From NCBI GenBank assembly GCA_903837525.1, contig CAILUU010000026.1:1-64000 (forward strand): a DNA stretch of 64,000 nt. Reading direction: 5' to 3'. The notes beneath the pieces were generated by a model that was not told where the DNA came from, searched no databases, and saw only the letters and a program-made list of their open reading frames with translations. This document shows positions 1-64,000 of this stretch, piece by piece (position 1 is the stretch's first letter; the number at the start of each line of letters is the position of its first letter). Position numbers and translations under genes: made by a program. Source of the DNA: an uncultured Bacteroidota bacterium (GTDB lineage: Bacteria > Bacteroidota > Bacteroidia > Chitinophagales > Chitinophagaceae).

Positions 1-47
1 CAAAATCAAATGCAATATTTACATTTTTATTTATAATAATTTTTTTA

Positions 48-401
48 TTAATTAACGGGGATTCTAATTTTTACACCAGTATAACCTTGTTTAATATCGG
101 GCATTACAATTCTATTTTTGTACGGAACAACATAAATGGTGTTGCCTTTTTGAAAAGTAATTAAAGAAGTATTATAAACACTACTTGTTGAGTACTGCTT
201 TTTAACTAAAATGCTTCCACGGTAGAATAAGCCATTTTTTAAATTGCTATATAAGGAGTTTTTAATTGAATTAAAATTACTCGAAATATTAACGGTTACT
301 TTATTTTTAGCTTTTTTTCCAATACCCTTATCAGCCAAAACTGTATGTGTAGTACAAATAAGTACAACAACTAAAATTGAAGTTTTGATAATCTTTATCA
401 T
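48..401 (-). CDS. hypothetical exported protein
   Basis: 117-aa ORF with N-terminal signal peptide (MIKIIKTSILVVVLICTTHTVLA). Confidence 0.6.
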   Translation of the reverse strand: MIKIIKTSILVVVLICTTHTVLADKGIGKKAKNKVTVNISSNFNSIKNSLYSNLKNGLFYRGSILVKKQYSTSSVYNTSLITFQKGNTIYVVPYKNRIVMPDIKQGYTGVKIRIPVN

Positions 402-560
402 TGGTATTTAATTTTATAGCACAAATATATTAAAAAATATTCGTAATTCTATTACCACTCATATCTTGTTTTAGTAATATTTTAACTTTTATACATATAA
501 ATAACCCTCAAAAATTGTTTATTTCAGTAAAACTGCTTAATTTACAATAACCTATAGCAT

Positions 561-1982
561 ATGAGTTACAATCCTTATCGACAAGATAGAGATGAATTAA
601 AGGAGCTACTTCAACAGTACGACAACCTTAAAAAAGGAAAAAATTTTTCTTTTATTGAAGAAGAATCTTTCGAACGCATTATTGACTACTACGACGAAAA
701 AGAACAACTAGCCTTAGCACTTCAAGCTGCAGAATATGGAATAGAACAATATGTTTACTCCGCCGCACTCTTACTTAGAAAAGCAGATATTTTAATAGCA
801 TTAAAAAAATATGCCGAAGCATTACCTATTTTAGATAAAGCCGAACTTTTAGATAGGAGAGATACTAATTTGTACATTTTAAAAACCGATGCATATTTAG
901 CCTTAGATATGCAAGAAAAAGCAGCTGCTGTTTTAGAAGCTGCAATTGATGATTTTACTGGCGATGAAAAATTAGATTTACTTTTTGAATTAGCAGATGT
1001 TTACGACGACTATGAAAATTTTGAAAAAGTATTTGATTGTTTAGTAATGGTTTTAGATATTGAGCCTAACAATGAAGAAGCCTTGTATAAAATTTGTTTT
1101 TGGACAGATTTTACTGGGCGTAATGAAGAGGGTATAAAACTCCATCAAAAAATCATTGAAGGATTTCCTTTTAACGAATTGGCTTGGTTTAATTTGGGTG
1201 CAGCCTATCAAGGCATAAAATTATATGAAAAAGCAATAGATGCCTATCAATACGCAATAGCTATAGAAGAAAAGTTTGACTATGCTTTACGTAATATGGG
1301 AGATGCGTACATACGTTTACGAAAGTATAAAGAAGCTATTGAAGTGTTAGAAAAAGTATTAGAGCTAGCAAGGCCCGAAGATGTTATTTACGAGGCTATT
1401 GGCCATTGCTACGATAGGTTGAATGATTATGCAAATGCAAGATTTTACTATAAAAAAGCAAGCCACTTAAATACTTCAGATAGTCAGCTTATTTTTAAAA
1501 TAGCCTGTACCTACATGAACGAAGCACAATGGACTAGTGCTATAAAGTTTTTGGAAACGGCTATGCGTATGTATAAGCAACAACCCGATTTTAATTTAGC
1601 TATGGGTCAGTGCTATATGGAGTTAAATAAGCTTGATGAAGCCATTATTTATTTTGGGAATGTTGTACGCCTAAAGCCTAAGAATGTAAATGGTTGGTTA
1701 GAGTTATTAAAGTGTTTGTATAAAGCAACGTTGTTTAATGATGCGTTAGTCTATGTAGACTTTGCTTACGAACAAACAGAAGCTAAACCTATTTTTTTGT
1801 ATTACAAAAGCGCCACACAATTTGCACTAGGCAAATCAAAAGAAGGCCTTCTGCAATTAGATATTGCCATGACAAAAAACCCTAAATTAATTAAAAAATT
1901 TATAGAGCTAAATCCATCTATTTTACAAAATCAGCAAGTGGTTGATGTAATTGCTAGGTATAAAAAGAAAAAATCTATTTAA
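561..1982 (+). CDS. tetratricopeptide repeat protein
   Basis: 473 aa; repeated TPR-like helices (e.g. AWFNLGAAYQGIKLYEKAIDAYQYAIAIEEKFDYALRNMGDAYIRL). Confidence 0.9.
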   Translation: MSYNPYRQDRDELKELLQQYDNLKKGKNFSFIEEESFERIIDYYDEKEQLALALQAAEYGIEQYVYSAALLLRKADILIALKKYAEALPILDKAELLDRRDTNLYILKTDAYLALDMQEKAAAVLEAAIDDFTGDEKLDLLFELADVYDDYENFEKVFDCLVMVLDIEPNNEEALYKICFWTDFTGRNEEGIKLHQKIIEGFPFNELAWFNLGAAYQGIKLYEKAIDAYQYAIAIEEKFDYALRNMGDAYIRLRKYKEAIEVLEKVLELARPEDVIYEAIGHCYDRLNDYANARFYYKKASHLNTSDSQLIFKIACTYMNEAQWTSAIKFLETAMRMYKQQPDFNLAMGQCYMELNKLDEAIIYFGNVVRLKPKNVNGWLELLKCLYKATLFNDALVYVDFAYEQTEAKPIFLYYKSATQFALGKSKEGLLQLDIAMTKNPKLIKKFIELNPSILQNQQVVDVIARYKKKKSI

Positions 1983-2087
1983 GTAAAAAGAAACTACACC
2001 TACAGGGTAATAGTCTTTTTAATTTTTTTAGGAAAATTATTAACTTTATTGATTACATCCACCCATTGTCAACTGCTCATTTTTTTT

Positions 2088-2095
2088 TATCTTTG
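2088..2095 (+). promoter_or_regulatory. Bacteroidota -7 element TATCTTTG upstream of the phosphosulfolactate synthase gene
   Basis: Matches TAnnTTTG; ATG 27 nt downstream. Confidence 0.6.
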
Positions 2096-2121
2096 CACCT
2101 TATTAAAATAAATAACCTAGC

Positions 2122-2892
2122 ATGAATTTTAATCTTTCTCAAATACCAGAACGTAATACAAAACCTCGTGACCATGGCATAACAATGGTTATGGATAAAG
2201 GACTTAGTGTAGACGAAGCTAAAAATTTTATGAGTGTAGCTAAACCACATGTTGATATGGTAAAGTTAGGTTTTGGAACATCCTTTGTAACACCAAATCT
2301 TAAAGAAAAATTAGCTGTTTATAGAGCGCATGATATGCCTGTTTATTTTGGGGGTACGTTGTTTGAGGCATTTGTGATTAGAAATCAGTTTGAAGATTAT
2401 ATAAATGTATGCAAAGAGTTTGGCGTAAGTTATGTAGAAGTTAGCGATGGCTCTATTGAAATACCACATGCGGAAAAATGCGGCTATATAGAAAAATTAA
2501 CTAAACACTGTACTGTATTAAGTGAAGTAGGTAGTAAAGATGCCGCACATATTATGGCGCCGTATAAATGGATTGAATTAATGAAAGCCGAATTAGAAAG
2601 CGGGTCAACCTACGTAATTGCAGAGGCAAGAGAAGCTGGTAACGTAGGTATATATAGAGGTAGTGGAGAAGTAAGAGAAGGATTGGTACAAGAAATTTTA
2701 ACACAAATACCCGAAGGGAAAATTATTTGGGAAGCTCCCCAAAAAGCACAACAATTATACTTTTTAGAATTAATTGGTTGTAATGTAAACCTTGGTAATA
2801 TTGCCCCTAACGAAGTTATTCCGTTAGAAGCTATGCGTATTGGATTACGTGGTGATACGTTCCATTTATATTTGGATAAAAAACAAGTCTAA
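2122..2892 (+). CDS. phosphosulfolactate synthase (ComA-like) family protein
   Basis: 256 aa; TIM-barrel ComA-like motifs (VDMVKLGFGTSFVTPNLKEKL, YFGGTLFEAF, IIWEAPQKAQQLYFLELIGCNVNLGNI). Confidence 0.85.
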   Translation: MNFNLSQIPERNTKPRDHGITMVMDKGLSVDEAKNFMSVAKPHVDMVKLGFGTSFVTPNLKEKLAVYRAHDMPVYFGGTLFEAFVIRNQFEDYINVCKEFGVSYVEVSDGSIEIPHAEKCGYIEKLTKHCTVLSEVGSKDAAHIMAPYKWIELMKAELESGSTYVIAEAREAGNVGIYRGSGEVREGLVQEILTQIPEGKIIWEAPQKAQQLYFLELIGCNVNLGNIAPNEVIPLEAMRIGLRGDTFHLYLDKKQV

Positions 2893-3629
2893 TGCAGCAC
2901 TACGGCATTATAGGTTATCCATTAAGATTTTCTTTTTCACAAAATTATTTCACAAAAAAATTTTTGGATGAGGGTATTGTGAATGCATCCTACTCAATTT
3001 ATCCAATTGAAAGAGCCGAGGGAATAAAAAATATTTTACAACAAAATCCTATGTTAAAAGGATTGAATGTTACTATACCGCACAAAAAAAATATACTTCC
3101 TTTTTTAACCAACACTGCTAATTTACCATTAGGGTTAACTGCTTGTAATTGTATTAAAATAGATGGCGAATGTTTAATTGGTTATAATACAGATGTTATT
3201 GGGTTTGAAAAATCGCTTTTGCCCCTGTTACAACAACACCATACAAAAGCTTTGGTATTGGGCAATGGCGGTGCAGCCGATGCGGTGAAGTATTGTTTGA
3301 AAAATTTAGGTATTACCTTTTTAGTTGTGGGGAGAAGGATGACAGATGAAATTGATGTACTGTATGAAAACCTAACAAAAAAAATTTTACTGCAACATTT
3401 AGTAATTATAAATACTACACCAGTTGGTACATTTCCCCATATTGATGAATGCCCAAATTTGCCCTATCAGCATCTTACTCATAAACATTTGCTATACGAT
3501 TTAATTTATAATCCAACAAAAACAATGTTTTTGCAAAAAGGAGAGGAGCAAGGGGCTACTATAAAAAACGGCTACCAAATGCTATTACTACAGGCAGAAG
3601 AAAACTGGCGTATTTGGAATGAAGAATAG
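2892..3629 (+). CDS. aroE: shikimate dehydrogenase
   Basis: YGIIGYPLRFSFSQNYFTKKF, NVTIPHKK, GNGGAADAVKYCL, NTTPVGTFP; start overlaps the upstream stop (TAATG). Confidence 0.9.
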   Translation: MQHYGIIGYPLRFSFSQNYFTKKFLDEGIVNASYSIYPIERAEGIKNILQQNPMLKGLNVTIPHKKNILPFLTNTANLPLGLTACNCIKIDGECLIGYNTDVIGFEKSLLPLLQQHHTKALVLGNGGAADAVKYCLKNLGITFLVVGRRMTDEIDVLYENLTKKILLQHLVIINTTPVGTFPHIDECPNLPYQHLTHKHLLYDLIYNPTKTMFLQKGEEQGATIKNGYQMLLLQAEENWRIWNEE

Positions 3630-3647
3630 GGTATTATTTTTCTGCCC

Positions 3648-6600
3648 CTATTTTTTTTTCTTTTTAAACAAATCTCCAAATTTGTCATAATCTTTACGGA
3701 ACGAAAGGCTTACACCACTTCGGTTACGTTGGCCTAAATTTAAATCTGTATTCGTTCTATTAAAACCAACTACTCGTATACTTCCATCTTTATTCAATAA
3801 CCACTGTACCGAAATATCTGGCGTAAGCAAACCACGTCGGGCAAGTTGGGCATAAGGGTTATTATAATCTAAATTACCCCCAAATAAAACTTGTAAACGA
3901 TTACTTAATAAAATTTTAAAACCTGCGCTAACGCTTGCTTGTAATGAAGCTATTCGTTGCTGTAAACTAACTGTAGTACTTAAATCTATATAGGTAGATA
4001 ATACACCTTTTGTTGCTTTTTCTAATTCTTTATTGAATAAATTAGTGAGTAAACTTGATACAATACCACCAATTGTATTTGTTGCTAACCCAGCAACATT
4101 GCCACCGCTTAAAAAGTTTTGTTGGCTATTAATAAATGAATTAAATAAGAGTACACTTACTATTTGTTTATTCATTTCGTTAGGATTATTTTTTAAATCA
4201 TCTAACCATTTTTTTGAAACAAAATCATTTTTTATTTCTCCATCCGCAACAAATTCAAAATTAATAATAGGTTTTTGTAATTCACCTGTTAATGTAGATA
4301 TAATATTTACATCTGCTTTTTGCTTAAACCCTGTTGTAGAAGTTGTGGGAATATTACCTACATCTACATTTGCAGCTAAATAATTTGCTTTTATATTTAT
4401 TGCAGCTTTGTAAGGATCACCATTCCAAACAATAGTTCCATTATTAATGGTAAAGTATTTTTTTAATACCGTTTGAAAATTAAACGTGTATTCTCCACCA
4501 GTGATAGTGTATGTGCCACGTATGCTCAATGGTTCTTTAGTACCCACAGTAATTTTTAAATCACCGTTTCCTCTACCTTTAATAATATCGCCAGTTTCTT
4601 CATCTAAAATAACATCAATTTTTGTAGTAGGATTTGTTTTTAAATCCATGTTAACTAAAATATTCGTACCCTTTTTACCTTTACCAAAGTCATCCATTTT
4701 TGTACCAAATTGTATAAACTCAATATAGTTCAACGTTCCGTTTTCTTTGCTGGTACTACTTGGTATATAAATATGGTTACTATCAATTTCATTTCTGCTT
4801 GGCTCACCACTAATATCCATTCTCATATCGGTTACTGGGCCATCTATTTTTAAAGTTGCATTGCCAATTACTTTACCATAAAACTGACTATTATCTTTTT
4901 TAGTGGTGTTTAATACTAATAATTTTTGCGAATTCAATCTTACATTATCAAATTCAAAATTATCAAATAAGTTATGATACATTTTTCCGCTTGCCTTAGC
5001 CGTATTGTTTAACGTATCTTTTAATTCCATTTCTCCCAAATTAATTTCGTTGGGGTTAAATACAATTGTTTCGTTAGTAAATTTATAGGTACACTGTGTA
5101 TAGTTTACTTTAAACGAGCCATCTGTTATGGTAGTTGTACCCGTAATTGTTTTACCATTTTTACCTATAGTTACCTTTAAATCATTTACCGCATTGCCTT
5201 GCATATTACTAAAAATGCCTTCCAAGTAAGGGCCTAATATTTCTAAATTAAAGCGTTCGGATATAAAGTTTAAGTCTAACACATTTTCTAAACTGTCTTT
5301 ATAATTTGCATCGCCTTCTAGGTTGAATTTATAGACAGGCTCATCAGCATTTGCTTTATACCTAACCTTGCCTGTAGAGGTATTTGCTGTGGCACTAAGG
5401 TTTAGTTTTCCAATTTTTTTATCTTCAAAAGTAAAGTTTTCGGCGTTGCCTTCAAACTCAATAAAAGGGTTACCAAAAGGGTTTTGTAAGGTTAGTGAGC
5501 CGGTTAAAATCCCTTCTAATCTAGGTAATTCTTTTATAAAAGGCGTAAAATCGGTTATGTTTACATTTTTTAATTCCGCTACAATATCAGCTTTGCCTGT
5601 AACATCGTTTTCTTTTGTACCAATAATTATAGATTGATTACCTTGGCTAAATTTAATTTGGTTAGCATCAATGGTTGATTTGCTAATCGTTAATTCACCA
5701 TCATCTTCTAAATTCCATTTTTTATCATTTAAAATAAAAGACGAGGGGAAGAAATGTATTTTAACGCCATCGCTCAATGTTTCAATACTAGCATTTAACT
5801 GAGCATCGCTGAGGGTTTTTGATGCACTCGTAGTTAAATTTAAGGTAGTCATATCTTTTGCCGAAAGTAATATTAATTTGCTTTGTGGTAAATGCAAACT
5901 ATCGTTGAGGCTAATATCATCAACCGTTATTATTGTAGCTAATGTATCACCTGTGCCTACAGATTGTAGATGTGTATTTACAAATGTTTTTCCATCGTAA
6001 CTAAATTCGGGTATATCGGCTGTAAAATTTAACTCATTACCGGGTATTTTTAAGTTACCTACAAATGTGGTGTTGTTAAAACCTTTTAAACGCCTATCAA
6101 TAATTTGTACATATTCATCAACCTCTTTTGTTTTTATATCAAAACTAAAATTTTGATTATCTAGTTTACGTAAAGGCTTTTTAAAATAACCAGGATAGTA
6201 TTTATTTAATAATAACGTAAAAGCATCGGGTAGTTGCTCTATAGTAAATTCACCTTTTATAGAGCCCTCCACGTCGTTACTGCTAAAAGATAATGCTTTT
6301 AGCCCATCTTGTACTGTTGAAGAAATAGTAAAATTATTTAACGATAATTTTTGTCCGTTATGGGTAATTAAAGCATCATCAATAGCTGCACCGCCTAAAA
6401 AAGTATCAATGTTTTTACCCTTAAAATTTAAATTTAATTTTCCTTTTACAATAAATTCATCATTAATTATATTTAATTTCTTTAAGTCTGCTTTTCGTAT
6501 AAAACCATCTAAATTTAATTTTGAATTATTTTCATTAAAATCAATTATACCCACAGCATCTTCTACAATTAAATTAGGATCGTTAATAGAAAAATTGCCT

Positions 6601-8444
6601 TTAAATAATTTTTTATCCAATGTGCCTTTTACAATTAAATTTTGATAATTATAATTTAGTAATTGTACTTGGTTAATAGTTCCATCAAAATTTAACAGTA
6701 CATCTTTTGCTGTAAACCCTTTACCCTTTATTTTTCCATTAACGCTAATATTACCTAGTGTTTTGGTATTTAAAAAACTACTAAGGTTGAATGAAGTTGT
6801 ACTAATTTTACCAGAATAAATTGGAGTTCCTTTTGCAGGTAACTTCATATTAATATCTACATTTATAGTGCCAAGGTTTGTGCCAATACTGCCATAAGCA
6901 ACAAAGTCATTTATAAAGCCAGTATAATTTCCTTTAAAGGTTATAGTACCTAATTTGCTAAGCTGTGGTTGTGTTACTTTTTTTAAAGAGGGAATAAGGG
7001 TTAACAAGTCTGTGTGGGTAGTTCTCAAATCTCTCGACTTAAAATCAATAAATGTTGTTGTAATATCTGGTAGTCCACTTAACGTAATATCTCCATCTAC
7101 AATAGTATTGCCACTTTTAATTAACATGTTTTTGGTAACTAAATTATCTATTGTGCCTCTAGCATTTCCGCTAAGCTCAAAAAGCCTATTCCACGTTTTT
7201 AAGGTTGGTGCAAAAAGAGCAATATCATCACTATGTAGTTTACTATTAATAAATTTACCTTCTAATTTTACGTTATTAATAAACTTATTCATATCTGCAT
7301 TAAAGTTTTCATAACGCATTACATAATAATTACTCAATTTACTTTTTGGTGTAATTAATTCTAATTGATTAAACTCCATCATTGCAGGTGTAAGTTTAAA
7401 AAAGGCATTTATTTTTTGTACATCCAACCCATTCTTTTCTTTTGCAGATAAACTTATGTTAGTGCTCAACGTATCTTGTAAAAATTGTACATTTTTTAAG
7501 CTTCCGTTTAGTTGATTAAACAACATGTGTTGTCCATCAAATTTATCGGTAAAGGCTAAACGCTCTGTTTCTTTGTCTAGGGCAAATATTCCGTTTTTTA
7601 AGGTTATGGTATTTACAAGTATACTCCACTCATCATTATTCCATTTGTATTTTGTAGGTAGGGTAAACTTATTTTGGGGAGGAGAAGAAATACCTAGTTT
7701 TGATTTATTGCCTTGATAATCTCTTTGTGTAAAAATAGGCTCTACTAAATCAATAGAATTAATATCAATTATTTTTTTATTTAAATTTACACTATTAGCG
7801 TTTAAGTAGAATTTTTTTATAGAGGCTACAAGGTTTTGGCCAACCCATTCATCTACTCTATTAAATATAAGGTTTTCAATTTCTATATCTTTTAATTCTA
7901 ACTGTAAACCCTGTTTCTTTTTTTTACCTGTATTAGGGCTATTGAAGTAGTCTATTAAAAATTGATAATTCCAAATGCTATCTGTTCTTTTTAAATTAAC
8001 AACGGTGTTAGTTAAATTTGTATACTTTAAAACAGCGCTATCCTTAAAAAAAAACCAATCGGTAATATTTACTTTAGCAAGGCCTGTATACAACAAGGTA
8101 TCTTGTTTCCTATCCTCTACCAATATCCCTTCTATATTCATTTTATTAAAAAAGCTAAAGTCAATATGCTTTATTTCTACTTTTGTTTTTAAACTTTTAG
8201 AGAGTTTTGCAGCAACTTTTTTAACTAAAAAATTTTGAAAGGGGGTGTAGTTTATACCCAGCCAAAGGGAGGCCAACAGTAAAATGATGCAAGCAAAAAA
8301 AGCAATTTTGTGTTTAATTTTAGTAAAGGTGTAAGCAAATGACAGGGCTAAAAGGCAAAGCAAAAAATAGAATAACCATTTATTTTGCCCATAAACAAAA
8401 TAGCATAATGCCATAAATGCTGCCCAAAAAAGCAGTATAAGCAT
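3648..8444 (-). CDS. translocation/assembly module TamB-like (DUF490) protein
   Basis: 1598 aa, N-terminal membrane segments, long beta-rich AsmA/TamB-like repeats, C-terminal TamB domain (SIRGTYTITGGEYTFNFQTVLKKYFTINNGTIVWNGDPYKAAINIKANY). Confidence 0.9.
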   Translation of the reverse strand: MLILLFWAAFMALCYFVYGQNKWLFYFLLCLLALSFAYTFTKIKHKIAFFACIILLLASLWLGINYTPFQNFLVKKVAAKLSKSLKTKVEIKHIDFSFFNKMNIEGILVEDRKQDTLLYTGLAKVNITDWFFFKDSAVLKYTNLTNTVVNLKRTDSIWNYQFLIDYFNSPNTGKKKKQGLQLELKDIEIENLIFNRVDEWVGQNLVASIKKFYLNANSVNLNKKIIDINSIDLVEPIFTQRDYQGNKSKLGISSPPQNKFTLPTKYKWNNDEWSILVNTITLKNGIFALDKETERLAFTDKFDGQHMLFNQLNGSLKNVQFLQDTLSTNISLSAKEKNGLDVQKINAFFKLTPAMMEFNQLELITPKSKLSNYYVMRYENFNADMNKFINNVKLEGKFINSKLHSDDIALFAPTLKTWNRLFELSGNARGTIDNLVTKNMLIKSGNTIVDGDITLSGLPDITTTFIDFKSRDLRTTHTDLLTLIPSLKKVTQPQLSKLGTITFKGNYTGFINDFVAYGSIGTNLGTINVDINMKLPAKGTPIYSGKISTTSFNLSSFLNTKTLGNISVNGKIKGKGFTAKDVLLNFDGTINQVQLLNYNYQNLIVKGTLDKKLFKGNFSINDPNLIVEDAVGIIDFNENNSKLNLDGFIRKADLKKLNIINDEFIVKGKLNLNFKGKNIDTFLGGAAIDDALITHNGQKLSLNNFTISSTVQDGLKALSFSSNDVEGSIKGEFTIEQLPDAFTLLLNKYYPGYFKKPLRKLDNQNFSFDIKTKEVDEYVQIIDRRLKGFNNTTFVGNLKIPGNELNFTADIPEFSYDGKTFVNTHLQSVGTGDTLATIITVDDISLNDSLHLPQSKLILLSAKDMTTLNLTTSASKTLSDAQLNASIETLSDGVKIHFFPSSFILNDKKWNLEDDGELTISKSTIDANQIKFSQGNQSIIIGTKENDVTGKADIVAELKNVNITDFTPFIKELPRLEGILTGSLTLQNPFGNPFIEFEGNAENFTFEDKKIGKLNLSATANTSTGKVRYKANADEPVYKFNLEGDANYKDSLENVLDLNFISERFNLEILGPYLEGIFSNMQGNAVNDLKVTIGKNGKTITGTTTITDGSFKVNYTQCTYKFTNETIVFNPNEINLGEMELKDTLNNTAKASGKMYHNLFDNFEFDNVRLNSQKLLVLNTTKKDNSQFYGKVIGNATLKIDGPVTDMRMDISGEPSRNEIDSNHIYIPSSTSKENGTLNYIEFIQFGTKMDDFGKGKKGTNILVNMDLKTNPTTKIDVILDEETGDIIKGRGNGDLKITVGTKEPLSIRGTYTITGGEYTFNFQTVLKKYFTINNGTIVWNGDPYKAAINIKANYLAANVDVGNIPTTSTTGFKQKADVNIISTLTGELQKPIINFEFVADGEIKNDFVSKKWLDDLKNNPNEMNKQIVSVLLFNSFINSQQNFLSGGNVAGLATNTIGGIVSSLLTNLFNKELEKATKGVLSTYIDLSTTVSLQQRIASLQASVSAGFKILLSNRLQVLFGGNLDYNNPYAQLARRGLLTPDISVQWLLNKDGSIRVVGFNRTNTDLNLGQRNRSGVSLSFRKDYDKFGDLFKKKKK

Positions 8445-8562
8445 TATCCATTTTAATATATTACCAAGCCTATGCAGAATTATGATACTATTTGGTGTAA
8501 AATTAACTATTTACCCGTTATAGGCAAATAGGATACCAAAGTGTTATAAATAGCACTAAATA

Positions 8563-8793
8563 TTACTTAAAATAATAACCAATATTTAAACTAAGTATAC
8601 CTTCAAAATCTAATTTTGTAGTAAGAGCTAAACTAAAATCACTTTTTGAAGTAACAAGTTGCTTTATTCCAGCATAAGAAGCCTTAGAGATTGCATAATT
8701 ATAACCTACTTTAATGCCAAATTTATTCGTTTTTGCAAAAATACCTTGAATGCTAATTGTAAAAAAGAAAATAGCAAAAATATGTTTGATAAT
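8563..8793 (-). pseudogene. 76-aa exported beta-strand-like ORF lacking a canonical start (candidate ATT start), or remnant of an outer-membrane beta-barrel protein
   Basis: Hand translation: (I)IKHIFAIFFFTISIQGIFAKTNKFGIKVGYNYAISKASYAGIKQLVTSKSDFSLALTTKLDFEGILSLNIGYYFK*; signal peptide plus aromatic-ending C-terminal strand; no ATG/GTG/TTG in frame after the upstream stop. Confidence 0.5.
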
Positions 8794-8857
8794 TTCTATT
8801 GTAGGTAAAAGTACTATTTTAGATTAGCTAAGGCAAATAAGTAAATAAATAGTAAAA

Positions 8858-9382
8858 TTATTTTTTCATTTCATCATTAAAATGTTGCGATGTGCCTTTA
8901 GGTATAGATAGATTTTTCCAATCCTGTTTTTTAATTAATCTGCCTAAATATACAATTTGCCCTACGTGGTATGGGTAGTGTGCTTGTTGGCGTTGAATAG
9001 CATCTACCACCAACAAACCTTCGTTACGTATAGTTATAGTTTTAAGTAAATCATCTTCTGTTAGGCTTTCAAGTGCAGCCAAATAACACAGCCATCCTTT
9101 TTCCCAAAGGGCAATTAATTTTTCTTTGGATAGCTGTTGATCTTCAAATTCTGCATCTCTATTACGCCAATTTTTTTCGCCATCTGTAGTTAAAAAACTA
9201 GTCCATCGGCTAATCATATTACCCGCCATATGTTGTATAATAAAGGCTATGCTATTGCTTTCGGAATTGGACATAAAATGAAAATCTTTCTCATCAAGTT
9301 GTTCAAATGTTTTATCGGCAAGGTTTTTGTAATACTTAACCCTTGTGATTGTTGATTGAATGAAGTGGGAGTAGAGGGACAT
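8858..9382 (-). CDS. DinB-like / DUF1572 family protein
   Basis: 174 aa; NSIAFIIQHMAGNMISRWTSFLTTDGEKNWRNRDAEFED and YHVGQIVYLGR motifs. Confidence 0.8.
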   Translation of the reverse strand: MSLYSHFIQSTITRVKYYKNLADKTFEQLDEKDFHFMSNSESNSIAFIIQHMAGNMISRWTSFLTTDGEKNWRNRDAEFEDQQLSKEKLIALWEKGWLCYLAALESLTEDDLLKTITIRNEGLLVVDAIQRQQAHYPYHVGQIVYLGRLIKKQDWKNLSIPKGTSQHFNDEMKK

Positions 9383-9525
9383 TATTTAAAAGGAGTTTTT
9401 AAAATTGTGTTACTAAATATTAAAGTATTATATAGTAATGAGTGGTACTTTTCCAAAAAGGAAATTAGATTTAGTTAAAAGGTTAAGGCTTAAGTCCTCA
9501 TTTCTCCATCATAATTTATCATTGA

Positions 9526-11265
9526 TCAGTATCCCTCTGCAGCATCTTCCCCTCTTTTATCACCAACTGCAATTATTTTTTTATTCTTTATCATTATCAA
9601 TTCAGTTCTGCCAATATTTCCACGGTTTGTAATTTTATAGCCCATTTTTTCTAATTGTTTTTTTGTTGCTGCATCAAAATCTCGTTCTACAAAAACTTCA
9701 TCAGGTAACCATTGATGATGAAACTTTGGTTTGTTTACCGCATCATTTGCATTCATACCAAAATCAATAACATTAACAATAGTTTGAAAAACACTTGTAG
9801 GTATAGTAGTGCCACCAGGAGTACCAACAACTAAATAAGGTTTATTATTTTTTAAAACTATAGTTGGCGTCATACTACTTAGCATTCTTTTGCCTGGTGC
9901 AATAGCATTTTTTTCGTTACCAATTGCTCCATACATATTAGGCACACCGGGCTTTACACTAAAATCGTCCATTTCATTATTTAAGATAAAACCAGCACCA
10001 CTAACTACCGTTCTACTACCATAGCCACCATTTAGTGTAGTAGTAACCGACACTGCATTTCCATAAACATCTACAATACTTAAATGAGTAGTTTCTTCGC
10101 TTTCTTTTACTAGACCTGCTTTTGTAATGCTACTTTTTCCTGCAATGGAAGGGTCATAATCTTTCATTCTTTTGGTAAGATATTGATGGCTTACTAAGGT
10201 TTTTACAGGCACTTTTACAAAATCGGGGTCGCCTAAAAATTCACCTCTATCTGCAAAGGCTCTACGTTCAACTTCTATAATTAGCTGTACACTTTGTTGT
10301 GTTTGAAATTTTAATTTACTAATATTTCTTTGTTCAATCATTTTAAGCATTTGTTGCATAATAATGCCGCCACTACTTGGTAAAGGCATAGTTATAATAC
10401 GATATCCCTTGTACATAAAATTATCTACAGGCCTTTCCTTAGCTGTATATTTTTCTAAATCTTCAAAATTAATTAGGCCTCCATTTTTTTGCATTTCTTC
10501 TACAATAAAACGTGCTGTTTCGCCTGCATAAAACCCTTTTTGTCCGTTATCTCTTATGCGTTTTAAGGTGTTGGCTAACTCTTTTTGTATCAGGGTATCT
10601 CCAAGTTTCCAGGCAACATCTTTTACAAAGGCAACTGGGCTAGTGTTTAATTTTATAAATTCATTTTTATTATCATTTAAAGATGCCGCTTCTCTTTTTG
10701 TAAGGGCAAAACCATTTTCGGCTAAATCAATGGCTGGTTGTATTAATTTATCAAATGGTAGTTTGCCGTATTTATGCGATGCAAACAAGCCTGCAACGGT
10801 ACCTGGCACACCTGCAGCCAAATGCCCATCTTGCGATAAGTTCATTTGTGGGTTACCGTTAGCATCCAAATACATATCTCTTGTAGCTTTTTCTGGTGCT
10901 TTTTCTCGGTAATCTATCGCAATGTTTTTACCGTTAGTTAAATGTGCAACCATAAAACCACCACCACCAATATTACCTGCACCTGGGTATACAACTGCAA
11001 GTGCTAACTGGGTTGCAATAGCAGCATCTATTGCATTGCCCCCTTGTTGTAAAATAGATAAACCTACTTTGCTTGCCAATGGATGTGCCGATACAACTGC
11101 ACCGTTTTTACATTCGATTTGTTTGGTAGATGTGTATTGGAATGCATTTATTTTAGTTTGACTATATAGATTTGTAGAAACAAAAAGGAAGCAGAAATTC
11201 AATAAAAAGACTTGATAAAAAAATACTGAGCAGCTTGTTTCTTTAAAACGAAATCCTCTTTGCAT
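9526..11265 (-). CDS. ggt: gamma-glutamyltransferase
   Basis: 579 aa; GGNAIDAAIATQLALAVVYPGAGNIGGGGFMV, TTHLSIVDVYGNAVSVTTTLNGGYGSRTVVSGAGFILNNEMDDF, GTPGGTTIPTSVFQ. Confidence 0.95.
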   Translation of the reverse strand: MQRGFRFKETSCSVFFYQVFLLNFCFLFVSTNLYSQTKINAFQYTSTKQIECKNGAVVSAHPLASKVGLSILQQGGNAIDAAIATQLALAVVYPGAGNIGGGGFMVAHLTNGKNIAIDYREKAPEKATRDMYLDANGNPQMNLSQDGHLAAGVPGTVAGLFASHKYGKLPFDKLIQPAIDLAENGFALTKREAASLNDNKNEFIKLNTSPVAFVKDVAWKLGDTLIQKELANTLKRIRDNGQKGFYAGETARFIVEEMQKNGGLINFEDLEKYTAKERPVDNFMYKGYRIITMPLPSSGGIIMQQMLKMIEQRNISKLKFQTQQSVQLIIEVERRAFADRGEFLGDPDFVKVPVKTLVSHQYLTKRMKDYDPSIAGKSSITKAGLVKESEETTHLSIVDVYGNAVSVTTTLNGGYGSRTVVSGAGFILNNEMDDFSVKPGVPNMYGAIGNEKNAIAPGKRMLSSMTPTIVLKNNKPYLVVGTPGGTTIPTSVFQTIVNVIDFGMNANDAVNKPKFHHQWLPDEVFVERDFDAATKKQLEKMGYKITNRGNIGRTELIMIKNKKIIAVGDKRGEDAAEGY

Positions 11266-11378
11266 AATAAGTGTTATTAGGGAATCATAAAATAATTATC
11301 AAATATAACGATAAAACACTTTTGTTTAACGTAGCCTTTGCCCTTTTTTAGTTATTTTCGTTTGATATATTTAAACAA

Positions 11379-13877
11379 ATGAAAAAACTATTTTTAACTG
11401 CTTTTTTACAAACTTGTATTATACTATGTTTTGCCCAATTAAAAAGCCCAGACGAATTTTTAGGCTACCAATTAGGAATAAAATGGACTCCCCATTTTAA
11501 AATTGTTAATTACTTTAATTATACCGCTAGTAATTCGCCTTTTAATATGAGGTTAGAAAAATATGGTGAAACAAACGAGGGTAAAGATTTATTGTTAGCC
11601 ATCATCTCATCGCCACAAAATATGAGTAGGATTGAGGAGATAAGAAAAAATAATTTACGCTTAGCAGGTATTGAAAAAGGAAATGTATTTACCACAAATG
11701 CACCAACAATTGTTTGGTTAAGTTATAATGTACATGGCAACGAAACAAGCAGCAGCGAGGTGGCCATGAAGGTTTTATATGAATTAACAAATACAAAAAA
11801 TTTGGCTACTCAAAAATGGTTAGAGAATATAATAGTAATTATTGATCCTTGCCTTAATCCGGATGGTAGAGATAGATATGTTAACTGGTATAATAGCCAA
11901 GTTGGTAAAACACCTAATGCCAACGTTGATAGTAGAGAGCATAGTGAGCCTTGGCCTGGAGGGAGAACTAATCATTACAATTTTGATTTAAATAGAGATT
12001 GGGCTTGGCAAACACAAGTTGAAACGCAACAGCGATTAAAAAAATATAACGAATGGATGCCACAAATTCATTGCGATTTTCATGAACAAGGTATTAATAA
12101 TACCTATTATTTTGCTCCAGCGGCAGAGCCTTTTCATGAAGTGATTACACCATGGCAAAGAGATTTTCAAACAACGATTGGTAAAAATCATGCAAAGTAC
12201 TTTGATGCTAATGGTTGGTTTTATTTTACCAAAGAAATTTTTGATTTATTTTACCCATCATACGGTGATACCTATCCAATGTACAATGGAGCAATTGGTA
12301 TGACGTACGAACAAGCTGGGCATAGCAGCGGCGGATTAACAGTTATAAATAATGATGGAGATACCCTTACGTTAAAAGATAGAATTGCTCATCATTTTAC
12401 TACAAGTATGAGTACTATTGAAATGGCAAGTGTCTATCAAACTAAATTAATAAGTGAGTTTCAAAATTATTTTACTATAGCAAAAAATGTTGGGTACAGT
12501 AGTTATAAAAGTTTTGTTATAAAAGGGGATGATACGGTACGAAGAAATGCTTTTTTAAATACCCTAGAAAAAAATGGAATTGTATATACAAGTGTGGGCG
12601 CAGATAGAAATGTGTCTGCCAATGGATTTGAATACAATACAGGTAAAGAAAATGCTTTTAATATAACTAAAGGCGATATAATTATCCAAAGTAAACAGTC
12701 ACATTCTTCAATGGTAAAGGTTTTGCTAGAGCCGCAAACTAAATTGCCAGATAGTGCTACGTACGATATTACGGCTTGGAGTTTACCTTATGTATATGGG
12801 TTAAATGCGTTTGCTTGTAAAAACGAAATACCAAATGGGGAAGAAATTACAATTACAAAAATTAGTAATAGGCCAACAAGCTATGGCTATGCTTTTAAAT
12901 GGAGTGGTGTAAATGCAGCAAGTTTTTTGGGTAAACTTTTACAAAAAAACTGTGTGCTAAAATTTGCCGAGCAACCTTTTTTAATGGGGAATGAAAATTT
13001 TGAAAGAGGCACTATATTGGTATTGCCATCTACTAAAAATAATATGAATGACATTATGCAACTAGCTAGTGCAAACAGTATTCAATTGTATGATTTAAAT
13101 GGCGGCATGGTAAATAAGGGGTTTGATTTTGGGTCAGAAAAAAACCATTTACTTAAAAAGAAAAACGTGGTATTACTTACTGGTAAAGGGGTTGATGCTA
13201 ATGCTGCAGGCGAGGTGTGGCACTTTTTTGAGCAACAATTAAATTATCCTATTACGTTAATTAATGCTGATGAAATAAGTGATGTTAGTTTAAAAAATAT
13301 TGATGTGCTTATTTTACCTAATGGTAGGTATAAATTTTTAAGTGATAAAGATGTAAGTGCCGATTTAAAAACTTGGGTAAGGCAAGGTGGTAAAATAGTT
13401 GCTATTGATAATGCTGTTGCACAAATGGCAAATGGCGATTGGGGAATTAAAATAAAAAAGACTGAAGAAGAAAAGAAAGAGGATAAAAACATTTATGCCG
13501 ATGTAAAAAAATATGAAAACAGAAAAAGAGATGGTGTTGCTGGAACTATCCCTGGAGCTATTTATAAAGTAGAAATGGATGATACACACCCTCTTGCATT
13601 TGGGTACAACAAAAATTATTTTACATTGAAGCAAAACGATAATGTGTACGAGTTTATGAAAGATGGTTGGAATGTAGGTATAGTAAAAAAGGAAAACCAA
13701 GTTGCAGGTTTTGTGGGGAGTAAATTAAAAAATAAAATAAAAGATGGAACAGTATTAGCTGTTCAGCCAATGGGTAATGGCTCAATTATTTATTTTGCAG
13801 ATGACCCGATTTTTAGAAGCTTTTGGGAAAATGGTAAACTACTTTTTAGTAATGCAGTTTTTTTAGTTGGACAGTAA
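11379..13877 (+). CDS. M14 family zinc carboxypeptidase with C-terminal GATase1-like domain
   Basis: 832 aa; VWLSYNVHGNETSSSEVAM (HxxE), CLNPDGRDRYVNWYN, QIHCDFHEQGINNTYYFAP; C-terminal Rossmann/GATase-like region. Confidence 0.88.
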   Translation: MKKLFLTAFLQTCIILCFAQLKSPDEFLGYQLGIKWTPHFKIVNYFNYTASNSPFNMRLEKYGETNEGKDLLLAIISSPQNMSRIEEIRKNNLRLAGIEKGNVFTTNAPTIVWLSYNVHGNETSSSEVAMKVLYELTNTKNLATQKWLENIIVIIDPCLNPDGRDRYVNWYNSQVGKTPNANVDSREHSEPWPGGRTNHYNFDLNRDWAWQTQVETQQRLKKYNEWMPQIHCDFHEQGINNTYYFAPAAEPFHEVITPWQRDFQTTIGKNHAKYFDANGWFYFTKEIFDLFYPSYGDTYPMYNGAIGMTYEQAGHSSGGLTVINNDGDTLTLKDRIAHHFTTSMSTIEMASVYQTKLISEFQNYFTIAKNVGYSSYKSFVIKGDDTVRRNAFLNTLEKNGIVYTSVGADRNVSANGFEYNTGKENAFNITKGDIIIQSKQSHSSMVKVLLEPQTKLPDSATYDITAWSLPYVYGLNAFACKNEIPNGEEITITKISNRPTSYGYAFKWSGVNAASFLGKLLQKNCVLKFAEQPFLMGNENFERGTILVLPSTKNNMNDIMQLASANSIQLYDLNGGMVNKGFDFGSEKNHLLKKKNVVLLTGKGVDANAAGEVWHFFEQQLNYPITLINADEISDVSLKNIDVLILPNGRYKFLSDKDVSADLKTWVRQGGKIVAIDNAVAQMANGDWGIKIKKTEEEKKEDKNIYADVKKYENRKRDGVAGTIPGAIYKVEMDDTHPLAFGYNKNYFTLKQNDNVYEFMKDGWNVGIVKKENQVAGFVGSKLKNKIKDGTVLAVQPMGNGSIIYFADDPIFRSFWENGKLLFSNAVFLVGQ

Positions 13878-13908
13878 AGAATTATGAATTTAAAATTTAG
13901 AATTTAGA

Positions 13909-16497
13909 ATGAAAATAATAATAGTAGGTGTAATCGTATCTTTTTGTTTTATTTCTTTAGGGTTTTCACAAACACCCAAATACTACACATCATCAGAAAT
14001 TTTACAAAACATAAAAAAGCTAAATGTACTAGGCTCTGTTTTATATATTGCTGCACATCCTGATGATGAAAATACAAGGCTGTTAGGGTATTTAGCTAAT
14101 GAAAAATTATACCGTACAGGTTATTTAAGTTTAACAAGAGGTGATGGTGGTCAAAATTTAATTGGCGATGAGCAAGGAATTGATTTAGGCTTAATTCGTA
14201 CACAAGAATTATTAGCTGCAAGAAGAGTTGATGGTGCAGAGCAATTTTTTACTAGGGCATATGATTTTGGATATAGCAAAAGCCCAGAAGAAACCTTTAA
14301 AACCTGGGGGCAGAATAAAATTTTAAGCGATGTGGTTTGGGTTATACGATCGTTTAAACCAGACGTTATTATAACTCGTTTTCCCACAACTGGGGAGGGT
14401 GGACATGGACACCATACTGCTAGCGGTATTTTAGCAGAACAAGCCTTTGACGCAGCTGCCGATCCAACCAAATTTCCTGAGCAATTAAAATATGTAACCA
14501 CATGGCAAGCTAAAAGATTGCTTTGGAATACCTTTAATTTTGGAAGCATAAATACACAACGAGATGATCAGTTTAAAATAGATGTTGGGGTTTATAATCC
14601 TTTGCTTGGGAAAAGTTATGGCGAAATGGCTGCACAAAGCAGAAGCCAACATAAAAGCCAAGGATTTGGCGTGCCAAGCCAAAGAGGAACAAGTATTGAG
14701 TATTTTAAAACAATTAAAGGAATAGCTACTGTAAATGATTTATTTGATGGAATAGAAACGGATTGGGTAAAGACGTTTGGAATACAAATGCCCACTGCAA
14801 TGCCTCAAAATATAAAAGACCAAATTGACCAAATAGCTCAGACTTATTCAACAGCAAATCCAGAAAAGTCAATTAAAAATTTAGTGAATTTATATTTTTT
14901 TATAGAAAAAGAAGTAAAATTAGATCATTGGAAAAAAATAAAACTTTCTGAACTAAAAAATTGTATAGAACAATGTGCAGGGTTGTTTATGGAAGCTACA
15001 ACCAATACACCTTATGCAGTACAAGGCGATAGTTTAAAGTTAAATTTTGTAGTAAATAACAGAAGAGGAGATAGTATACAAAGTGCAGATGTTAAAATTG
15101 ATGAAGAGTTTTTAATTTTTGACCAGTTAAAGAAAAACGAAAATAGAGTAAAAACTTACAGCCATTATATACAACCTACTACAAAACTTACGCAGCCTTA
15201 TTGGTTGGTAGATGCTATGGATAAGGGTAGTTTTAACATTGCCGATCAAACACTTATTGGTAAAGCCGAAAACGAACCCATGAGTGTAGATTTTAGTATG
15301 ATGATAGAAGGAAAAGAATTTACGTTTACAAAACCTGTTCGGTATAAATATACAGATCCAGTTAAGGGAGAAATTTTTCAACCGGTGAATGTGGTGCCTT
15401 CTTTTTCTGTAAAATCAATTCCTGAAATTTCTTTTAATAAAACCTCAACCATCTGGGAAGTAAAATCATTTAAAGACAAAAATAATTTTGCAAAATACAT
15501 TTATACAAGTGATAAAAAATATTTGTGCAAACTAACTACAACTGATACTTTGCTTTCAAAAAATCAAATGATAAAATTGAGTACTGAATTTAGTTGGCTT
15601 CCGGTTCCTATGTTTGATAGTTTAGGAAATCTTAGTAATAAAGTTCAAAGTTATACTGACATTGCATATGATAAAGATGGTGAATCATATCAAAATCTTC
15701 GTGAAATAAATTATGATCATATCCCCTCAATTTTTTATGTAAAAAATGCAACTTTTACATTTATAGATTTAAGCTATAATAAAATCGGCTCTCACATAGG
15801 CTACATCGTTGGTGCAGGCGATAAAGTACCACAAGCTTTAGAGCAAATGGGATATAAAGTAACCTTATTAAAAGAAAGTGATATTACAGCCAACAACCTA
15901 AAACAGTTTGATGCCATTGTTACTGGTGTAAGAACATACAATACTAACGAGTGGATGAATAATGTATATGATGTATTGATGCAATATGTAAAAGATGGTG
16001 GCGTAATGCTTACTCAATATAATACTAGTAATCAAATTGGACCAGTAAAAGCAAAAATTTCGCCCTATCCATTTACCATAAGTAGAAATAGAGTTACAGA
16101 CGAAGAAGCTAAAGTAAATTTTTTACATCCCAATCATCCTGCATTAAATTATCCAAATAAAATAACTGAAAATGATTTTGAAGAGTGGATACAAGAACGA
16201 AGTATTTATAATGCCGAAAAAATTGATAGTAATTATAAACGTATTTTAGGCTTTAATGATTTTGGCGAAACACAAGAGCAAGATGGTAGCTTGATTATAG
16301 CCGATTATGGTAAAGGAAAATTTGTATACACTGGCCTAGCTTTATTTAGGCAATTGCCTGCCGGTGTGCCAGGTGCGTATAGATTGCTAGCTAATTTACT
16401 AGCCACAAAACAAACACCCGAAATTGAAAAACCTAAAACAAAAAAGCCAAATGTACCATTAACTAAAAGCAAAGTGGTTTTTAAAAATAAAAATTAA
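13909..16497 (+). CDS. PIG-L family deacetylase with C-terminal GATase1-like domain
   Basis: 862 aa; AAHPDDENTRLLGYLANE (HPDDE) and GHGHHTASG motifs. Confidence 0.9.
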   Translation: MKIIIVGVIVSFCFISLGFSQTPKYYTSSEILQNIKKLNVLGSVLYIAAHPDDENTRLLGYLANEKLYRTGYLSLTRGDGGQNLIGDEQGIDLGLIRTQELLAARRVDGAEQFFTRAYDFGYSKSPEETFKTWGQNKILSDVVWVIRSFKPDVIITRFPTTGEGGHGHHTASGILAEQAFDAAADPTKFPEQLKYVTTWQAKRLLWNTFNFGSINTQRDDQFKIDVGVYNPLLGKSYGEMAAQSRSQHKSQGFGVPSQRGTSIEYFKTIKGIATVNDLFDGIETDWVKTFGIQMPTAMPQNIKDQIDQIAQTYSTANPEKSIKNLVNLYFFIEKEVKLDHWKKIKLSELKNCIEQCAGLFMEATTNTPYAVQGDSLKLNFVVNNRRGDSIQSADVKIDEEFLIFDQLKKNENRVKTYSHYIQPTTKLTQPYWLVDAMDKGSFNIADQTLIGKAENEPMSVDFSMMIEGKEFTFTKPVRYKYTDPVKGEIFQPVNVVPSFSVKSIPEISFNKTSTIWEVKSFKDKNNFAKYIYTSDKKYLCKLTTTDTLLSKNQMIKLSTEFSWLPVPMFDSLGNLSNKVQSYTDIAYDKDGESYQNLREINYDHIPSIFYVKNATFTFIDLSYNKIGSHIGYIVGAGDKVPQALEQMGYKVTLLKESDITANNLKQFDAIVTGVRTYNTNEWMNNVYDVLMQYVKDGGVMLTQYNTSNQIGPVKAKISPYPFTISRNRVTDEEAKVNFLHPNHPALNYPNKITENDFEEWIQERSIYNAEKIDSNYKRILGFNDFGETQEQDGSLIIADYGKGKFVYTGLALFRQLPAGVPGAYRLLANLLATKQTPEIEKPKTKKPNVPLTKSKVVFKNKN

Positions 16498-16540
16498 TAG
16501 CAGTATAATTTATAACTTATAATTCATAACTCACAACTAA

Positions 16541-18169
16541 TTGAGCTCACTCGACTGGTTTATATTAATCACAATCCTAACTGGCATCATAGCGTATGGT
16601 GTTTACAAAAGCCGTACAACAAAAAATTTAGATGGTTATTTTTTAGGCAATAGGCAAATGCCCTGGTACATCATTTTGCTAGGTATAATGGGTACACAAG
16701 CAAGTGCAATTACTTTTTTAACTGGGCCAGGCCAAGCCTATAGCGATGGGATGCGTTTTGTACAATATTATTTTGGTTTGCCTTTAGCCATGCTAGTTAT
16801 AGCTTTTGTATTTGTACCAGCTTTCAACAAATTAAAAATTACAACAGCCTACGAATTTTTACAAAATAGATTTGATGTAAAAACAAGAACACTTACCTCC
16901 TTCTTATTTTTAGTAAGTAGAGGCTTAAGTACGGGTATAAGTGTGTATGCACCCGCTATTGTGTTAAGTACATTATTTGGTTGGAATATTTACATCACCA
17001 ATATATTAATGGGAGGGTTTTTAATTATTTACACCGTAACTGGTGGGGCAAAAGCAGTAGCACATACCCAAAAAATTCAAATGTTATTAGTGTTTACAAC
17101 GCTAGGACTAATTATATATTCGGTAATAAAATTATTACCAGATGGGCAAACCATAGCCCAAGCCCTAAAACAAGCAGCTACGTATGGAAAAATGAATACC
17201 ATAACTACAGGTTTTACCGATAAAGGCTTTAATTGGAACGATAAGTATAATATTTTTAGTGGAATTATAGGAGGCTTTTTTTTAGCACTCAGTTATTTTG
17301 GAACAGATCATAGTCAAGTAGGTAGATATATTACAGCCAAAAGTACAAAAGAAAGTAAAAGGGGTTTACTCTTAAATGGCTTAGTAAAAATTCCAATGCA
17401 GTATATTATTTTAATGTTGGGGGTTTTTACATTTTTATTTTACATAAATAACAAAGCACCTATTTATTTTGATAATGTAAAGCAAGAAAAAGCGTTTGCC
17501 ACTAGTTATAAAGATGAACTAATAGCAAAAGAAAAAAAGTATACCATTTATTTACACGAAAATAATATTGAGGCTGCAAATAAAAGCAGAGAGGAGTATA
17601 AAGCCATATTAAAAAAAGCGTTGCCTAACGAAGATGTTAGTGATACTAATTTTGTTTTTTTACGCTTTGCCATGGACTATTTTCCAAAGGGCCTAATTGG
17701 GTTATTTATTGCAATTTTATTTTTATCGGCTTGGGGAAGCATAGCAGCAGCCTTAAACTCTTTAGCGGCTTGTACCGTTGTTGATTTTCATCAACAATTC
17801 TTTAATAAAAACTTATCTGAGGAGCAAAGTTATAAAACAGCAAAATGGTACACATTAGGCTGGGGCTTATTTTGCATAGTTGTTGCTATGTTTGCCACCA
17901 ATATTGGTACTAGCTTAATTGAAACGGTAAATATTTTAGGATCCTTATTTTATGGTGTTATTTTAGGTATTTTTTTAATTGCTTTTTTTGCTAAAAAAGT
18001 AAAGGCTAATGCAACTTTTATTGCTGCTATTCTTTCCGAAATTTTAGTAATTTCCATCTATAATTTAGAAGTTGTTTCTTTCCTATGGTTAAATGTAATA
18101 GGAGCGTTGTTGGTTATTTTTATTGGAGTTATACTGCAGTTGTTTAGTAAGAAAAGCATAAAAATATAG
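16541..18169 (+). CDS. sodium:solute symporter (SSS family)
   Basis: 542 aa multi-TM; MPWYIILLGIMGTQASAITFLTGPGQAYSDGMRFVQYYFGLPLAM; TTG start. Confidence 0.9.
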   Translation: MSSLDWFILITILTGIIAYGVYKSRTTKNLDGYFLGNRQMPWYIILLGIMGTQASAITFLTGPGQAYSDGMRFVQYYFGLPLAMLVIAFVFVPAFNKLKITTAYEFLQNRFDVKTRTLTSFLFLVSRGLSTGISVYAPAIVLSTLFGWNIYITNILMGGFLIIYTVTGGAKAVAHTQKIQMLLVFTTLGLIIYSVIKLLPDGQTIAQALKQAATYGKMNTITTGFTDKGFNWNDKYNIFSGIIGGFFLALSYFGTDHSQVGRYITAKSTKESKRGLLLNGLVKIPMQYIILMLGVFTFLFYINNKAPIYFDNVKQEKAFATSYKDELIAKEKKYTIYLHENNIEAANKSREEYKAILKKALPNEDVSDTNFVFLRFAMDYFPKGLIGLFIAILFLSAWGSIAAALNSLAACTVVDFHQQFFNKNLSEEQSYKTAKWYTLGWGLFCIVVAMFATNIGTSLIETVNILGSLFYGVILGIFLIAFFAKKVKANATFIAAILSEILVISIYNLEVVSFLWLNVIGALLVIFIGVILQLFSKKSIKI

Positions 18170-18220
18170 TTGCTTTATGTCTATTTTTAATAAGTTCTTC
18201 AAATTATAATACACCTTGTT

Positions 18221-18262
18221 CTAGTTCCCTCTCCTTTGGAGAGGAGTAGGGTGTGAAGTAGT
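18221..18262. repeat. small CT/AG-rich palindromic intergenic repeat
   Basis: ctagttCCCTCTCCtttGGAGAGGagtagggtgtgaag; related-looking elements at 41257 and 50014. Confidence 0.5.
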
Positions 18263-18299
18263 GAGTATTAAAAATTAAAACAAAATAACTCTTTACGTC

Positions 18300-18329
18300 T
18301 TTGCGACTCTTCGGTAAACATTACCTTTG
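18300..18329 (+). promoter_or_regulatory. mnmE promoter: TTTG - 18 nt - TACCTTTG
   Basis: TTTG at 18300-18303 and TACCTTTG at 18322-18329; ATG begins at 18334. Confidence 0.65.
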
Positions 18330-18333
18330 TGCC

Positions 18334-19734
18334 ATGCAAAATCATTTATTAGGATGGGATGATACCATTGTAGCGTTAGCAACAGCACAAGGCGTTGGCG
18401 CTATAGGCGTTATACGTTTAAGTGGTGCAGAGGCCATAACAATTACCAATAAATTATTTCCTAGTAAAGATTTAACGACACAACCAACACACACCTTACA
18501 TGTAGGTATGTTAAAAGATAACAATGTCGTTTTAGATGAGGTGTTAATTTCATTATTTAAAAACCCTAAAAGTTATACAGGAGAAGATGTAGTGGAAATT
18601 AGCTGCCATGGTAGCCCATTTGTACAACAGCAAATTATTAATGCTTGTGTAGAAAACGGTGCAAGAATTGCAAAAGCAGGTGAGTTTACACAACGGGCTT
18701 TTTTAAATGGGAAATTAGATTTAACACAAGCAGAAGCGGTTGCAGACATAATAGCATCAAACTCTCAAAAAGCAAAACAAATTGCATTAAGTCAGTTACG
18801 TGGTGGCTTTGCTAATCAGTTGCAATATTTAAGAGAAGAATTAATAAATTTTGCAGCTTTAATAGAATTAGAATTAGATTTTTCGGAAGAAGATGTTGAA
18901 TTTGTAGATAGGAAAATTTTGCAACAAAATATTTTAAGCATACAAAAAGAAGTTGAACCGCTTTTGCATTCTTTTAAAATTGGCAATGCCATAAAAAATG
19001 GAATACCCGTTGCTATTGTAGGTAAACCAAACTCAGGAAAATCTACTTTATTAAACGCCTTGCTAAATGAAGATAGAGCTATAGTAAGCGCTATTGCAGG
19101 TACTACCAGAGATACCATTGAAGACACCATACAATTAGATGGAGTAAATTTTAGATTTATTGATACTGCAGGTTTACGCCACACCAACGATGAAATTGAA
19201 AAAATTGGGGTAGAAAAAGCAAAACAAAAAATTAGTGAAGCTCAAATAGTTTTATTAGTAGTTGATATTTCCGAAAAAGTAGAAAATATAATACTACAAT
19301 ATAAATCGTTAGAGTTAAGAGCCGATCAAAATTGCATTATTGTATTAAATAAAATTGATGCAATAAGTAGTTGCAATGGCTACGATATTGAAGAAGCTGT
19401 TGCAACACTTACCAAGGTAAATACGCTAGCTATTTCTGCAAAAAATAAGTTGCATGTAAATAAATTGCTAAAGCAAATTATTACTACCTCAAGCATTGAT
19501 AAAATTACAAATGAAGGCACCATAATTACTAATGCAAGGCATTACAACGAATTAAATAATGCCTTACAATCCTTACAAGAAATAAGTAACGGTTTAGCCA
19601 ATAATTTAAGTGGCGATTTAATTAGTGTTGATATTAAAAAAGCATTAAGCCATATAGCTTCGCTTACGGGTAATGTTGAGCATGATAAAGATATATTAGG
19701 AACCATCTTTGGAAAATTTTGTATCGGTAAATAA
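18334..19734 (+). CDS. mnmE: tRNA modification GTPase MnmE
   Basis: DTIVALATAQGVGAIGVIRLSG, G1 GKPNSGKST, DTAGLR, C-terminal CIGK; ATG at 18334 preferred over the TTG used in the ORF track. Confidence 0.95.
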   Translation: MQNHLLGWDDTIVALATAQGVGAIGVIRLSGAEAITITNKLFPSKDLTTQPTHTLHVGMLKDNNVVLDEVLISLFKNPKSYTGEDVVEISCHGSPFVQQQIINACVENGARIAKAGEFTQRAFLNGKLDLTQAEAVADIIASNSQKAKQIALSQLRGGFANQLQYLREELINFAALIELELDFSEEDVEFVDRKILQQNILSIQKEVEPLLHSFKIGNAIKNGIPVAIVGKPNSGKSTLLNALLNEDRAIVSAIAGTTRDTIEDTIQLDGVNFRFIDTAGLRHTNDEIEKIGVEKAKQKISEAQIVLLVVDISEKVENIILQYKSLELRADQNCIIVLNKIDAISSCNGYDIEEAVATLTKVNTLAISAKNKLHVNKLLKQIITTSSIDKITNEGTIITNARHYNELNNALQSLQEISNGLANNLSGDLISVDIKKALSHIASLTGNVEHDKDILGTIFGKFCIGK

Positions 19735-19905
19735 ATAATTTTAAAGATAGATTTTAAAACATTATTTCCACTTTTTACTAACGTTAGACAAATGCACAAT
19801 TACTTTTTACATCAATTTGTTATCACTGGCAAGTTATAGATAATAAGTACCTGCCGTTAATCCGCTTACATGTTATTGTGTTAGGGTTTGTATAGTTAAG
19901 TAATT

Positions 19906-20688
19906 TTACAAAGAAGTACTGAAAATATCCCAACCCAATTTTCCTAATAGTAAAATCATTACTAGTATAAAAAATATTCGGATAAATTCATTCCCTTTTT
20001 TTATAGCCATTTTACTACCCACATAAGCACCTAACATATTAGATAAAAGCATGGGAATGGCTAGAGTAAAAAGTACAGCACCTTGTAATAAAAAGGCAAT
20101 TAACGATGCACCATCTGCAATAGTATTTATAACTTTTGCATAAGCACTAGCTTTTAAAAAACTAAAACCTACAAATTGGACCAACGAAAAAACGAGTAAG
20201 GTTCCTGTGCCAGGGCCAATAGTACCGTTGTATAACCCTAATACAATACCAATAGCAGCAAATAAAAAATAGAGTTTGTTTTTATTAGGCTGTACTTTTT
20301 CTATTTGTCCAATTTCTTTTTTAAAAATGGTATAAATGGTTAACGCAGCAATTAAAAAAAATAAAATAGGTTTAAAAATAGTAACGGGTATCTTGTTCAT
20401 TAAAAATGTACCAGCGTAGGATGCTATTGCAGTGCTAACCCCAGCAATAGCAATAAATGTATAATTAACTGTTATGGTTTTTAAATAATGCCTAGCTGCT
20501 ACAATAGTACCAGCAATACTTGCAAAACGGTTAGTGGCTATAATATTGTTATGTAACGTATTGGGGAAAAGTATAAATAGCACAGGAACTTGTATTAGCC
20601 CACCACCACCAATTACAGCATCTACAAAGCCAGCAAAAAAGCTTGCTAAGGTAGCAAATACTATCAACCAAAAATCATTCATTTGCAA
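19906..20688 (-). CDS. TSUP family (TauE/SafE-like) transporter
   Basis: FFAGFVDAVIGGGGLIQVPVLF...NRFASIAGT; multi-TM. Confidence 0.88.
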   Translation of the reverse strand: MQMNDFWLIVFATLASFFAGFVDAVIGGGGLIQVPVLFILFPNTLHNNIIATNRFASIAGTIVAARHYLKTITVNYTFIAIAGVSTAIASYAGTFLMNKIPVTIFKPILFFLIAALTIYTIFKKEIGQIEKVQPNKNKLYFLFAAIGIVLGLYNGTIGPGTGTLLVFSLVQFVGFSFLKASAYAKVINTIADGASLIAFLLQGAVLFTLAIPMLLSNMLGAYVGSKMAIKKGNEFIRIFFILVMILLLGKLGWDIFSTSL

Positions 20689-20691
20689 CTA

Positions 20692-21522
20692 TTAATCTAT
20701 TAAACGAATTCCAGTTTTTTCCAAACTCAATTTCTTTTGTTTGTATAAATTTCCAATCGTCATTTTAAATGTTTTTTTACTCATGCTAAAAAAACTATAA
20801 ATATCATCAGGTTCACTTTTATCGTAATAGGGTAAGTAGCCATCGTTCTCTTTTAACAAACGAATAATTTTTTCGCCTTCGTCCTCTACTCGTTTAAAAC
20901 CTGTTTTGCCAGCGGCAACATCAATTCTATTATCGCTGTAAATCTTTTTAATAAACCCTTTAAATTTATCGCCTACGGTAATAGCTCTATAAATTTCGTT
21001 GTGGTGTAAAACGCCAGTGTGTGTATTATTTATAATAACAACATACCCAATATCAGTTCTTCTATACACCGTTAAATCTACTTCGTCTAAAACATTTAAT
21101 ACTATATTATCATTTCGTAAAAATTGTTCAATACGTTCTGTAGCTGCCAATCTTCCCGTTTGTTCATCAATGTAAATTTTTACCAAATACTCCCCATTGG
21201 GCATCATACCTTGTTGTTGTTTGCTTTTGGGTACAAACAAATCTTTCATTAATCCATTATCTAAAAAAGCACCTTGAGGGTTTACCGTTACGGCTTTTAA
21301 TTTTACAATATCGCCTAAAATGCCAATTGGTTTTTGAGTAGTTGCTATCAATCGTTCATCGCCATCATGATAAATAAACACCGTTAGTTCATCGTCAATT
21401 TTTGTATTATCTGGCACAAAACGCTTAGGTAGCAAAATACCCTCTGCGCCATCATCTAAATAAACACCAAATGCAGCTTCTCTTATTACGTTTAGTGTAT
21501 TGTATTCGCCTACTTTTATCAT
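20692..21522 (-). CDS. S1-domain RNA-binding protein, CvfB-like
   Basis: MIKVGEYNTLNVIREAAFGVYLDD...ILLPKRFVP; C-terminal winged-helix-like region (FFSMSKKTFKMTIGNLYKQKKL); internal ATG preferred over the ORF-track start at 21546. Confidence 0.85.
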   Translation of the reverse strand: MIKVGEYNTLNVIREAAFGVYLDDGAEGILLPKRFVPDNTKIDDELTVFIYHDGDERLIATTQKPIGILGDIVKLKAVTVNPQGAFLDNGLMKDLFVPKSKQQQGMMPNGEYLVKIYIDEQTGRLAATERIEQFLRNDNIVLNVLDEVDLTVYRRTDIGYVVIINNTHTGVLHHNEIYRAITVGDKFKGFIKKIYSDNRIDVAAGKTGFKRVEDEGEKIIRLLKENDGYLPYYDKSEPDDIYSFFSMSKKTFKMTIGNLYKQKKLSLEKTGIRLID

Positions 21523-21600
21523 TTTGTAAAGATACCATCTAAACACCTAAACTTTCTAAACCCCTTAAAAGCCGTATCTTCACAAAAAATAAAATACATT

Positions 21601-22839
21601 TTGAAGTTTACAGAATTTGGTTTTGACGATCGTTTGATGGAAGGTATAGATGCTAGTAATTATATAGATGCAACACCTGTGCAAGAGCAAGTAATACCGC
21701 TTGTTATGCAAGGAAAAGATGTAATTGCAAGTGCACAAACAGGCACTGGAAAAACAGCTGCATTTTTGTTACCCCTAATACATAAAATGCTAACCGATGG
21801 ATTAGATGACCATACCAACAGTGCATTAGTAATTGTACCTACTAGAGAGCTTGCCATACAAATAGCACAACACATGGAAGGCTTATCTTATTTTACAAGT
21901 GTAAGTTCAATTGCTGTTTATGGCGGAGGAGATGGAAATGCTTTTGTACAAGAAAAAAAAGCATTGAGTGCTGGTGCAGATGTGGTTGTTTGTACACCGG
22001 GTAAAATGCTGGCTCACTTAAAAATGGGGTATGTAAAATTAGATGGGTTAAAATATTTAATATTAGATGAGGCAGATAGAATGTTGGATATGGGTTTTTA
22101 TGATGATATTATGTTTATTATAAATCATTTACCAAAGAAGCGCCAAAATTTATTATTTAGTGCCACCATGCCACCAAAAATTAGAGAAATGGCAAGGCGA
22201 ATTTTACATCAACCTGCAGAAATAAATATATCGATAAGTAAGCCCAACGAAAAAATTGTACAACAAGCCTTCATTGTTTACGATACACAAAAAATTCCAT
22301 TGGTAAAATATTTGCTTACCCATAAAGACTATAAATCGGTATTAGTTTTTTGCAGCAGCAAACAAAGTGTAAAAGAATTGACAAAAATATTACAACGGGC
22401 AAAATTAAATGTAGATGAAATACACAGCGATTTAGATCAATCGAAAAGAGAAGAGGTGCTTATACAATTTAAAAGTAGAAGACTACCCATTTTAATTGCA
22501 ACCGATATTTTAAGCCGTGGTATTGATATTGATAATATTGAATTAGTAATTAACTACGATGTGCCGCATGATGGCGAGGATTATGTACATCGTATTGGCC
22601 GTACAGCTAGGGCAGAAGCCGATGGAACGGCTTATACATTAGTTGGCCCAAAGGAACAATACAAATTGACAGCCATAGAAAAATTAATTGGTAAAGAAGT
22701 GCCAAAAGGTACAGTGCCAGCCGAGTTTGGCGAAGTGCCTGTGTTTAATGTGTCGTCACAACGTAGCGATAATAGAAGTGGTGGAAAACGTAGTTTTAGT
22801 AAACCTAAATCATTTAATAGGCCAAGTAAAAAGGATTAA
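21601..22839 (+). CDS. DEAD/DEAH box RNA helicase
   Basis: ASAQTGTGKTAAFLLP, PTRELAIQI, DEADRMLDMGF, SATMP, HRIGRTARA; TTG start. Confidence 0.95.
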   Translation: MKFTEFGFDDRLMEGIDASNYIDATPVQEQVIPLVMQGKDVIASAQTGTGKTAAFLLPLIHKMLTDGLDDHTNSALVIVPTRELAIQIAQHMEGLSYFTSVSSIAVYGGGDGNAFVQEKKALSAGADVVVCTPGKMLAHLKMGYVKLDGLKYLILDEADRMLDMGFYDDIMFIINHLPKKRQNLLFSATMPPKIREMARRILHQPAEINISISKPNEKIVQQAFIVYDTQKIPLVKYLLTHKDYKSVLVFCSSKQSVKELTKILQRAKLNVDEIHSDLDQSKREEVLIQFKSRRLPILIATDILSRGIDIDNIELVINYDVPHDGEDYVHRIGRTARAEADGTAYTLVGPKEQYKLTAIEKLIGKEVPKGTVPAEFGEVPVFNVSSQRSDNRSGGKRSFSKPKSFNRPSKKD

Positions 22840-22939
22840 TTTATTTAGTTTTTCTTCAAATTTATATTATTATAATTTTATCTATTTTTTTCCTCTTAGT
22901 TTAGGAGGGTGTTGCAAGTATATCAGTATTAATTTTCCT

Positions 22940-22947
22940 TAATTTTG
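22940..22947 (+). promoter_or_regulatory. candidate recG -7 element TAATTTTG
   Basis: Exact TAnnTTTG; overlaps the last in-frame stop before the recG coding frame. Confidence 0.5.
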
Positions 22948-22969
22948 TTCAATCACATTCACATCTACC

Positions 22970-25063
22970 ATATTAAATAATCCCGTTGAATATATTAACG
23001 GTGTAAGTGCAATACGTGGCGATATGTTGCGTAAAGAGTTGAAAATTTTTACCTTTAACGATTTGCTTAATTATTTTCCGTTTAGGCATGTGGATAAAAC
23101 TAAAGTTGATAAAATTGGGGAGTTAAATTACCAAACCGAGTATGCACAAGTTGCAGGTAAATTAATAGATTGTGAAATTGTAGGCGAAAAACAAGGAAGA
23201 CGTTTAGTAGCACACTTGAAAGATGATAGCGGCGAAATAGAAATGGTATGGTTTCAAGGAATTAATTGGATACAAAAAGCATTGCAAGTAGGGCAACACT
23301 ATTTAGTGTTTGGTAAACTGGGTTTTTTTATGAACAAAGCACAATTCAGTCACCCCGAAATTGAAACCTACACAAAAGAAAATGCCACAGGAAAATCTTT
23401 TTTAGAACCCATTTATCCATCTACCGAAAAATTAAAAATAAAAGGTTTAAATGGAAGAGCCATTGGCAAATTAACCTATCACTTGCTGCAACTAATAAGC
23501 GAAAAAGATGTGCCAGAAAATTTACCCCAATCTATTTTAACTAAATACAAGTTTATTTGTAGATACGATGCTTACAGGCATATCCATTTTCCTGCAACAG
23601 AAAAACATTTTTTGCATGCATTGCGTAGGCTAAAATTTGAAGAATTATTTTTTGCACAACTGCGTTTAGGTCTAATAAAAAGTACAAGGCACCGCTATAG
23701 TAAAGGACAATCGTTTGAAAAAGTAGGTAATTTATTTACTACATTTTACGAAAAACATTTGCCCTTTGCATTAACCAATGCACAAAAAAGAGTATTAAAA
23801 GAAATACGAAAAGATGTAGGTAGTGGTAAACAAATGAATAGACTTTTGCAAGGCGATGTTGGGAGCGGAAAAACCATTGTGGCCTTACTTATGATGCTGA
23901 TAGCAGCAGATAATGATTTTCAAAGTGTGTTAATGGCACCTACTGAAATATTAGCGCAACAACATTTTAACAGCATAACCGAATTAATAGGCGATTTACC
24001 TATTTGTGTAAAATTGCTTACAGGATCATCTAAAACTAAGGAGAGAAGAGAAGTTTTGCAATTAACAGAAACTGGAAAAGTAACTATTTTAATTGGCACA
24101 CATGCTGTAATTGAAGATAAAGTAGTGTTTAAAAATTTGGGTTTTGCAGTGATAGATGAGCAACATAAATTTGGTGTAGCTCAACGGGCTCTACTTTGGA
24201 AAAAAAACAACATACCGCCGCATGTTTTGGTAATGACGGCAACACCCATACCACGTACATTGGCACTAACGGCTTATGGCGATTTAGATTATAGTGTTAT
24301 GGATGAATTGCCACCCGGCAGAAAAGCTATTAAAACTGTTCATCGGTTCGAAAATAACCGACCTAACGTAATGGATTTTATAAAAGAAGAAATTGCTAAA
24401 GGAAGACAAGCCTATATTATTTATCCATTAATTGAAGAAAGTAGTAAGTTAGACTACGAAAATTTAATGAAGGGGTATGAGGAGGTAAAATCATTTTTTC
24501 CTGAACCCAATTATTGGGTAAGCATGGTGCATGGTAAAATGAAGTCCGATCAAAAAGAAACCAATATGCAACGGTTTGTAATAAACGATACTCAAATTAT
24601 GGTAAGTACCACTGTAATTGAAGTTGGCGTAAATGTACCCAATGCAAGTGTAATGGTTATAGAAAGTGCCGAAAAATTTGGCTTATCACAATTACATCAA
24701 TTACGTGGAAGGGTAGGAAGAGGAGCTGAGCAAAGTTTTTGCATATTATTAACAGGTAGCAAAATAAGTAAAGATGCTGCCGAACGTTTGAAGATAATGG
24801 TAGCCACAAATGATGGTTTTAAAATTGCAGAGAAGGACCTTGAAATACGTGGCCCTGGCGATATTGAAGGTACACAACAAAGTGGGCTTTTAAACTTTAG
24901 GCTAGCAAATATAGTCCAAGATAAGGTTATAGTAGATGCTGCTAAAGAGCAGGTTGATAGTATACTAGATACTGACCCCGATTTTACTCTGGCAGAGAAT
25001 TTGAGGATAAAGAATTATCTATACCTTCAAAAAGGGAAAACAATATGGAGTAAAATTTCGTAA
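22970..25063 (+). CDS. recG: ATP-dependent DNA helicase RecG, probably with a non-canonical start upstream of ATG 23024
   Basis: 679 aa from ATG 23024 with RecG motifs (LLQGDVGSGKTIVALL, DEQHKFGV, TATPIPRTLALTAYGDLDYSVMDELPPGRK, QLHQLRGRVGRG). The frame upstream encodes the conserved N-terminus ILNNPVEYINGVSAIRGDMLRKEL but has no ATG/GTG/TTG. Confidence 0.9.
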   Translation: MLNNPVEYINGVSAIRGDMLRKELKIFTFNDLLNYFPFRHVDKTKVDKIGELNYQTEYAQVAGKLIDCEIVGEKQGRRLVAHLKDDSGEIEMVWFQGINWIQKALQVGQHYLVFGKLGFFMNKAQFSHPEIETYTKENATGKSFLEPIYPSTEKLKIKGLNGRAIGKLTYHLLQLISEKDVPENLPQSILTKYKFICRYDAYRHIHFPATEKHFLHALRRLKFEELFFAQLRLGLIKSTRHRYSKGQSFEKVGNLFTTFYEKHLPFALTNAQKRVLKEIRKDVGSGKQMNRLLQGDVGSGKTIVALLMMLIAADNDFQSVLMAPTEILAQQHFNSITELIGDLPICVKLLTGSSKTKERREVLQLTETGKVTILIGTHAVIEDKVVFKNLGFAVIDEQHKFGVAQRALLWKKNNIPPHVLVMTATPIPRTLALTAYGDLDYSVMDELPPGRKAIKTVHRFENNRPNVMDFIKEEIAKGRQAYIIYPLIEESSKLDYENLMKGYEEVKSFFPEPNYWVSMVHGKMKSDQKETNMQRFVINDTQIMVSTTVIEVGVNVPNASVMVIESAEKFGLSQLHQLRGRVGRGAEQSFCILLTGSKISKDAAERLKIMVATNDGFKIAEKDLEIRGPGDIEGTQQSGLLNFRLANIVQDKVIVDAAKEQVDSILDTDPDFTLAENLRIKNYLYLQKGKTIWSKIS

Positions 25064-25154
25064 GTTATTTTATAAGAAACTTACTAAACTGTGACGAACA
25101 ATTTGGTAAAAAAATGGTTTTAATTAAGTACATTGTATAAATAATTTTATTGGT

Positions 25155-28100
25155 TTGATCAAAAAAGATACCTTCACAAAAATACTATTATCAACCTTTG
25201 CTTTAGTTTTGGTAAACAGTTTATTTGCCCAACTAGAGTTTATAGAAAATAAAGGACAATGGAATAGTAAAATAAAATTTCGAAGCGATTTTCCAACTGG
25301 TTCTTTCTATTTAGAAAAAAATTCATTTACAGTTGATTTGCATAACCTATCGGATTTATTATCCATATCCGATTTTCATCATGGTCTGCCAATAGGTAGT
25401 ACAACACCAATCAATGCTTCAAAAAATTCTATTCCGTTGCCACAAAATTTACCAAGCGTAACTGTTCGTTCACATGCATATACGGTTACATTTTTGGGGG
25501 GCAATACCAATACTATAATCCCCGACAAATCTACACCCACAGCAAATAATTATATTATAGGTTCAGATAAATCTAAATGGGCCTCCAATTGTAAAATTTA
25601 TCAAGCTGTATTATATAAAAATGTTTATCCCAATATTGATGTTAGATATTATGTAGAAAATGATAAACTAAAATATGATTTTATTATAAAGCCCGGCGGA
25701 AATCCAAATGTTATTGCTATGCGGTATGATGGTGTAAATAGTTTAGAAGTAAAAAATAACGAGCTATTAATTGGTACAACCATCAATACGGTAAAAGAAT
25801 TGTATCCATATACCTATCAATTTATTAATGGGAAAAAAGAGATAATTGATTGTAAATATGTGGTAAAAGACAATGTGGTTACCTTCAAAGTAAAAAACTA
25901 TTCATCTAACCAAACCTTAATTATAGATCCTACCTTAATTTTTGCATCTTACACAGGCAGTGCAGCATCTAATTGGGGCTTTACAGCTACACCTGGCCCG
26001 GGTGGAACGTTTTATGCCGGTGGAATTAGCTTTGGTACAGGTTATCCTGTTTCTGTTGGAGCATATCAAACTACGTATGGCGGCGGCGGTACTACCGATC
26101 CTAATGGCGGTTACGATATGGCTTTCTTTAAATTTTCGGCTGATGGGGCATTACGTTTATTTGCAACCTATGTTGGTGGCTCGTTTGATGAGCAACCCCA
26201 TAGTATGATTTGTGATGCTGCAGGAAATTTAATATTTGCAGGAAGATCTAACTCTAATAATTATCCAGGAACACTTCCTCGAACAGGTAGATCTGATTAT
26301 GATATTGTTGTATCAAAACTATCAGCCAATGGCGCTTCGCTATTAGGCTCGATAAGCTTAGGAGGTACAAATGATGATGGTATGAATATTAGAGGGAAAT
26401 ATTTTAACCCTACAGGCGATGATGATACAAGAAGAAATTATGGTGATGATGCTAGGAGTGAAGTTATTTTAGATGCCGATGGAAATATTGTAGTAGCATC
26501 TTGCACACAATCATTAAATTTTCCTGTAAGTGTTGGGGCCTTTCAAACAACATTTGGAGGCGGTGTTGCAGGTGTCATGAAATTGCCACAAGATGGAGTT
26601 ATTCTTAAATTTAATTCAACATTAACAACTACTCTTTTTAGCTCTTTTTTTGGCGGAAGTGGTAATGATGCATGTTTTGTAGTTGCCCAAGACCCGTTAA
26701 CAAGGAATTATTATATTGGTGGAGCAACCACTAGTACAAATTTACCTGGCGATAAATCAAATACCATAAACTCCACCTACCAAGGGGGGGCAACAGATGG
26801 TTTTGTAACACAAATTAATAATACAGGTTCAGCCATTTTAAAAACATGTTATTTTGGCACTAGTGGTACCGATTTAGTTTATGGAGTTCAATTTGATCGA
26901 TTAGGATTTCCTTATATAATGGGAACTACAACTGGTGATTGGCCAATAATTGCGGCACCATTTAATAACCCGGGCAGCAAACAATTTATAGGTAAACTAC
27001 AACCTAATTTGTCTGCGTACATTTATTCTACAATTTTTGGCCGTTCATCATCTTTACCTAATTTATCTCCCACAGCTTTTTTAGTAGATAGGTGTGAAAA
27101 TGTTTATGTATCTGGTTGGGGTGGTGGTATAAATGTCAGTAGAGGTTATTCATCTTCTGGCACCATAAATATGCCTGAGGTTTCACCTCTACCTGGTATT
27201 CCTGCCGAAGATGAAAGTGATTTTTACTTCTTTGTATTAGAAAAAAATGCAGCAACTCAATTATTTGGATCACATTTTGGACATAATGCTGGTACCATAG
27301 GTGATCATGTAGATGGTGGTACCAGCAGGTTTGATGCAAATGGAATTATTTACCAAGCGGTGTGTGGTTGTAGAGATGGCGGAGGACCATTTCCAACAAC
27401 TGGTAATGCTTGGCGACCAAATAATGGCTCCACTTCTTGTAACCAAGCGGTTATAAAAGTCGAAATGAATTTTACTGGAATTGCAGCAAGTATTCAATCA
27501 ACTATTAATGGGGTAGCTGATACCTCTGCTTGTAGACCAGTAATAATAACGTTTACGGATTCAATTGCAAAAGGTCAATCCTATGTTTGGAATTTTGGAG
27601 ATGGATCTCCAACACAAACAACACTTACTCCAATAAATTTTGTGACTCATCCATACAATACCGTTGGTACTTTTAGAGCAAGTGTAATATCAATTGATCC
27701 TACAAAATGTAACATTGCCGACACCGCTTACATCACTGTTAGGGTGGGTAATAATCAAGTTCAACCTAGTTTTAGATACACAAAAGTAGGTAGTTGTAAT
27801 AGTTTAGAATTTGAGTTTGAAAATACATCAACAGCTACAGACGCTACAAAATATACCGGGCAAACTTTTTTATGGAATTTTGGAGATGGTACACCAACTA
27901 TTCGTTCAAATTTTACCCCCAATATTCGGCATACATTTCCTTCGGCTGGCCCATATACCATAAGGTTGTTGGTAGATGATACCTCATTTTGTAATGCACC
28001 CATTTTTAAAGATTCGCTAATTAGAGTAAGTGCAAATGTACGAGCACAATTTACTACACCTGCAGTAGGTTGCAGGCCATATAATGCTGTGTTAAAAAAC

Positions 28101-28802
28101 GAATCAATTGGTGGAACAGATTTTAAATGGGAATTTGGCGATACACAAACAAGTACAGATGGCAGCCCAACGGTTACGCACAACTACCCAAATGCTGGCA
28201 CTTATAATGTACGCTTAATTGCTAATGATGCCAATACCTGTAATAAAAGTGACACCTCTATTTTTCAGCTAATAACTGTGGTAGATAAGCCTATAGCAAG
28301 ATTTGATTGGGGTGTGCAACCTCCACAAGCAAATACTCGAACCTTCTTTACTAATTTATCTACGGGTGCAACTACATATTTATGGAATTTTGGCGATGGA
28401 GAAAACTCTACAGACATAAATCCAATACATCAATATAATGCAACAGGTAATTATGATGTAGAACTAATAGCGTATAATAGTTCAGGATGTACAGATACTT
28501 TTCCCCTTACCGTCTCTGCCTTAATAAATCCTTTGTTGGATGTGCCCAATGCTTTTACACCGGGGAAATTTGGCACAAACAGTATTGTTAAAGTTGCAGG
28601 CTTTGGTATTGCAAAAATGAGTTGGAAAATTTATAATAGATGGGGCCAAATTGTTTTTGAAACTGCAGATAGAAAGCAAGGATGGGATGGAACATTTAAA
28701 GGGGCATTGCAAGCAGCAGACGTTTATGTATATACGTTAGATGTAGAGTTTAGCGATGGAAAAAAATTACGAAAAACAGGCGATATTAATTTGTTAAGAT
28801 AG
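25155..28802 (+). CDS. large secreted PKD-domain protein with SBBP-like repeats and T9SS type B (gliding-motility-type) C-terminal domain
   Basis: 1215 aa; N-terminal FIENKGQWNSKIKFR domain, repeated YVWNFGDGSPT PKD motifs, C-terminal VPNAFTPGKFGTNSIVKVAGFGIAKMSWKIYNRWGQIVFETADRKQGWDGTFKG. Confidence 0.9.
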   Translation: MIKKDTFTKILLSTFALVLVNSLFAQLEFIENKGQWNSKIKFRSDFPTGSFYLEKNSFTVDLHNLSDLLSISDFHHGLPIGSTTPINASKNSIPLPQNLPSVTVRSHAYTVTFLGGNTNTIIPDKSTPTANNYIIGSDKSKWASNCKIYQAVLYKNVYPNIDVRYYVENDKLKYDFIIKPGGNPNVIAMRYDGVNSLEVKNNELLIGTTINTVKELYPYTYQFINGKKEIIDCKYVVKDNVVTFKVKNYSSNQTLIIDPTLIFASYTGSAASNWGFTATPGPGGTFYAGGISFGTGYPVSVGAYQTTYGGGGTTDPNGGYDMAFFKFSADGALRLFATYVGGSFDEQPHSMICDAAGNLIFAGRSNSNNYPGTLPRTGRSDYDIVVSKLSANGASLLGSISLGGTNDDGMNIRGKYFNPTGDDDTRRNYGDDARSEVILDADGNIVVASCTQSLNFPVSVGAFQTTFGGGVAGVMKLPQDGVILKFNSTLTTTLFSSFFGGSGNDACFVVAQDPLTRNYYIGGATTSTNLPGDKSNTINSTYQGGATDGFVTQINNTGSAILKTCYFGTSGTDLVYGVQFDRLGFPYIMGTTTGDWPIIAAPFNNPGSKQFIGKLQPNLSAYIYSTIFGRSSSLPNLSPTAFLVDRCENVYVSGWGGGINVSRGYSSSGTINMPEVSPLPGIPAEDESDFYFFVLEKNAATQLFGSHFGHNAGTIGDHVDGGTSRFDANGIIYQAVCGCRDGGGPFPTTGNAWRPNNGSTSCNQAVIKVEMNFTGIAASIQSTINGVADTSACRPVIITFTDSIAKGQSYVWNFGDGSPTQTTLTPINFVTHPYNTVGTFRASVISIDPTKCNIADTAYITVRVGNNQVQPSFRYTKVGSCNSLEFEFENTSTATDATKYTGQTFLWNFGDGTPTIRSNFTPNIRHTFPSAGPYTIRLLVDDTSFCNAPIFKDSLIRVSANVRAQFTTPAVGCRPYNAVLKNESIGGTDFKWEFGDTQTSTDGSPTVTHNYPNAGTYNVRLIANDANTCNKSDTSIFQLITVVDKPIARFDWGVQPPQANTRTFFTNLSTGATTYLWNFGDGENSTDINPIHQYNATGNYDVELIAYNSSGCTDTFPLTVSALINPLLDVPNAFTPGKFGTNSIVKVAGFGIAKMSWKIYNRWGQIVFETADRKQGWDGTFKGALQAADVYVYTLDVEFSDGKKLRKTGDINLLR

Positions 28803-28814
28803 AAAGTTGAAATA

Positions 28815-29837
28815 ATGAGTAGTAAAATAAAGATACAATTAGTGGTAATATTTTTTTTAGGAATTTCATCAATTTCTAAAGGACAAGATTTGCATTTTTC
28901 TCAATTTTATAATTCTCCACTTACTATAAACCCTGCTAATACAGGGTTTATCCCCGATGCAGACTATAGGATAGGCGTAAATTATAGAAACCAGTTTAGT
29001 AATATTATGTCGGCGCCCTACAAAACAATGAGTGCCTTTGGCGATGCACAGTTATTTAGAGACAAATTAGAAAACGGTTGGCTAGGAGTTGGTGGCGTAA
29101 TATTGAGTGATGTTGCTGGTAGTGGAAGTTTACGTAGCACAAAAGTATATGGTTCTATAGCCTATCATCAAATGTTGGGTAATAGTAGTTTATTAAGTGC
29201 AGGGTTTAATGTTGGTTGGGCAAGTAAACGTATTGATGTTTCTAAACTTACTTTTCCAGATCAATTTGATGGTAAATTTTTTGATAATTCAATTCCATCA
29301 TCGGTTGTATTTTCAAATACCAGTTTAGTTTATATAGATGTTCAAGCAGGATTGAATTATGCATACTTTCCTCAAGAAAATGTATACATAAATGCAGGCT
29401 ATTCCATTCACCATGTAAATAGGCCTAAAGAAACTTTTTTTAATGATTTAAGTAACAACGGACGAATACCAATGCGACATATTGGTTTTGTAAATGCAAT
29501 TTTAAAAGTGGCCGATAGAGTAATTATTAATCCTACTATTTATTATACCAATCAAGCAAAAGCAAGTAGCCTTGTATTGGGCTTAAATGCAAATTATAAC
29601 TTGAGCGAATTTGGCGAAAAGCAGCTAATAGCCGGTATTTACTATAGATATAAAGATGCAGCCATACCAGTGGTTGGTTTAGAAACAAATAATCTTCGTT
29701 TTACATTTAGTTACGATGTTACTTTATCCTCGTTGCGAAATTTTAATAACTACCGTGGTGCAAGCGAAATTAGTATAATTAAAAAAGGATTTTATCCAAG
29801 TAATTTGGATAGGGCTTCTCTTTGTCCTAAGTTTTAG
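28815..29837 (+). CDS. PorP/SprF family type IX secretion system membrane protein
   Basis: 340 aa; QDLHFSQFYNSPLTINPANTGFIPDADYRIGVNYRNQF. Confidence 0.93.
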   Translation: MSSKIKIQLVVIFFLGISSISKGQDLHFSQFYNSPLTINPANTGFIPDADYRIGVNYRNQFSNIMSAPYKTMSAFGDAQLFRDKLENGWLGVGGVILSDVAGSGSLRSTKVYGSIAYHQMLGNSSLLSAGFNVGWASKRIDVSKLTFPDQFDGKFFDNSIPSSVVFSNTSLVYIDVQAGLNYAYFPQENVYINAGYSIHHVNRPKETFFNDLSNNGRIPMRHIGFVNAILKVADRVIINPTIYYTNQAKASSLVLGLNANYNLSEFGEKQLIAGIYYRYKDAAIPVVGLETNNLRFTFSYDVTLSSLRNFNNYRGASEISIIKKGFYPSNLDRASLCPKF

Positions 29838-29918
29838 TCCAACTGCTTCAAGTATAATGCCGATGTAGCTGCCGTTTAGGCTAATGCAATTGGACTATTA
29901 CGGATGTACAATCGGTAT
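29836..29918. repeat. 83-bp dispersed intergenic repeat, copy A
   Basis: About 71/83 identical (hand count) to 43153-43235 with no gaps; contains AGTCCAA/TTGGACT and ATGCCGAT/ATCGGTAT inverted pairs. Confidence 0.8.
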
Positions 29919-29923
29919 AAAAA

Positions 29924-30799
29924 TTAGTTTGACATTACTTGCATGCATCTTTCCAAACTATCTCTCCAACTTGGAATGCTAATACAAAATTGGGTTTCTA
30001 ATTTTGTGGTATCTAAAACTGAATAACTCGGTCGCTTTGCTGGTGTTGGGTAGGTAAATGAAGGAATAGGGTTTACAATGCATTTACTTTCTATCGATTC
30101 TTTTATAGCACAAGCAAAATCATGCCAACTAATAGCATCGCCGGTATTCGAAAAATTATAAATACCTGCAAATTCATCTTGCCAACTATTAATAATTTCT
30201 AGTATGGTATTTGCTAAATCTCTAGCGTAGGTGGGTCTTCCAATTTGGTCACTTACTACATTTATACTTTCCTTTTCGTTCATTAAACGTACCATTGTTT
30301 TTACAAAATTGTTACCAAACGACGAGTATACCCAAGATGTTCTAATAACTAGGGTAAATGAATTGTTTTGTATTGCAGCCTCTTCTCCTTTTAATTTTGA
30401 TGCACCATACACACCCAAAGGATTTGTTTTTTGTTCTTCGGTAATAGGTGAAGTTGCCGTTCCGTCAAAAATATAATCTGTACTTATATGTATTAATTTG
30501 GTATGATACTTATAACAAAGTGTAGCTAAATTTGCAACGCTCTTTTCATTAATTAAATACGTAAGTTCAATTTCAGTTTCGGCTTTATCAACAGCAGTGT
30601 AGGCAGCACAGTTTATACAAAAATCAATTTTGTTTTGGTCAAAAAAACATTCAAGGGCTATAAAATCATTAATAGGTAAATCTTGTTTGCTCACAAAAAT
30701 AAACGTAAAATCATCTTCGTATAAAGGGGCTATAGCGCCAAACTCTTTTCCTAATTGTCCATTAGCTCCTGTAATTAAAATTGTTTTTTTATTTTCCAT
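29924..30799 (-). CDS. rfbD: dTDP-4-dehydrorhamnose reductase
   Basis: ILITGANGQLGKEF, YTAVDKAE, HISTDYIFDG, VIRTSWVYS. Confidence 0.92.
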   Translation of the reverse strand: MENKKTILITGANGQLGKEFGAIAPLYEDDFTFIFVSKQDLPINDFIALECFFDQNKIDFCINCAAYTAVDKAETEIELTYLINEKSVANLATLCYKYHTKLIHISTDYIFDGTATSPITEEQKTNPLGVYGASKLKGEEAAIQNNSFTLVIRTSWVYSSFGNNFVKTMVRLMNEKESINVVSDQIGRPTYARDLANTILEIINSWQDEFAGIYNFSNTGDAISWHDFACAIKESIESKCIVNPIPSFTYPTPAKRPSYSVLDTTKLETQFCISIPSWRDSLERCMQVMSN

Positions 30800-30801
30800 T
30801 T

Positions 30802-31362
30802 TTATGGGTTGTACATAAAATTAGTTACGCAATCTTCAAATGTAGGAAGTATCAAATCTTTTTCTGAAACAATAACTTTTTCTAAGGGTATTTGCCAATC
30901 AATATTTAAAGTAGCATCATTATATAAAATTCCACCCTCGCTTTGTTTGGTATAAAAATTATCGCATTTGTATAGTACCTCTGCTGTTTGGGATAAAACT
31001 GAATAGCCATGTGCAAAGCCTTGCGGCACTAATAATTGTTTTTTATTTTCGGCACTTAATTCAATGGTGAATACATTGCCAAAAGTGGGGGAGCCTTTGC
31101 GAATATCAACTACCACATCTAAAATAGTACCACTTAATACTCGTACTAACTTTGTTTGTGCATAAGGGTTAAGTTGGTAATGTAGGCCACGTAATACACC
31201 ATAACTACTTTTTGCTTGATTGTCTTGAGCAAATTTAAAGGTAACACCTTCTTTTAAGAATGTTTGTTCGTTATAACCTTCAAAGAAATAGCCTCTACTA
31301 TCTTCAAATACAGTAGGCTCGTAAACTAATAAATTGGGTATGTACGTTTTTATAAATGCCAT
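30802..31362 (-). CDS. rfbC: dTDP-4-dehydrorhamnose 3,5-epimerase
   Basis: EDSRGYFFEGYNEQTF, QDNQAKSSYGVLRGLHYQ, VPQGFAHGYSVLS. Confidence 0.95.
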   Translation of the reverse strand: MAFIKTYIPNLLVYEPTVFEDSRGYFFEGYNEQTFLKEGVTFKFAQDNQAKSSYGVLRGLHYQLNPYAQTKLVRVLSGTILDVVVDIRKGSPTFGNVFTIELSAENKKQLLVPQGFAHGYSVLSQTAEVLYKCDNFYTKQSEGGILYNDATLNIDWQIPLEKVIVSEKDLILPTFEDCVTNFMYNP

Positions 31363-31364
31363 TA

Positions 31365-32348
31365 TTAACTATATAAATTTTTAAAATACTTAATAGTTTC
31401 AATTAAACCGTCTTCAAATTTTTTAGTAGGTTTATAGCCTAATAAGTCTTTTGCTAACGAGATATCTGCTAACGAATCTCTAATATCACCTGCTCTTGGT
31501 TCTCTGTAGGTTGCGGCAAAATCACTTTTTAATTGTTGCTGACAAATTTTATATAATTGGTTAACGGTAAATCGTTCTCCAATAGCAACATTATATGTTT
31601 TACCAAAGGCTGCTGTATTAGTAGTAAGCATTCCTCTTACATTTATTTGTACCGCATTTTCTACAAAAGTAAAATCTCTCGTTTGCTCACCATCTCCATT
31701 TATATAAACAGGTGTTTTATTTATTATCCCTTTTACAAACAATGGAATAACTGCAGCATATGGTCCGTCAGGGTCTTGTCTTGGTCCAAAAATATTAAAG
31801 TATCTAAAACCCATTATTTTTAAACCATAAGCTTCAGAAAAAACTTTTGCATACAATTCGTTCGTACTTTTTGTAACGGCGTAAGGTGATAATGCATTAC
31901 CAATTTTATCTTCTTGTTTTGGTAACGTTTGTTCATCGCCATATACAGATGAAGACGAAGCGTACACCACTTGTTTTACTCCTTTATCAACGGCAGCTTT
32001 AAAAATATTTACGGTACCCGAAATATTTACTTCGCTAAAATACACAGGCTCTTTCATACTTCGTGGTACACTGCCTAATGCAGCTTGATGGCTAATAAAA
32101 TCTATTCCTTCACAAGCTTGCAAACAAGTTTCAGTATTGCGTATATCGGCTTCAATAAATTCAAACGCTGGGTATTGTTTTAATATAGATAAATTGCTTT
32201 CGAAACCATTTACTAAATTATCTAAAACTCTAACTTTTTTTGCCCCACTCTTTAAAAGATACTCAGCAATATGCCCACCAATAAAACCTGCCCCACCAGT
32301 TACTAAAAACCTGCTATTACTTAAATCCTGTATATGAAAATTATCCAT
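31365..32348 (-). CDS. NAD-dependent epimerase, WbpP/TviC-like (UDP-GlcNAc(A) C4-epimerase)
   Basis: FLVTGGAGFIGGHIAEYLL, HQAALGSVPRSMKEP, YASSSSVYGDEQTLPKQED, YFNIFGPRQDPDGPYAAVIP. Confidence 0.85.
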   Translation of the reverse strand: MDNFHIQDLSNSRFLVTGGAGFIGGHIAEYLLKSGAKKVRVLDNLVNGFESNLSILKQYPAFEFIEADIRNTETCLQACEGIDFISHQAALGSVPRSMKEPVYFSEVNISGTVNIFKAAVDKGVKQVVYASSSSVYGDEQTLPKQEDKIGNALSPYAVTKSTNELYAKVFSEAYGLKIMGFRYFNIFGPRQDPDGPYAAVIPLFVKGIINKTPVYINGDGEQTRDFTFVENAVQINVRGMLTTNTAAFGKTYNVAIGERFTVNQLYKICQQQLKSDFAATYREPRAGDIRDSLADISLAKDLLGYKPTKKFEDGLIETIKYFKNLYS

Positions 32349-32372
32349 TATTAATTATTCAATTATTCATTA

Positions 32373-33659
32373 TTAAAGGCTCCAATATTTTCTACTGCTA
32401 ATTTTATTTCTATAAATGCCTTTTAAATCAGCAACCAATGCATGCTCCTTTGTGATAGAAACAAAATAAGTGTCATCTAACACTTTATAATCGTTGTGCG
32501 GTAAAGTAATAATAACTGCATCGTAATTATTTCCAATAGTTGCTAATTCAAAACCATATTCACGTTTTAATTCGGCACTTTCGGCGTAGGGGTCTGCAAT
32601 ATCTACATTCAACGAAAAAGATTTTAATTCTTTTACTACATCTGCAACTTTACTATTGCGAATGTCGCTTACGTTTTCTTTAAACGTAGCACCCATTATC
32701 AACACTTTAGCATCTTTTACATTTCCGTTATTTTGAATAATATGTTGCAATATCTTTTTTGCAACATAGCCAGCCATTCCGTCGTTAATATTTCGCCCTG
32801 CTAATATTATTTGGCTATCATATCCTAATTGATTCGATTTGTAGGTAAGATAATAAGGGTCAACACCAATACAATGCCCACCAACTAAACCGGGTTGAAA
32901 TTTTAAAAAATTCCATTTTGTTCCGGCGGCTTCTAACACTTCAAATGTGTTAATATTCATTTTATCAAAAATGATAGACAATTCATTCATTAAAGCAATA
33001 TTCAAATCTCGTTGAGTATTTTCTATAATTTTTGCAGCTTCTGCTACTTTTATACTAGATGCTTTATGAACACCTGCTGTTACCACAAGTTCATAAACTT
33101 TTGCAATTTCATCTAAACTTTCTGTATCGCAACCGCTTACTACTTTTACAATTTTTGCAAGTGTATGTTCTTTATCTCCTGGGTTAATTCTTTCAGGAGA
33201 ATAGCCTAATTTAAAATCGATTCTATTTTTTAAACCACTTAATTTTTCAATAATGGGCAAACAATCTTCCTCTGTACAACCAGGATAAACCGTACTTTCA
33301 AACACCACATAATCTCCTTTTTTAATTACTTTACCTATTGTTTCACTAGCCTTTTGTATAGGAACTAAATCTGGTACATTATGTTCATCAACAGGAGTAG
33401 GTACTGCTACAATAAAAAAATTAGCTAGTTTTAATACGTCTAATTCATCGGTAAATTCTATGGCACAACCATCAAATGCGCTGCTTTCTAATTCTTGGCT
33501 TGGGTCTATTTTATTACGCATCATATTTATCCGTTTTGCGTTAATATCAAAACCAATAACGTTAATTTTTTTTGCAAATTCAAGGGCAATAGGTAAACCC
33601 ACATACCCTAATCCTATTACGGCTAATTTTTTTTCTTTAATTATAAGCGATTGATACAT
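32373..33659 (-). CDS. nucleotide sugar dehydrogenase, TviB/WbpO-like
   Basis: LAVIGLGYVGLPIALEFAKK, FIVAVPTPVD, ESTVYPGCTEE, ERINPGDKEHTL, GGHCIGVDPYYLTYK. Confidence 0.9.
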   Translation of the reverse strand: MYQSLIIKEKKLAVIGLGYVGLPIALEFAKKINVIGFDINAKRINMMRNKIDPSQELESSAFDGCAIEFTDELDVLKLANFFIVAVPTPVDEHNVPDLVPIQKASETIGKVIKKGDYVVFESTVYPGCTEEDCLPIIEKLSGLKNRIDFKLGYSPERINPGDKEHTLAKIVKVVSGCDTESLDEIAKVYELVVTAGVHKASSIKVAEAAKIIENTQRDLNIALMNELSIIFDKMNINTFEVLEAAGTKWNFLKFQPGLVGGHCIGVDPYYLTYKSNQLGYDSQIILAGRNINDGMAGYVAKKILQHIIQNNGNVKDAKVLIMGATFKENVSDIRNSKVADVVKELKSFSLNVDIADPYAESAELKREYGFELATIGNNYDAVIITLPHNDYKVLDDTYFVSITKEHALVADLKGIYRNKISSRKYWSL

Positions 33660-33694
33660 GCTGGTTGTTAAAAATTATTAATGGGTACTTAAAA

Positions 33695-34675
33695 TTATTT
33701 TTTACTTTCAAATTCTTTAGGCAGTTTATATAATTCTTCTTTGGATAAGTTTTTAAAATAGTCGTAAGTAATTTTTAAACCTGTGGTTCTATTCACTTTT
33801 GGCTGCCAGTTTAATAATTCTTTTGCTTTACTAATATCTGGTTGCCGTTGTTTTGGATCATCTTTTGGTAATTCTTTATAAATAATCTTTTGGGTTGTAC
33901 CTGTTAGTTTAATAATTTCTTCTGCAAAATCTTTTAAACTAATTTCATCTGGGTTGCCAATATTTACTGGCTCTGAATAGTTGCTCATTAAAAGTTTGTA
34001 AATACCTTCAACTAAATCCTCTACATAACAAAAACTTCTGGTTTGGCTACCATCCCCAAACACTGTTAAATCTTCGCCACGTAAAGCCTGCCCAATAAAT
34101 GCTGGTAAAGCTCTGCCATCATTCAACCGCATGCGTGGGCCATAGGTATTAAATATTCTAACAATCCTGGTTTCTACATTATGAAAGGTGTGGTAGGCCA
34201 TGGTAATAGCTTCTTGAAAACGCTTTGCTTCATCGTACACACCTCTTGGCCCAACTGGGTTTACATTACCCCAATACTCTTCAGTTTGAGGATGAACTAA
34301 TGGGTCTCCATAAACTTCACTAGTACTTGCAACTAATATTCTTGCTTTTTTGGCAAGTGCTAAGCCCAAACAATTATGTGTACCTAATGATCCTACTTTT
34401 AAGGTTTGTATTGGAATTTTTAAATAATCAATTGGGCTAGCGGGTGATGCAAAATGTAAAATATAATCTAACTCTCCAGATACATAAATATATTTAGAAA
34501 CATCATGATGATAAAACGAAAAATTTGGCAAAGGTAATAAATGCTCAATGTTTTTCATATCACCCGTAATTAGATTATCCATACCAATTACATCAAAATC
34601 CTCTTTGACAAACCTATCGCAAAGATGACTACCTAAAAAACCTGCTGCACCTGTTATTAATACTTTTTTTGCCAC
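33695..34675 (-). CDS. UDP-glucuronate decarboxylase (UDP-xylose synthase)-like SDR
   Basis: [79 protein letters not shown]. Confidence 0.93.
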
Positions 34676-34711
34676 TATTATTTTTTTATTATATAAACTA
34701 GTTCCTACACT

Positions 34712-36043
34712 TTATTTACGCTTAATTACCTTTCTTCCAACACTTTCGTAATGATACCCCATTTCTTCCATTTGAGTTAAATCAAAAACATTTCTGCCAT
34801 CAAAAATTATTTTAGTTTTTAATAGTGAATTTATTTTATCAAAATCGGGAGTTCTAAAAACACTCCATTCAGTTGCAATAATTAATGCGTCAGCATTTTG
34901 TAATGCATCATACTGATTTTCGGAAAATGTTACTTTTTTGCCCTGCTCCGTTTCTTTTAAATTATTCATTGCTTCAGGGTCAAATGCAGTAATTGAAGCT
35001 CCTGCAGCAATTAAAGCATCTATCAAATACAAAGCAGGTGCTTCTCTAATATCATCCGTATTTGGTTTAAAAGCCAAGCCCCATAAGGCAAAATGTTTGC
35101 CGGTTAAATCGCCTTTAAAATATTTATTTATTTTAGGAAGAAGATGTAATCTTTGTATTTCATTTACATCCATCACTGCATCCAATAATTTAAACGTATA
35201 ATTTACTTCGGTAGATGATTTTGCTAACGCTTGTACATCTTTTGGAAAACAGCTGCCTCCATAGCCAATGCCCGGGAATAAAAAACGTTTTCCAATACGT
35301 TCATCACTTCCAATTCCTTTTCTTACCATATCAACATCGGCACCTAACAATTCACACAAGATTGCAATCTCATTCATGAACGTTATTTTGGTTGCTAAAA
35401 AAGAATTTGCAGCATACTTAGTTAGTTCAGCACTTTTTTCATCCATAAATATTATTGGGTTGCCTTGGCGTACAAATGGTGCATACAAATCGTTCATTAT
35501 TTTTTTTGCTCTGTCATTGCTTGTACCAATTACAACTCTATCAGGTTTCATAAAATCATCTACGGCTACACCTTCACGCAAGAACTCTGGGTTACTTACT
35601 ACACTAAAAGAATTTTCATTACCTCCATTAGCTAAAATTGCAGCTTTAACTTTATCTGCAGTGCCAACAGGTACTGTACTTTTATCAATAATTACTTTAA
35701 AATCATCTTTACGTACTAGGCTGCCTAAATTGTTGGCAACACCCAAAATATATTTTAAATCGGCACTACCATCTTCCCCTGGAGGTGTTGGTAATGCTAA
35801 AAATATAATTTGTGCATCTTTTATTCCATCTTCTAACGAAGTTGTAAACGTTAGTCTGCCTTCTTTTTGGTTACGTAAAAATAATTTTTCTAACCCGGGT
35901 TCGTAAATGGTGATTTGTCCATTATTTAATTTGTCTATTATTGCAGTATTAATATCTACACAAGTAACCTTGTTACCTGTTTCTGCAAAACAAGTGCCTG
36001 TTACCAATCCTACATATCCCGTTCCTACAACTGCAATCTTCAT
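34712..36043 (-). CDS. ugd: UDP-glucose 6-dehydrogenase
   Basis: IAVVGTGYVGLVTGTCFAETGN, NPEFLREGVAVDDFMKPDRVVIG, GYGGSCFPKDVQAL. Confidence 0.93.
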   Translation of the reverse strand: MKIAVVGTGYVGLVTGTCFAETGNKVTCVDINTAIIDKLNNGQITIYEPGLEKLFLRNQKEGRLTFTTSLEDGIKDAQIIFLALPTPPGEDGSADLKYILGVANNLGSLVRKDDFKVIIDKSTVPVGTADKVKAAILANGGNENSFSVVSNPEFLREGVAVDDFMKPDRVVIGTSNDRAKKIMNDLYAPFVRQGNPIIFMDEKSAELTKYAANSFLATKITFMNEIAILCELLGADVDMVRKGIGSDERIGKRFLFPGIGYGGSCFPKDVQALAKSSTEVNYTFKLLDAVMDVNEIQRLHLLPKINKYFKGDLTGKHFALWGLAFKPNTDDIREAPALYLIDALIAAGASITAFDPEAMNNLKETEQGKKVTFSENQYDALQNADALIIATEWSVFRTPDFDKINSLLKTKIIFDGRNVFDLTQMEEMGYHYESVGRKVIKRK

Positions 36044-36044
36044 A

Positions 36045-37175
36045 TTATTTATTTATAAATTCTAAAACTTTAGTAGTAATAAATGTTTGTTGTTCTTCAT
36101 CTAATTCTGTATGTATGGGTAAGCTAATAACACAGTCCGTTAGTAAGTCCGTTATGGGTAAATTAAAATTACTACCACCAAATGCATCAAACATTTTTTG
36201 TTTGTGTGCAGGCACAGGATAATAAATCATATTAGGTACTCCATTATCTGTTAAATACTGCGAAAGTTCGTCTCTATTTACATTCGTTAATTGTAAGGTA
36301 TATTGATGAAATACATGTTGTTGATTAGCGGCTCTAAAAGGGGTAGTTATTTTTTCGTTGTTTGCAAATGCAGCATCATAAAAATCTGCTGCCTTTCTTC
36401 TTGCTAAAATATAATTATCTAAGCGCCTTAATTTAATAGTTAAAACAGCAGCTTGTACAGCATCTAATCTACTATTGCACCCAACCACATCATGGTAGTA
36501 ACGTTTACTTTGCCCATGGCTAGCAATCATTCTTAGTTTATTAGCTAACTCATCATCATCGGTAAACATTGCTCCTCCATCTCCAAAAGCACCCAAATTT
36601 TTACTGGGATAAAAAGAAGTGCAGCCTATGTGCCCAATAGTTCCTGTTTTTTTTGATGTACCATCTGTAAATGTATACGTACAGCCAATACCTTGTGCAT
36701 TATCTTCAATAACAAATAAGTTATGCTTTGTTGCTATTGCCATAATTTTTTCCATATCAGCAGCATGGCCGTATAAGTGAACAGGTATAATTGCTTTTGT
36801 TTTTGGCGTAATGGCTTTTTCAATGGCCTCAGGGTCTAAACAAAATGTTTGTTTATTTACTTCTACAAAAATAGGTTTTATGTTTAATAATGCGGCAACC
36901 TCCACAGTTGCTATGTACGTAAACGATGGAGTAATAACTTCGTCGCCTGGTTGTAAACCTAAGGCCATCATAGCTATTTGTAAGGCATCGGTACCATTTG
37001 CACAAGGAATACAATGTTTACTTTTATGGTAATCTGCTAAGTCTGTTGCAAAATCATTGACAACCTTTCCGCCAATAAACATAGAGCTTTCTAAAACACC
37101 AATAACTGCGGCATCTACTTCTGTTTTTATTTTTTGATACTGAGTTTTGGTATCAACCATTTGCAATGGTTTCAT
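36045..37175 (-). CDS. DegT/DnrJ/EryC1/StrS family aminotransferase
   Basis: CIPCANGTDALQIAMMALGLQPGDEVITPSFTYIAT, PVHLYGHAADM, TSFYPSKNLGAFGDGGA. Confidence 0.93.
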   Translation of the reverse strand: MKPLQMVDTKTQYQKIKTEVDAAVIGVLESSMFIGGKVVNDFATDLADYHKSKHCIPCANGTDALQIAMMALGLQPGDEVITPSFTYIATVEVAALLNIKPIFVEVNKQTFCLDPEAIEKAITPKTKAIIPVHLYGHAADMEKIMAIATKHNLFVIEDNAQGIGCTYTFTDGTSKKTGTIGHIGCTSFYPSKNLGAFGDGGAMFTDDDELANKLRMIASHGQSKRYYHDVVGCNSRLDAVQAAVLTIKLRRLDNYILARRKAADFYDAAFANNEKITTPFRAANQQHVFHQYTLQLTNVNRDELSQYLTDNGVPNMIYYPVPAHKQKMFDAFGGSNFNLPITDLLTDCVISLPIHTELDEEQQTFITTKVLEFINK

Positions 37176-37286
37176 ATGTAATTTTTAATGTGTGCAAAGA
37201 TACGGTTTAGTGCCTAAAATATAAAGGCAGCAAAACGAATTGATTTGCCAAATAATACTTTGTATTTTAGTGTAAAAATTAACAGC

Positions 37287-38549
37287 TTGAATTTATTCTT
37301 TTACAATCTTTTTTTAGTGGGGTACACTTTTGGTATTCAATTAGCTTCGTTATGGAATGGTAAAGCAAAAAAATGGGTACTGGGGAGAAGAAGGTTAATG
37401 TATAATGTACGAAGTACGATGGAAAAAATTAACCACTCACCAATTATTTGGATGCATTGCGCAAGTGTTGGCGAGTTTGAACAAGGAAGACCAATTATCG
37501 AAAAACTAAAAGCTGAAAATAAAAACCTGACGATTGTTTTAACTTTTTTTTCGCCTAGTGGGTTCGAAGCTTGTAAAAACTATAAAGAAGCAGATGCCAT
37601 TTTTTATTTACCTATGGATGGTAAAAAAAACGCTCAACAATTTTTAGATGCTTTACAACCTACTGTAGTTCTTTGGATAAAATATGAGTTTTGGTATTAT
37701 TATTTACAAGCATTAAAGAATAGAAAAATTCCAACTATTTTAGTATCAGGAACATTTAGAGATAACCAACCTTTTTTTAAGTGGTATGGAAGTTTTTGGC
37801 AGCAAATGTTGCACTGCTTTTCATTTTTATTTTTGCAAAATGAGGAAGGGAAAGAGTTATTATCCTCCTTCCAACTAAACAATAAGTTAGTAGTAAATGG
37901 AGATACTCGTTTTGACAGAGTTTGTGCAGTTGCCGACAACTTTACCTCGTTACCTTTAATTGAAAAATTTTGTGGAGATAGTAAAGTTTTTATTGCTGGT
38001 AGCACTTGGGAAGAAGATGAAGAGAAGTTAATACATTATGTAAAAAAACATCCTCACATAAAATTTATTATTGTACCACATGAGGTAGATGAACAAAATA
38101 TAAAAGATGTACAGAAAGAATTTCAACATTCAATTTTGTACTCACAACTTTCAACTGCCAATATTCAACATTCACCCTCCAATTGTCTTATTATTGATAC
38201 AATAGGAATACTTAGTAGGTTGTATTACTATGCCGATGTAACATACGTTGGTGGAGGATTTGGAAGCGATGGTGTGCACAATGTATTAGAGCCAGCAGTA
38301 TATAGAAAACCAGTTTTATTTGGCCCAGTTTATCAAAAATATATAGAGGCTGTTGATTTAATTAAATGTGGCGCAGCAATAACAATTATAGATGCGTTAC
38401 ACCTTGAAAAGTTGTTAGATAATTTATTTTTAAATGAAAATGAAAGGGAAAAAATGGGCATTTCAGCACAAAAATATGTAGAAGAAAATAAGGGGGCTAC
38501 AGAAAAAATTGTAAACTATATTTACGAAAATCGTCTTTTAATTAATTGA
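37287..38549 (+). CDS. waaA: 3-deoxy-D-manno-octulosonic acid (Kdo) transferase
   Basis: WMHCASVGEFEQGRPIIEKL, KYEFWYYYLQAL, VSGTFRDNQPFFKWYG, VGGGFGSDGVHNVLEPA; TTG start at 37287 preferred over 37245. Confidence 0.9.
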   Translation: MNLFFYNLFLVGYTFGIQLASLWNGKAKKWVLGRRRLMYNVRSTMEKINHSPIIWMHCASVGEFEQGRPIIEKLKAENKNLTIVLTFFSPSGFEACKNYKEADAIFYLPMDGKKNAQQFLDALQPTVVLWIKYEFWYYYLQALKNRKIPTILVSGTFRDNQPFFKWYGSFWQQMLHCFSFLFLQNEEGKELLSSFQLNNKLVVNGDTRFDRVCAVADNFTSLPLIEKFCGDSKVFIAGSTWEEDEEKLIHYVKKHPHIKFIIVPHEVDEQNIKDVQKEFQHSILYSQLSTANIQHSPSNCLIIDTIGILSRLYYYADVTYVGGGFGSDGVHNVLEPAVYRKPVLFGPVYQKYIEAVDLIKCGAAITIIDALHLEKLLDNLFLNENEREKMGISAQKYVEENKGATEKIVNYIYENRLLIN

Positions 38550-39241
38550 TTAAATTGTTGCACCACTTCTAATTTATCATTCCAGCCAATTTTAGTTTTC
38601 AATTCTCTTTGTATCCAATATTCTGCCTCTGCTAAAATGCTAAAACCATTAATGGTTTTTATACTACGTTCGTACATTGCCTCATCTCCTCTAAACAACT
38701 CGTTAATAAATAAAAATCGGTCATTAATGCCTATTGCTTTTTTTAATTCTCTAATGGGAACTTCAGTTAAGGTATCACCTAAATCTATTTTAGCTTGTTT
38801 TAATTTATCATTAACTGATGGGGTAGATGTAATTTGTTCGTTTATTTCTTTTTTAGTTTCAATAAAAGTTGGTTGTATTGTTTCTGTATCTTCTTCAAAA
38901 ATAAGTTGTGGTTTATTTTTAACACTTATTTGCTGAAACGTTTCTGCATTTCGTTTTATTTCTTCTAGTTCAGCCTCAATTTCTGCTTCATCTACTTGTA
39001 AAATTTCAATCGTTTTTTCAGGTTCTACGATTACTAACAACTCTTCTTTTTTTACTGTAAAATCCTTATTATTAGGTAAGATGGATATGCTAATATTTCC
39101 AAAACTATTTGTATTAGTTAGGTTTTGTAAATGGTGCAGCTCTGCCTGTAACATTTGTGTAGCCAATAAAAGTTGCTCTGCCGAAGCACCTTCGGCAAAT
39201 AAATCATTTATTTTTTTTAGGAGTGTCTCCACTCTTTCCAT
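38522..39241 (-). CDS. conserved hypothetical protein
   Basis: 239 aa; convergent with and overlapping waaA by 28 bp. Confidence 0.7.
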   Translation of the reverse strand: MERVETLLKKINDLFAEGASAEQLLLATQMLQAELHHLQNLTNTNSFGNISISILPNNKDFTVKKEELLVIVEPEKTIEILQVDEAEIEAELEEIKRNAETFQQISVKNKPQLIFEEDTETIQPTFIETKKEINEQITSTPSVNDKLKQAKIDLGDTLTEVPIRELKKAIGINDRFLFINELFRGDEAMYERSIKTINGFSILAEAEYWIQRELKTKIGWNDKLEVVQQFNQLIKRRFS

Positions 39242-39326
39242 GATAAAGTATATTTTTGATGTCCTAAATAGTAAGAAAGTTAAATTATTACGTAAGTTAC
39301 AAACTCAATTTAAAATAATAATATAA

Positions 39327-39896
39327 ATGTTTATAGAACCTAACTTAAAAGGCGAACGCAGGGGGTGGATAGAAGTTATTTGTGGAAGTATGTTTAGTGG
39401 AAAAACCGAAGAATTAATTCGTAGACTAAAAAGAGTAAAAATTGCTAATTTAAAAGTAGAAATATTTAAACCTAGTATAGACGTTCGTTACGACGAAACA
39501 AAAATTGTAAGCCACGACACCAACGCTATTTTATCAACCCCAGTAGATAGTTCTCAATCTATTTTATTATTAGCCGAAGGAGTAGATGTTGTAGGTATTG
39601 ATGAAGCTCAATTTTTTGATGCCGACATTGGAAATGTGTGTGAACAATTGGCTATGAAAGGGATACGAGTAATTGTTGCTGGGTTAGATATGGATTATTT
39701 AGGTAACCCCTTTGGACAAATGCCTAATTTATTGGCAAAAGCTGATTACATCACAAAACTTCACGCTATATGTATGCAATGTGGCAATATTGCCAATATT
39801 AGCTACAGAAAAAAAGCCGAAGGTCCACAAGTACTTTTAGGCGAAAAAGATATTTATGAACCAAGATGCAGGCATTGTGCTGGCATAAATAGCTAA
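39327..39896 (+). CDS. tdk: thymidine kinase
   Basis: [33 protein letters not shown], zinc-binding cysteines near the C-terminus. Confidence 0.95.
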
Positions 39897-39964
39897 AAAC
39901 AAGTGACTTATATAAATTAGTAAAATTATTCATTATTCAATTACATAGTTTTAAAATATTCACT

Positions 39965-39972
39965 TACCTTTG
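39965..39972 (+). promoter_or_regulatory. rplK promoter -7 element TACCTTTG followed by CCGCCC
   Basis: TACCTTTGCCGCCC; same extended sequence upstream of rpoB and of the yceD-rpmF-plsX cluster. Confidence 0.7.
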
Positions 39973-39994
39973 CCGCCCAAAATAGTTCTTTTTA

Positions 39995-40065
39995 ACCGCC
40001 AAAGCTCTGGCAAAAGCGGTAAATCAAGTGTTATTTAATTGGAAGTTTCCTTACAACTAGGGAAC
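39995..40065 (+). promoter_or_regulatory. structured 5' leader of rplK
   Basis: Hairpins ACCGC...GCGGT (with inner GCCA/TGGC alternative) and GTTTCC-TTACAACTA-GGGAAC. Confidence 0.4.
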
Positions 40066-40089
40066 GTTATCACCAAAAAATAAAAAATA

Positions 40090-40533
40090 ATGGCTAAAGA
40101 AATCACTGGCTATGTAAAACTCCAATGTAAAGGAGGGCAAGCCAACCCAGCTCCACCAATTGGGCCTGCCTTAGGTTCTAAGGGTATTAACATCATGGAG
40201 TTTTGTAAGCAGTTTAATGCTAGAACGCAAGACAAACAAGGCAAAGTAGTACCCGTTTTAATTACGGTATACGCCGACAAATCATTCGATTTTATTTTAA
40301 AAACCGCACCAGCTCCAGTACAATTACTAGAGGCAGCTAAACTTACAAGTGGAAGTAAAGAACCTAACCGTGATAAGGTAGGTAAAGTTACATGGGCACA
40401 AGTAGAAGAAATTGCAAAAGATAAAATGGCTGATTTAAACGCCTTTTCATTAAATAGTGCAATGAGTATGGTTGCAGGTACAGCTCGTAGTATGGGTATA
40501 ACTGTTGACGGTAAAGCTCCTTGGGAAAATTAA
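40090..40533 (+). CDS. rplK: 50S ribosomal protein L11
   Basis: [37 protein letters not shown]. Confidence 0.98.
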
Positions 40534-40562
40534 TTATTCATCAATCTTAATAAAAAACAACA

Positions 40563-41252
40563 ATGATTACTAAAAAAAGAAAAGTTGCTAATACAAAGGT
40601 TGATGCTAATAAAGCATATTCCCTTAAAGAAGCAAGCAATCTTGTAAAAGAAATTAACTGTACAAAATTTGATAGCTCTGTTGATTTGCATATTAAATTA
40701 GGAGTAGATCCTAAAAAAGCAGATCAAGCAGTTAGAGGTACAGTATCCTTACCACACGGTACAGGTAAAACAAAAAAAGTATTGGTATTGTGTACACCCG
40801 ATAAAGAAGCTGAAGCAAAAGAAGCAGGCGCCGATTTTGCAGGTTTAGATGAATTTATTGCAAAAATTGAAGGTGGATGGACAGATATTGATGTAATTGT
40901 AGCAACACCATCTGTAATGCCTAAAATGGGTAAGTTAGGTAAAATATTAGGTCCTCGTAACTTAATGCCAAACCCTAAAACAGGTACAGTTACTAATGAT
41001 GTAGCAGGTGCTGTTAAAGATTTAAAAGGTGGTAAAATTGCCTTTAAGGTAGATAAAGTAGGGATTATACATGCTTCTATTGGAAGAGTAAGTTTTACAC
41101 CAGAAAAAATTGCAGAAAATAGTCAAGAATTAATTAACGCCATTATGAAGTTAAAACCATCAACTTCTAAAGGTGCTTATTTACGTGGCTTAAGCATGGC
41201 TAGCACAATGAGTCCTGGTATTGTAATCGACACAAAATCTGTTCAAAACTAA
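40563..41252 (+). CDS. rplA: 50S ribosomal protein L1
   Basis: [54 protein letters not shown]. Confidence 0.98.
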
Positions 41253-41256
41253 AAAA

Positions 41257-41290
41257 CCTCATCCATCCTCTCCAACCGAGAGGGATAGGT
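41257..41290. repeat. small CCTCTCC/GAGAGG palindromic intergenic repeat between rplA and rplJ
   Basis: cctcatccatCCTCTCcaaccGAGAGGgataggt. Confidence 0.5.
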
Positions 41291-41305
41291 AAAAAAATAT
41301 TTGTT

Positions 41306-41941
41306 ATGACTAAACAAGAAAAACAAGAAGTGATAGAATTGCTTAAAGGCAAATTCTCTCAATACAATAATTTCTATATTACCGATACAGAAAGTTTATC
41401 AGTAGCACAGGTTACTAAACTTCGTAAAGTTTGCTTTGATAAGCAAGTAGAAATGAAAGTAGCTAAAAATACATTAATTAAAAAAGCGTTAGAAAGTATT
41501 GATAGTGAAAAATATGCAGGTGTATATGATAGCTTACATAAAGTAACCGCTTTATTATTTAGTGAAAACCCTAAAGAACCAGCTTTAATATTAACAGGGT
41601 TTAGAAAAGAAAGCAAAGGCGAAAAGCCAGAGCTTAAGGCAGCATTCATTAATGGTGATGTTTTTGTAGGAGATAATCAATTGAAAAATCTTACTCAAAT
41701 TAAAACTAAAAATGAGCTTATTGGTGAAGTAATTGGATTATTACAAGCTCCAATACAACGTGTATTAGGTGCATTGCAAAATAAAGATGCCGCAAATGCA
41801 GCATCAGAAGTAGTTGCAGAAGTAGCTGAAACACCAGTAGCAGAAGTTGTTGCAGAAGCACCAGCGGTTGAAGTAGCTGCACCAGTTGCAGAAACTCCTG
41901 CGGCAGCAGAACCAACAGCAGAAGCTCCAGCGGCAGAATAA
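41306..41941 (+). CDS. rplJ: 50S ribosomal protein L10 with Ala/Glu/Pro-rich C-terminal extension
   Basis: L10 N-terminus (YITDTESLSVAQVTKLRKVC...VAKNTLIKKALES); tail EVVAEVAETPVAEVVAEAPAVEVAAPVAETPAAAEPTAEAPAAE. Confidence 0.95.
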   Translation: MTKQEKQEVIELLKGKFSQYNNFYITDTESLSVAQVTKLRKVCFDKQVEMKVAKNTLIKKALESIDSEKYAGVYDSLHKVTALLFSENPKEPALILTGFRKESKGEKPELKAAFINGDVFVGDNQLKNLTQIKTKNELIGEVIGLLQAPIQRVLGALQNKDAANAASEVVAEVAETPVAEVVAEAPAVEVAAPVAETPAAAEPTAEAPAAE

Positions 41942-42079
41942 AATACCGTTAATCGGTAATCCGCTTAAACATATTAACGGATAAACCAATTAATAGGTTA
42001 ACGTAGTAAAAAGGTAATTTTTTTTAATAACATATCCGCCGGAGTCAAAAACAATGAAGGCGGAAAAAATTTAAACAAC
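41942..42079 (+). promoter_or_regulatory. rplJ-rplL intergenic region with three potential stem-loops
   Basis: ACCGttaatCGGT; ATCCG...CGGAT; TCCGCC...GGCGGA. Confidence 0.4.
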
Positions 42080-42454
42080 ATGGCAGAAATTAAAGCATTA
42101 GCTGAAAGCCTAGTAGGCTTAACAGTAAAACAAGTACAAGAGTTAGCAGAATTTTTAAAATCTGAGTACGGTATTGAACCAGCTGCAGCAGCAGTTGTAG
42201 TAAGTGCAGGCGGTGGCGATGGTGCTGCAGCAACAGAAGAAAAAACTTCGTTCAATGTAATATTGAAATCGGCAGGGGCTAACAAATTAGCGATTGTAAA
42301 AATCGTTAAAGAATTAACAGGTTTAGGACTTAAAGAAGCTAAAGATTTAGTGGATGGTGCTCCAAAACCAGTTAAAGAAGGTGTTGATAAAGCAACTGCA
42401 GAAGAAATTAAAACAAAATTAACTGAAGCTGGTGCTGAGGTTGAGATTGCTTAA
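42080..42454 (+). CDS. rplL: 50S ribosomal protein L7/L12
   Basis: [50 protein letters not shown]. Confidence 0.98.
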
Positions 42455-42480
42455 TTATACGCAGTTTTAATAGTACTAAA

Positions 42481-42509
42481 AGTCGAAAATTAAATTTTCG
42501 GCTTTTTTA
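42481..42509 (+). terminator. intrinsic terminator after rplL
   Basis: AGTCGAAAATtaaATTTTCGGCTTTTTTA. Confidence 0.85.
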
Positions 42510-42569
42510 TTTGATTTTTTAAAAAAATATCTTACCTTTTGCTTCTAATATTATAAAAAACTTATTATA

Positions 42570-43055
42570 ATGAAAAAAATAAACATCTTATTATTGTCGG
42601 TGATTCTCTCGGCGGTAATGTTTTCTTGCGAAAAAGCAAATTCAGATTTAGTTTCAACAAATACGACCTCTGCTTCTGGAAGTAGTGGTGGTGGTTCAAC
42701 TGGCGGGGGTTCTGGAAGTGGCGGTAGTGGTGGTGTAACAGGTGGTGGTGGCGTTGTAACATCTCCAGGGTTTAGTGCTGGTTTTACAATTGGTGTTCCA
42801 GATTTATTTAATGTGTTTGAAAACAATACTGTAAAATTGGTAAGCGATGGTGGTGGTATTACAAGTTATTATTGGAATTTAGGAGATGGTCGTAAAAGTT
42901 TTGAAAAGTCTCCAGTAATTTCTTACCCAGCACATGGCTATTATACAATTAGTTTAACTGTTAAAGATGCTAATGGTAGGACTGAAACGTTATCTAAAGA
43001 TTTAGGCATATTGTGCAACTTTGGAGGCGGTACAAGCGGAAATGGAAGTCATTAA
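42570..43055 (+). CDS. PKD-domain lipoprotein with Ser/Gly-rich linker
   Basis: MKKINILLLSVILSAVMFSCEKAN lipobox; GSSGGGSTGGGSGSGGSGGVTGGGG linker; YYWNLGDGRKSFEKSPVISYPAHGYYTISLTV PKD. Confidence 0.85.
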   Translation: MKKINILLLSVILSAVMFSCEKANSDLVSTNTTSASGSSGGGSTGGGSGSGGSGGVTGGGGVVTSPGFSAGFTIGVPDLFNVFENNTVKLVSDGGGITSYYWNLGDGRKSFEKSPVISYPAHGYYTISLTVKDANGRTETLSKDLGILCNFGGGTSGNGSH

Positions 43056-43077
43056 TTAAAATATAAAAAATAAAATT

Positions 43078-43110
43078 AAAGCCAAGTTGCATTAGCAACT
43101 TGGCTTTTTT
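43078..43110 (+). terminator. intrinsic terminator
   Basis: AAAGCCAAGTTGCattaGCAACTTGGCTTTTTT. Confidence 0.9.
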
Positions 43111-43152
43111 GTGTAATATTCCCATATTGTTATACTATTGTATTTATTAATT

Positions 43153-43235
43153 AGTCTAACTGTTTATGGTATAATGCCTATTTAGCAGCTGTTTAGGCCA
43201 ATGCAATTGAACTATTACAGATGTACAATCGGTAT
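43153..43235. repeat. 83-bp dispersed intergenic repeat, copy B
   Basis: About 71/83 identical (hand count) to 29836-29918, no gaps. Confidence 0.8.
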
Positions 43236-43363
43236 TATTCAACAAAGTATTTATTCGTATGTGGTTCATATAATTTCTTTATTAGAAAGTAGGTATAAGT
43301 GTAGGGGTAAATTTAAAGTGCAATATTGCACTTTTTAAAATACTCATTTCTCAAGATGTACAC

Positions 43364-43371
43364 TAAATTTG
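43364..43371 (+). promoter_or_regulatory. -7 element TAAATTTG upstream of the HMA-like/TonB receptor gene pair
   Basis: TAnnTTTG match; lies inside the ORF-track call, so the real start is downstream (ATG 43404). Confidence 0.55.
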
Positions 43372-43403
43372 CATTATCAAACATGTTATTTAAAAAATTA
43401 TTT

Positions 43404-43730
43404 ATGTTTAAAAAAATATTCATTGCCGTATTTGTTTTTACAGCTATAGGCAATAATTTATTTGCAAAAAATTTACAACCGTTAATAGACAGTACCGTTA
43501 CTATAAAAGTAAAAGGAGTTACTTGTAGTAACGATTTAAAAACACTTAGCACAAACGTAAAAGAGTTAAAGGGTGTTAGCGAATGTAAGCCTGGTAAAGC
43601 AGGTGCAGTTTCTGTTTTTAAAGTAACGTATAACCCTGCAGTGGTGAACATAAAAGATATTCATAAAGCTTTTGAAAATACAGGTGGCTGTAGCGACCCT
43701 AACGATAGACCCTATAAAATAAAAAATTAA
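43404..43730 (+). CDS. exported HMA-like (heavy-metal-associated fold) protein with degenerate CxxC
   Basis: MFKKIFIAVFVFTAIGNNLFA signal; TVTIKVKGVTCSNDLKTLSTNVKELKGVSECKPGKAGAVSVFKVTYNPAVVNIKDIHKAFENTG. Confidence 0.75.
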   Translation: MFKKIFIAVFVFTAIGNNLFAKNLQPLIDSTVTIKVKGVTCSNDLKTLSTNVKELKGVSECKPGKAGAVSVFKVTYNPAVVNIKDIHKAFENTGGCSDPNDRPYKIKN

Positions 43731-43733
43731 TTC

Positions 43734-45956
43734 ATGTTGAGGGTAGCTTGTATTCTTATTTTAGCTTTTCCACTAAATACAGTTGCTCAAACAATTTTGG
43801 GTAAAGTAGTTAATGCAAAAAATCAGCCACTTGCTGGGGCTACAATTAAATGGGTTAATAACACAAAAGGTATAATTGCTAAAGAAGATGGGAGTTTTGT
43901 ACTCCTAAAAAATTCATCTTCCTCTAAGCTAGTGGCAAGCTATAGTGGTTATTTAAAAGACACCATTGATGTGGACAATTTAGATACAGTGCTTTTTATC
44001 TTAAAAGAAAAAAACAATTTGCAAGAAGTTTTAGTCATTGCAGAAAAAGCAGGTACCGTCCAATCTAACCTAAGCCTCATCAAAACAGAAATATTAACTT
44101 CGGTGGAGTTAAAAAAATCGGCTTGCTGCGATTTAGCTGGTTGTTTTGAAACACAATCTAGCGTACAACCACAAACAACAAATATTATTACCAACGCAAA
44201 AGAGTTAAGAATATTAGGCTTATCTGGTGTTTATAATCAAGTGCTGATAGACGGTTTTCCTATGATACAAGGGCTTACATTTACCTACGGTATTAGTGGT
44301 ATTCCTGGAACGTTGGTTGACAATATTTATATTTCTAAAGGGGCAAATAGCGTTTTGCAAGGCCATGAAAGCATTAGCGGACAAATAAATGTAGAAACCA
44401 AAAAGCCCAACGCTAGCGAAAAATTATTTGCCAATATTTATGCAAATAGCTTTTTAGAAAAACATGTAAACTTAGCCACTAATTTTAAAGTAGGTAAATG
44501 GCATAGCCTTTTAGCTTTTCATATGGTTCAACCTGCTCTTAAAATTGATAGAGATAAAGATGATTTTTTAGACCTTCCCTTACTTACCAGATATATGGTA
44601 ATGAATAAATGGAAAATAGGCAAAGAAAATGAGTGGGGATGGAGCAGCGAAGTTGCTGTTCGTTTTTTAAATGAAAAACGTACCGGCGGTCAAATATTTT
44701 TTAATCCATCCACACATAAAGGAAGTACAAGTGTTTATGGTAATACTGTAACCATTAATCAACCAGAAATGTGGGCCAAAACCAGCTATCGGTTAAATGA
44801 TGTGCATCGTCTTACGTTATACACATCCACTTTTCATCAAAATCAACAATCGTATTTTGGCTCTTTGTCTTACACAGCAAAACAAACCAATGCATTTGTA
44901 AATGTGCAACACGAAGTAAAATTTTCCGAAACACATAATTTAAAATCGGGTATTAGCTTAAAGCATTTGCAACTTAATGAGGATATCTTTTTTACCGATA
45001 ATACTCTTGCCAGAAATTATGATGGTAACTATAAGCGCAACGAGAATATTTTAGGCTTTTTTTCAGAAAATACGAGTAGCTTTTTAAAGGGCAAACTTAC
45101 TTGGATAGTCGGTTTAAGAGTAGATAACCACAACCAATTTGGATGGAATGTAACGCCTCGTACTTTGTTAAAATACGACCCCACACCTAAACTTACCATT
45201 AGGGCAAATATTGGAACAGGTTGGCGTACCGTAAATTTATTTAGCGAAAATATTGGTCTACTAGCAAGCTCAAGAAATATTGTTTTTGTAGAAGCGTTAA
45301 AACCAGAAAAAGCCTTAAACACAGGCATTAATATCACAAAAAAATTCGAAGGAAAAAATGCATCAGGTTATATTAGTTTGGATTATTATCGAACTAATTT
45401 TCAAAACCAAATATTTCCTGATTATGATACTGACCCAACAAAAGCATTTATAAAAAACTTTACAGGTAAAAGTATTAGCAATGGTTTTCAAACAGATTTT
45501 TTTATAAAATTTTATAAGCGATACGAGTTTAAAGCAGGCTATAATTTTTTAGATGTGTACAGGGTTAATAATAATAACACTAAAGAAGTGTTACCCTTTA
45601 ACCCCCGCCACAAAGTATTAACAACATTTAGCTATAAACCAATTACTAATAAATTTCATGCAGATGTAAATATTCATTTCTACGGACAACAACGTTTACC
45701 CAATACAAAATCAAACCCTGCGGCTTACCAGCGCCCCGATTTTTCAAAAGCATATACCACTGCAAATGCACAACTAACCTCTATTTTTAAAACTTTAGAA
45801 CTATACGGTGGTTGCGAAAACATGTTTAACTTTCGTCAAAATAAACCCATTAATAGTTGGCAAAACCCTTTCGGCCCTTATTTTGATATATCTTCGGTAT
45901 GGGGCCCAACAAGGGGTAGAGAGTTTTATATGGGGGTACGGTGGAAACTTAAATAG
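43734..45956 (+). CDS. TonB-dependent receptor with carboxypeptidase-like regulatory N-terminal domain
   Basis: 740 aa; GKVVNAKNQPLAGATIKWVN, plug domain KKSACCDLAGCFETQ...LIDGFPMIQGLTFTYGISGIPGTLVDNIYISKGANSVLQGHESISGQINVETKKP. Confidence 0.92.
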   Translation: MLRVACILILAFPLNTVAQTILGKVVNAKNQPLAGATIKWVNNTKGIIAKEDGSFVLLKNSSSSKLVASYSGYLKDTIDVDNLDTVLFILKEKNNLQEVLVIAEKAGTVQSNLSLIKTEILTSVELKKSACCDLAGCFETQSSVQPQTTNIITNAKELRILGLSGVYNQVLIDGFPMIQGLTFTYGISGIPGTLVDNIYISKGANSVLQGHESISGQINVETKKPNASEKLFANIYANSFLEKHVNLATNFKVGKWHSLLAFHMVQPALKIDRDKDDFLDLPLLTRYMVMNKWKIGKENEWGWSSEVAVRFLNEKRTGGQIFFNPSTHKGSTSVYGNTVTINQPEMWAKTSYRLNDVHRLTLYTSTFHQNQQSYFGSLSYTAKQTNAFVNVQHEVKFSETHNLKSGISLKHLQLNEDIFFTDNTLARNYDGNYKRNENILGFFSENTSSFLKGKLTWIVGLRVDNHNQFGWNVTPRTLLKYDPTPKLTIRANIGTGWRTVNLFSENIGLLASSRNIVFVEALKPEKALNTGINITKKFEGKNASGYISLDYYRTNFQNQIFPDYDTDPTKAFIKNFTGKSISNGFQTDFFIKFYKRYEFKAGYNFLDVYRVNNNNTKEVLPFNPRHKVLTTFSYKPITNKFHADVNIHFYGQQRLPNTKSNPAAYQRPDFSKAYTTANAQLTSIFKTLELYGGCENMFNFRQNKPINSWQNPFGPYFDISSVWGPTRGREFYMGVRWKLK

Positions 45957-46106
45957 AAATCAGCAAAGAAAAAATTGAAGTAAAATAAGTAGGTATTTGC
46001 CTCCTCAATTATCAAATAATATTAATATGTTTCGGGTGAGTATCAAAAACCTTTCCAAAAAGCTAAAGTTGTGTAAAAACTACTCATAAATCTCAAATAA
46101 AATACT

Positions 46107-46114
46107 TACCTTTG
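46107..46114 (+). promoter_or_regulatory. rpoB promoter -7 element TACCTTTG followed by CCGTCC
   Basis: TACCTTTGCCGTCC, 89 nt upstream of the rpoB ATG. Confidence 0.7.
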
Positions 46115-46203
46115 CCGTCCTTATAATTTAGGGTTAGTGGCTATAGTTGCTAAATGCCTGAAAAATAGGGGTCTTCTGCACATTAAAACGTTTTATTACA
46201 AAT

Positions 46204-49200
46204 ATGTCTGCAACAAAAAAAGCACCTGCTGAGCGTCACAATTTTGGAAAAGTTGAACTCGTAGCAGAGCAACCCGACTTGCTAGGAATTCAAATTCAAT
46301 CTTTTAAAGATTATTTTCAGTTAGAAACTACGCCAGATAAGCGTAATGTTGAGGGTTTATTTCGTGTATTTAAGGAGAATTTCCCTATTACCGATACCCG
46401 TAACATTTTCGTATTGGAATTTTTAGATTACTTCGTTGATCCTCCACGTTACTCAATTGATGAGTGTATTGAAAGAGGTTTAACCTACGCCGTACCACTT
46501 AAAGCAAAATTGCGTTTAAGTTGTAACGATGAGGAGCATGTGGATTTCCAAACCATTGTACAAGATGTGTTTTTAGGAAATATTCCTTACATGACGCCTA
46601 GAGGTACTTTTGTAATTAATGGAGCAGAACGTGTAGTTGTTTCTCAATTACATCGTAGCCCAGGAGTATTCTTTGGTCAATCGGTACATCCTAACGGTAC
46701 AAAAATTTATAGCGCAAGGGTAATTCCTTTTAAAGGGGCTTGGATGGAGTTTGCAACCGACATTAATAATGTAATGTTTGCATACATCGATCGTAAAAAG
46801 AAATTCCCTGTAACAACCTTGTTACGTTCAATAGGTTTTGAAACCGATAAAGACATTCTTGAATTATTTGGAATGGCTAACGAAGTTAAAGCCGATAAAA
46901 AATCGCTAAAAGATTGCGTAGGCAAGCGTCTAGCTGCAAGGGTATTACGTACATGGGTAGAAGATTTTGTGGATGAAGATACAGGAGAGGTTGTTTCTAT
47001 AGAACGAAATGAAATTGTTTTAGAAAGAGATACTGTTTTAGATGAAGATAATATTGCCACTATTTTAGAACTTGAAATTAAAAGTGTATTCATTCAAAAA
47101 GAAGAGGTGAGTGGCGATTATGCAATCATCTATAACACCTTAAATAAAGATACGAGTAACAGTGAATTAGAAGCGGTACAACACATCTATAAGCAATTAA
47201 GAGGTTCAGATGCCCCAGATGATGAAACGGCAAGAGGTATTATTGATAAATTATTCTTTAGCGATAAGCGTTATGATTTAGGTGAGGTTGGTCGTTATAA
47301 AATTAACCGCCGCTTAGGGTTAAATTTTCCTATTACCAAAAAAGTATTAACTAAAGATGATATTATTGCCATCATTAAAACATTGGTACAATTAACTAAT
47401 GGTAAAAGCGAGGTTGATGATATTGATCATTTAAGTAATAGAAGAGTACGTACAGTAGGGGAGCAATTATATGCTCAATTTGGTGTTGGTTTAGCCCGTA
47501 TGGCCCGTACCATTCGTGAAAGAATGAACGTAAGAGACAATGAAGTATTTACCCCAGTAGATTTGATTAATGCAAGAACATTATCTTCTGTTATCAACTC
47601 CTTCTTTGGTACATCTCAGTTATCTCAATTCTTAGATCAAACAAATCCATTATCAGAAATAACGCATAAGCGTCGTATATCTGCCCTTGGGCCCGGAGGT
47701 TTAAGTAGAGAGAGAGCTGGTTTTGAAGTTCGTGACGTTCACTATTCTCATTACGGTCGTTTATGTACCATTGAAACACCAGAGGGTCCAAACATTGGTT
47801 TGATATCTACCTTGTGTGTGCATGCTAAGATAAATGATATGGGCTTTATAGAAACCCCATATCGTAAGGTAACCGAGGGTAAAGTAGATATGAAAAAAAT
47901 TACTTTCCTAAGTGCCGAAGAAGAAGATACCGCAAAAATTGCCCAGGCAAATATTGATATTGATGAAAAAGGAAACTTTGTTGATGACAGAATTAAGAGT
48001 CGTCAAACAGGTGATTTTCCTATTTTAGATAAAGAAGAGGTAGAATATATGGATGTTGCACCAAACCAAATTGTTGGTTTAAGTGCTTCATTAATTCCGT
48101 TCCTTGAGCATGATGATGCTAATAGAGCCTTGATGGGATCTAATATGCAACGTCAAGCTGTTCCATTAATTAAGCCAGAAAGCCCAATTGTAGGTACTGG
48201 TTTAGAAGGAAAAGCAGCAAGAGATGCAAGGATTCAAGTACATGCTGATGGTGATGGTGTGGTAGAATATGTTGATGCTAACGAAATACATGTTCGTTAC
48301 AAGCGTAACGAAATACAACAATTGGTAAGTTTCGAAGAAGATTTAGTTATTTATAAATTAACAAAATTTGTTCGTACAAACCAAGAAACTACCATCAACT
48401 TACGCCCTGCAGTTATCAAAGGTCAAAAAGTTGCCGAAGGCGATTTCTTAACCGAAGGTTACGCAACAAAGGCTGGAGAATTAGCTTTAGGTAGAAACAT
48501 GAAAGTTGCCTTTATGCCTTGGAAAGGATACAACTTTGAAGATGCGATTGTAATAAGTGAGAAAGTAGTAAAAGAAGATTTATTTACAAGTATTCATATT
48601 GGTGAGTATGAGGTAGAGGTTAGAGATACTAAATTAGGAGAAGAGGAATTAACAGCCGACATTCCTAACGTAAGTGAAGAGGCTACTAAAGATTTAGATC
48701 AAAATGGTATAATTCGTATTGGTGCCCACATTAAAGAAGGGGATATTATTATTGGCAAAATAACTCCAAAAGGCGAAAGTGATCCTACGCCAGAAGAGAA
48801 ATTATTACGTGCTATTTTTGGGGATAAAGCTGGTGATGCTAAAGATGCATCTTTAAAAGCATCAAGTGGTACAGAAGGTGTGGTAATTGATAAAAAATTA
48901 TTCCAACGTGCTAAAAAAGATAAGAACACTAAAGTAAGAGAAAAAGCACAATTAGAAAAGATTGAAAAAGTTCATGAAAAAAATGAAATAGATTTATTAG
49001 AATTATTAATTAGCAAACTACAAACCTTATTGAAAGATAAGATTAGCGCAGGTGTTAGCAATAATTTTGGTGAAATATTAATTGGTAAAGGAGCTAAGTT
49101 CAATCCAAAAAATTTAGGCAATATCGATTACTTAAATGTTAATCCATTAGGATGGACAGGCGATGCAAAAATTGATGAATTAATCAACGTTTTATTGCAT

Positions 49201-50013
49201 AACTACAGTATTAAATTTAACGAAGAGTTAGGTAGATATAAAAGAGAGAAATTTAATATTTCAATTGGAGATGAATTGCCAACAGGCGTATTAAAATTAG
49301 CTAAAGTATACTTAGCCGTTAAACGTAAGTTGAAGGTGGGTGATAAAATGGCCGGTCGCCATGGTAACAAAGGTATTGTAGCAAAAATTGTACGTGCCGA
49401 GGATATGCCTTTCTTAGAAGATGGAACACCAGTTGATATTGTATTGAATCCATTGGGTGTACCTAGTCGTATGAACCTTGGACAAATTTACGAAACCGTA
49501 TTAGGTTGGGCTGGCGAAAAATTAGGGATGAAGTTTGCAACACCAATTTTTGATGGTGCATCTGTTGCCGAAATTGAAGAGCAAATAACTAAAGCAGGTT
49601 TACCAAAGTTTGGTCATACTTATTTATACGATGGAGAAACTGGCGAACGCTTTGATCAAAAAGCAACCGTTGGTATTATTTATGTAATTAAACTTCACCA
49701 TATGGTGGATGATAAGATGCATGCTCGTAGTATTGGGCCATACTCTTTAATTACACAACAACCATTGGGCGGTAAAGCACAATTTGGTGGTCAGCGTTTT
49801 GGAGAGATGGAGGTATGGGCATTAGAGGCTTATGGAGCTAGTAACATTTTGCAAGAGTTGTTAACGCTTAAATCCGATGATATTATTGGTAGAGCAAAAA
49901 CATACGAAGCAATTGTAAAAGGCGATAATATTCCAAAAGCAGGTATTCCTGAATCATTCAATGTATTAGTACATGAATTAAGAGGATTAGGATTAGATCT
50001 TAAATTTGAATAA
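46204..50013 (+). CDS. rpoB: DNA-directed RNA polymerase subunit beta
   Basis: 1269 aa; [64 protein letters not shown]. Confidence 0.99.
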
Positions 50014-50123
50014 AACCCCCTCTACCCTCTGAGGGGAGAACTGGGTTCATTTTATTCAAATTGTAATAAAACAATAGTCTATTTAAATTTAAAAACTTCT
50101 TAAGCCCCTTTAGGGGTTTGGGG
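50014..50123. repeat. C/G-rich palindromic repeat elements between rpoB and rpoC
   Basis: CCCCCTCTacCCTCTGAGGGGAG at 50016-50038 and GCCCCTttAGGGGtttgggg at 50104-50123. Confidence 0.5.
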
Positions 50124-50140
50124 TAAATTTTAATTATCAT

Positions 50141-53100
50141 ATGGCATTCAAAAAAGAAAACCGTCCAAGACCAAGCTTTTCTCAAATCACCATTGGGTTA
50201 GCATCTCCGGATAGTATTTTAGAAAAAAGCTATGGCGAAGTTTTAAAGCCAGAAACCATTAACTACCGTACTTACAAGCCAGAAAGAGATGGTTTGTTTT
50301 GCGAAAGAATTTTTGGCCCTGTAAAAGATTACGAATGTGCTTGCGGAAAGTATAAGCGTATACGTTATAAGGGTATTGTGTGTGATAGATGTGGAGTAGA
50401 AGTAACCGAAAAGAAAGTTCGTAGAGAAAGAATGGGGCACATTAAATTAGTAGTTCCCGTAGTACATATTTGGTATTTTAAATCGTTACCAAATAAAATT
50501 GGCTACTTATTAGGCATGAGTTCTAAGAAGTTAGAAACCATTGTTTATTACGAACGTTTTGTAGTAATACAAAGTGGTATTCGTGCCGATAAAGGACAAA
50601 ATTATAGCGATTTATTAACTGAAGAAGAGTATTTAGATATTTTAGATACCCTTCCAAAAGATAATCAACATTTGCCTGACGAAGACCCAAATAAGTTTAT
50701 AGCTAAAATGGGTGCCGAAGCAGTGCATGATATGTTACAACGTTTAGATTTAGATCAATTAAGTTTTGATTTACGTAACGCAGCAGCTAACGAAACATCT
50801 CAACAACGTAAAGCAGATGCCTTAAAGCGTTTAAGCGTTGTAGAAAGTTTCCGTGATGCTAATACAAGAATTAATAACAGACCAGAGTGGATGGTAATGC
50901 GATACATACCAGTAATACCACCAGAGTTGCGTCCATTAGTCCCATTAGATGGTGGACGTTTTGCATCAAGCGATTTAAATGATTTATACCGTAGGGTAAT
51001 TATTCGTAATAATCGTTTAAAGCGTTTATTAGAAATTAAAGCACCAGAAGTAATTTTACGTAATGAAAAACGTATGCTTCAGGAGGCTATTGACTCGTTG
51101 TTTGATAACAGTCGTAAATCAAATGCTGTAAAAGCAGAAGGTGGCAGACCGTTAAAATCATTGAGTGATGTATTAAAAGGTAAGCAAGGACGTTTCCGTC
51201 AAAACTTGTTGGGTAAACGTGTGGATTACTCTGGTCGTTCGGTAATTGTAGTAGGACCAGAATTAAAAATGCATGAGTGTGGTTTACCAAAAGATATGGC
51301 TGCCGAATTATTTAAGCCATTTATTATTCGTAAACTAATTGAAAGAGGGATAGTAAAAACGGTTAAGAGTGCACGAAAATTAGTTGATAAAAAAGAAGCT
51401 ATTATTTGGGATATTTTAGAGAATATTTTGAAAGGTCATCCGGTAATGTTGAACAGAGCCCCAACCCTTCATAGATTATCTATTCAAGCCTTTCAGCCAA
51501 AATTAATTGAAGGAAAAGCAATTCAATTACATCCATTAGTAACTACGGCCTTTAACGCCGATTTTGATGGTGACCAAATGGCGGTGCATGTACCTTTAAG
51601 TAGTGCAGCAATTTTGGAAGCTCAGTTATTAATGCTTTCTAGTCACAATATTTTGAACCCACAGAATGGTACGCCAATTACCCTTCCATCTCAGGACATG
51701 GTATTAGGGTTGTATTACATTACTAAGGGCAAAAAATCTACACCAACAGAAAAAGTAAAAGGCGAAGGAAAAGCATATTATAGTGCAGATGAAGTTATCA
51801 TTGCTCACAACGAAAAGCAATTAGATCTTCATGCAAATATTAGAGTAAAAGTAAATTTCCGTAATGCTGATGGTACTTTAACCTTTAAACTTATTGAAAC
51901 AACTGTTGGTAGAGTAATCTTTAACCAACATGTGCCAAAAGAAGTAGGTTTTGTAAATGCACTATTAACTAAAAAAGCATTAAGAGAAATTATTGGGAAT
52001 ATTTTAAAATGGACTAGTGTACCAGTTACCGCTAAATTTTTGGATGATATTAAAACCCTTGGATACCGTATGGCATTCCGTGGTGGATTATCCTTTAATA
52101 TTAACGACTTAATTATTCCTGATGTTAAGCAATTATTGATTGACAATGCACAGGGAGAAGTAAGTGAAGTGTGGGATAACTACAACATGGGACTTATTAC
52201 GAATAACGAACGTTACAATCAAATTATTGATATTTGGAGTAGGGTAGATACTAAAGTAACCGAAACATTAATTACAGAATTAGCAAACGATAAACAAGGC
52301 TTTAACTCGGTTTATATGATGCTAGATAGTGGAGCAAGGGGTAGTAAGCAACAAATTAAGCAGCTTGCAGGTTTAAGAGGTTTGATGGCTAAGCCAAGAA
52401 AATCTGGTTCATCTGGAAGTGAGATTATTGAAAACCCAATTTTAGCAAACTTTAAAGACGGTTTAAGTGTATTGGAATATTTCATTTCTACGCATGGTGC
52501 TCGTAAAGGTTTGGCGGATACGGCTTTAAAAACAGCTGATGCTGGTTACTTAACTCGTAGGTTGGTTGACGTTGCACAAGATGTAGTAATTAATGAGGAA
52601 GATTGTGGCACATTACGTGGTATTGCAACTTCGGCATTAAAAGATAATGAAGATGTAATAGAACAATTATCGGATAGAATTGAGGGGCGTATGTCCTTGC
52701 ATGATGTTTATCACCCATTAACTGAAGCGTTAATGATTAAGGGTGGAGAAGAGATAAGTGCAGATATGGCAAAAGAAATTGAAGAGAGTGGCATTGAAAC
52801 TGTTGAAATACGTAGCGTACTAACTTGCGAAAGCAAACGTGGAGTATGTGTTAAATGTTATGGTAAAAATTTAGCTAGTGGTATTTTAGCACAACGAGGC
52901 GATGCTGTTGGTATTATTGCTGCACAAAGTATTGGTGAGCCTGGTACACAGTTAACCTTACGTACTTTCCATGTGGGTGGTGTGGCTGGTTCCGCTTCGG
53001 TAGAGAGTACAATGCCTGCTAAATTTGATGGTACTATTCAATTTGATGGTTTACGTACCGTAAATACTGAAGATAATGAAGGCAAAAAAGTACAAATAGT

Positions 53101-54433
53101 AATTGGTCGTACTGGTGAGGTAAGAATTATGGATGTTAAAAACGATCGTTTATTAATAACCAATAATGTTCCTTACGGTGCTACTTTAAATGTAAAAGAC
53201 GGACAAAAAGTTACTAAAGGTGATGTTATTTGTACTTGGGATCCATTTAACAATGTAATTGTTGCAGAAACTGCTGGAGCTATTAAGTTTGATGCGTTAA
53301 TTGAAGGTATTACTTACCGTGATGAAGCAGATGAACAAACTGGCCATAGAGAAAAAGTAGTTATCGAAACAAAAGATAAAACTAAATTGGCTTCTATCCT
53401 TTTAGAAGGTAAAGAAAAGAAAACCTATAACTTACCAGTAGGCTCTCATATTGTTGTAGAAGAAGGCGATGATGTAAGAAGTGGTCAAGTGCTTGTAAAA
53501 ATTCCTAGAGTACTAAGTAAATTAAAAGATATTACTGGAGGTTTACCAAGAGTAACGGAATTATTTGAGGCAAGAAACCCAAGTAACCCTGCGGTGGTTT
53601 GTGAAATTGATGGTGTTACCACTTTTGGTGTTATTAAAAGAGGAAACAGAGAAATAATTGTAGAAGCAAAAGATGGTGTAGTACGTAAATATTTAGTTCC
53701 ATTAAGTCGCCAAATTTTGGTGCAAGATGGCGACTTTGTAAAAGCTGGTGCTCCATTAAGTGATGGTCAAACAGCTCCTGCAGATATTTTAGCTATTAAA
53801 GGTCCATTTGCAGTACAAGAGTATGTGGTAAACGAAATACAAGAGGTTTATCGTTTGCAAGGGGTAAAAATTAATGACAAGCATGTAGAAGTTATTGTTC
53901 GTCAAATGATGCGTAAGGTAACTATTGAAGATGCTGGAGATACTATATTCTTAGAAGGAGATACAGAAGATAAATTAGATTTTAACACAGAGAACGATGC
54001 TATTTTTGATAAAAAAGTAGTAACGGAGCATGGAGAAAGTACTAAGCTAAAAACTGGTCAAATTGTAACGCTTAGAGATATTAGAGAAGAAAATTCTATA
54101 CTACGAAGAGCGGATAAGAAATTAGTAGAATACAGAGATGCTTCGCCAGCAACAAGTAGCCCATTGTTATTAGGAATTACTAAGGCATCGTTAGGTACAC
54201 AAAGTTGGATTTCTGCGGCATCGTTCCAGGAAACAACCAAGGTATTAAGCAGTGCTGCAATACAAGGTAAAACCGATTTAATGTTAGGCTTAAAAGAAAA
54301 CGTTATTACAGGTCATCATATACCAGCAGGTACAGGCTTACGTGAATTTGAAAATATGATTGTAGGTAGTAAGGAAGAATACGAATTGCTTCAAACAACT
54401 AAAGAAGCAATGAGTTTTGATGACGAAGAGTAA
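50141..54433 (+). CDS. rpoC: DNA-directed RNA polymerase subunit beta'
   Basis: 1430 aa; [42 protein letters not shown]-type zinc finger. Confidence 0.99.
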
Positions 54434-54456
54434 AATTTAAAATTTAATTTTATATA

Positions 54457-54488
54457 AGGAGTAAGACTAAAATCTTACTCCTTTTTTA
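54457..54488 (+). terminator. intrinsic terminator after rpoC
   Basis: AAGGAGTAAGActaaaaTCTTACTCCTTTTTT. Confidence 0.9.
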
Positions 54489-54597
54489 TTGAAAATTTAG
54501 GCACTACAGCTGGCATCTATTTTCATAAACGTTACAATTGTAAAAGTGTAGGTATAAACACTCCGTATGTTTATTTTGGATAAATTGTATAAAAACG

Positions 54598-54605
54598 TAT
54601 ATTTG
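54598..54605 (+). promoter_or_regulatory. tRNA-Arg promoter -7 element TATATTTG
   Basis: TAnnTTTG, 13 nt before the tRNA 5' end. Confidence 0.6.
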
Positions 54606-54618
54606 CAATCCAAAAATT

Positions 54619-54695
54619 GGCTTCGTAGCTCAGCTGAATAGAGCGTCTCACTACGGATGAGAAGGTCTTAGGTTTGAATCCTAACGAGGTCACCA
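54619..54695 (+). tRNA. tRNA-Arg (anticodon ACG)
   Basis: Cloverleaf: GGCTTCG / GCTC-GAGC / TCTCA-CTACGGA-TGAGA / TTAGG-TTTGAAT-CCTAA / CGAGGTC-A-CCA; CCA encoded. Confidence 0.95.
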
Positions 54696-54720
54696 ATATA
54701 CTTTCAGTACATAACGTATT

Positions 54721-54745
54721 CCCTATAAATCATTGATTTATGGGG
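54721..54745. repeat. inverted repeat directly downstream of tRNA-Arg (terminator or att-associated)
   Basis: CCCTATAAATCAtTGATTTATGGGG. Confidence 0.7.
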
Positions 54746-54795
54746 AATTTTGTTTCGCTAACTTTCGTTAAACAACGCTTTTCGTCGGATTTTAC

Positions 54796-54830
54796 TTCAC
54801 CATTTTTTCACCAAAGAGCCGATTTTCACC
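54796..54830 (+). repeat. TTCACC(A) direct repeats, integrase arm-site-like
   Basis: TTCACCA at 54796, TTCACCA at 54807, TTCACC at 54825. Confidence 0.45.
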
Positions 54831-54845
54831 TAAGTCTTTAAAAAA

Positions 54846-54923
54846 ATGAAAAAAGTAAAAATGATGTTCTACCAGAACTTAGCAAAAAAAAGTGCTAAAA
54901 CAATGGAAGTGCCAAATTATTGA
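54846..54923 (+). pseudogene. possible decayed tyrosine-integrase N-terminus
   Basis: MKKVKMMFYQNLAKKSAKTMEVPNY*; another frame just downstream reads ..IECLHGKREVT*. Resembles a Bacteroidota integrase start (VKxMFY..KS...C...GKR); very short and low information. Confidence 0.3.
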
Positions 54924-54987
54924 GTGCCTCCACGGTAAGCGTGAGGTGACTTAATTGGCATTGCCTCGTGATAGTGCTGTTTTCCTT

Positions 54988-55461
54988 CTATTTTTCGAGT
55001 GCGCCTTTTGCATATGGATTATAATCTTCAAAATACATTTCAAATCCATTAGGAATAATACCAACATTCCTACAAATTTCAAGAAATCTCAGTTTATCTT
55101 TTTTCGCTATTTTCATTAAACTTTCAAAAATCTCTGGAGGTAATCTTTCTAATACCCTTTCCACAGCTTTGTTTGCCGTTAATGCATAACTTACCGAATC
55201 TTTTGATTTGTATACTTTTAAAAACTGAATAAATTTATTTTTATCATTTTTTAAAAATTCTACTAATTCATGATTACCTTCTTTTACAATTATGGAATCA
55301 GTACTAGATAATTTTTCAATGGTTATATTTAATTTTTTTGCTTCATCTTCTGCATCAACCAACCATTGAGGTTTGGGAGGCGCTACGTAGAAGGGTTTTT
55401 CAGGAGGATTACCACAACTTGTTAAGAATATAACCAATAAAATTGTAACTAACTTTTTCAG
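54988..55461 (-). CDS. putative lipoprotein, probable CTG start
   Basis: In-frame extension gives (CTG)KKLVTILLVIFLTSCGN with lipobox LTSC; the ORF-track TTG start would leave an implausibly short signal. Confidence 0.6.
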   Translation of the reverse strand: MKKLVTILLVIFLTSCGNPPEKPFYVAPPKPQWLVDAEDEAKKLNITIEKLSSTDSIIVKEGNHELVEFLKNDKNKFIQFLKVYKSKDSVSYALTANKAVERVLERLPPEIFESLMKIAKKDKLRFLEICRNVGIIPNGFEMYFEDYNPYAKGALEK

Positions 55462-55550
55462 AGTTGTAATAAATTTAATATAAATCTACGGTCTATTTTT
55501 CAACACGACAAATTCTCATTTAAAAGCAACCTCACAAAATTGTTTTCCCT
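55462..55550. repeat. duplicated 5' region, copy 1 (upstream of the 54988-55461 lipoprotein)
   Basis: Near-identical to 56111-56199: ttgtaataaatttaatataaat..ggtctatttttcaacacgacaaattctcatttaaaagcaacctcacaa. Confidence 0.85.
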
Positions 55551-55667
55551 TGGGTGTATACTATTGTAATTACCAAGTTTGCTTTGATAATTGGAAACAT
55601 CCCAAATAATACATTTTGAAGAAGGCGTTCCAAGTATTTTGCCCAAGCTTTCTAAACAGAATCAAAT

Positions 55668-56111
55668 CTAATAAGAAGTATCAACTTTAATTTCGCCATC
55701 TGTTAATTCAGCATTTTTTACTTTACCAAGTAAATGTGTAGAATCAAATAAACTCCAAATATGCCAAATTTTACGCCATTTACCAGTTAAATTAGCAACA
55801 TGTACTGGGTTCGTTACATCAATATTTAATACACTAAACCAGTTATACATTGCGTTTCTAAAATTGTTACTTCTAAACAAAATTTTATAATCATCATCGG
55901 TTAATTTAGGAACTAGAATATCATCTAATGTATATTTTCTGGAAGATTTGTCATATTTCAGTTTACCTGCTTCTGCCATTTTTTCTAAATCACTACTTAA
56001 GAATTCTTCAAATTGAAATTTTTCAGTTGTTAGATTGGCAACAGTATTAATTTTCGAACCACCACCATTACAAGAGGCGAAAATGATAAGAAAAAAAAGC
56101 AACTTTTTCAT
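55668..56111 (-). CDS. putative lipoprotein
   Basis: MKKLLFFLIIFASCNGGG lipobox. Confidence 0.65.
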   Translation of the reverse strand: MKKLLFFLIIFASCNGGGSKINTVANLTTEKFQFEEFLSSDLEKMAEAGKLKYDKSSRKYTLDDILVPKLTDDDYKILFRSNNFRNAMYNWFSVLNIDVTNPVHVANLTGKWRKIWHIWSLFDSTHLLGKVKNAELTDGEIKVDTSY

Positions 56112-56199
56112 GTTGTAATAAATTTAATATAAATATAAGGTCTATTTTTCAACACGACAAATTCTCATTTAAAAGCAACCTCACAATATTGTCTTGCCT
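56111..56199. repeat. duplicated 5' region, copy 2 (upstream of the 55668-56111 lipoprotein)
   Basis: See 55462-55550. Confidence 0.85.
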
Positions 56200-56410
56200 T
56201 TCGTGTAATTGATAGTATTCCTGAACCCCACTTTTAGTTGATTTTAAAACTTAAATTTTTTTAGTTGTACTTCTTTAGGCAAAATAAATATAGATGGGGT
56301 TATAGTAATAGCCATATCTCTAGAATCGCCTCTTGCACAAAAATTTTAAATAAAGTTATTGGGCAAATGATAGAGATGAATAGTTTAACGTATGCTACAG
56401 ATGAGTTAAG

Positions 56411-56959
56411 TTAAATAAATTCTATACTTTCTATTTCTAGTTCAAAAGAGCCTTCCCTTTTTTCATTGGTAGAAATTCCAATTCTTACTATACTCTCTAA
56501 AATTTTATTGTTAGTTTTATTGCCGGTTGGTTCACCAATTACTTCTTCTATAAAATCAGTAAGGTTTAAGGAAACTGTTTCCCATTTATTTATTTCTTTA
56601 GCCTTAAAGTCATTCTTATATGCAGCCTCATACCATCTACGACTATTCTCTAGCGTAAACGAATATTTTTGACTGGTGGATCTAAATTTTATTTTTACAG
56701 TTTTATATTGCGATAAATCAACCTTACCGAAAGTTGATTTTGTTGAAACAAAACCACCACGGTTTTCTAATGAAACAAACCCTTTAACAATAATTGAAGT
56801 GGTATCATATTTAAGTTGGGCCTCCGATAATCCACCCATTACATTATCGCTTAGTATTACCCAATTGGTAGTTCTGTTTGTAGAAGTGCCAAAATCTATT
56901 TTATAAGGTTTATCGGAAGTAAGCATAAATAGCGGCAAAAGCAAGGATAAAATTTTCAT
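56411..56959 (-). CDS. CIA30-like family protein, exported
   Basis: WVILSDNVMGGLSEAQ...FVSLENRGGFVSTKS...YKTVKIKFRSTSQKYSFTLEN. Confidence 0.75.
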   Translation of the reverse strand: MKILSLLLPLFMLTSDKPYKIDFGTSTNRTTNWVILSDNVMGGLSEAQLKYDTTSIIVKGFVSLENRGGFVSTKSTFGKVDLSQYKTVKIKFRSTSQKYSFTLENSRRWYEAAYKNDFKAKEINKWETVSLNLTDFIEEVIGEPTGNKTNNKILESIVRIGISTNEKREGSFELEIESIEFI

Positions 56960-57038
56960 GTGTGTATCTTTTCATCAATAACAATTAAAGCAAGATATAG
57001 TTCTGCATTTGTTTCCTTTTAAAATTTATTTATTTTTT

Positions 57039-57383
57039 TTAACTTGTAATTTCCCAATAAAATATATACGCATTTAAACCCATGTAAAATATTGCTGGCA
57101 AAGAAATCCAGAGACTATCTTTCAACTTAACTCTTACAATTAAACCAAGCAACATTAATAGGGCAAGTCCACCAGAAGATATTAATAAAACAGGTTTAAA
57201 TAATAAACCTACTAATAGCCCAATAGCACCCAAAATTTCTAGGATAATTGTCAAAAGTCCTAATTTCTCTAATTTGAAGCGTTTAAATTCACTTTTCATA
57301 TGAGGTGAAATGAAGTATGATATAGAATATGCTAAAAATGATAAACTTGAAATTAAAACACTCGAAATAAATAAATAATTCAT
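57039..57383 (-). CDS. DoxX-like membrane protein
   Basis: 4-TM protein; LEKLGLLTIILEILGAIGLLVGLLFKPVLLISSGGLALLMLLGLIVRVKLKDS; internal ATG (MNYLF) preferred. Confidence 0.65.
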   Translation of the reverse strand: MNYLFISSVLISSLSFLAYSISYFISPHMKSEFKRFKLEKLGLLTIILEILGAIGLLVGLLFKPVLLISSGGLALLMLLGLIVRVKLKDSLWISLPAIFYMGLNAYIFYWEITS

Positions 57384-57385
57384 AG

Positions 57386-57730
57386 CTAAATTATATCTAA
57401 TGAAACTAATACAATGAAAACACATAAAATCAAGAAAAATAATGAGGGTAAGCGTTTAAAAAATGGATTTTTTATTTTGAAATGGAAATATTGAGCAGCT
57501 AACATAAAAAAGCCCATAAGAATAGAAGGAATAAGAATTAATAATGGATACCAAATTCCTACGATTAATAAAGTTGCCAGAGAAATTTTAGATGCTCCTA
57601 CAAAGGTTCGGATTAAATCACTTAGTCCAAATTCTTTAAATTCTTTAATGATTACATCATATCGTAAAATCCAAACATAGGCAACTGATGTTGCTACAAC
57701 AATTTGTGCCAAAAGAAGGAAAGTTGTCAT
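57386..57730 (-). CDS. DoxX-like membrane protein
   Basis: 4-TM protein; YVWILRYDVIIKEFKEFGLSDLIRTFVGASKISLATLLIVGIW. Confidence 0.6.
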   Translation of the reverse strand: MTTFLLLAQIVVATSVAYVWILRYDVIIKEFKEFGLSDLIRTFVGASKISLATLLIVGIWYPLLILIPSILMGFFMLAAQYFHFKIKNPFFKRLPSLFFLILCVFIVLVSLDII

Positions 57731-57858
57731 TTTTTATTTTTTTTTAGTTGTGGTTTCTGTTACGTCCTACATATCGAGAAATTCGCCTTTATTATATTTC
57801 AAAACATAAAATTAATCAATCAGTTAGTTTCAAGTTAGCAACTTCGCTCAAGCATGAC

Positions 57859-57991
57859 GCCCAACGTTTTCGGGGCTTGCGTTCGGCGGGCTTTCGGAGC
57901 CTCTCCTGTCTAAACGCACCCAAGTTTATTTACTGCTTAATGTTTATATTCCCTCGTCTGCCCGCTGACGCAATTGTCCCGTGTTATAAGG
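57859..57991 (-). repeat. large imperfect inverted repeat, attC-like
   Basis: CGGGgcTTGCGTtcgGCGGGC (57871-57891) pairs with GCCCGCtgACGCAAttgtCCCG (57960-57981); ends read TTATAAC and GTTGGGC on the gene strand. Confidence 0.5.
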
Positions 57992-58026
57992 ATGTGCGCC
58001 ACACAGAGTTTTTGTCGGTGCTATTA

Positions 58027-58281
58027 TTAAATTTGATGTGAATAAGAATCTTCGTCCGGATATAGTTTTGAACTGTTTAGATTTGTATGAATACCATTTT
58101 CGTCAATGTCTATGTAATATATTTCGTCTGGTTTGATTTTATTTAATAATTCAATACGCTTACTAATTACAACTAAAGCGTCAGGATAACTTTGAGTTAA
58201 ATTATGTTCGTCAAAATACCTTTTAGCGATTTTATGTCCCTTGTGGAATGTCCTGATAATTATTTGTTGAAACTTTTGCAT
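58027..58281 (-). CDS. small hypothetical protein
   Basis: 84-aa ORF. Confidence 0.5.
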   Translation of the reverse strand: MQKFQQIIIRTFHKGHKIAKRYFDEHNLTQSYPDALVVISKRIELLNKIKPDEIYYIDIDENGIHTNLNSSKLYPDEDSYSHQI

Positions 58282-58370
58282 AATATTTTTGTCTTTGAAA
58301 TTATTCGTCTAGTCTTTTTGTTGTCATTTTGCAAATTCAATGTTGGCGGCAGTTTAATTTCGTTACACAG

Positions 58371-58787
58371 TTAATTAGTTTCTAGCTTATTCTCCACCAA
58401 TTCACTTCTGTCAAAGCTTTTAACAAAGAAAAAGTGGTAAACATTTATGTTGCCACTTAGTCCTCCAGATTCGGAAACTGGGAATGCATTCAATAATTTC
58501 CAACCTTTTCCACCTAAATAATTTAAGGCATCCACGGTTGACTTGAATTTTTTAACTTTTCCAGACACTTCATCTTTAATCCTGGTATCTTTAAAACTAA
58601 AAAGACTTCTTCCTTCGCCGAAGTCAATGTCAATTGTAATTTTGTTTGAGAATAGTCTTCCTTGCGAGGTCATTTCACAGAATTGGTCAATCCTCGCAGT
58701 GTCTGATTGTGCAAATGACAACATTGGAATAGATGTTAAGAAGATAAATGTCAATCGCTTAAGTAGGTTTACTTTTTTGTGGTTCAT
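58371..58787 (-). CDS. hypothetical exported protein
   Basis: Signal peptide (LLKRLTFIFLTSIPMLSFA); 138 aa. Confidence 0.6.
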   Translation of the reverse strand: MNHKKVNLLKRLTFIFLTSIPMLSFAQSDTARIDQFCEMTSQGRLFSNKITIDIDFGEGRSLFSFKDTRIKDEVSGKVKKFKSTVDALNYLGGKGWKLLNAFPVSESGGLSGNINVYHFFFVKSFDRSELVENKLETN

Positions 58788-58901
58788 AGTTATTTTATTT
58801 TGGGTTGTTTTAGGAAGGTTTCTACCTTAAACATACCTATTTTTTTTACATATCCAGTTTTTCGTTTTCAGTTTATTTTGTAGTGATACGTGAGGGTAAT
58901 T

Positions 58902-58958
58902 GCACATAACACAATATTACACGAAACCCCCACTTTTTGGGTAGCTGATGTTACGGGC
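58902..58958 (-). repeat. imperfect inverted repeat at the 3' end of the downstream ORF, attC-like
   Basis: GCACATAACA (58902-58911) / TGTTACGGGC (58949-58958), inner CCCCC...GGG hairpin. Confidence 0.4.
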
Positions 58959-58963
58959 ATAAT

Positions 58964-59434
58964 TTATTTTACGCCCTCTATTAATGCCTTAACACAATTG
59001 TCATACTCAATTAACAAATCAGGATTTTGGTTCTTTTCTCTTGTGTAGAGTATGTATGGTTGCATTTTTTTATTAAACTTTATAAATGAAGTACCCATAA
59101 ACCTTTTGATTACATACTTGTCATAAACTCCAATGTTGTAACCAATACTTATATCTTCAAAAATATTAAGCTGTTTTTTAACCTCATTATGTAAAGCGGT
59201 ATCAGAAATAATGATATTTATTAAACTATCACTATCGTTGATGTATTTAATTCTTTTATTAATCGCACTTATGTGGCTTTTGTCTCTTGCTTCTAGTGAA
59301 TGAAGAGTTTCAACTTTTTTTTGCCATTCATCTTGATGTTTTTGCGTCTGAACAGACCATATTATACTAAACAAAATACTTATTGCAGCTAATACTTCAA
59401 AAATTAATTTGTAAGAAAACGTCGTTTTTATCAT
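58964..59434 (-). CDS. hypothetical membrane-anchored protein
   Basis: 156 aa; N-terminal TM segment. Confidence 0.55.
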   Translation of the reverse strand: MIKTTFSYKLIFEVLAAISILFSIIWSVQTQKHQDEWQKKVETLHSLEARDKSHISAINKRIKYINDSDSLINIIISDTALHNEVKKQLNIFEDISIGYNIGVYDKYVIKRFMGTSFIKFNKKMQPYILYTREKNQNPDLLIEYDNCVKALIEGVK

Positions 59435-59669
59435 AATCTTGTTTTTATATAATTTTATTTAATAAACCCGATTTAAAAGTAGGTTTTTCTTTTCATTCAT
59501 TTGATTCGTTTATTTCAAATCAAAAACATTTCCATGATATAAATGAATGAAATTGAAACTTAGATTTTAATCTGTACTCTTTTTTGGTGGAGATTTTACA
59601 GATAATTATTTCAATTTAAGAATTTTATAGCACAATTTATGAAGCCGATACTATAATATTTTCCAGCCA

Positions 59670-59758
59670 TGTTTGCATCCACCACATCGTTGTTTGTGCA
59701 GCTCGAACCAAAGTGCAGCAATGCAAACAGCCGAAGTTTGAACGTCAAGCCCGGCTTG
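59670..59758. repeat. inverted-repeat-rich intergenic segment
   Basis: TGTTTGCAT (59670) / ATGCAAACA (59721) and palindrome CAAGCCcGGCTTG (59746-59758). Confidence 0.5.
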
Positions 59759-59860
59759 TACAAAACCCAATGTAGTGCGTTCGTGGCTCTAATCCAACTT
59801 ATCTTCAGCGTTTATGTTCAACTGTTGAATAGTTTTTTTTGCAACTAGCTATCTAAAAAA

Positions 59861-60802
59861 TTACTTTACAAAACTCTCTTTCATCTTTTCCATTAAACCA
59901 CTTTGTAGCATACGCTGTGCTGTTACTAACATATTTTTAAAAGCTGTTGCGCAACTTATACCGTGGCCAATAATTACTGGTTTGGCTACACCAAGTATGG
60001 GTACACCACCATAAATTTCAAAGTTAAAACGGTTAAAATGTTCATCATTTAAGCCTCTACGTTTGGCAATATCGTAAATGCTTTCGGCTAATTTTAACAC
60101 CACATTTCCAGTAAAGCCATCGCATACCATTACCTCGGCTTTTGCGGTTAAAATATCTCTGCCTTCTATATTACCCTTAAAATTTAATTGCGTATTTTCT
60201 TTTAAAAGTGGGTAGGTGGCTTGTGCTAATAAATTGCCCTTGCCTTCTTCCTCGCCAAGGTTTACTAACCCTACCTGCGGATTTTGGAACCCTAAAATAT
60301 ATTTGCTAAAAAGACTACCTAGTACCGCAAATTGGTTTAGGTTTTCGGGTTTGCTATCGGCATTAAGCCCAACATCTACTAGTAAACCTAACTTTCCATC
60401 TTCTCTGGGCATGTAGGCCCCAATAGTTGGGCGTAGTACACCGGGTATAGTTTTAATGCTAAATAGTGCACCCACCATCATTGCACCAGTGTTACCTGCA
60501 CTTATAAACGCATCTGTTTTTGCTGTTGCTAATAAATTAAAACCTAGGGCTATAGATGATTGTTGTTTTTCTTTTAATGCCTTTGTGGGGTGTTCGTTCA
60601 TTTCAATTACTTGCTGGGCATGTACAATCGTGTACGTACCAGTGGGTAAGGGGTTAGATAGTATGCACTCCTCAATTTGTGGCTGATTACCTATTAAGGT
60701 TAGATGAATATCGGTGGGGTTAGTTGCTAAATATTCTGCTACGCCTTTTACAGCTTGTAGTGGGGCATAGTCGCCTCCCATCATGTCTAAAGCAATATTC
60801 AT
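59861..60802 (-). CDS. plsX: phosphate acyltransferase PlsX
   Basis: IALDMMGGDYAPLQAVKG, SAGNTGAMMVGALF, VCDGFTGNVVLKLAE, GHGISCATAFKNM. Confidence 0.97.
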   Translation of the reverse strand: MNIALDMMGGDYAPLQAVKGVAEYLATNPTDIHLTLIGNQPQIEECILSNPLPTGTYTIVHAQQVIEMNEHPTKALKEKQQSSIALGFNLLATAKTDAFISAGNTGAMMVGALFSIKTIPGVLRPTIGAYMPREDGKLGLLVDVGLNADSKPENLNQFAVLGSLFSKYILGFQNPQVGLVNLGEEEGKGNLLAQATYPLLKENTQLNFKGNIEGRDILTAKAEVMVCDGFTGNVVLKLAESIYDIAKRRGLNDEHFNRFNFEIYGGVPILGVAKPVIIGHGISCATAFKNMLVTAQRMLQSGLMEKMKESFVK

Positions 60803-60923
60803 TATAGATTGGTATTAATTAATACTACAAACATACGTAGGGTAGGGGTAAAAAAAAATTCTAAGTGTTAAATTCAATTAAGAATCTATCACTTAGAACA
60901 TAAAGCCATACGGCAAAATATTA

Positions 60924-61118
60924 TTATGCTTTTAGCGGAGCTTTCTCTGCTACTAATTTTCCTTTGTAATACAACTTTCCTTCGCTTACGTGAGCACGGT
61001 GGCGTACATGTGTTTCGCCAGTAGTACTGTCTACACTTAAAGTAGTTTCTACTGCCTTGTAATGTGTTCTTCTTTTTGCACTGCGTTGTTGACTATGTCG
61101 CCTTTTTGGATTTGGCAT
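60924..61118 (-). CDS. rpmF: 50S ribosomal protein L32
   Basis: MPNPKRRHSQQRSAKRRTHYKA. Confidence 0.97.
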   Translation of the reverse strand: MPNPKRRHSQQRSAKRRTHYKAVETTLSVDSTTGETHVRHRAHVSEGKLYYKGKLVAEKAPLKA

Positions 61119-61142
61119 ATCTGTAAATTTTAATTTTTAGTA

Positions 61143-61694
61143 TTATTGTTTTTTACTTTTCGTTTTTTTAAACTGCTCTAATCCTTGCCAAATATCGTTA
61201 GCAGGTATTTCTACAGCATTTTGTACCATTGCTTTTAGTTTATCTAAAACTTCTTTATTGCACAATGGACCCCCAACTGTTGCACACATTTTTTGGGTAG
61301 GAAAACTCAATTGTACAAATTCATAAATCCACTCGGCCACATCAATGTGGCTTTCGGTTTTAGAAATATACTGTACATCAGGGTCTTCCTCTTGTGCATT
61401 CATTTCATCGGGGTTGTCAACTAATTTTACTAGCATGTTAAACTCATCCCAAATATCTAAGGGTAATGGATTTCCACACCTATCGCAATCTGCAGTTGCT
61501 TTGCCACCAATTTCAAATTTAAGTAGCATAAAACTACTTTTTTTATCAATTTGCAGCTTTACATTTGCCGTGCAATTCGTAAAATCTGTTGCTCCTTTAT
61601 CTACAAAGAACTTGTCGCCCACCTCATATTCATACTCATGTATTCCGGGCTTTAACCCCACAAAAGCTATTTCAAAAATCCGCTTATTAGCCAT
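61143..61694 (-). CDS. DUF177 (YceD) family protein
   Basis: CDRCGNPLPLDI motif; next to rpmF/plsX; start at MANKRIFEIAF preferred. Confidence 0.9.
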   Translation of the reverse strand: MANKRIFEIAFVGLKPGIHEYEYEVGDKFFVDKGATDFTNCTANVKLQIDKKSSFMLLKFEIGGKATADCDRCGNPLPLDIWDEFNMLVKLVDNPDEMNAQEEDPDVQYISKTESHIDVAEWIYEFVQLSFPTQKMCATVGGPLCNKEVLDKLKAMVQNAVEIPANDIWQGLEQFKKTKSKKQ

Positions 61695-61715
61695 TACGGT
61701 TTGTTTAAAGGACGG

Positions 61716-61723
61716 CAAAGGTA
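61716..61723 (-). promoter_or_regulatory. -7 element TACCTTTG followed by CCGTCC, driving yceD-rpmF-plsX
   Basis: Reverse complement reads TACCTTTGCCGTCCTTTAAACAAACCGTAATG. Confidence 0.7.
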
Positions 61724-62148
61724 GGGAGTTTTTTGCAGTTTTATATAAAAAACTCACAAAATATTGAGTGTTTCTTACATTTTTTGAAGTTTTTAGTGGT
61801 TTATATAAAAATGGGATAAAAAACTGGCTTTACACTATTCAATAAAGTACATTTTTAAGTTTAAAGCAATAGACAACGCTTGGCAATTGGGTGATGGTTA
61901 CTCTTACTATTTTTAGGCATTTAAGGTCTTATACTTTACTTGTTATAAGTTGATGTGTATCTATCAAAATAAGGATCTCACAATGCAACTGAGAATACAA
62001 AGAATTTATGTACAGTGGTTATTTCTGCTTTGTGACCTTTGTGGTTTGTATAAAATAAAAAAATATCAATTTTGAGACAGTTTGTTTCTTTATTTTTTAC
62101 GTTTTGGTATATTGCTTAGTCATCCTTTTTTAATACTTTTATTTAGTT

Positions 62149-63240
62149 ATGGCTTTTAAGAAAAATAGAATTATTTTTTTACTATTACTGTTAATTGCCT
62201 TTTTTGTTAAATGGTACTCCTCTAACAGTAATTGGGTTGAGGCAGGTTATGCCCATACTATTTATCCTAAAATAGGGTATTTTTTAAGATTAATTTTTGG
62301 CTGGTTACCCTTTAGCATTGGCGACATTTTATATGGTCTAGCATTTTTGTGGTTGTTGTTTAAGTTGATAAAAGGGGTAAAAAATAGTTTTCAAAAAAAA
62401 ATTACTTCAAGAGGGCAAGGCAAAAGTTTTAGTAAAGGAATATTTATTTTATTATGTACCTATTTAATTTTTACTATTTTTTGGGGTATAAATTATAACC
62501 GAAAAGGAATTGCGTACCAATTTAACTTAACTAAAGATTCCATAACAAAGCAAGATGTAGTTGACTTAAATTTATTTTTAGTAAAACAAGTAAATGAAAC
62601 AAAGTTGAGTTTGTTGTTAGCTAAAAGTAGCTACCCCAGCAATCAACAACTTTTTACTAGGGTTGAAAATGCGTATAAAAAATTAGATAGTATTTATCCT
62701 TTTTTAACGTACGAGCCTAAAAGCATAAAAACATCTATGTGGGGTTGGTTGGTTAATTACACTGGTTTTACCGGCTATTACAATCCGTTTACTGGCGAGG
62801 CTCAAGTAAATACAACCGTACCAAAGTTTATTCAGCCTTTTACAACTTGCCACGAAGTGGGGCACCAATTGGGTTATGCAAAAGAAAGTGAGGCAAATTT
62901 TGTTGCCTTTTTAGCAGCTATTCACTCAAACGATTCGTTGTTATTGTACTCAACTTATTTGAACATGTTTTTATATACTAATCGTAATGTAGGTAGAGTA
63001 GATACTGCTGCTGCAAAAATGGCTTATAAAGCATTAATACCTCAAGTAAAAGAAGATATTGCTACTTGGCGAAAATTTAATGCAAGCCACCAAAGCTTTA
63101 TGGAGCCTATTGTTAGATGGGGCTATGGATTTTATTTAAAGCAAAATAATCAGCCACAAGGATTGCTTAGTTACGATGCGGTTACCCATTTTTTAGTTCT
63201 TTATTATAAAAAGTATGGTACTTTGTACGTAAATTTTTAA
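62149..63240 (+). CDS. DUF3810 family membrane metalloprotease-like protein
   Basis: YTGFTGYYNPFTGEAQVN...TTCHEVGHQLGYAKESEANFVAFLAA (HExxH). Confidence 0.88.
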   Translation: MAFKKNRIIFLLLLLIAFFVKWYSSNSNWVEAGYAHTIYPKIGYFLRLIFGWLPFSIGDILYGLAFLWLLFKLIKGVKNSFQKKITSRGQGKSFSKGIFILLCTYLIFTIFWGINYNRKGIAYQFNLTKDSITKQDVVDLNLFLVKQVNETKLSLLLAKSSYPSNQQLFTRVENAYKKLDSIYPFLTYEPKSIKTSMWGWLVNYTGFTGYYNPFTGEAQVNTTVPKFIQPFTTCHEVGHQLGYAKESEANFVAFLAAIHSNDSLLLYSTYLNMFLYTNRNVGRVDTAAAKMAYKALIPQVKEDIATWRKFNASHQSFMEPIVRWGYGFYLKQNNQPQGLLSYDAVTHFLVLYYKKYGTLYVNF

Positions 63241-63713
63241 TGATGAATAGTATTCTTAAGTTATTTATTTCAATATTAATTCCGCTATTAATTGGGGGTA
63301 GTGCAGGTTTTTTTACAACCAGTGGGGTAAATGGTTGGTATGCGATGGCAAACAAACCTAGCTTTAATCCGCCAAATTGGATTTTTGCACCCGTTTGGAC
63401 AACGCTTTACATACTTATGGGCATTGCGTTGTATTTAGTTTGGAAATCGACTGCCACAGCATCCATAAAGCAAACCGCTATACTTTTATTTGTTGTACAA
63501 TTAACGCTTAACTTTTTTTGGAGCATTCTCTTTTTTCAATTTCAACTTACGGGTTGGGCTTTTGTAGAAATTATAGCTATGTGGGTGGCTATTTTATTTA
63601 CTATACTATGGTTTGGAAAAATATCTAGCACAGCGGCATGGTTGCTGGTACCTTATATATGTTGGGTAAGTTTTGCTAGTCTATTAAATTACAGTATTTG
63701 GAAGCTGAATTAA
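63240..63713 (+). CDS. TspO/MBR family protein
   Basis: WYAMANKPSFNPPNWIFAPVWTTLYILMGIALYLVWK. Confidence 0.95.
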   Translation: MMNSILKLFISILIPLLIGGSAGFFTTSGVNGWYAMANKPSFNPPNWIFAPVWTTLYILMGIALYLVWKSTATASIKQTAILLFVVQLTLNFFWSILFFQFQLTGWAFVEIIAMWVAILFTILWFGKISSTAAWLLVPYICWVSFASLLNYSIWKLN

Positions 63714-64000
63714 AAAATCAATTTTTCTCTAAATTTTTTACTAAAGATTACTTGTGCTTCAAAAGGATCAAGCCATTTTTCTAGTTGTTGCTGCTGCTGC
63801 TCGGTAAGGTTATTTAAAAAAATAGATAGCTCCATTTTTGTACCCTCTTTTTTTGTTAAATAAATTACATGGGTAAGTACAAAGCCTGTGCTACCGCCCT
63901 TTACACCATAGTGCTTAAATACATTTTGAAAAGCTTTACTTTCCATAGGGTACTCTAATATTTCGGCAATTAGGGCATAAGCATCTTCATTAAAAATTTT
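63710..64000 (-). CDS. serine hydrolase (beta-lactamase-like), C-terminal part, truncated by window edge
   Basis: Frame open to the window end; YGVKGGSTGFVLTHVIYLTKKEGTKMELSIFLNNL resembles the KTG-box strand. Confidence 0.6.
   Translation of the reverse strand, partial: KIFNEDAYALIAEILEYPMESKAFQNVFKHYGVKGGSTGFVLTHVIYLTKKEGTKMELSIFLNNLTEQQQQQLEKWLDPFEAQVIFSKKFREKLIF

Follow-up and report, generated by a model that had tools for sequence, protein, structure and literature searches.

Which mobile element, if any, brought the small genes that lie between tRNA-Arg(ACG) and plsX in this Chitinophagaceae genome? The earlier note, made from the sequence of the window (the whole stretch of 64,000 nt analyzed here), took the interval for an integration site whose integrase has decayed while its cargo remains. 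Our comparison with related genomes indicates that the interval probably holds two fossils side by side, an island end and a worn integron array, in a rearranged rpoC-plsX junction.

The island end at tRNA-Arg(ACG)

Four features make up the tRNA-proximal part:
54619-54695, plus strand: tRNA-Arg(ACG) (ARAGORN, Rfam), where, by comparison with the congener G012, a tyrosine-integrase island had its target (attB/attL core)
54721-54745, no strand assigned: inverted repeat (hairpin) just inside attL
54796-54830, plus strand: TTCACC box in three copies, probably arm sites of the integrase
54846-54923, plus strand: stump of 25 codons left from the island's integrase gene

The near-perfect inverted repeat that had been noticed 3' of the tRNA is indeed present and is kept, in an equivalent layout, in G012 and G011. 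The TTCACC direct repeats, likened in the earlier note to integrase arm sites, start at 54796, 54807 and 54825 and form the sole such triple within 40 nt in the 64 kb; at the equivalent place in relatives, L003 has three boxes and L005 two. The short ORF encodes MKKVKMMFYQNLAKKSAKTMEVPNY followed by a stop, and this peptide aligns with the N-terminus of the intact 418-aa island integrase of G012 (L085:7557-8813) with a score of 53, compared with 18.9 ± 3.9 (maximum 43) in 2000 shuffles, in line with its proposed origin as a decayed tyrosine-integrase N-terminus. Integrase similarity in 54846-54990, the lack of which would have spoken against an integration site, is thus found, and 54697-54990 reaches a local score of 60 against the region 3' of the G012 tRNA-Arg(ACG) (500 shuffles: 20.6 ± 2.5, maximum 31).

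G012 combines tRNA-Arg(ACG), hairpin, TTCACC boxes and an intact tyrosine integrase in a window-like layout, and the 16-nt end of its tRNA, TCCTAACGCGGTCACA, recurs twice with a conserved arm (L086:8862 and 10538), which locates the att core at the 3' end of the tRNA; the homologous attL side is seen in the window, and G011 carries a truncated copy of the same layout. Beside the tRNA of the window, the integrase gene is represented by the 25-codon stump only. The attR copy of the tRNA 3' end (CCTAACGAGGTCACCA) that had been predicted did not turn up in the rest of the window at up to 3 mismatches, nor does the genome hold a second exact copy; as no attR marks the far end, we term 54619-54923 a remnant rather than an island. 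Given the G012 layout with its intact integrase and true attR, and the truncated copy in G011, this segment is, as judged from sequence comparison, the attL end of a decayed tRNA-targeted tyrosine-integrase island.

Minus-strand genes and attC-type sites before plsX

The small same-strand hypothetical genes described before plsX proved to be eight ORFs, all on the minus strand, which occupy 54988-59434 and are followed by plsX (59861-60802, minus strand). Genes and sites are arranged as follows:
54988-55437, minus strand: small putative lipoprotein gene (ORF, TTG start)
55668-56111, minus strand: small putative lipoprotein gene (ORF), sharing a 96-nt upstream repeat with the gene at 54988-55437
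56411-56959, minus strand: gene for a CIA30-domain protein (Pfam PF08547, E 2.1e-33)
57039-57730, minus strand: overlapping DoxX_2-like gene pair (Pfam), adjoining the site at 57845
57845-58000, minus strand: attC-type site, type B, full length, R' GTTGGGC (nhmmer E 1.5e-7; alignment A2)
58027-58281, minus strand: probable cassette gene (ORF) of 84 aa, with the site at 57845-58000 after it
58321-58357, minus strand: probable remnant of a shrunken attC, GCCGCCAACATTGAATTTGCAAAATGACAA (third in rank over the 64 kb with R2, E 0.02; nhmmer E 4.5)
58371-58787, minus strand: probable cassette gene, 138 aa (homologue in L217, 39% identical)
58834-58891, minus strand: 58-nt segment with 91% identity to the sequence that immediately precedes the genome's integron-type integrase gene (C33)
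58898-58967, minus strand: probable short attC-like site, GCCCGTAAC...GTTATGTGC (weak: R2 E 0.64, nhmmer E 1.4; proposed from intergenic position and box pattern)
58964-59434, minus strand: gene for a DUF4760 protein (Pfam PF15956, E 3.9e-17), probable cassette gene
59665-59787, minus strand: attC-type site, type A, 5' part with R'' ACGCACTAC, 3' part eroded (covariance model R2 E 2e-11; nhmmer E 9.7e-18)

The nhmmer profiles and covariance model R2 were built without any sequence of the window's genome; rebuilding the profile in this way weakened the match of the site at 57845-58000 from E 4e-22 to 1.5e-7, and the reversed window gave no profile match better than 0.65. Two attC-type sites, at 57845-58000 and 59665-59787 (the latter with its 5' part only), lie on one strand within 4 kb, while the other two of the four sites are sub-threshold. 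Inspection of the sequences revealed no intact R''/R' boundary pair of one cassette in the window, which we read as decay, and no attI-like motif was found there. The genes at 54988-57730 have no detectable attC site of their own, and the DoxX_2-like pair is conserved in other congeners. PADLOC flagged none of the tested window genes as a defence gene, and Rfam returned nothing above chance level from the window except the tRNA. The 3' side of plsX was also considered as a standing cassette site, an idea that was set aside; among the plsX loci examined, only G015 shows one besides the window.

The position of attC-type sites between minus-strand genes leads us to regard at least 57.8-59.8 kb, on sequence grounds, as a decayed minus-strand integron cassette array in the rearranged rpoC-plsX junction, served by a recombinase different from that of the island. 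The window's own genome retains one intact integron-type integrase gene elsewhere (C33:99000-100043).

Cassette arrays and the recombinase at their head in related genomes

Sites of this type were found in 64 of the 135 genera sampled from the class Bacteroidia, and the arrays in related genomes carry one site per gene on one strand. ORF direction is largely uniform (39/39 in G016, 9/9 in G063, 4/4 in G008, 6/8 in G067). The site hairpin comprises 17 pairs, 14 of them with double substitutions, a conservation of structure over sequence as expected of attC; type A sites are about 195-215 nt long. The R'' box pairs with R' at the start of its own cassette rather than with R' of its own site: agreement averaged 5.37 of 6 positions in 62 cassettes, as opposed to 3.13 ± 0.15 after shuffling (maximum of 10000, 3.76), and 5.74 of 6 in 35 cassettes outside the genus, mostly from other families (shuffled 2.93 ± 0.19), so that this boundary rule holds in the genus and beyond. 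In one array, four copies of one ORF-less cassette have a common 5' edge exactly at CG|T and unrelated flanks. As candidates for an attI site, common motifs precede the first cassette in two groups (TATAAGSTAGTTAGYGG and TTCGTATATTTATGAGTTG, with few examples). A generic AAC/GTT hairpin finder was dropped as unspecific. One related array has a restriction-modification pair among its cassettes. Taken together, the intact arrays appear from their sequences to be an integron family with covarying hairpins and cassette boundaries, whose recombination activity is inferred.

At the head of arrays with at least 30 sites stands a XerA/IntI-like recombinase without the roughly 42-residue IntI-specific (I2) region. 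Its gene precedes the array and shares its strand in nine genomes (G016, G067, G008, G062, G026, G118, G009, G107 and G087) and, in other families, in G165 and G183; an array in G018 and a truncated integrase in G171, where integrase and cassettes are divergent, indicate that the integrase orientation is not fixed. Two conserved blocks are 20 residues apart in this enzyme versus 62 in IntI4 (2A3V), and alignment to XerA proceeds without the gap seen against IntI4. The best full-length sequence match is XerA (NCBIfam NF040815, 215 bits at a cut-off of 220), whereas TIGR02249 matches in two stretches below its cut-off; the I2 domain that defines a canonical integron integrase is thus lacking, and none of the 93 genomes of the genus passed the IntI cut-off. 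In an AlphaFold2 model, the loop at the I2 position is predicted to contain no helix; against this, a pTM of 0.52 makes the placement of domains in this model uncertain, and its best fold-search match is IntI4 itself.

Readings of the interval and relation to known systems

Could a single degenerate island account for the entire interval, with the tRNA integrase remnant and all small genes entering together as cargo? The remnant and the genes are adjacent, the gene content of the interval has no conserved counterpart in the relatives compared (shared content at the locus would have argued against an integration site), and its GC content is 0.306 versus 0.33 for the window. The attC-type sites, however, belong to integron arrays that in relatives are located far from tRNA-Arg(ACG), the sole island found intact at this tRNA, that of G012, contains different genes and sits in a genome without such sites, and no attR lies beyond the small genes. 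We therefore consider one common entry improbable: of the earlier proposal, the integration site stands by virtue of its G012 and G011 homologues, but the attC-type sites speak against taking the 4.5 kb simply as island cargo. Chance motifs between ordinary hypothetical genes, with no mobile element involved, would fit the small size and poor characterization of the window genes; yet profile and alignment scores far exceed those of the shuffles and the reversed control, and the matches to independent profiles already refute this reading.

A dispersed repeat of the MITE or REP kind, lying fortuitously between genes, might be suspected because the sites are scattered over many genomes and imperfectly palindromic. 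Here the box complementarity is the counterargument, since an inserted repeat would not produce an R'' that fits R' at the start of its own cassette instead of R' of its own site; cassette copies starting exactly at CG|T, and one site per gene on one strand, add to this, and we regard such a repeat as highly improbable. It is conceivable, too, that the integrons are real but served in trans by a canonical IntI, the neighboring XerA-like gene being incidental, as XerA/IntI-like recombinases are common in the genus with several per genome. Such an IntI over the cut-off is missing from the 93 genus genomes and the XerA/IntI-like gene heads arrays in at least 11 genomes, which come from several families; this makes action in trans about as improbable as the single island.

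For the preferred reading of an island end next to a worn array, the following history may be envisaged. An island would have inserted into the 3' end of tRNA-Arg(ACG) by means of a tyrosine integrase that was read from just inside attL; its integrase gene would later have been cut down to the first 25 codons and its right end lost. The minus-strand genes from at least 57.8 to 59.8 kb would be worn cassettes, in each of which an attC hairpin site used to follow the gene; cleavage of the R' box at G^TT would have let cassettes be gained or moved. In intact relatives of this array, the gene for a XerA/IntI-like recombinase is followed, about 100-250 nt past the stop codon, by a putative attI and then by a row of cassettes on one strand, and the recombinase presumably captures circular cassettes through folded attC despite having no I2 region. 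The array-head recombinase would perform the exchange, on either single- or double-stranded sites; its lack of I2 would imply either that folded-site capture needs no I2 or that another, perhaps double-strand or Xer-like, route is taken.

Bacteroidia probably hold a large, hitherto unrecognized integron class with an array-head recombinase lacking I2, of which the window would preserve a fossil array. If so, about half of the sampled Bacteroidia genera would have a gene-capture system that seems to escape current surveys, and textbook boundaries and covarying hairpins combined with such a recombinase would allow direct tests of what I2 does and where it came from. Our search of open-access papers found no description of the Bacteroidia system. 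Salinibacter is the only Bacteroidetes genome named with a complete integron in the IntegronFinder 2 survey (PMC9024848), integron detection software requires the IntI-specific domain (PMC9668308), and I2 and single-strand attC recombination have been treated as occurring only together, in integron integrases (PMC7790495).

Compared with tRNA-targeted tyrosine-integrase islands, the island end shares a tRNA 3' end that serves as att core, the integrase just inside attL, the arm-type repeats and, in G012, tandem accretion, but the window retains only attL and 25 integrase codons. CALINs are clusters of attC sites lacking an integrase. With these and with sedentary chromosomal integrons, the array has in common small genes on one strand with an imperfect hairpin site after each of them, pairing of R'' with the 5' boundary of the cassette to which it belongs, a putative attI and ORF-less cassettes, and with the latter also the long array behind a tyrosine recombinase. 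The Bacteroidia family differs from sedentary integrons in its hosts, its recombinase without I2, its type A sites of about 195-215 nt and an integrase usually oriented like the cassettes. In spirochaete-type integrons, intI is reversed and likewise read in the cassette direction. An unusual orientation of the integrase gene has been mentioned for Spirochaetota, where it is the IntI-specific domain by which the IntI are recognized as integron integrases (PMC9668308); the Bacteroidia array-head integrases lack this domain. XerA/XerC-type tyrosine recombinases (NF040815, PDB 5HXY) are the best full-length sequence match and align with no I2 gap, but the array-head enzyme differs from them in heading cassette arrays and in having an extra N-terminal domain.

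The tRNA-Arg(ACG) scar

The host is a Ferruginibacter-like member of the Chitinophagaceae, with Ferruginibacter records as the closest matches to its plsX; its genome comprises 2.17 Mb on 55 contigs.

Landmark genes of the interval
end at 54433, rpoC, upstream neighbour of tRNA-Arg(ACG)
54619-54695, tRNA-Arg(ACG), between rpoC and plsX
59861-60802, minus strand, plsX, convergent with rpoC

The earlier note had deduced an integration site with a decayed integrase from an inverted repeat, three TTCACC boxes and a short ORF (25 codons), and all of these features lie where it had placed them. When the first 342 nt of the interval were searched against 60 relatives, G012 was the single genome with similarity extending well beyond the tRNA, and here a hairpin and three TTCACC boxes 3' of the tRNA are followed by an intact tyrosine integrase of 418 aa. 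The post-tRNA sequence of the window aligns to that of G012 with a score of 60 (shuffles 20.6 +/- 2.5, maximum 31), and the 25-residue window peptide to the G012 integrase with a score of 53 (shuffles 18.9 +/- 3.9, maximum 43). Since the 16-nt tRNA end is repeated in G012 at distances of about 21.5 and 23.2 kb downstream, both times preceded by the same arm of ~160 nt, the G012 element is a genuine island to which a further insertion of 1.7 kb has been added in tandem. Another relative, G011, has the same att region with its integrase reduced to the first few codons. By comparison with these two genomes, the proposed integration site holds, the window keeping attL and an integrase stump; an attR copy was found neither in the window nor in the rest of the host genome. 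The tandem mini-island of G012 (L086:8862-10553), which is framed by two attR copies, includes a gene that by eye resembles AbiEii-type nucleotidyltransferases. In other congeners (loci L007, L008, L021), a GIY-YIG-like ORF is located just 3' of tRNA-Arg(ACG), sometimes close to partial copies of the tRNA, and possibly belongs to a different tRNA-linked element.

In the sister genome G060 (protein identity 98% for the rpoC fragment and 90% for plsX), the neighbours of rpoC and plsX differ from those in the window, and the tRNA-Arg gene sits between rlmH and a carboxylate-amine ligase gene without any element. As the rlmH, tRNA-Arg and ligase pieces are scattered over three separate contigs in the host, the window interval is flanked by two breakpoints and is not conserved. 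The simplest reading is that rearrangement brought the tRNA island next to the array described below. The tRNA-Arg(ACG) of host and sister (L158:1549-1626) share a U-A acceptor pair, other congeners inspected having G-C, which is a compensated change.

A decayed cassette array before plsX

Eight small minus-strand ORFs lie downstream of the 25-codon ORF and before plsX. Pfam recognized a CIA30 protein, a DUF4760 protein and two DoxX_2-like proteins (one just under the cut-off), and gave no assignment for the others. A 96-nt repeat (55463-55558 and 56112-56207, 93% identity) precedes two unrelated putative lipoprotein genes.

When 54900-59855 was used as a DNA query, the intergenic stretch 59696-59773 proved to be dispersed in many congeners, where it occurs in rows of small same-strand genes, one copy between each neighbouring pair, in an attC-like layout: an R'' box with AAC end, an L''/L' stem and an R' box GTT. 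Models of these sites (the covariance model R2 and an nhmmer model), built without any host sequence, gave the following matches.

attC-type sites in the window
57845-58000, minus strand, attC site (nhmmer E 1.5e-7)
58321-58357, minus strand, probable attC stub between same-strand genes (E 0.02)
58898-58967, minus strand, probable attC stub between same-strand genes (E 0.64)
59665-59787, minus strand, attC site (E 2e-11 with R2; 9.7e-18 with nhmmer)

The small genes taken in the earlier note for island cargo are indeed present, but the attC sites between them mark this minus-strand row, at least over 57.8-59.8 kb, as a cassette array, called decayed because no window cassette has kept a matching R''/R' box pair and no attI was seen in the window. 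The genes at 54988-57730 may or may not be former cassettes. The 58 nt at 58834-58891 share 91% identity with a stretch of host contig C33 that precedes the integron-type integrase gene by 44-101 nt, and might be a promoter or a recombination relic. A further host attC site lies between same-strand genes towards the other end of the contig that contains the window (L091:12689-12858, C26:92679-92848).

Integron-like features of the arrays in relatives

In the relative G062, downstream of a recombinase gene lie a putative attI and then cassettes in which the R'' box agrees with the 5' boundary of the same cassette. The sites (31 aligned) fold into a hairpin of 17 pairs, with substitutions on both sides in 14 of these pairs, and the box core covaries as well, a GTA...TAC pair being seen. 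Across 62 cassettes from four arrays, R'' matched R' at the start of its own cassette in 5.37 of 6 positions (38 perfect), against 3.13 +/- 0.15 after shuffling and 3.25 for R'' and R' of the same site; outside the genus, 35 cassettes gave 5.74 of 6 (29 perfect; shuffled 2.93 +/- 0.19). The longest ORF runs in array direction in 39/39, 9/9, 4/4 and 6/8 cassettes of four arrays. G016 carries 42 one-strand sites, including more than 30 that follow its integrase gene within a stretch of 30 kb. The G067 array contains four copies of an ORF-less cassette of ~285 nt, with unrelated flanks and a shared 5' edge at exactly CG|T, the fourth copy being devoid of its 3' half.

Copies of the ORF-less cassette in G067
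L259 8081, minus strand
L259 11114, minus strand
L259 16371, minus strand
L259 18383, minus strand

From these sequence features, the arrays would be expected to work like an integron. In G015 (L128:2437-3474), an attI-like motif (GTATATTTATGAGTT), a cassette gene and an attC site directly follow plsX on its 3' side, with no integrase between. The array of G165, a genome from another family, includes a type II restriction enzyme and methyltransferase pair plus another DNA methyltransferase (L308:2345-19322).

Distribution and comparison with known integrons

R2 detected sites in the majority of the genus genomes searched; among the Bacteroidia sampled, 99 of 247 genomes (64 of 135 genera) had them. 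All these figures are lower bounds, because few candidates per genome were scored. The head gene lies at most loci on the array strand and points towards the array, being divergent in G018; beyond the genus, the arrays of G165 and G183 are headed by the same gene. The host has its own intact copy (C33:99000-100043), with a putative attI in the 222 nt that separate its stop codon from the contig end.

The only member of the Bacteroidetes named in the IntegronFinder 2 survey as having a complete integron is Salinibacter (PMC9024848). According to a paper on archaeal integrons, the software needs the IntI-specific domain (PMC9668308), and in an evolution study the IntI-specific additional region I2 and single-strand recombination were described as exclusive to integron integrases (PMC7790495). 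We found no description of the present system in open-access papers.

The arrays are not classed with the canonical IntI integrons, as a test for the defining IntI domain was negative. None of 93 genus genomes passed the cut-off of the IntI model TIGR02249, which the head gene matches in two stretches only (2-179 and 239-315); for most of the proteins scanned, the best NCBIfam match was XerA, just short of its cut-off. The catalytic residues (R, K, HxxR, H, Y) are present, and fold comparison returned IntI4 and XerA as the nearest solved structures. Relative to IntI4 (2A3V), the head recombinase has a shorter segment, 20 residues standing where IntI4 has 62, and the AlphaFold2 model (pLDDT 83, pTM 0.52) predicts a loop and no helix in that region, whereas the alignment to XerA runs without such a gap.
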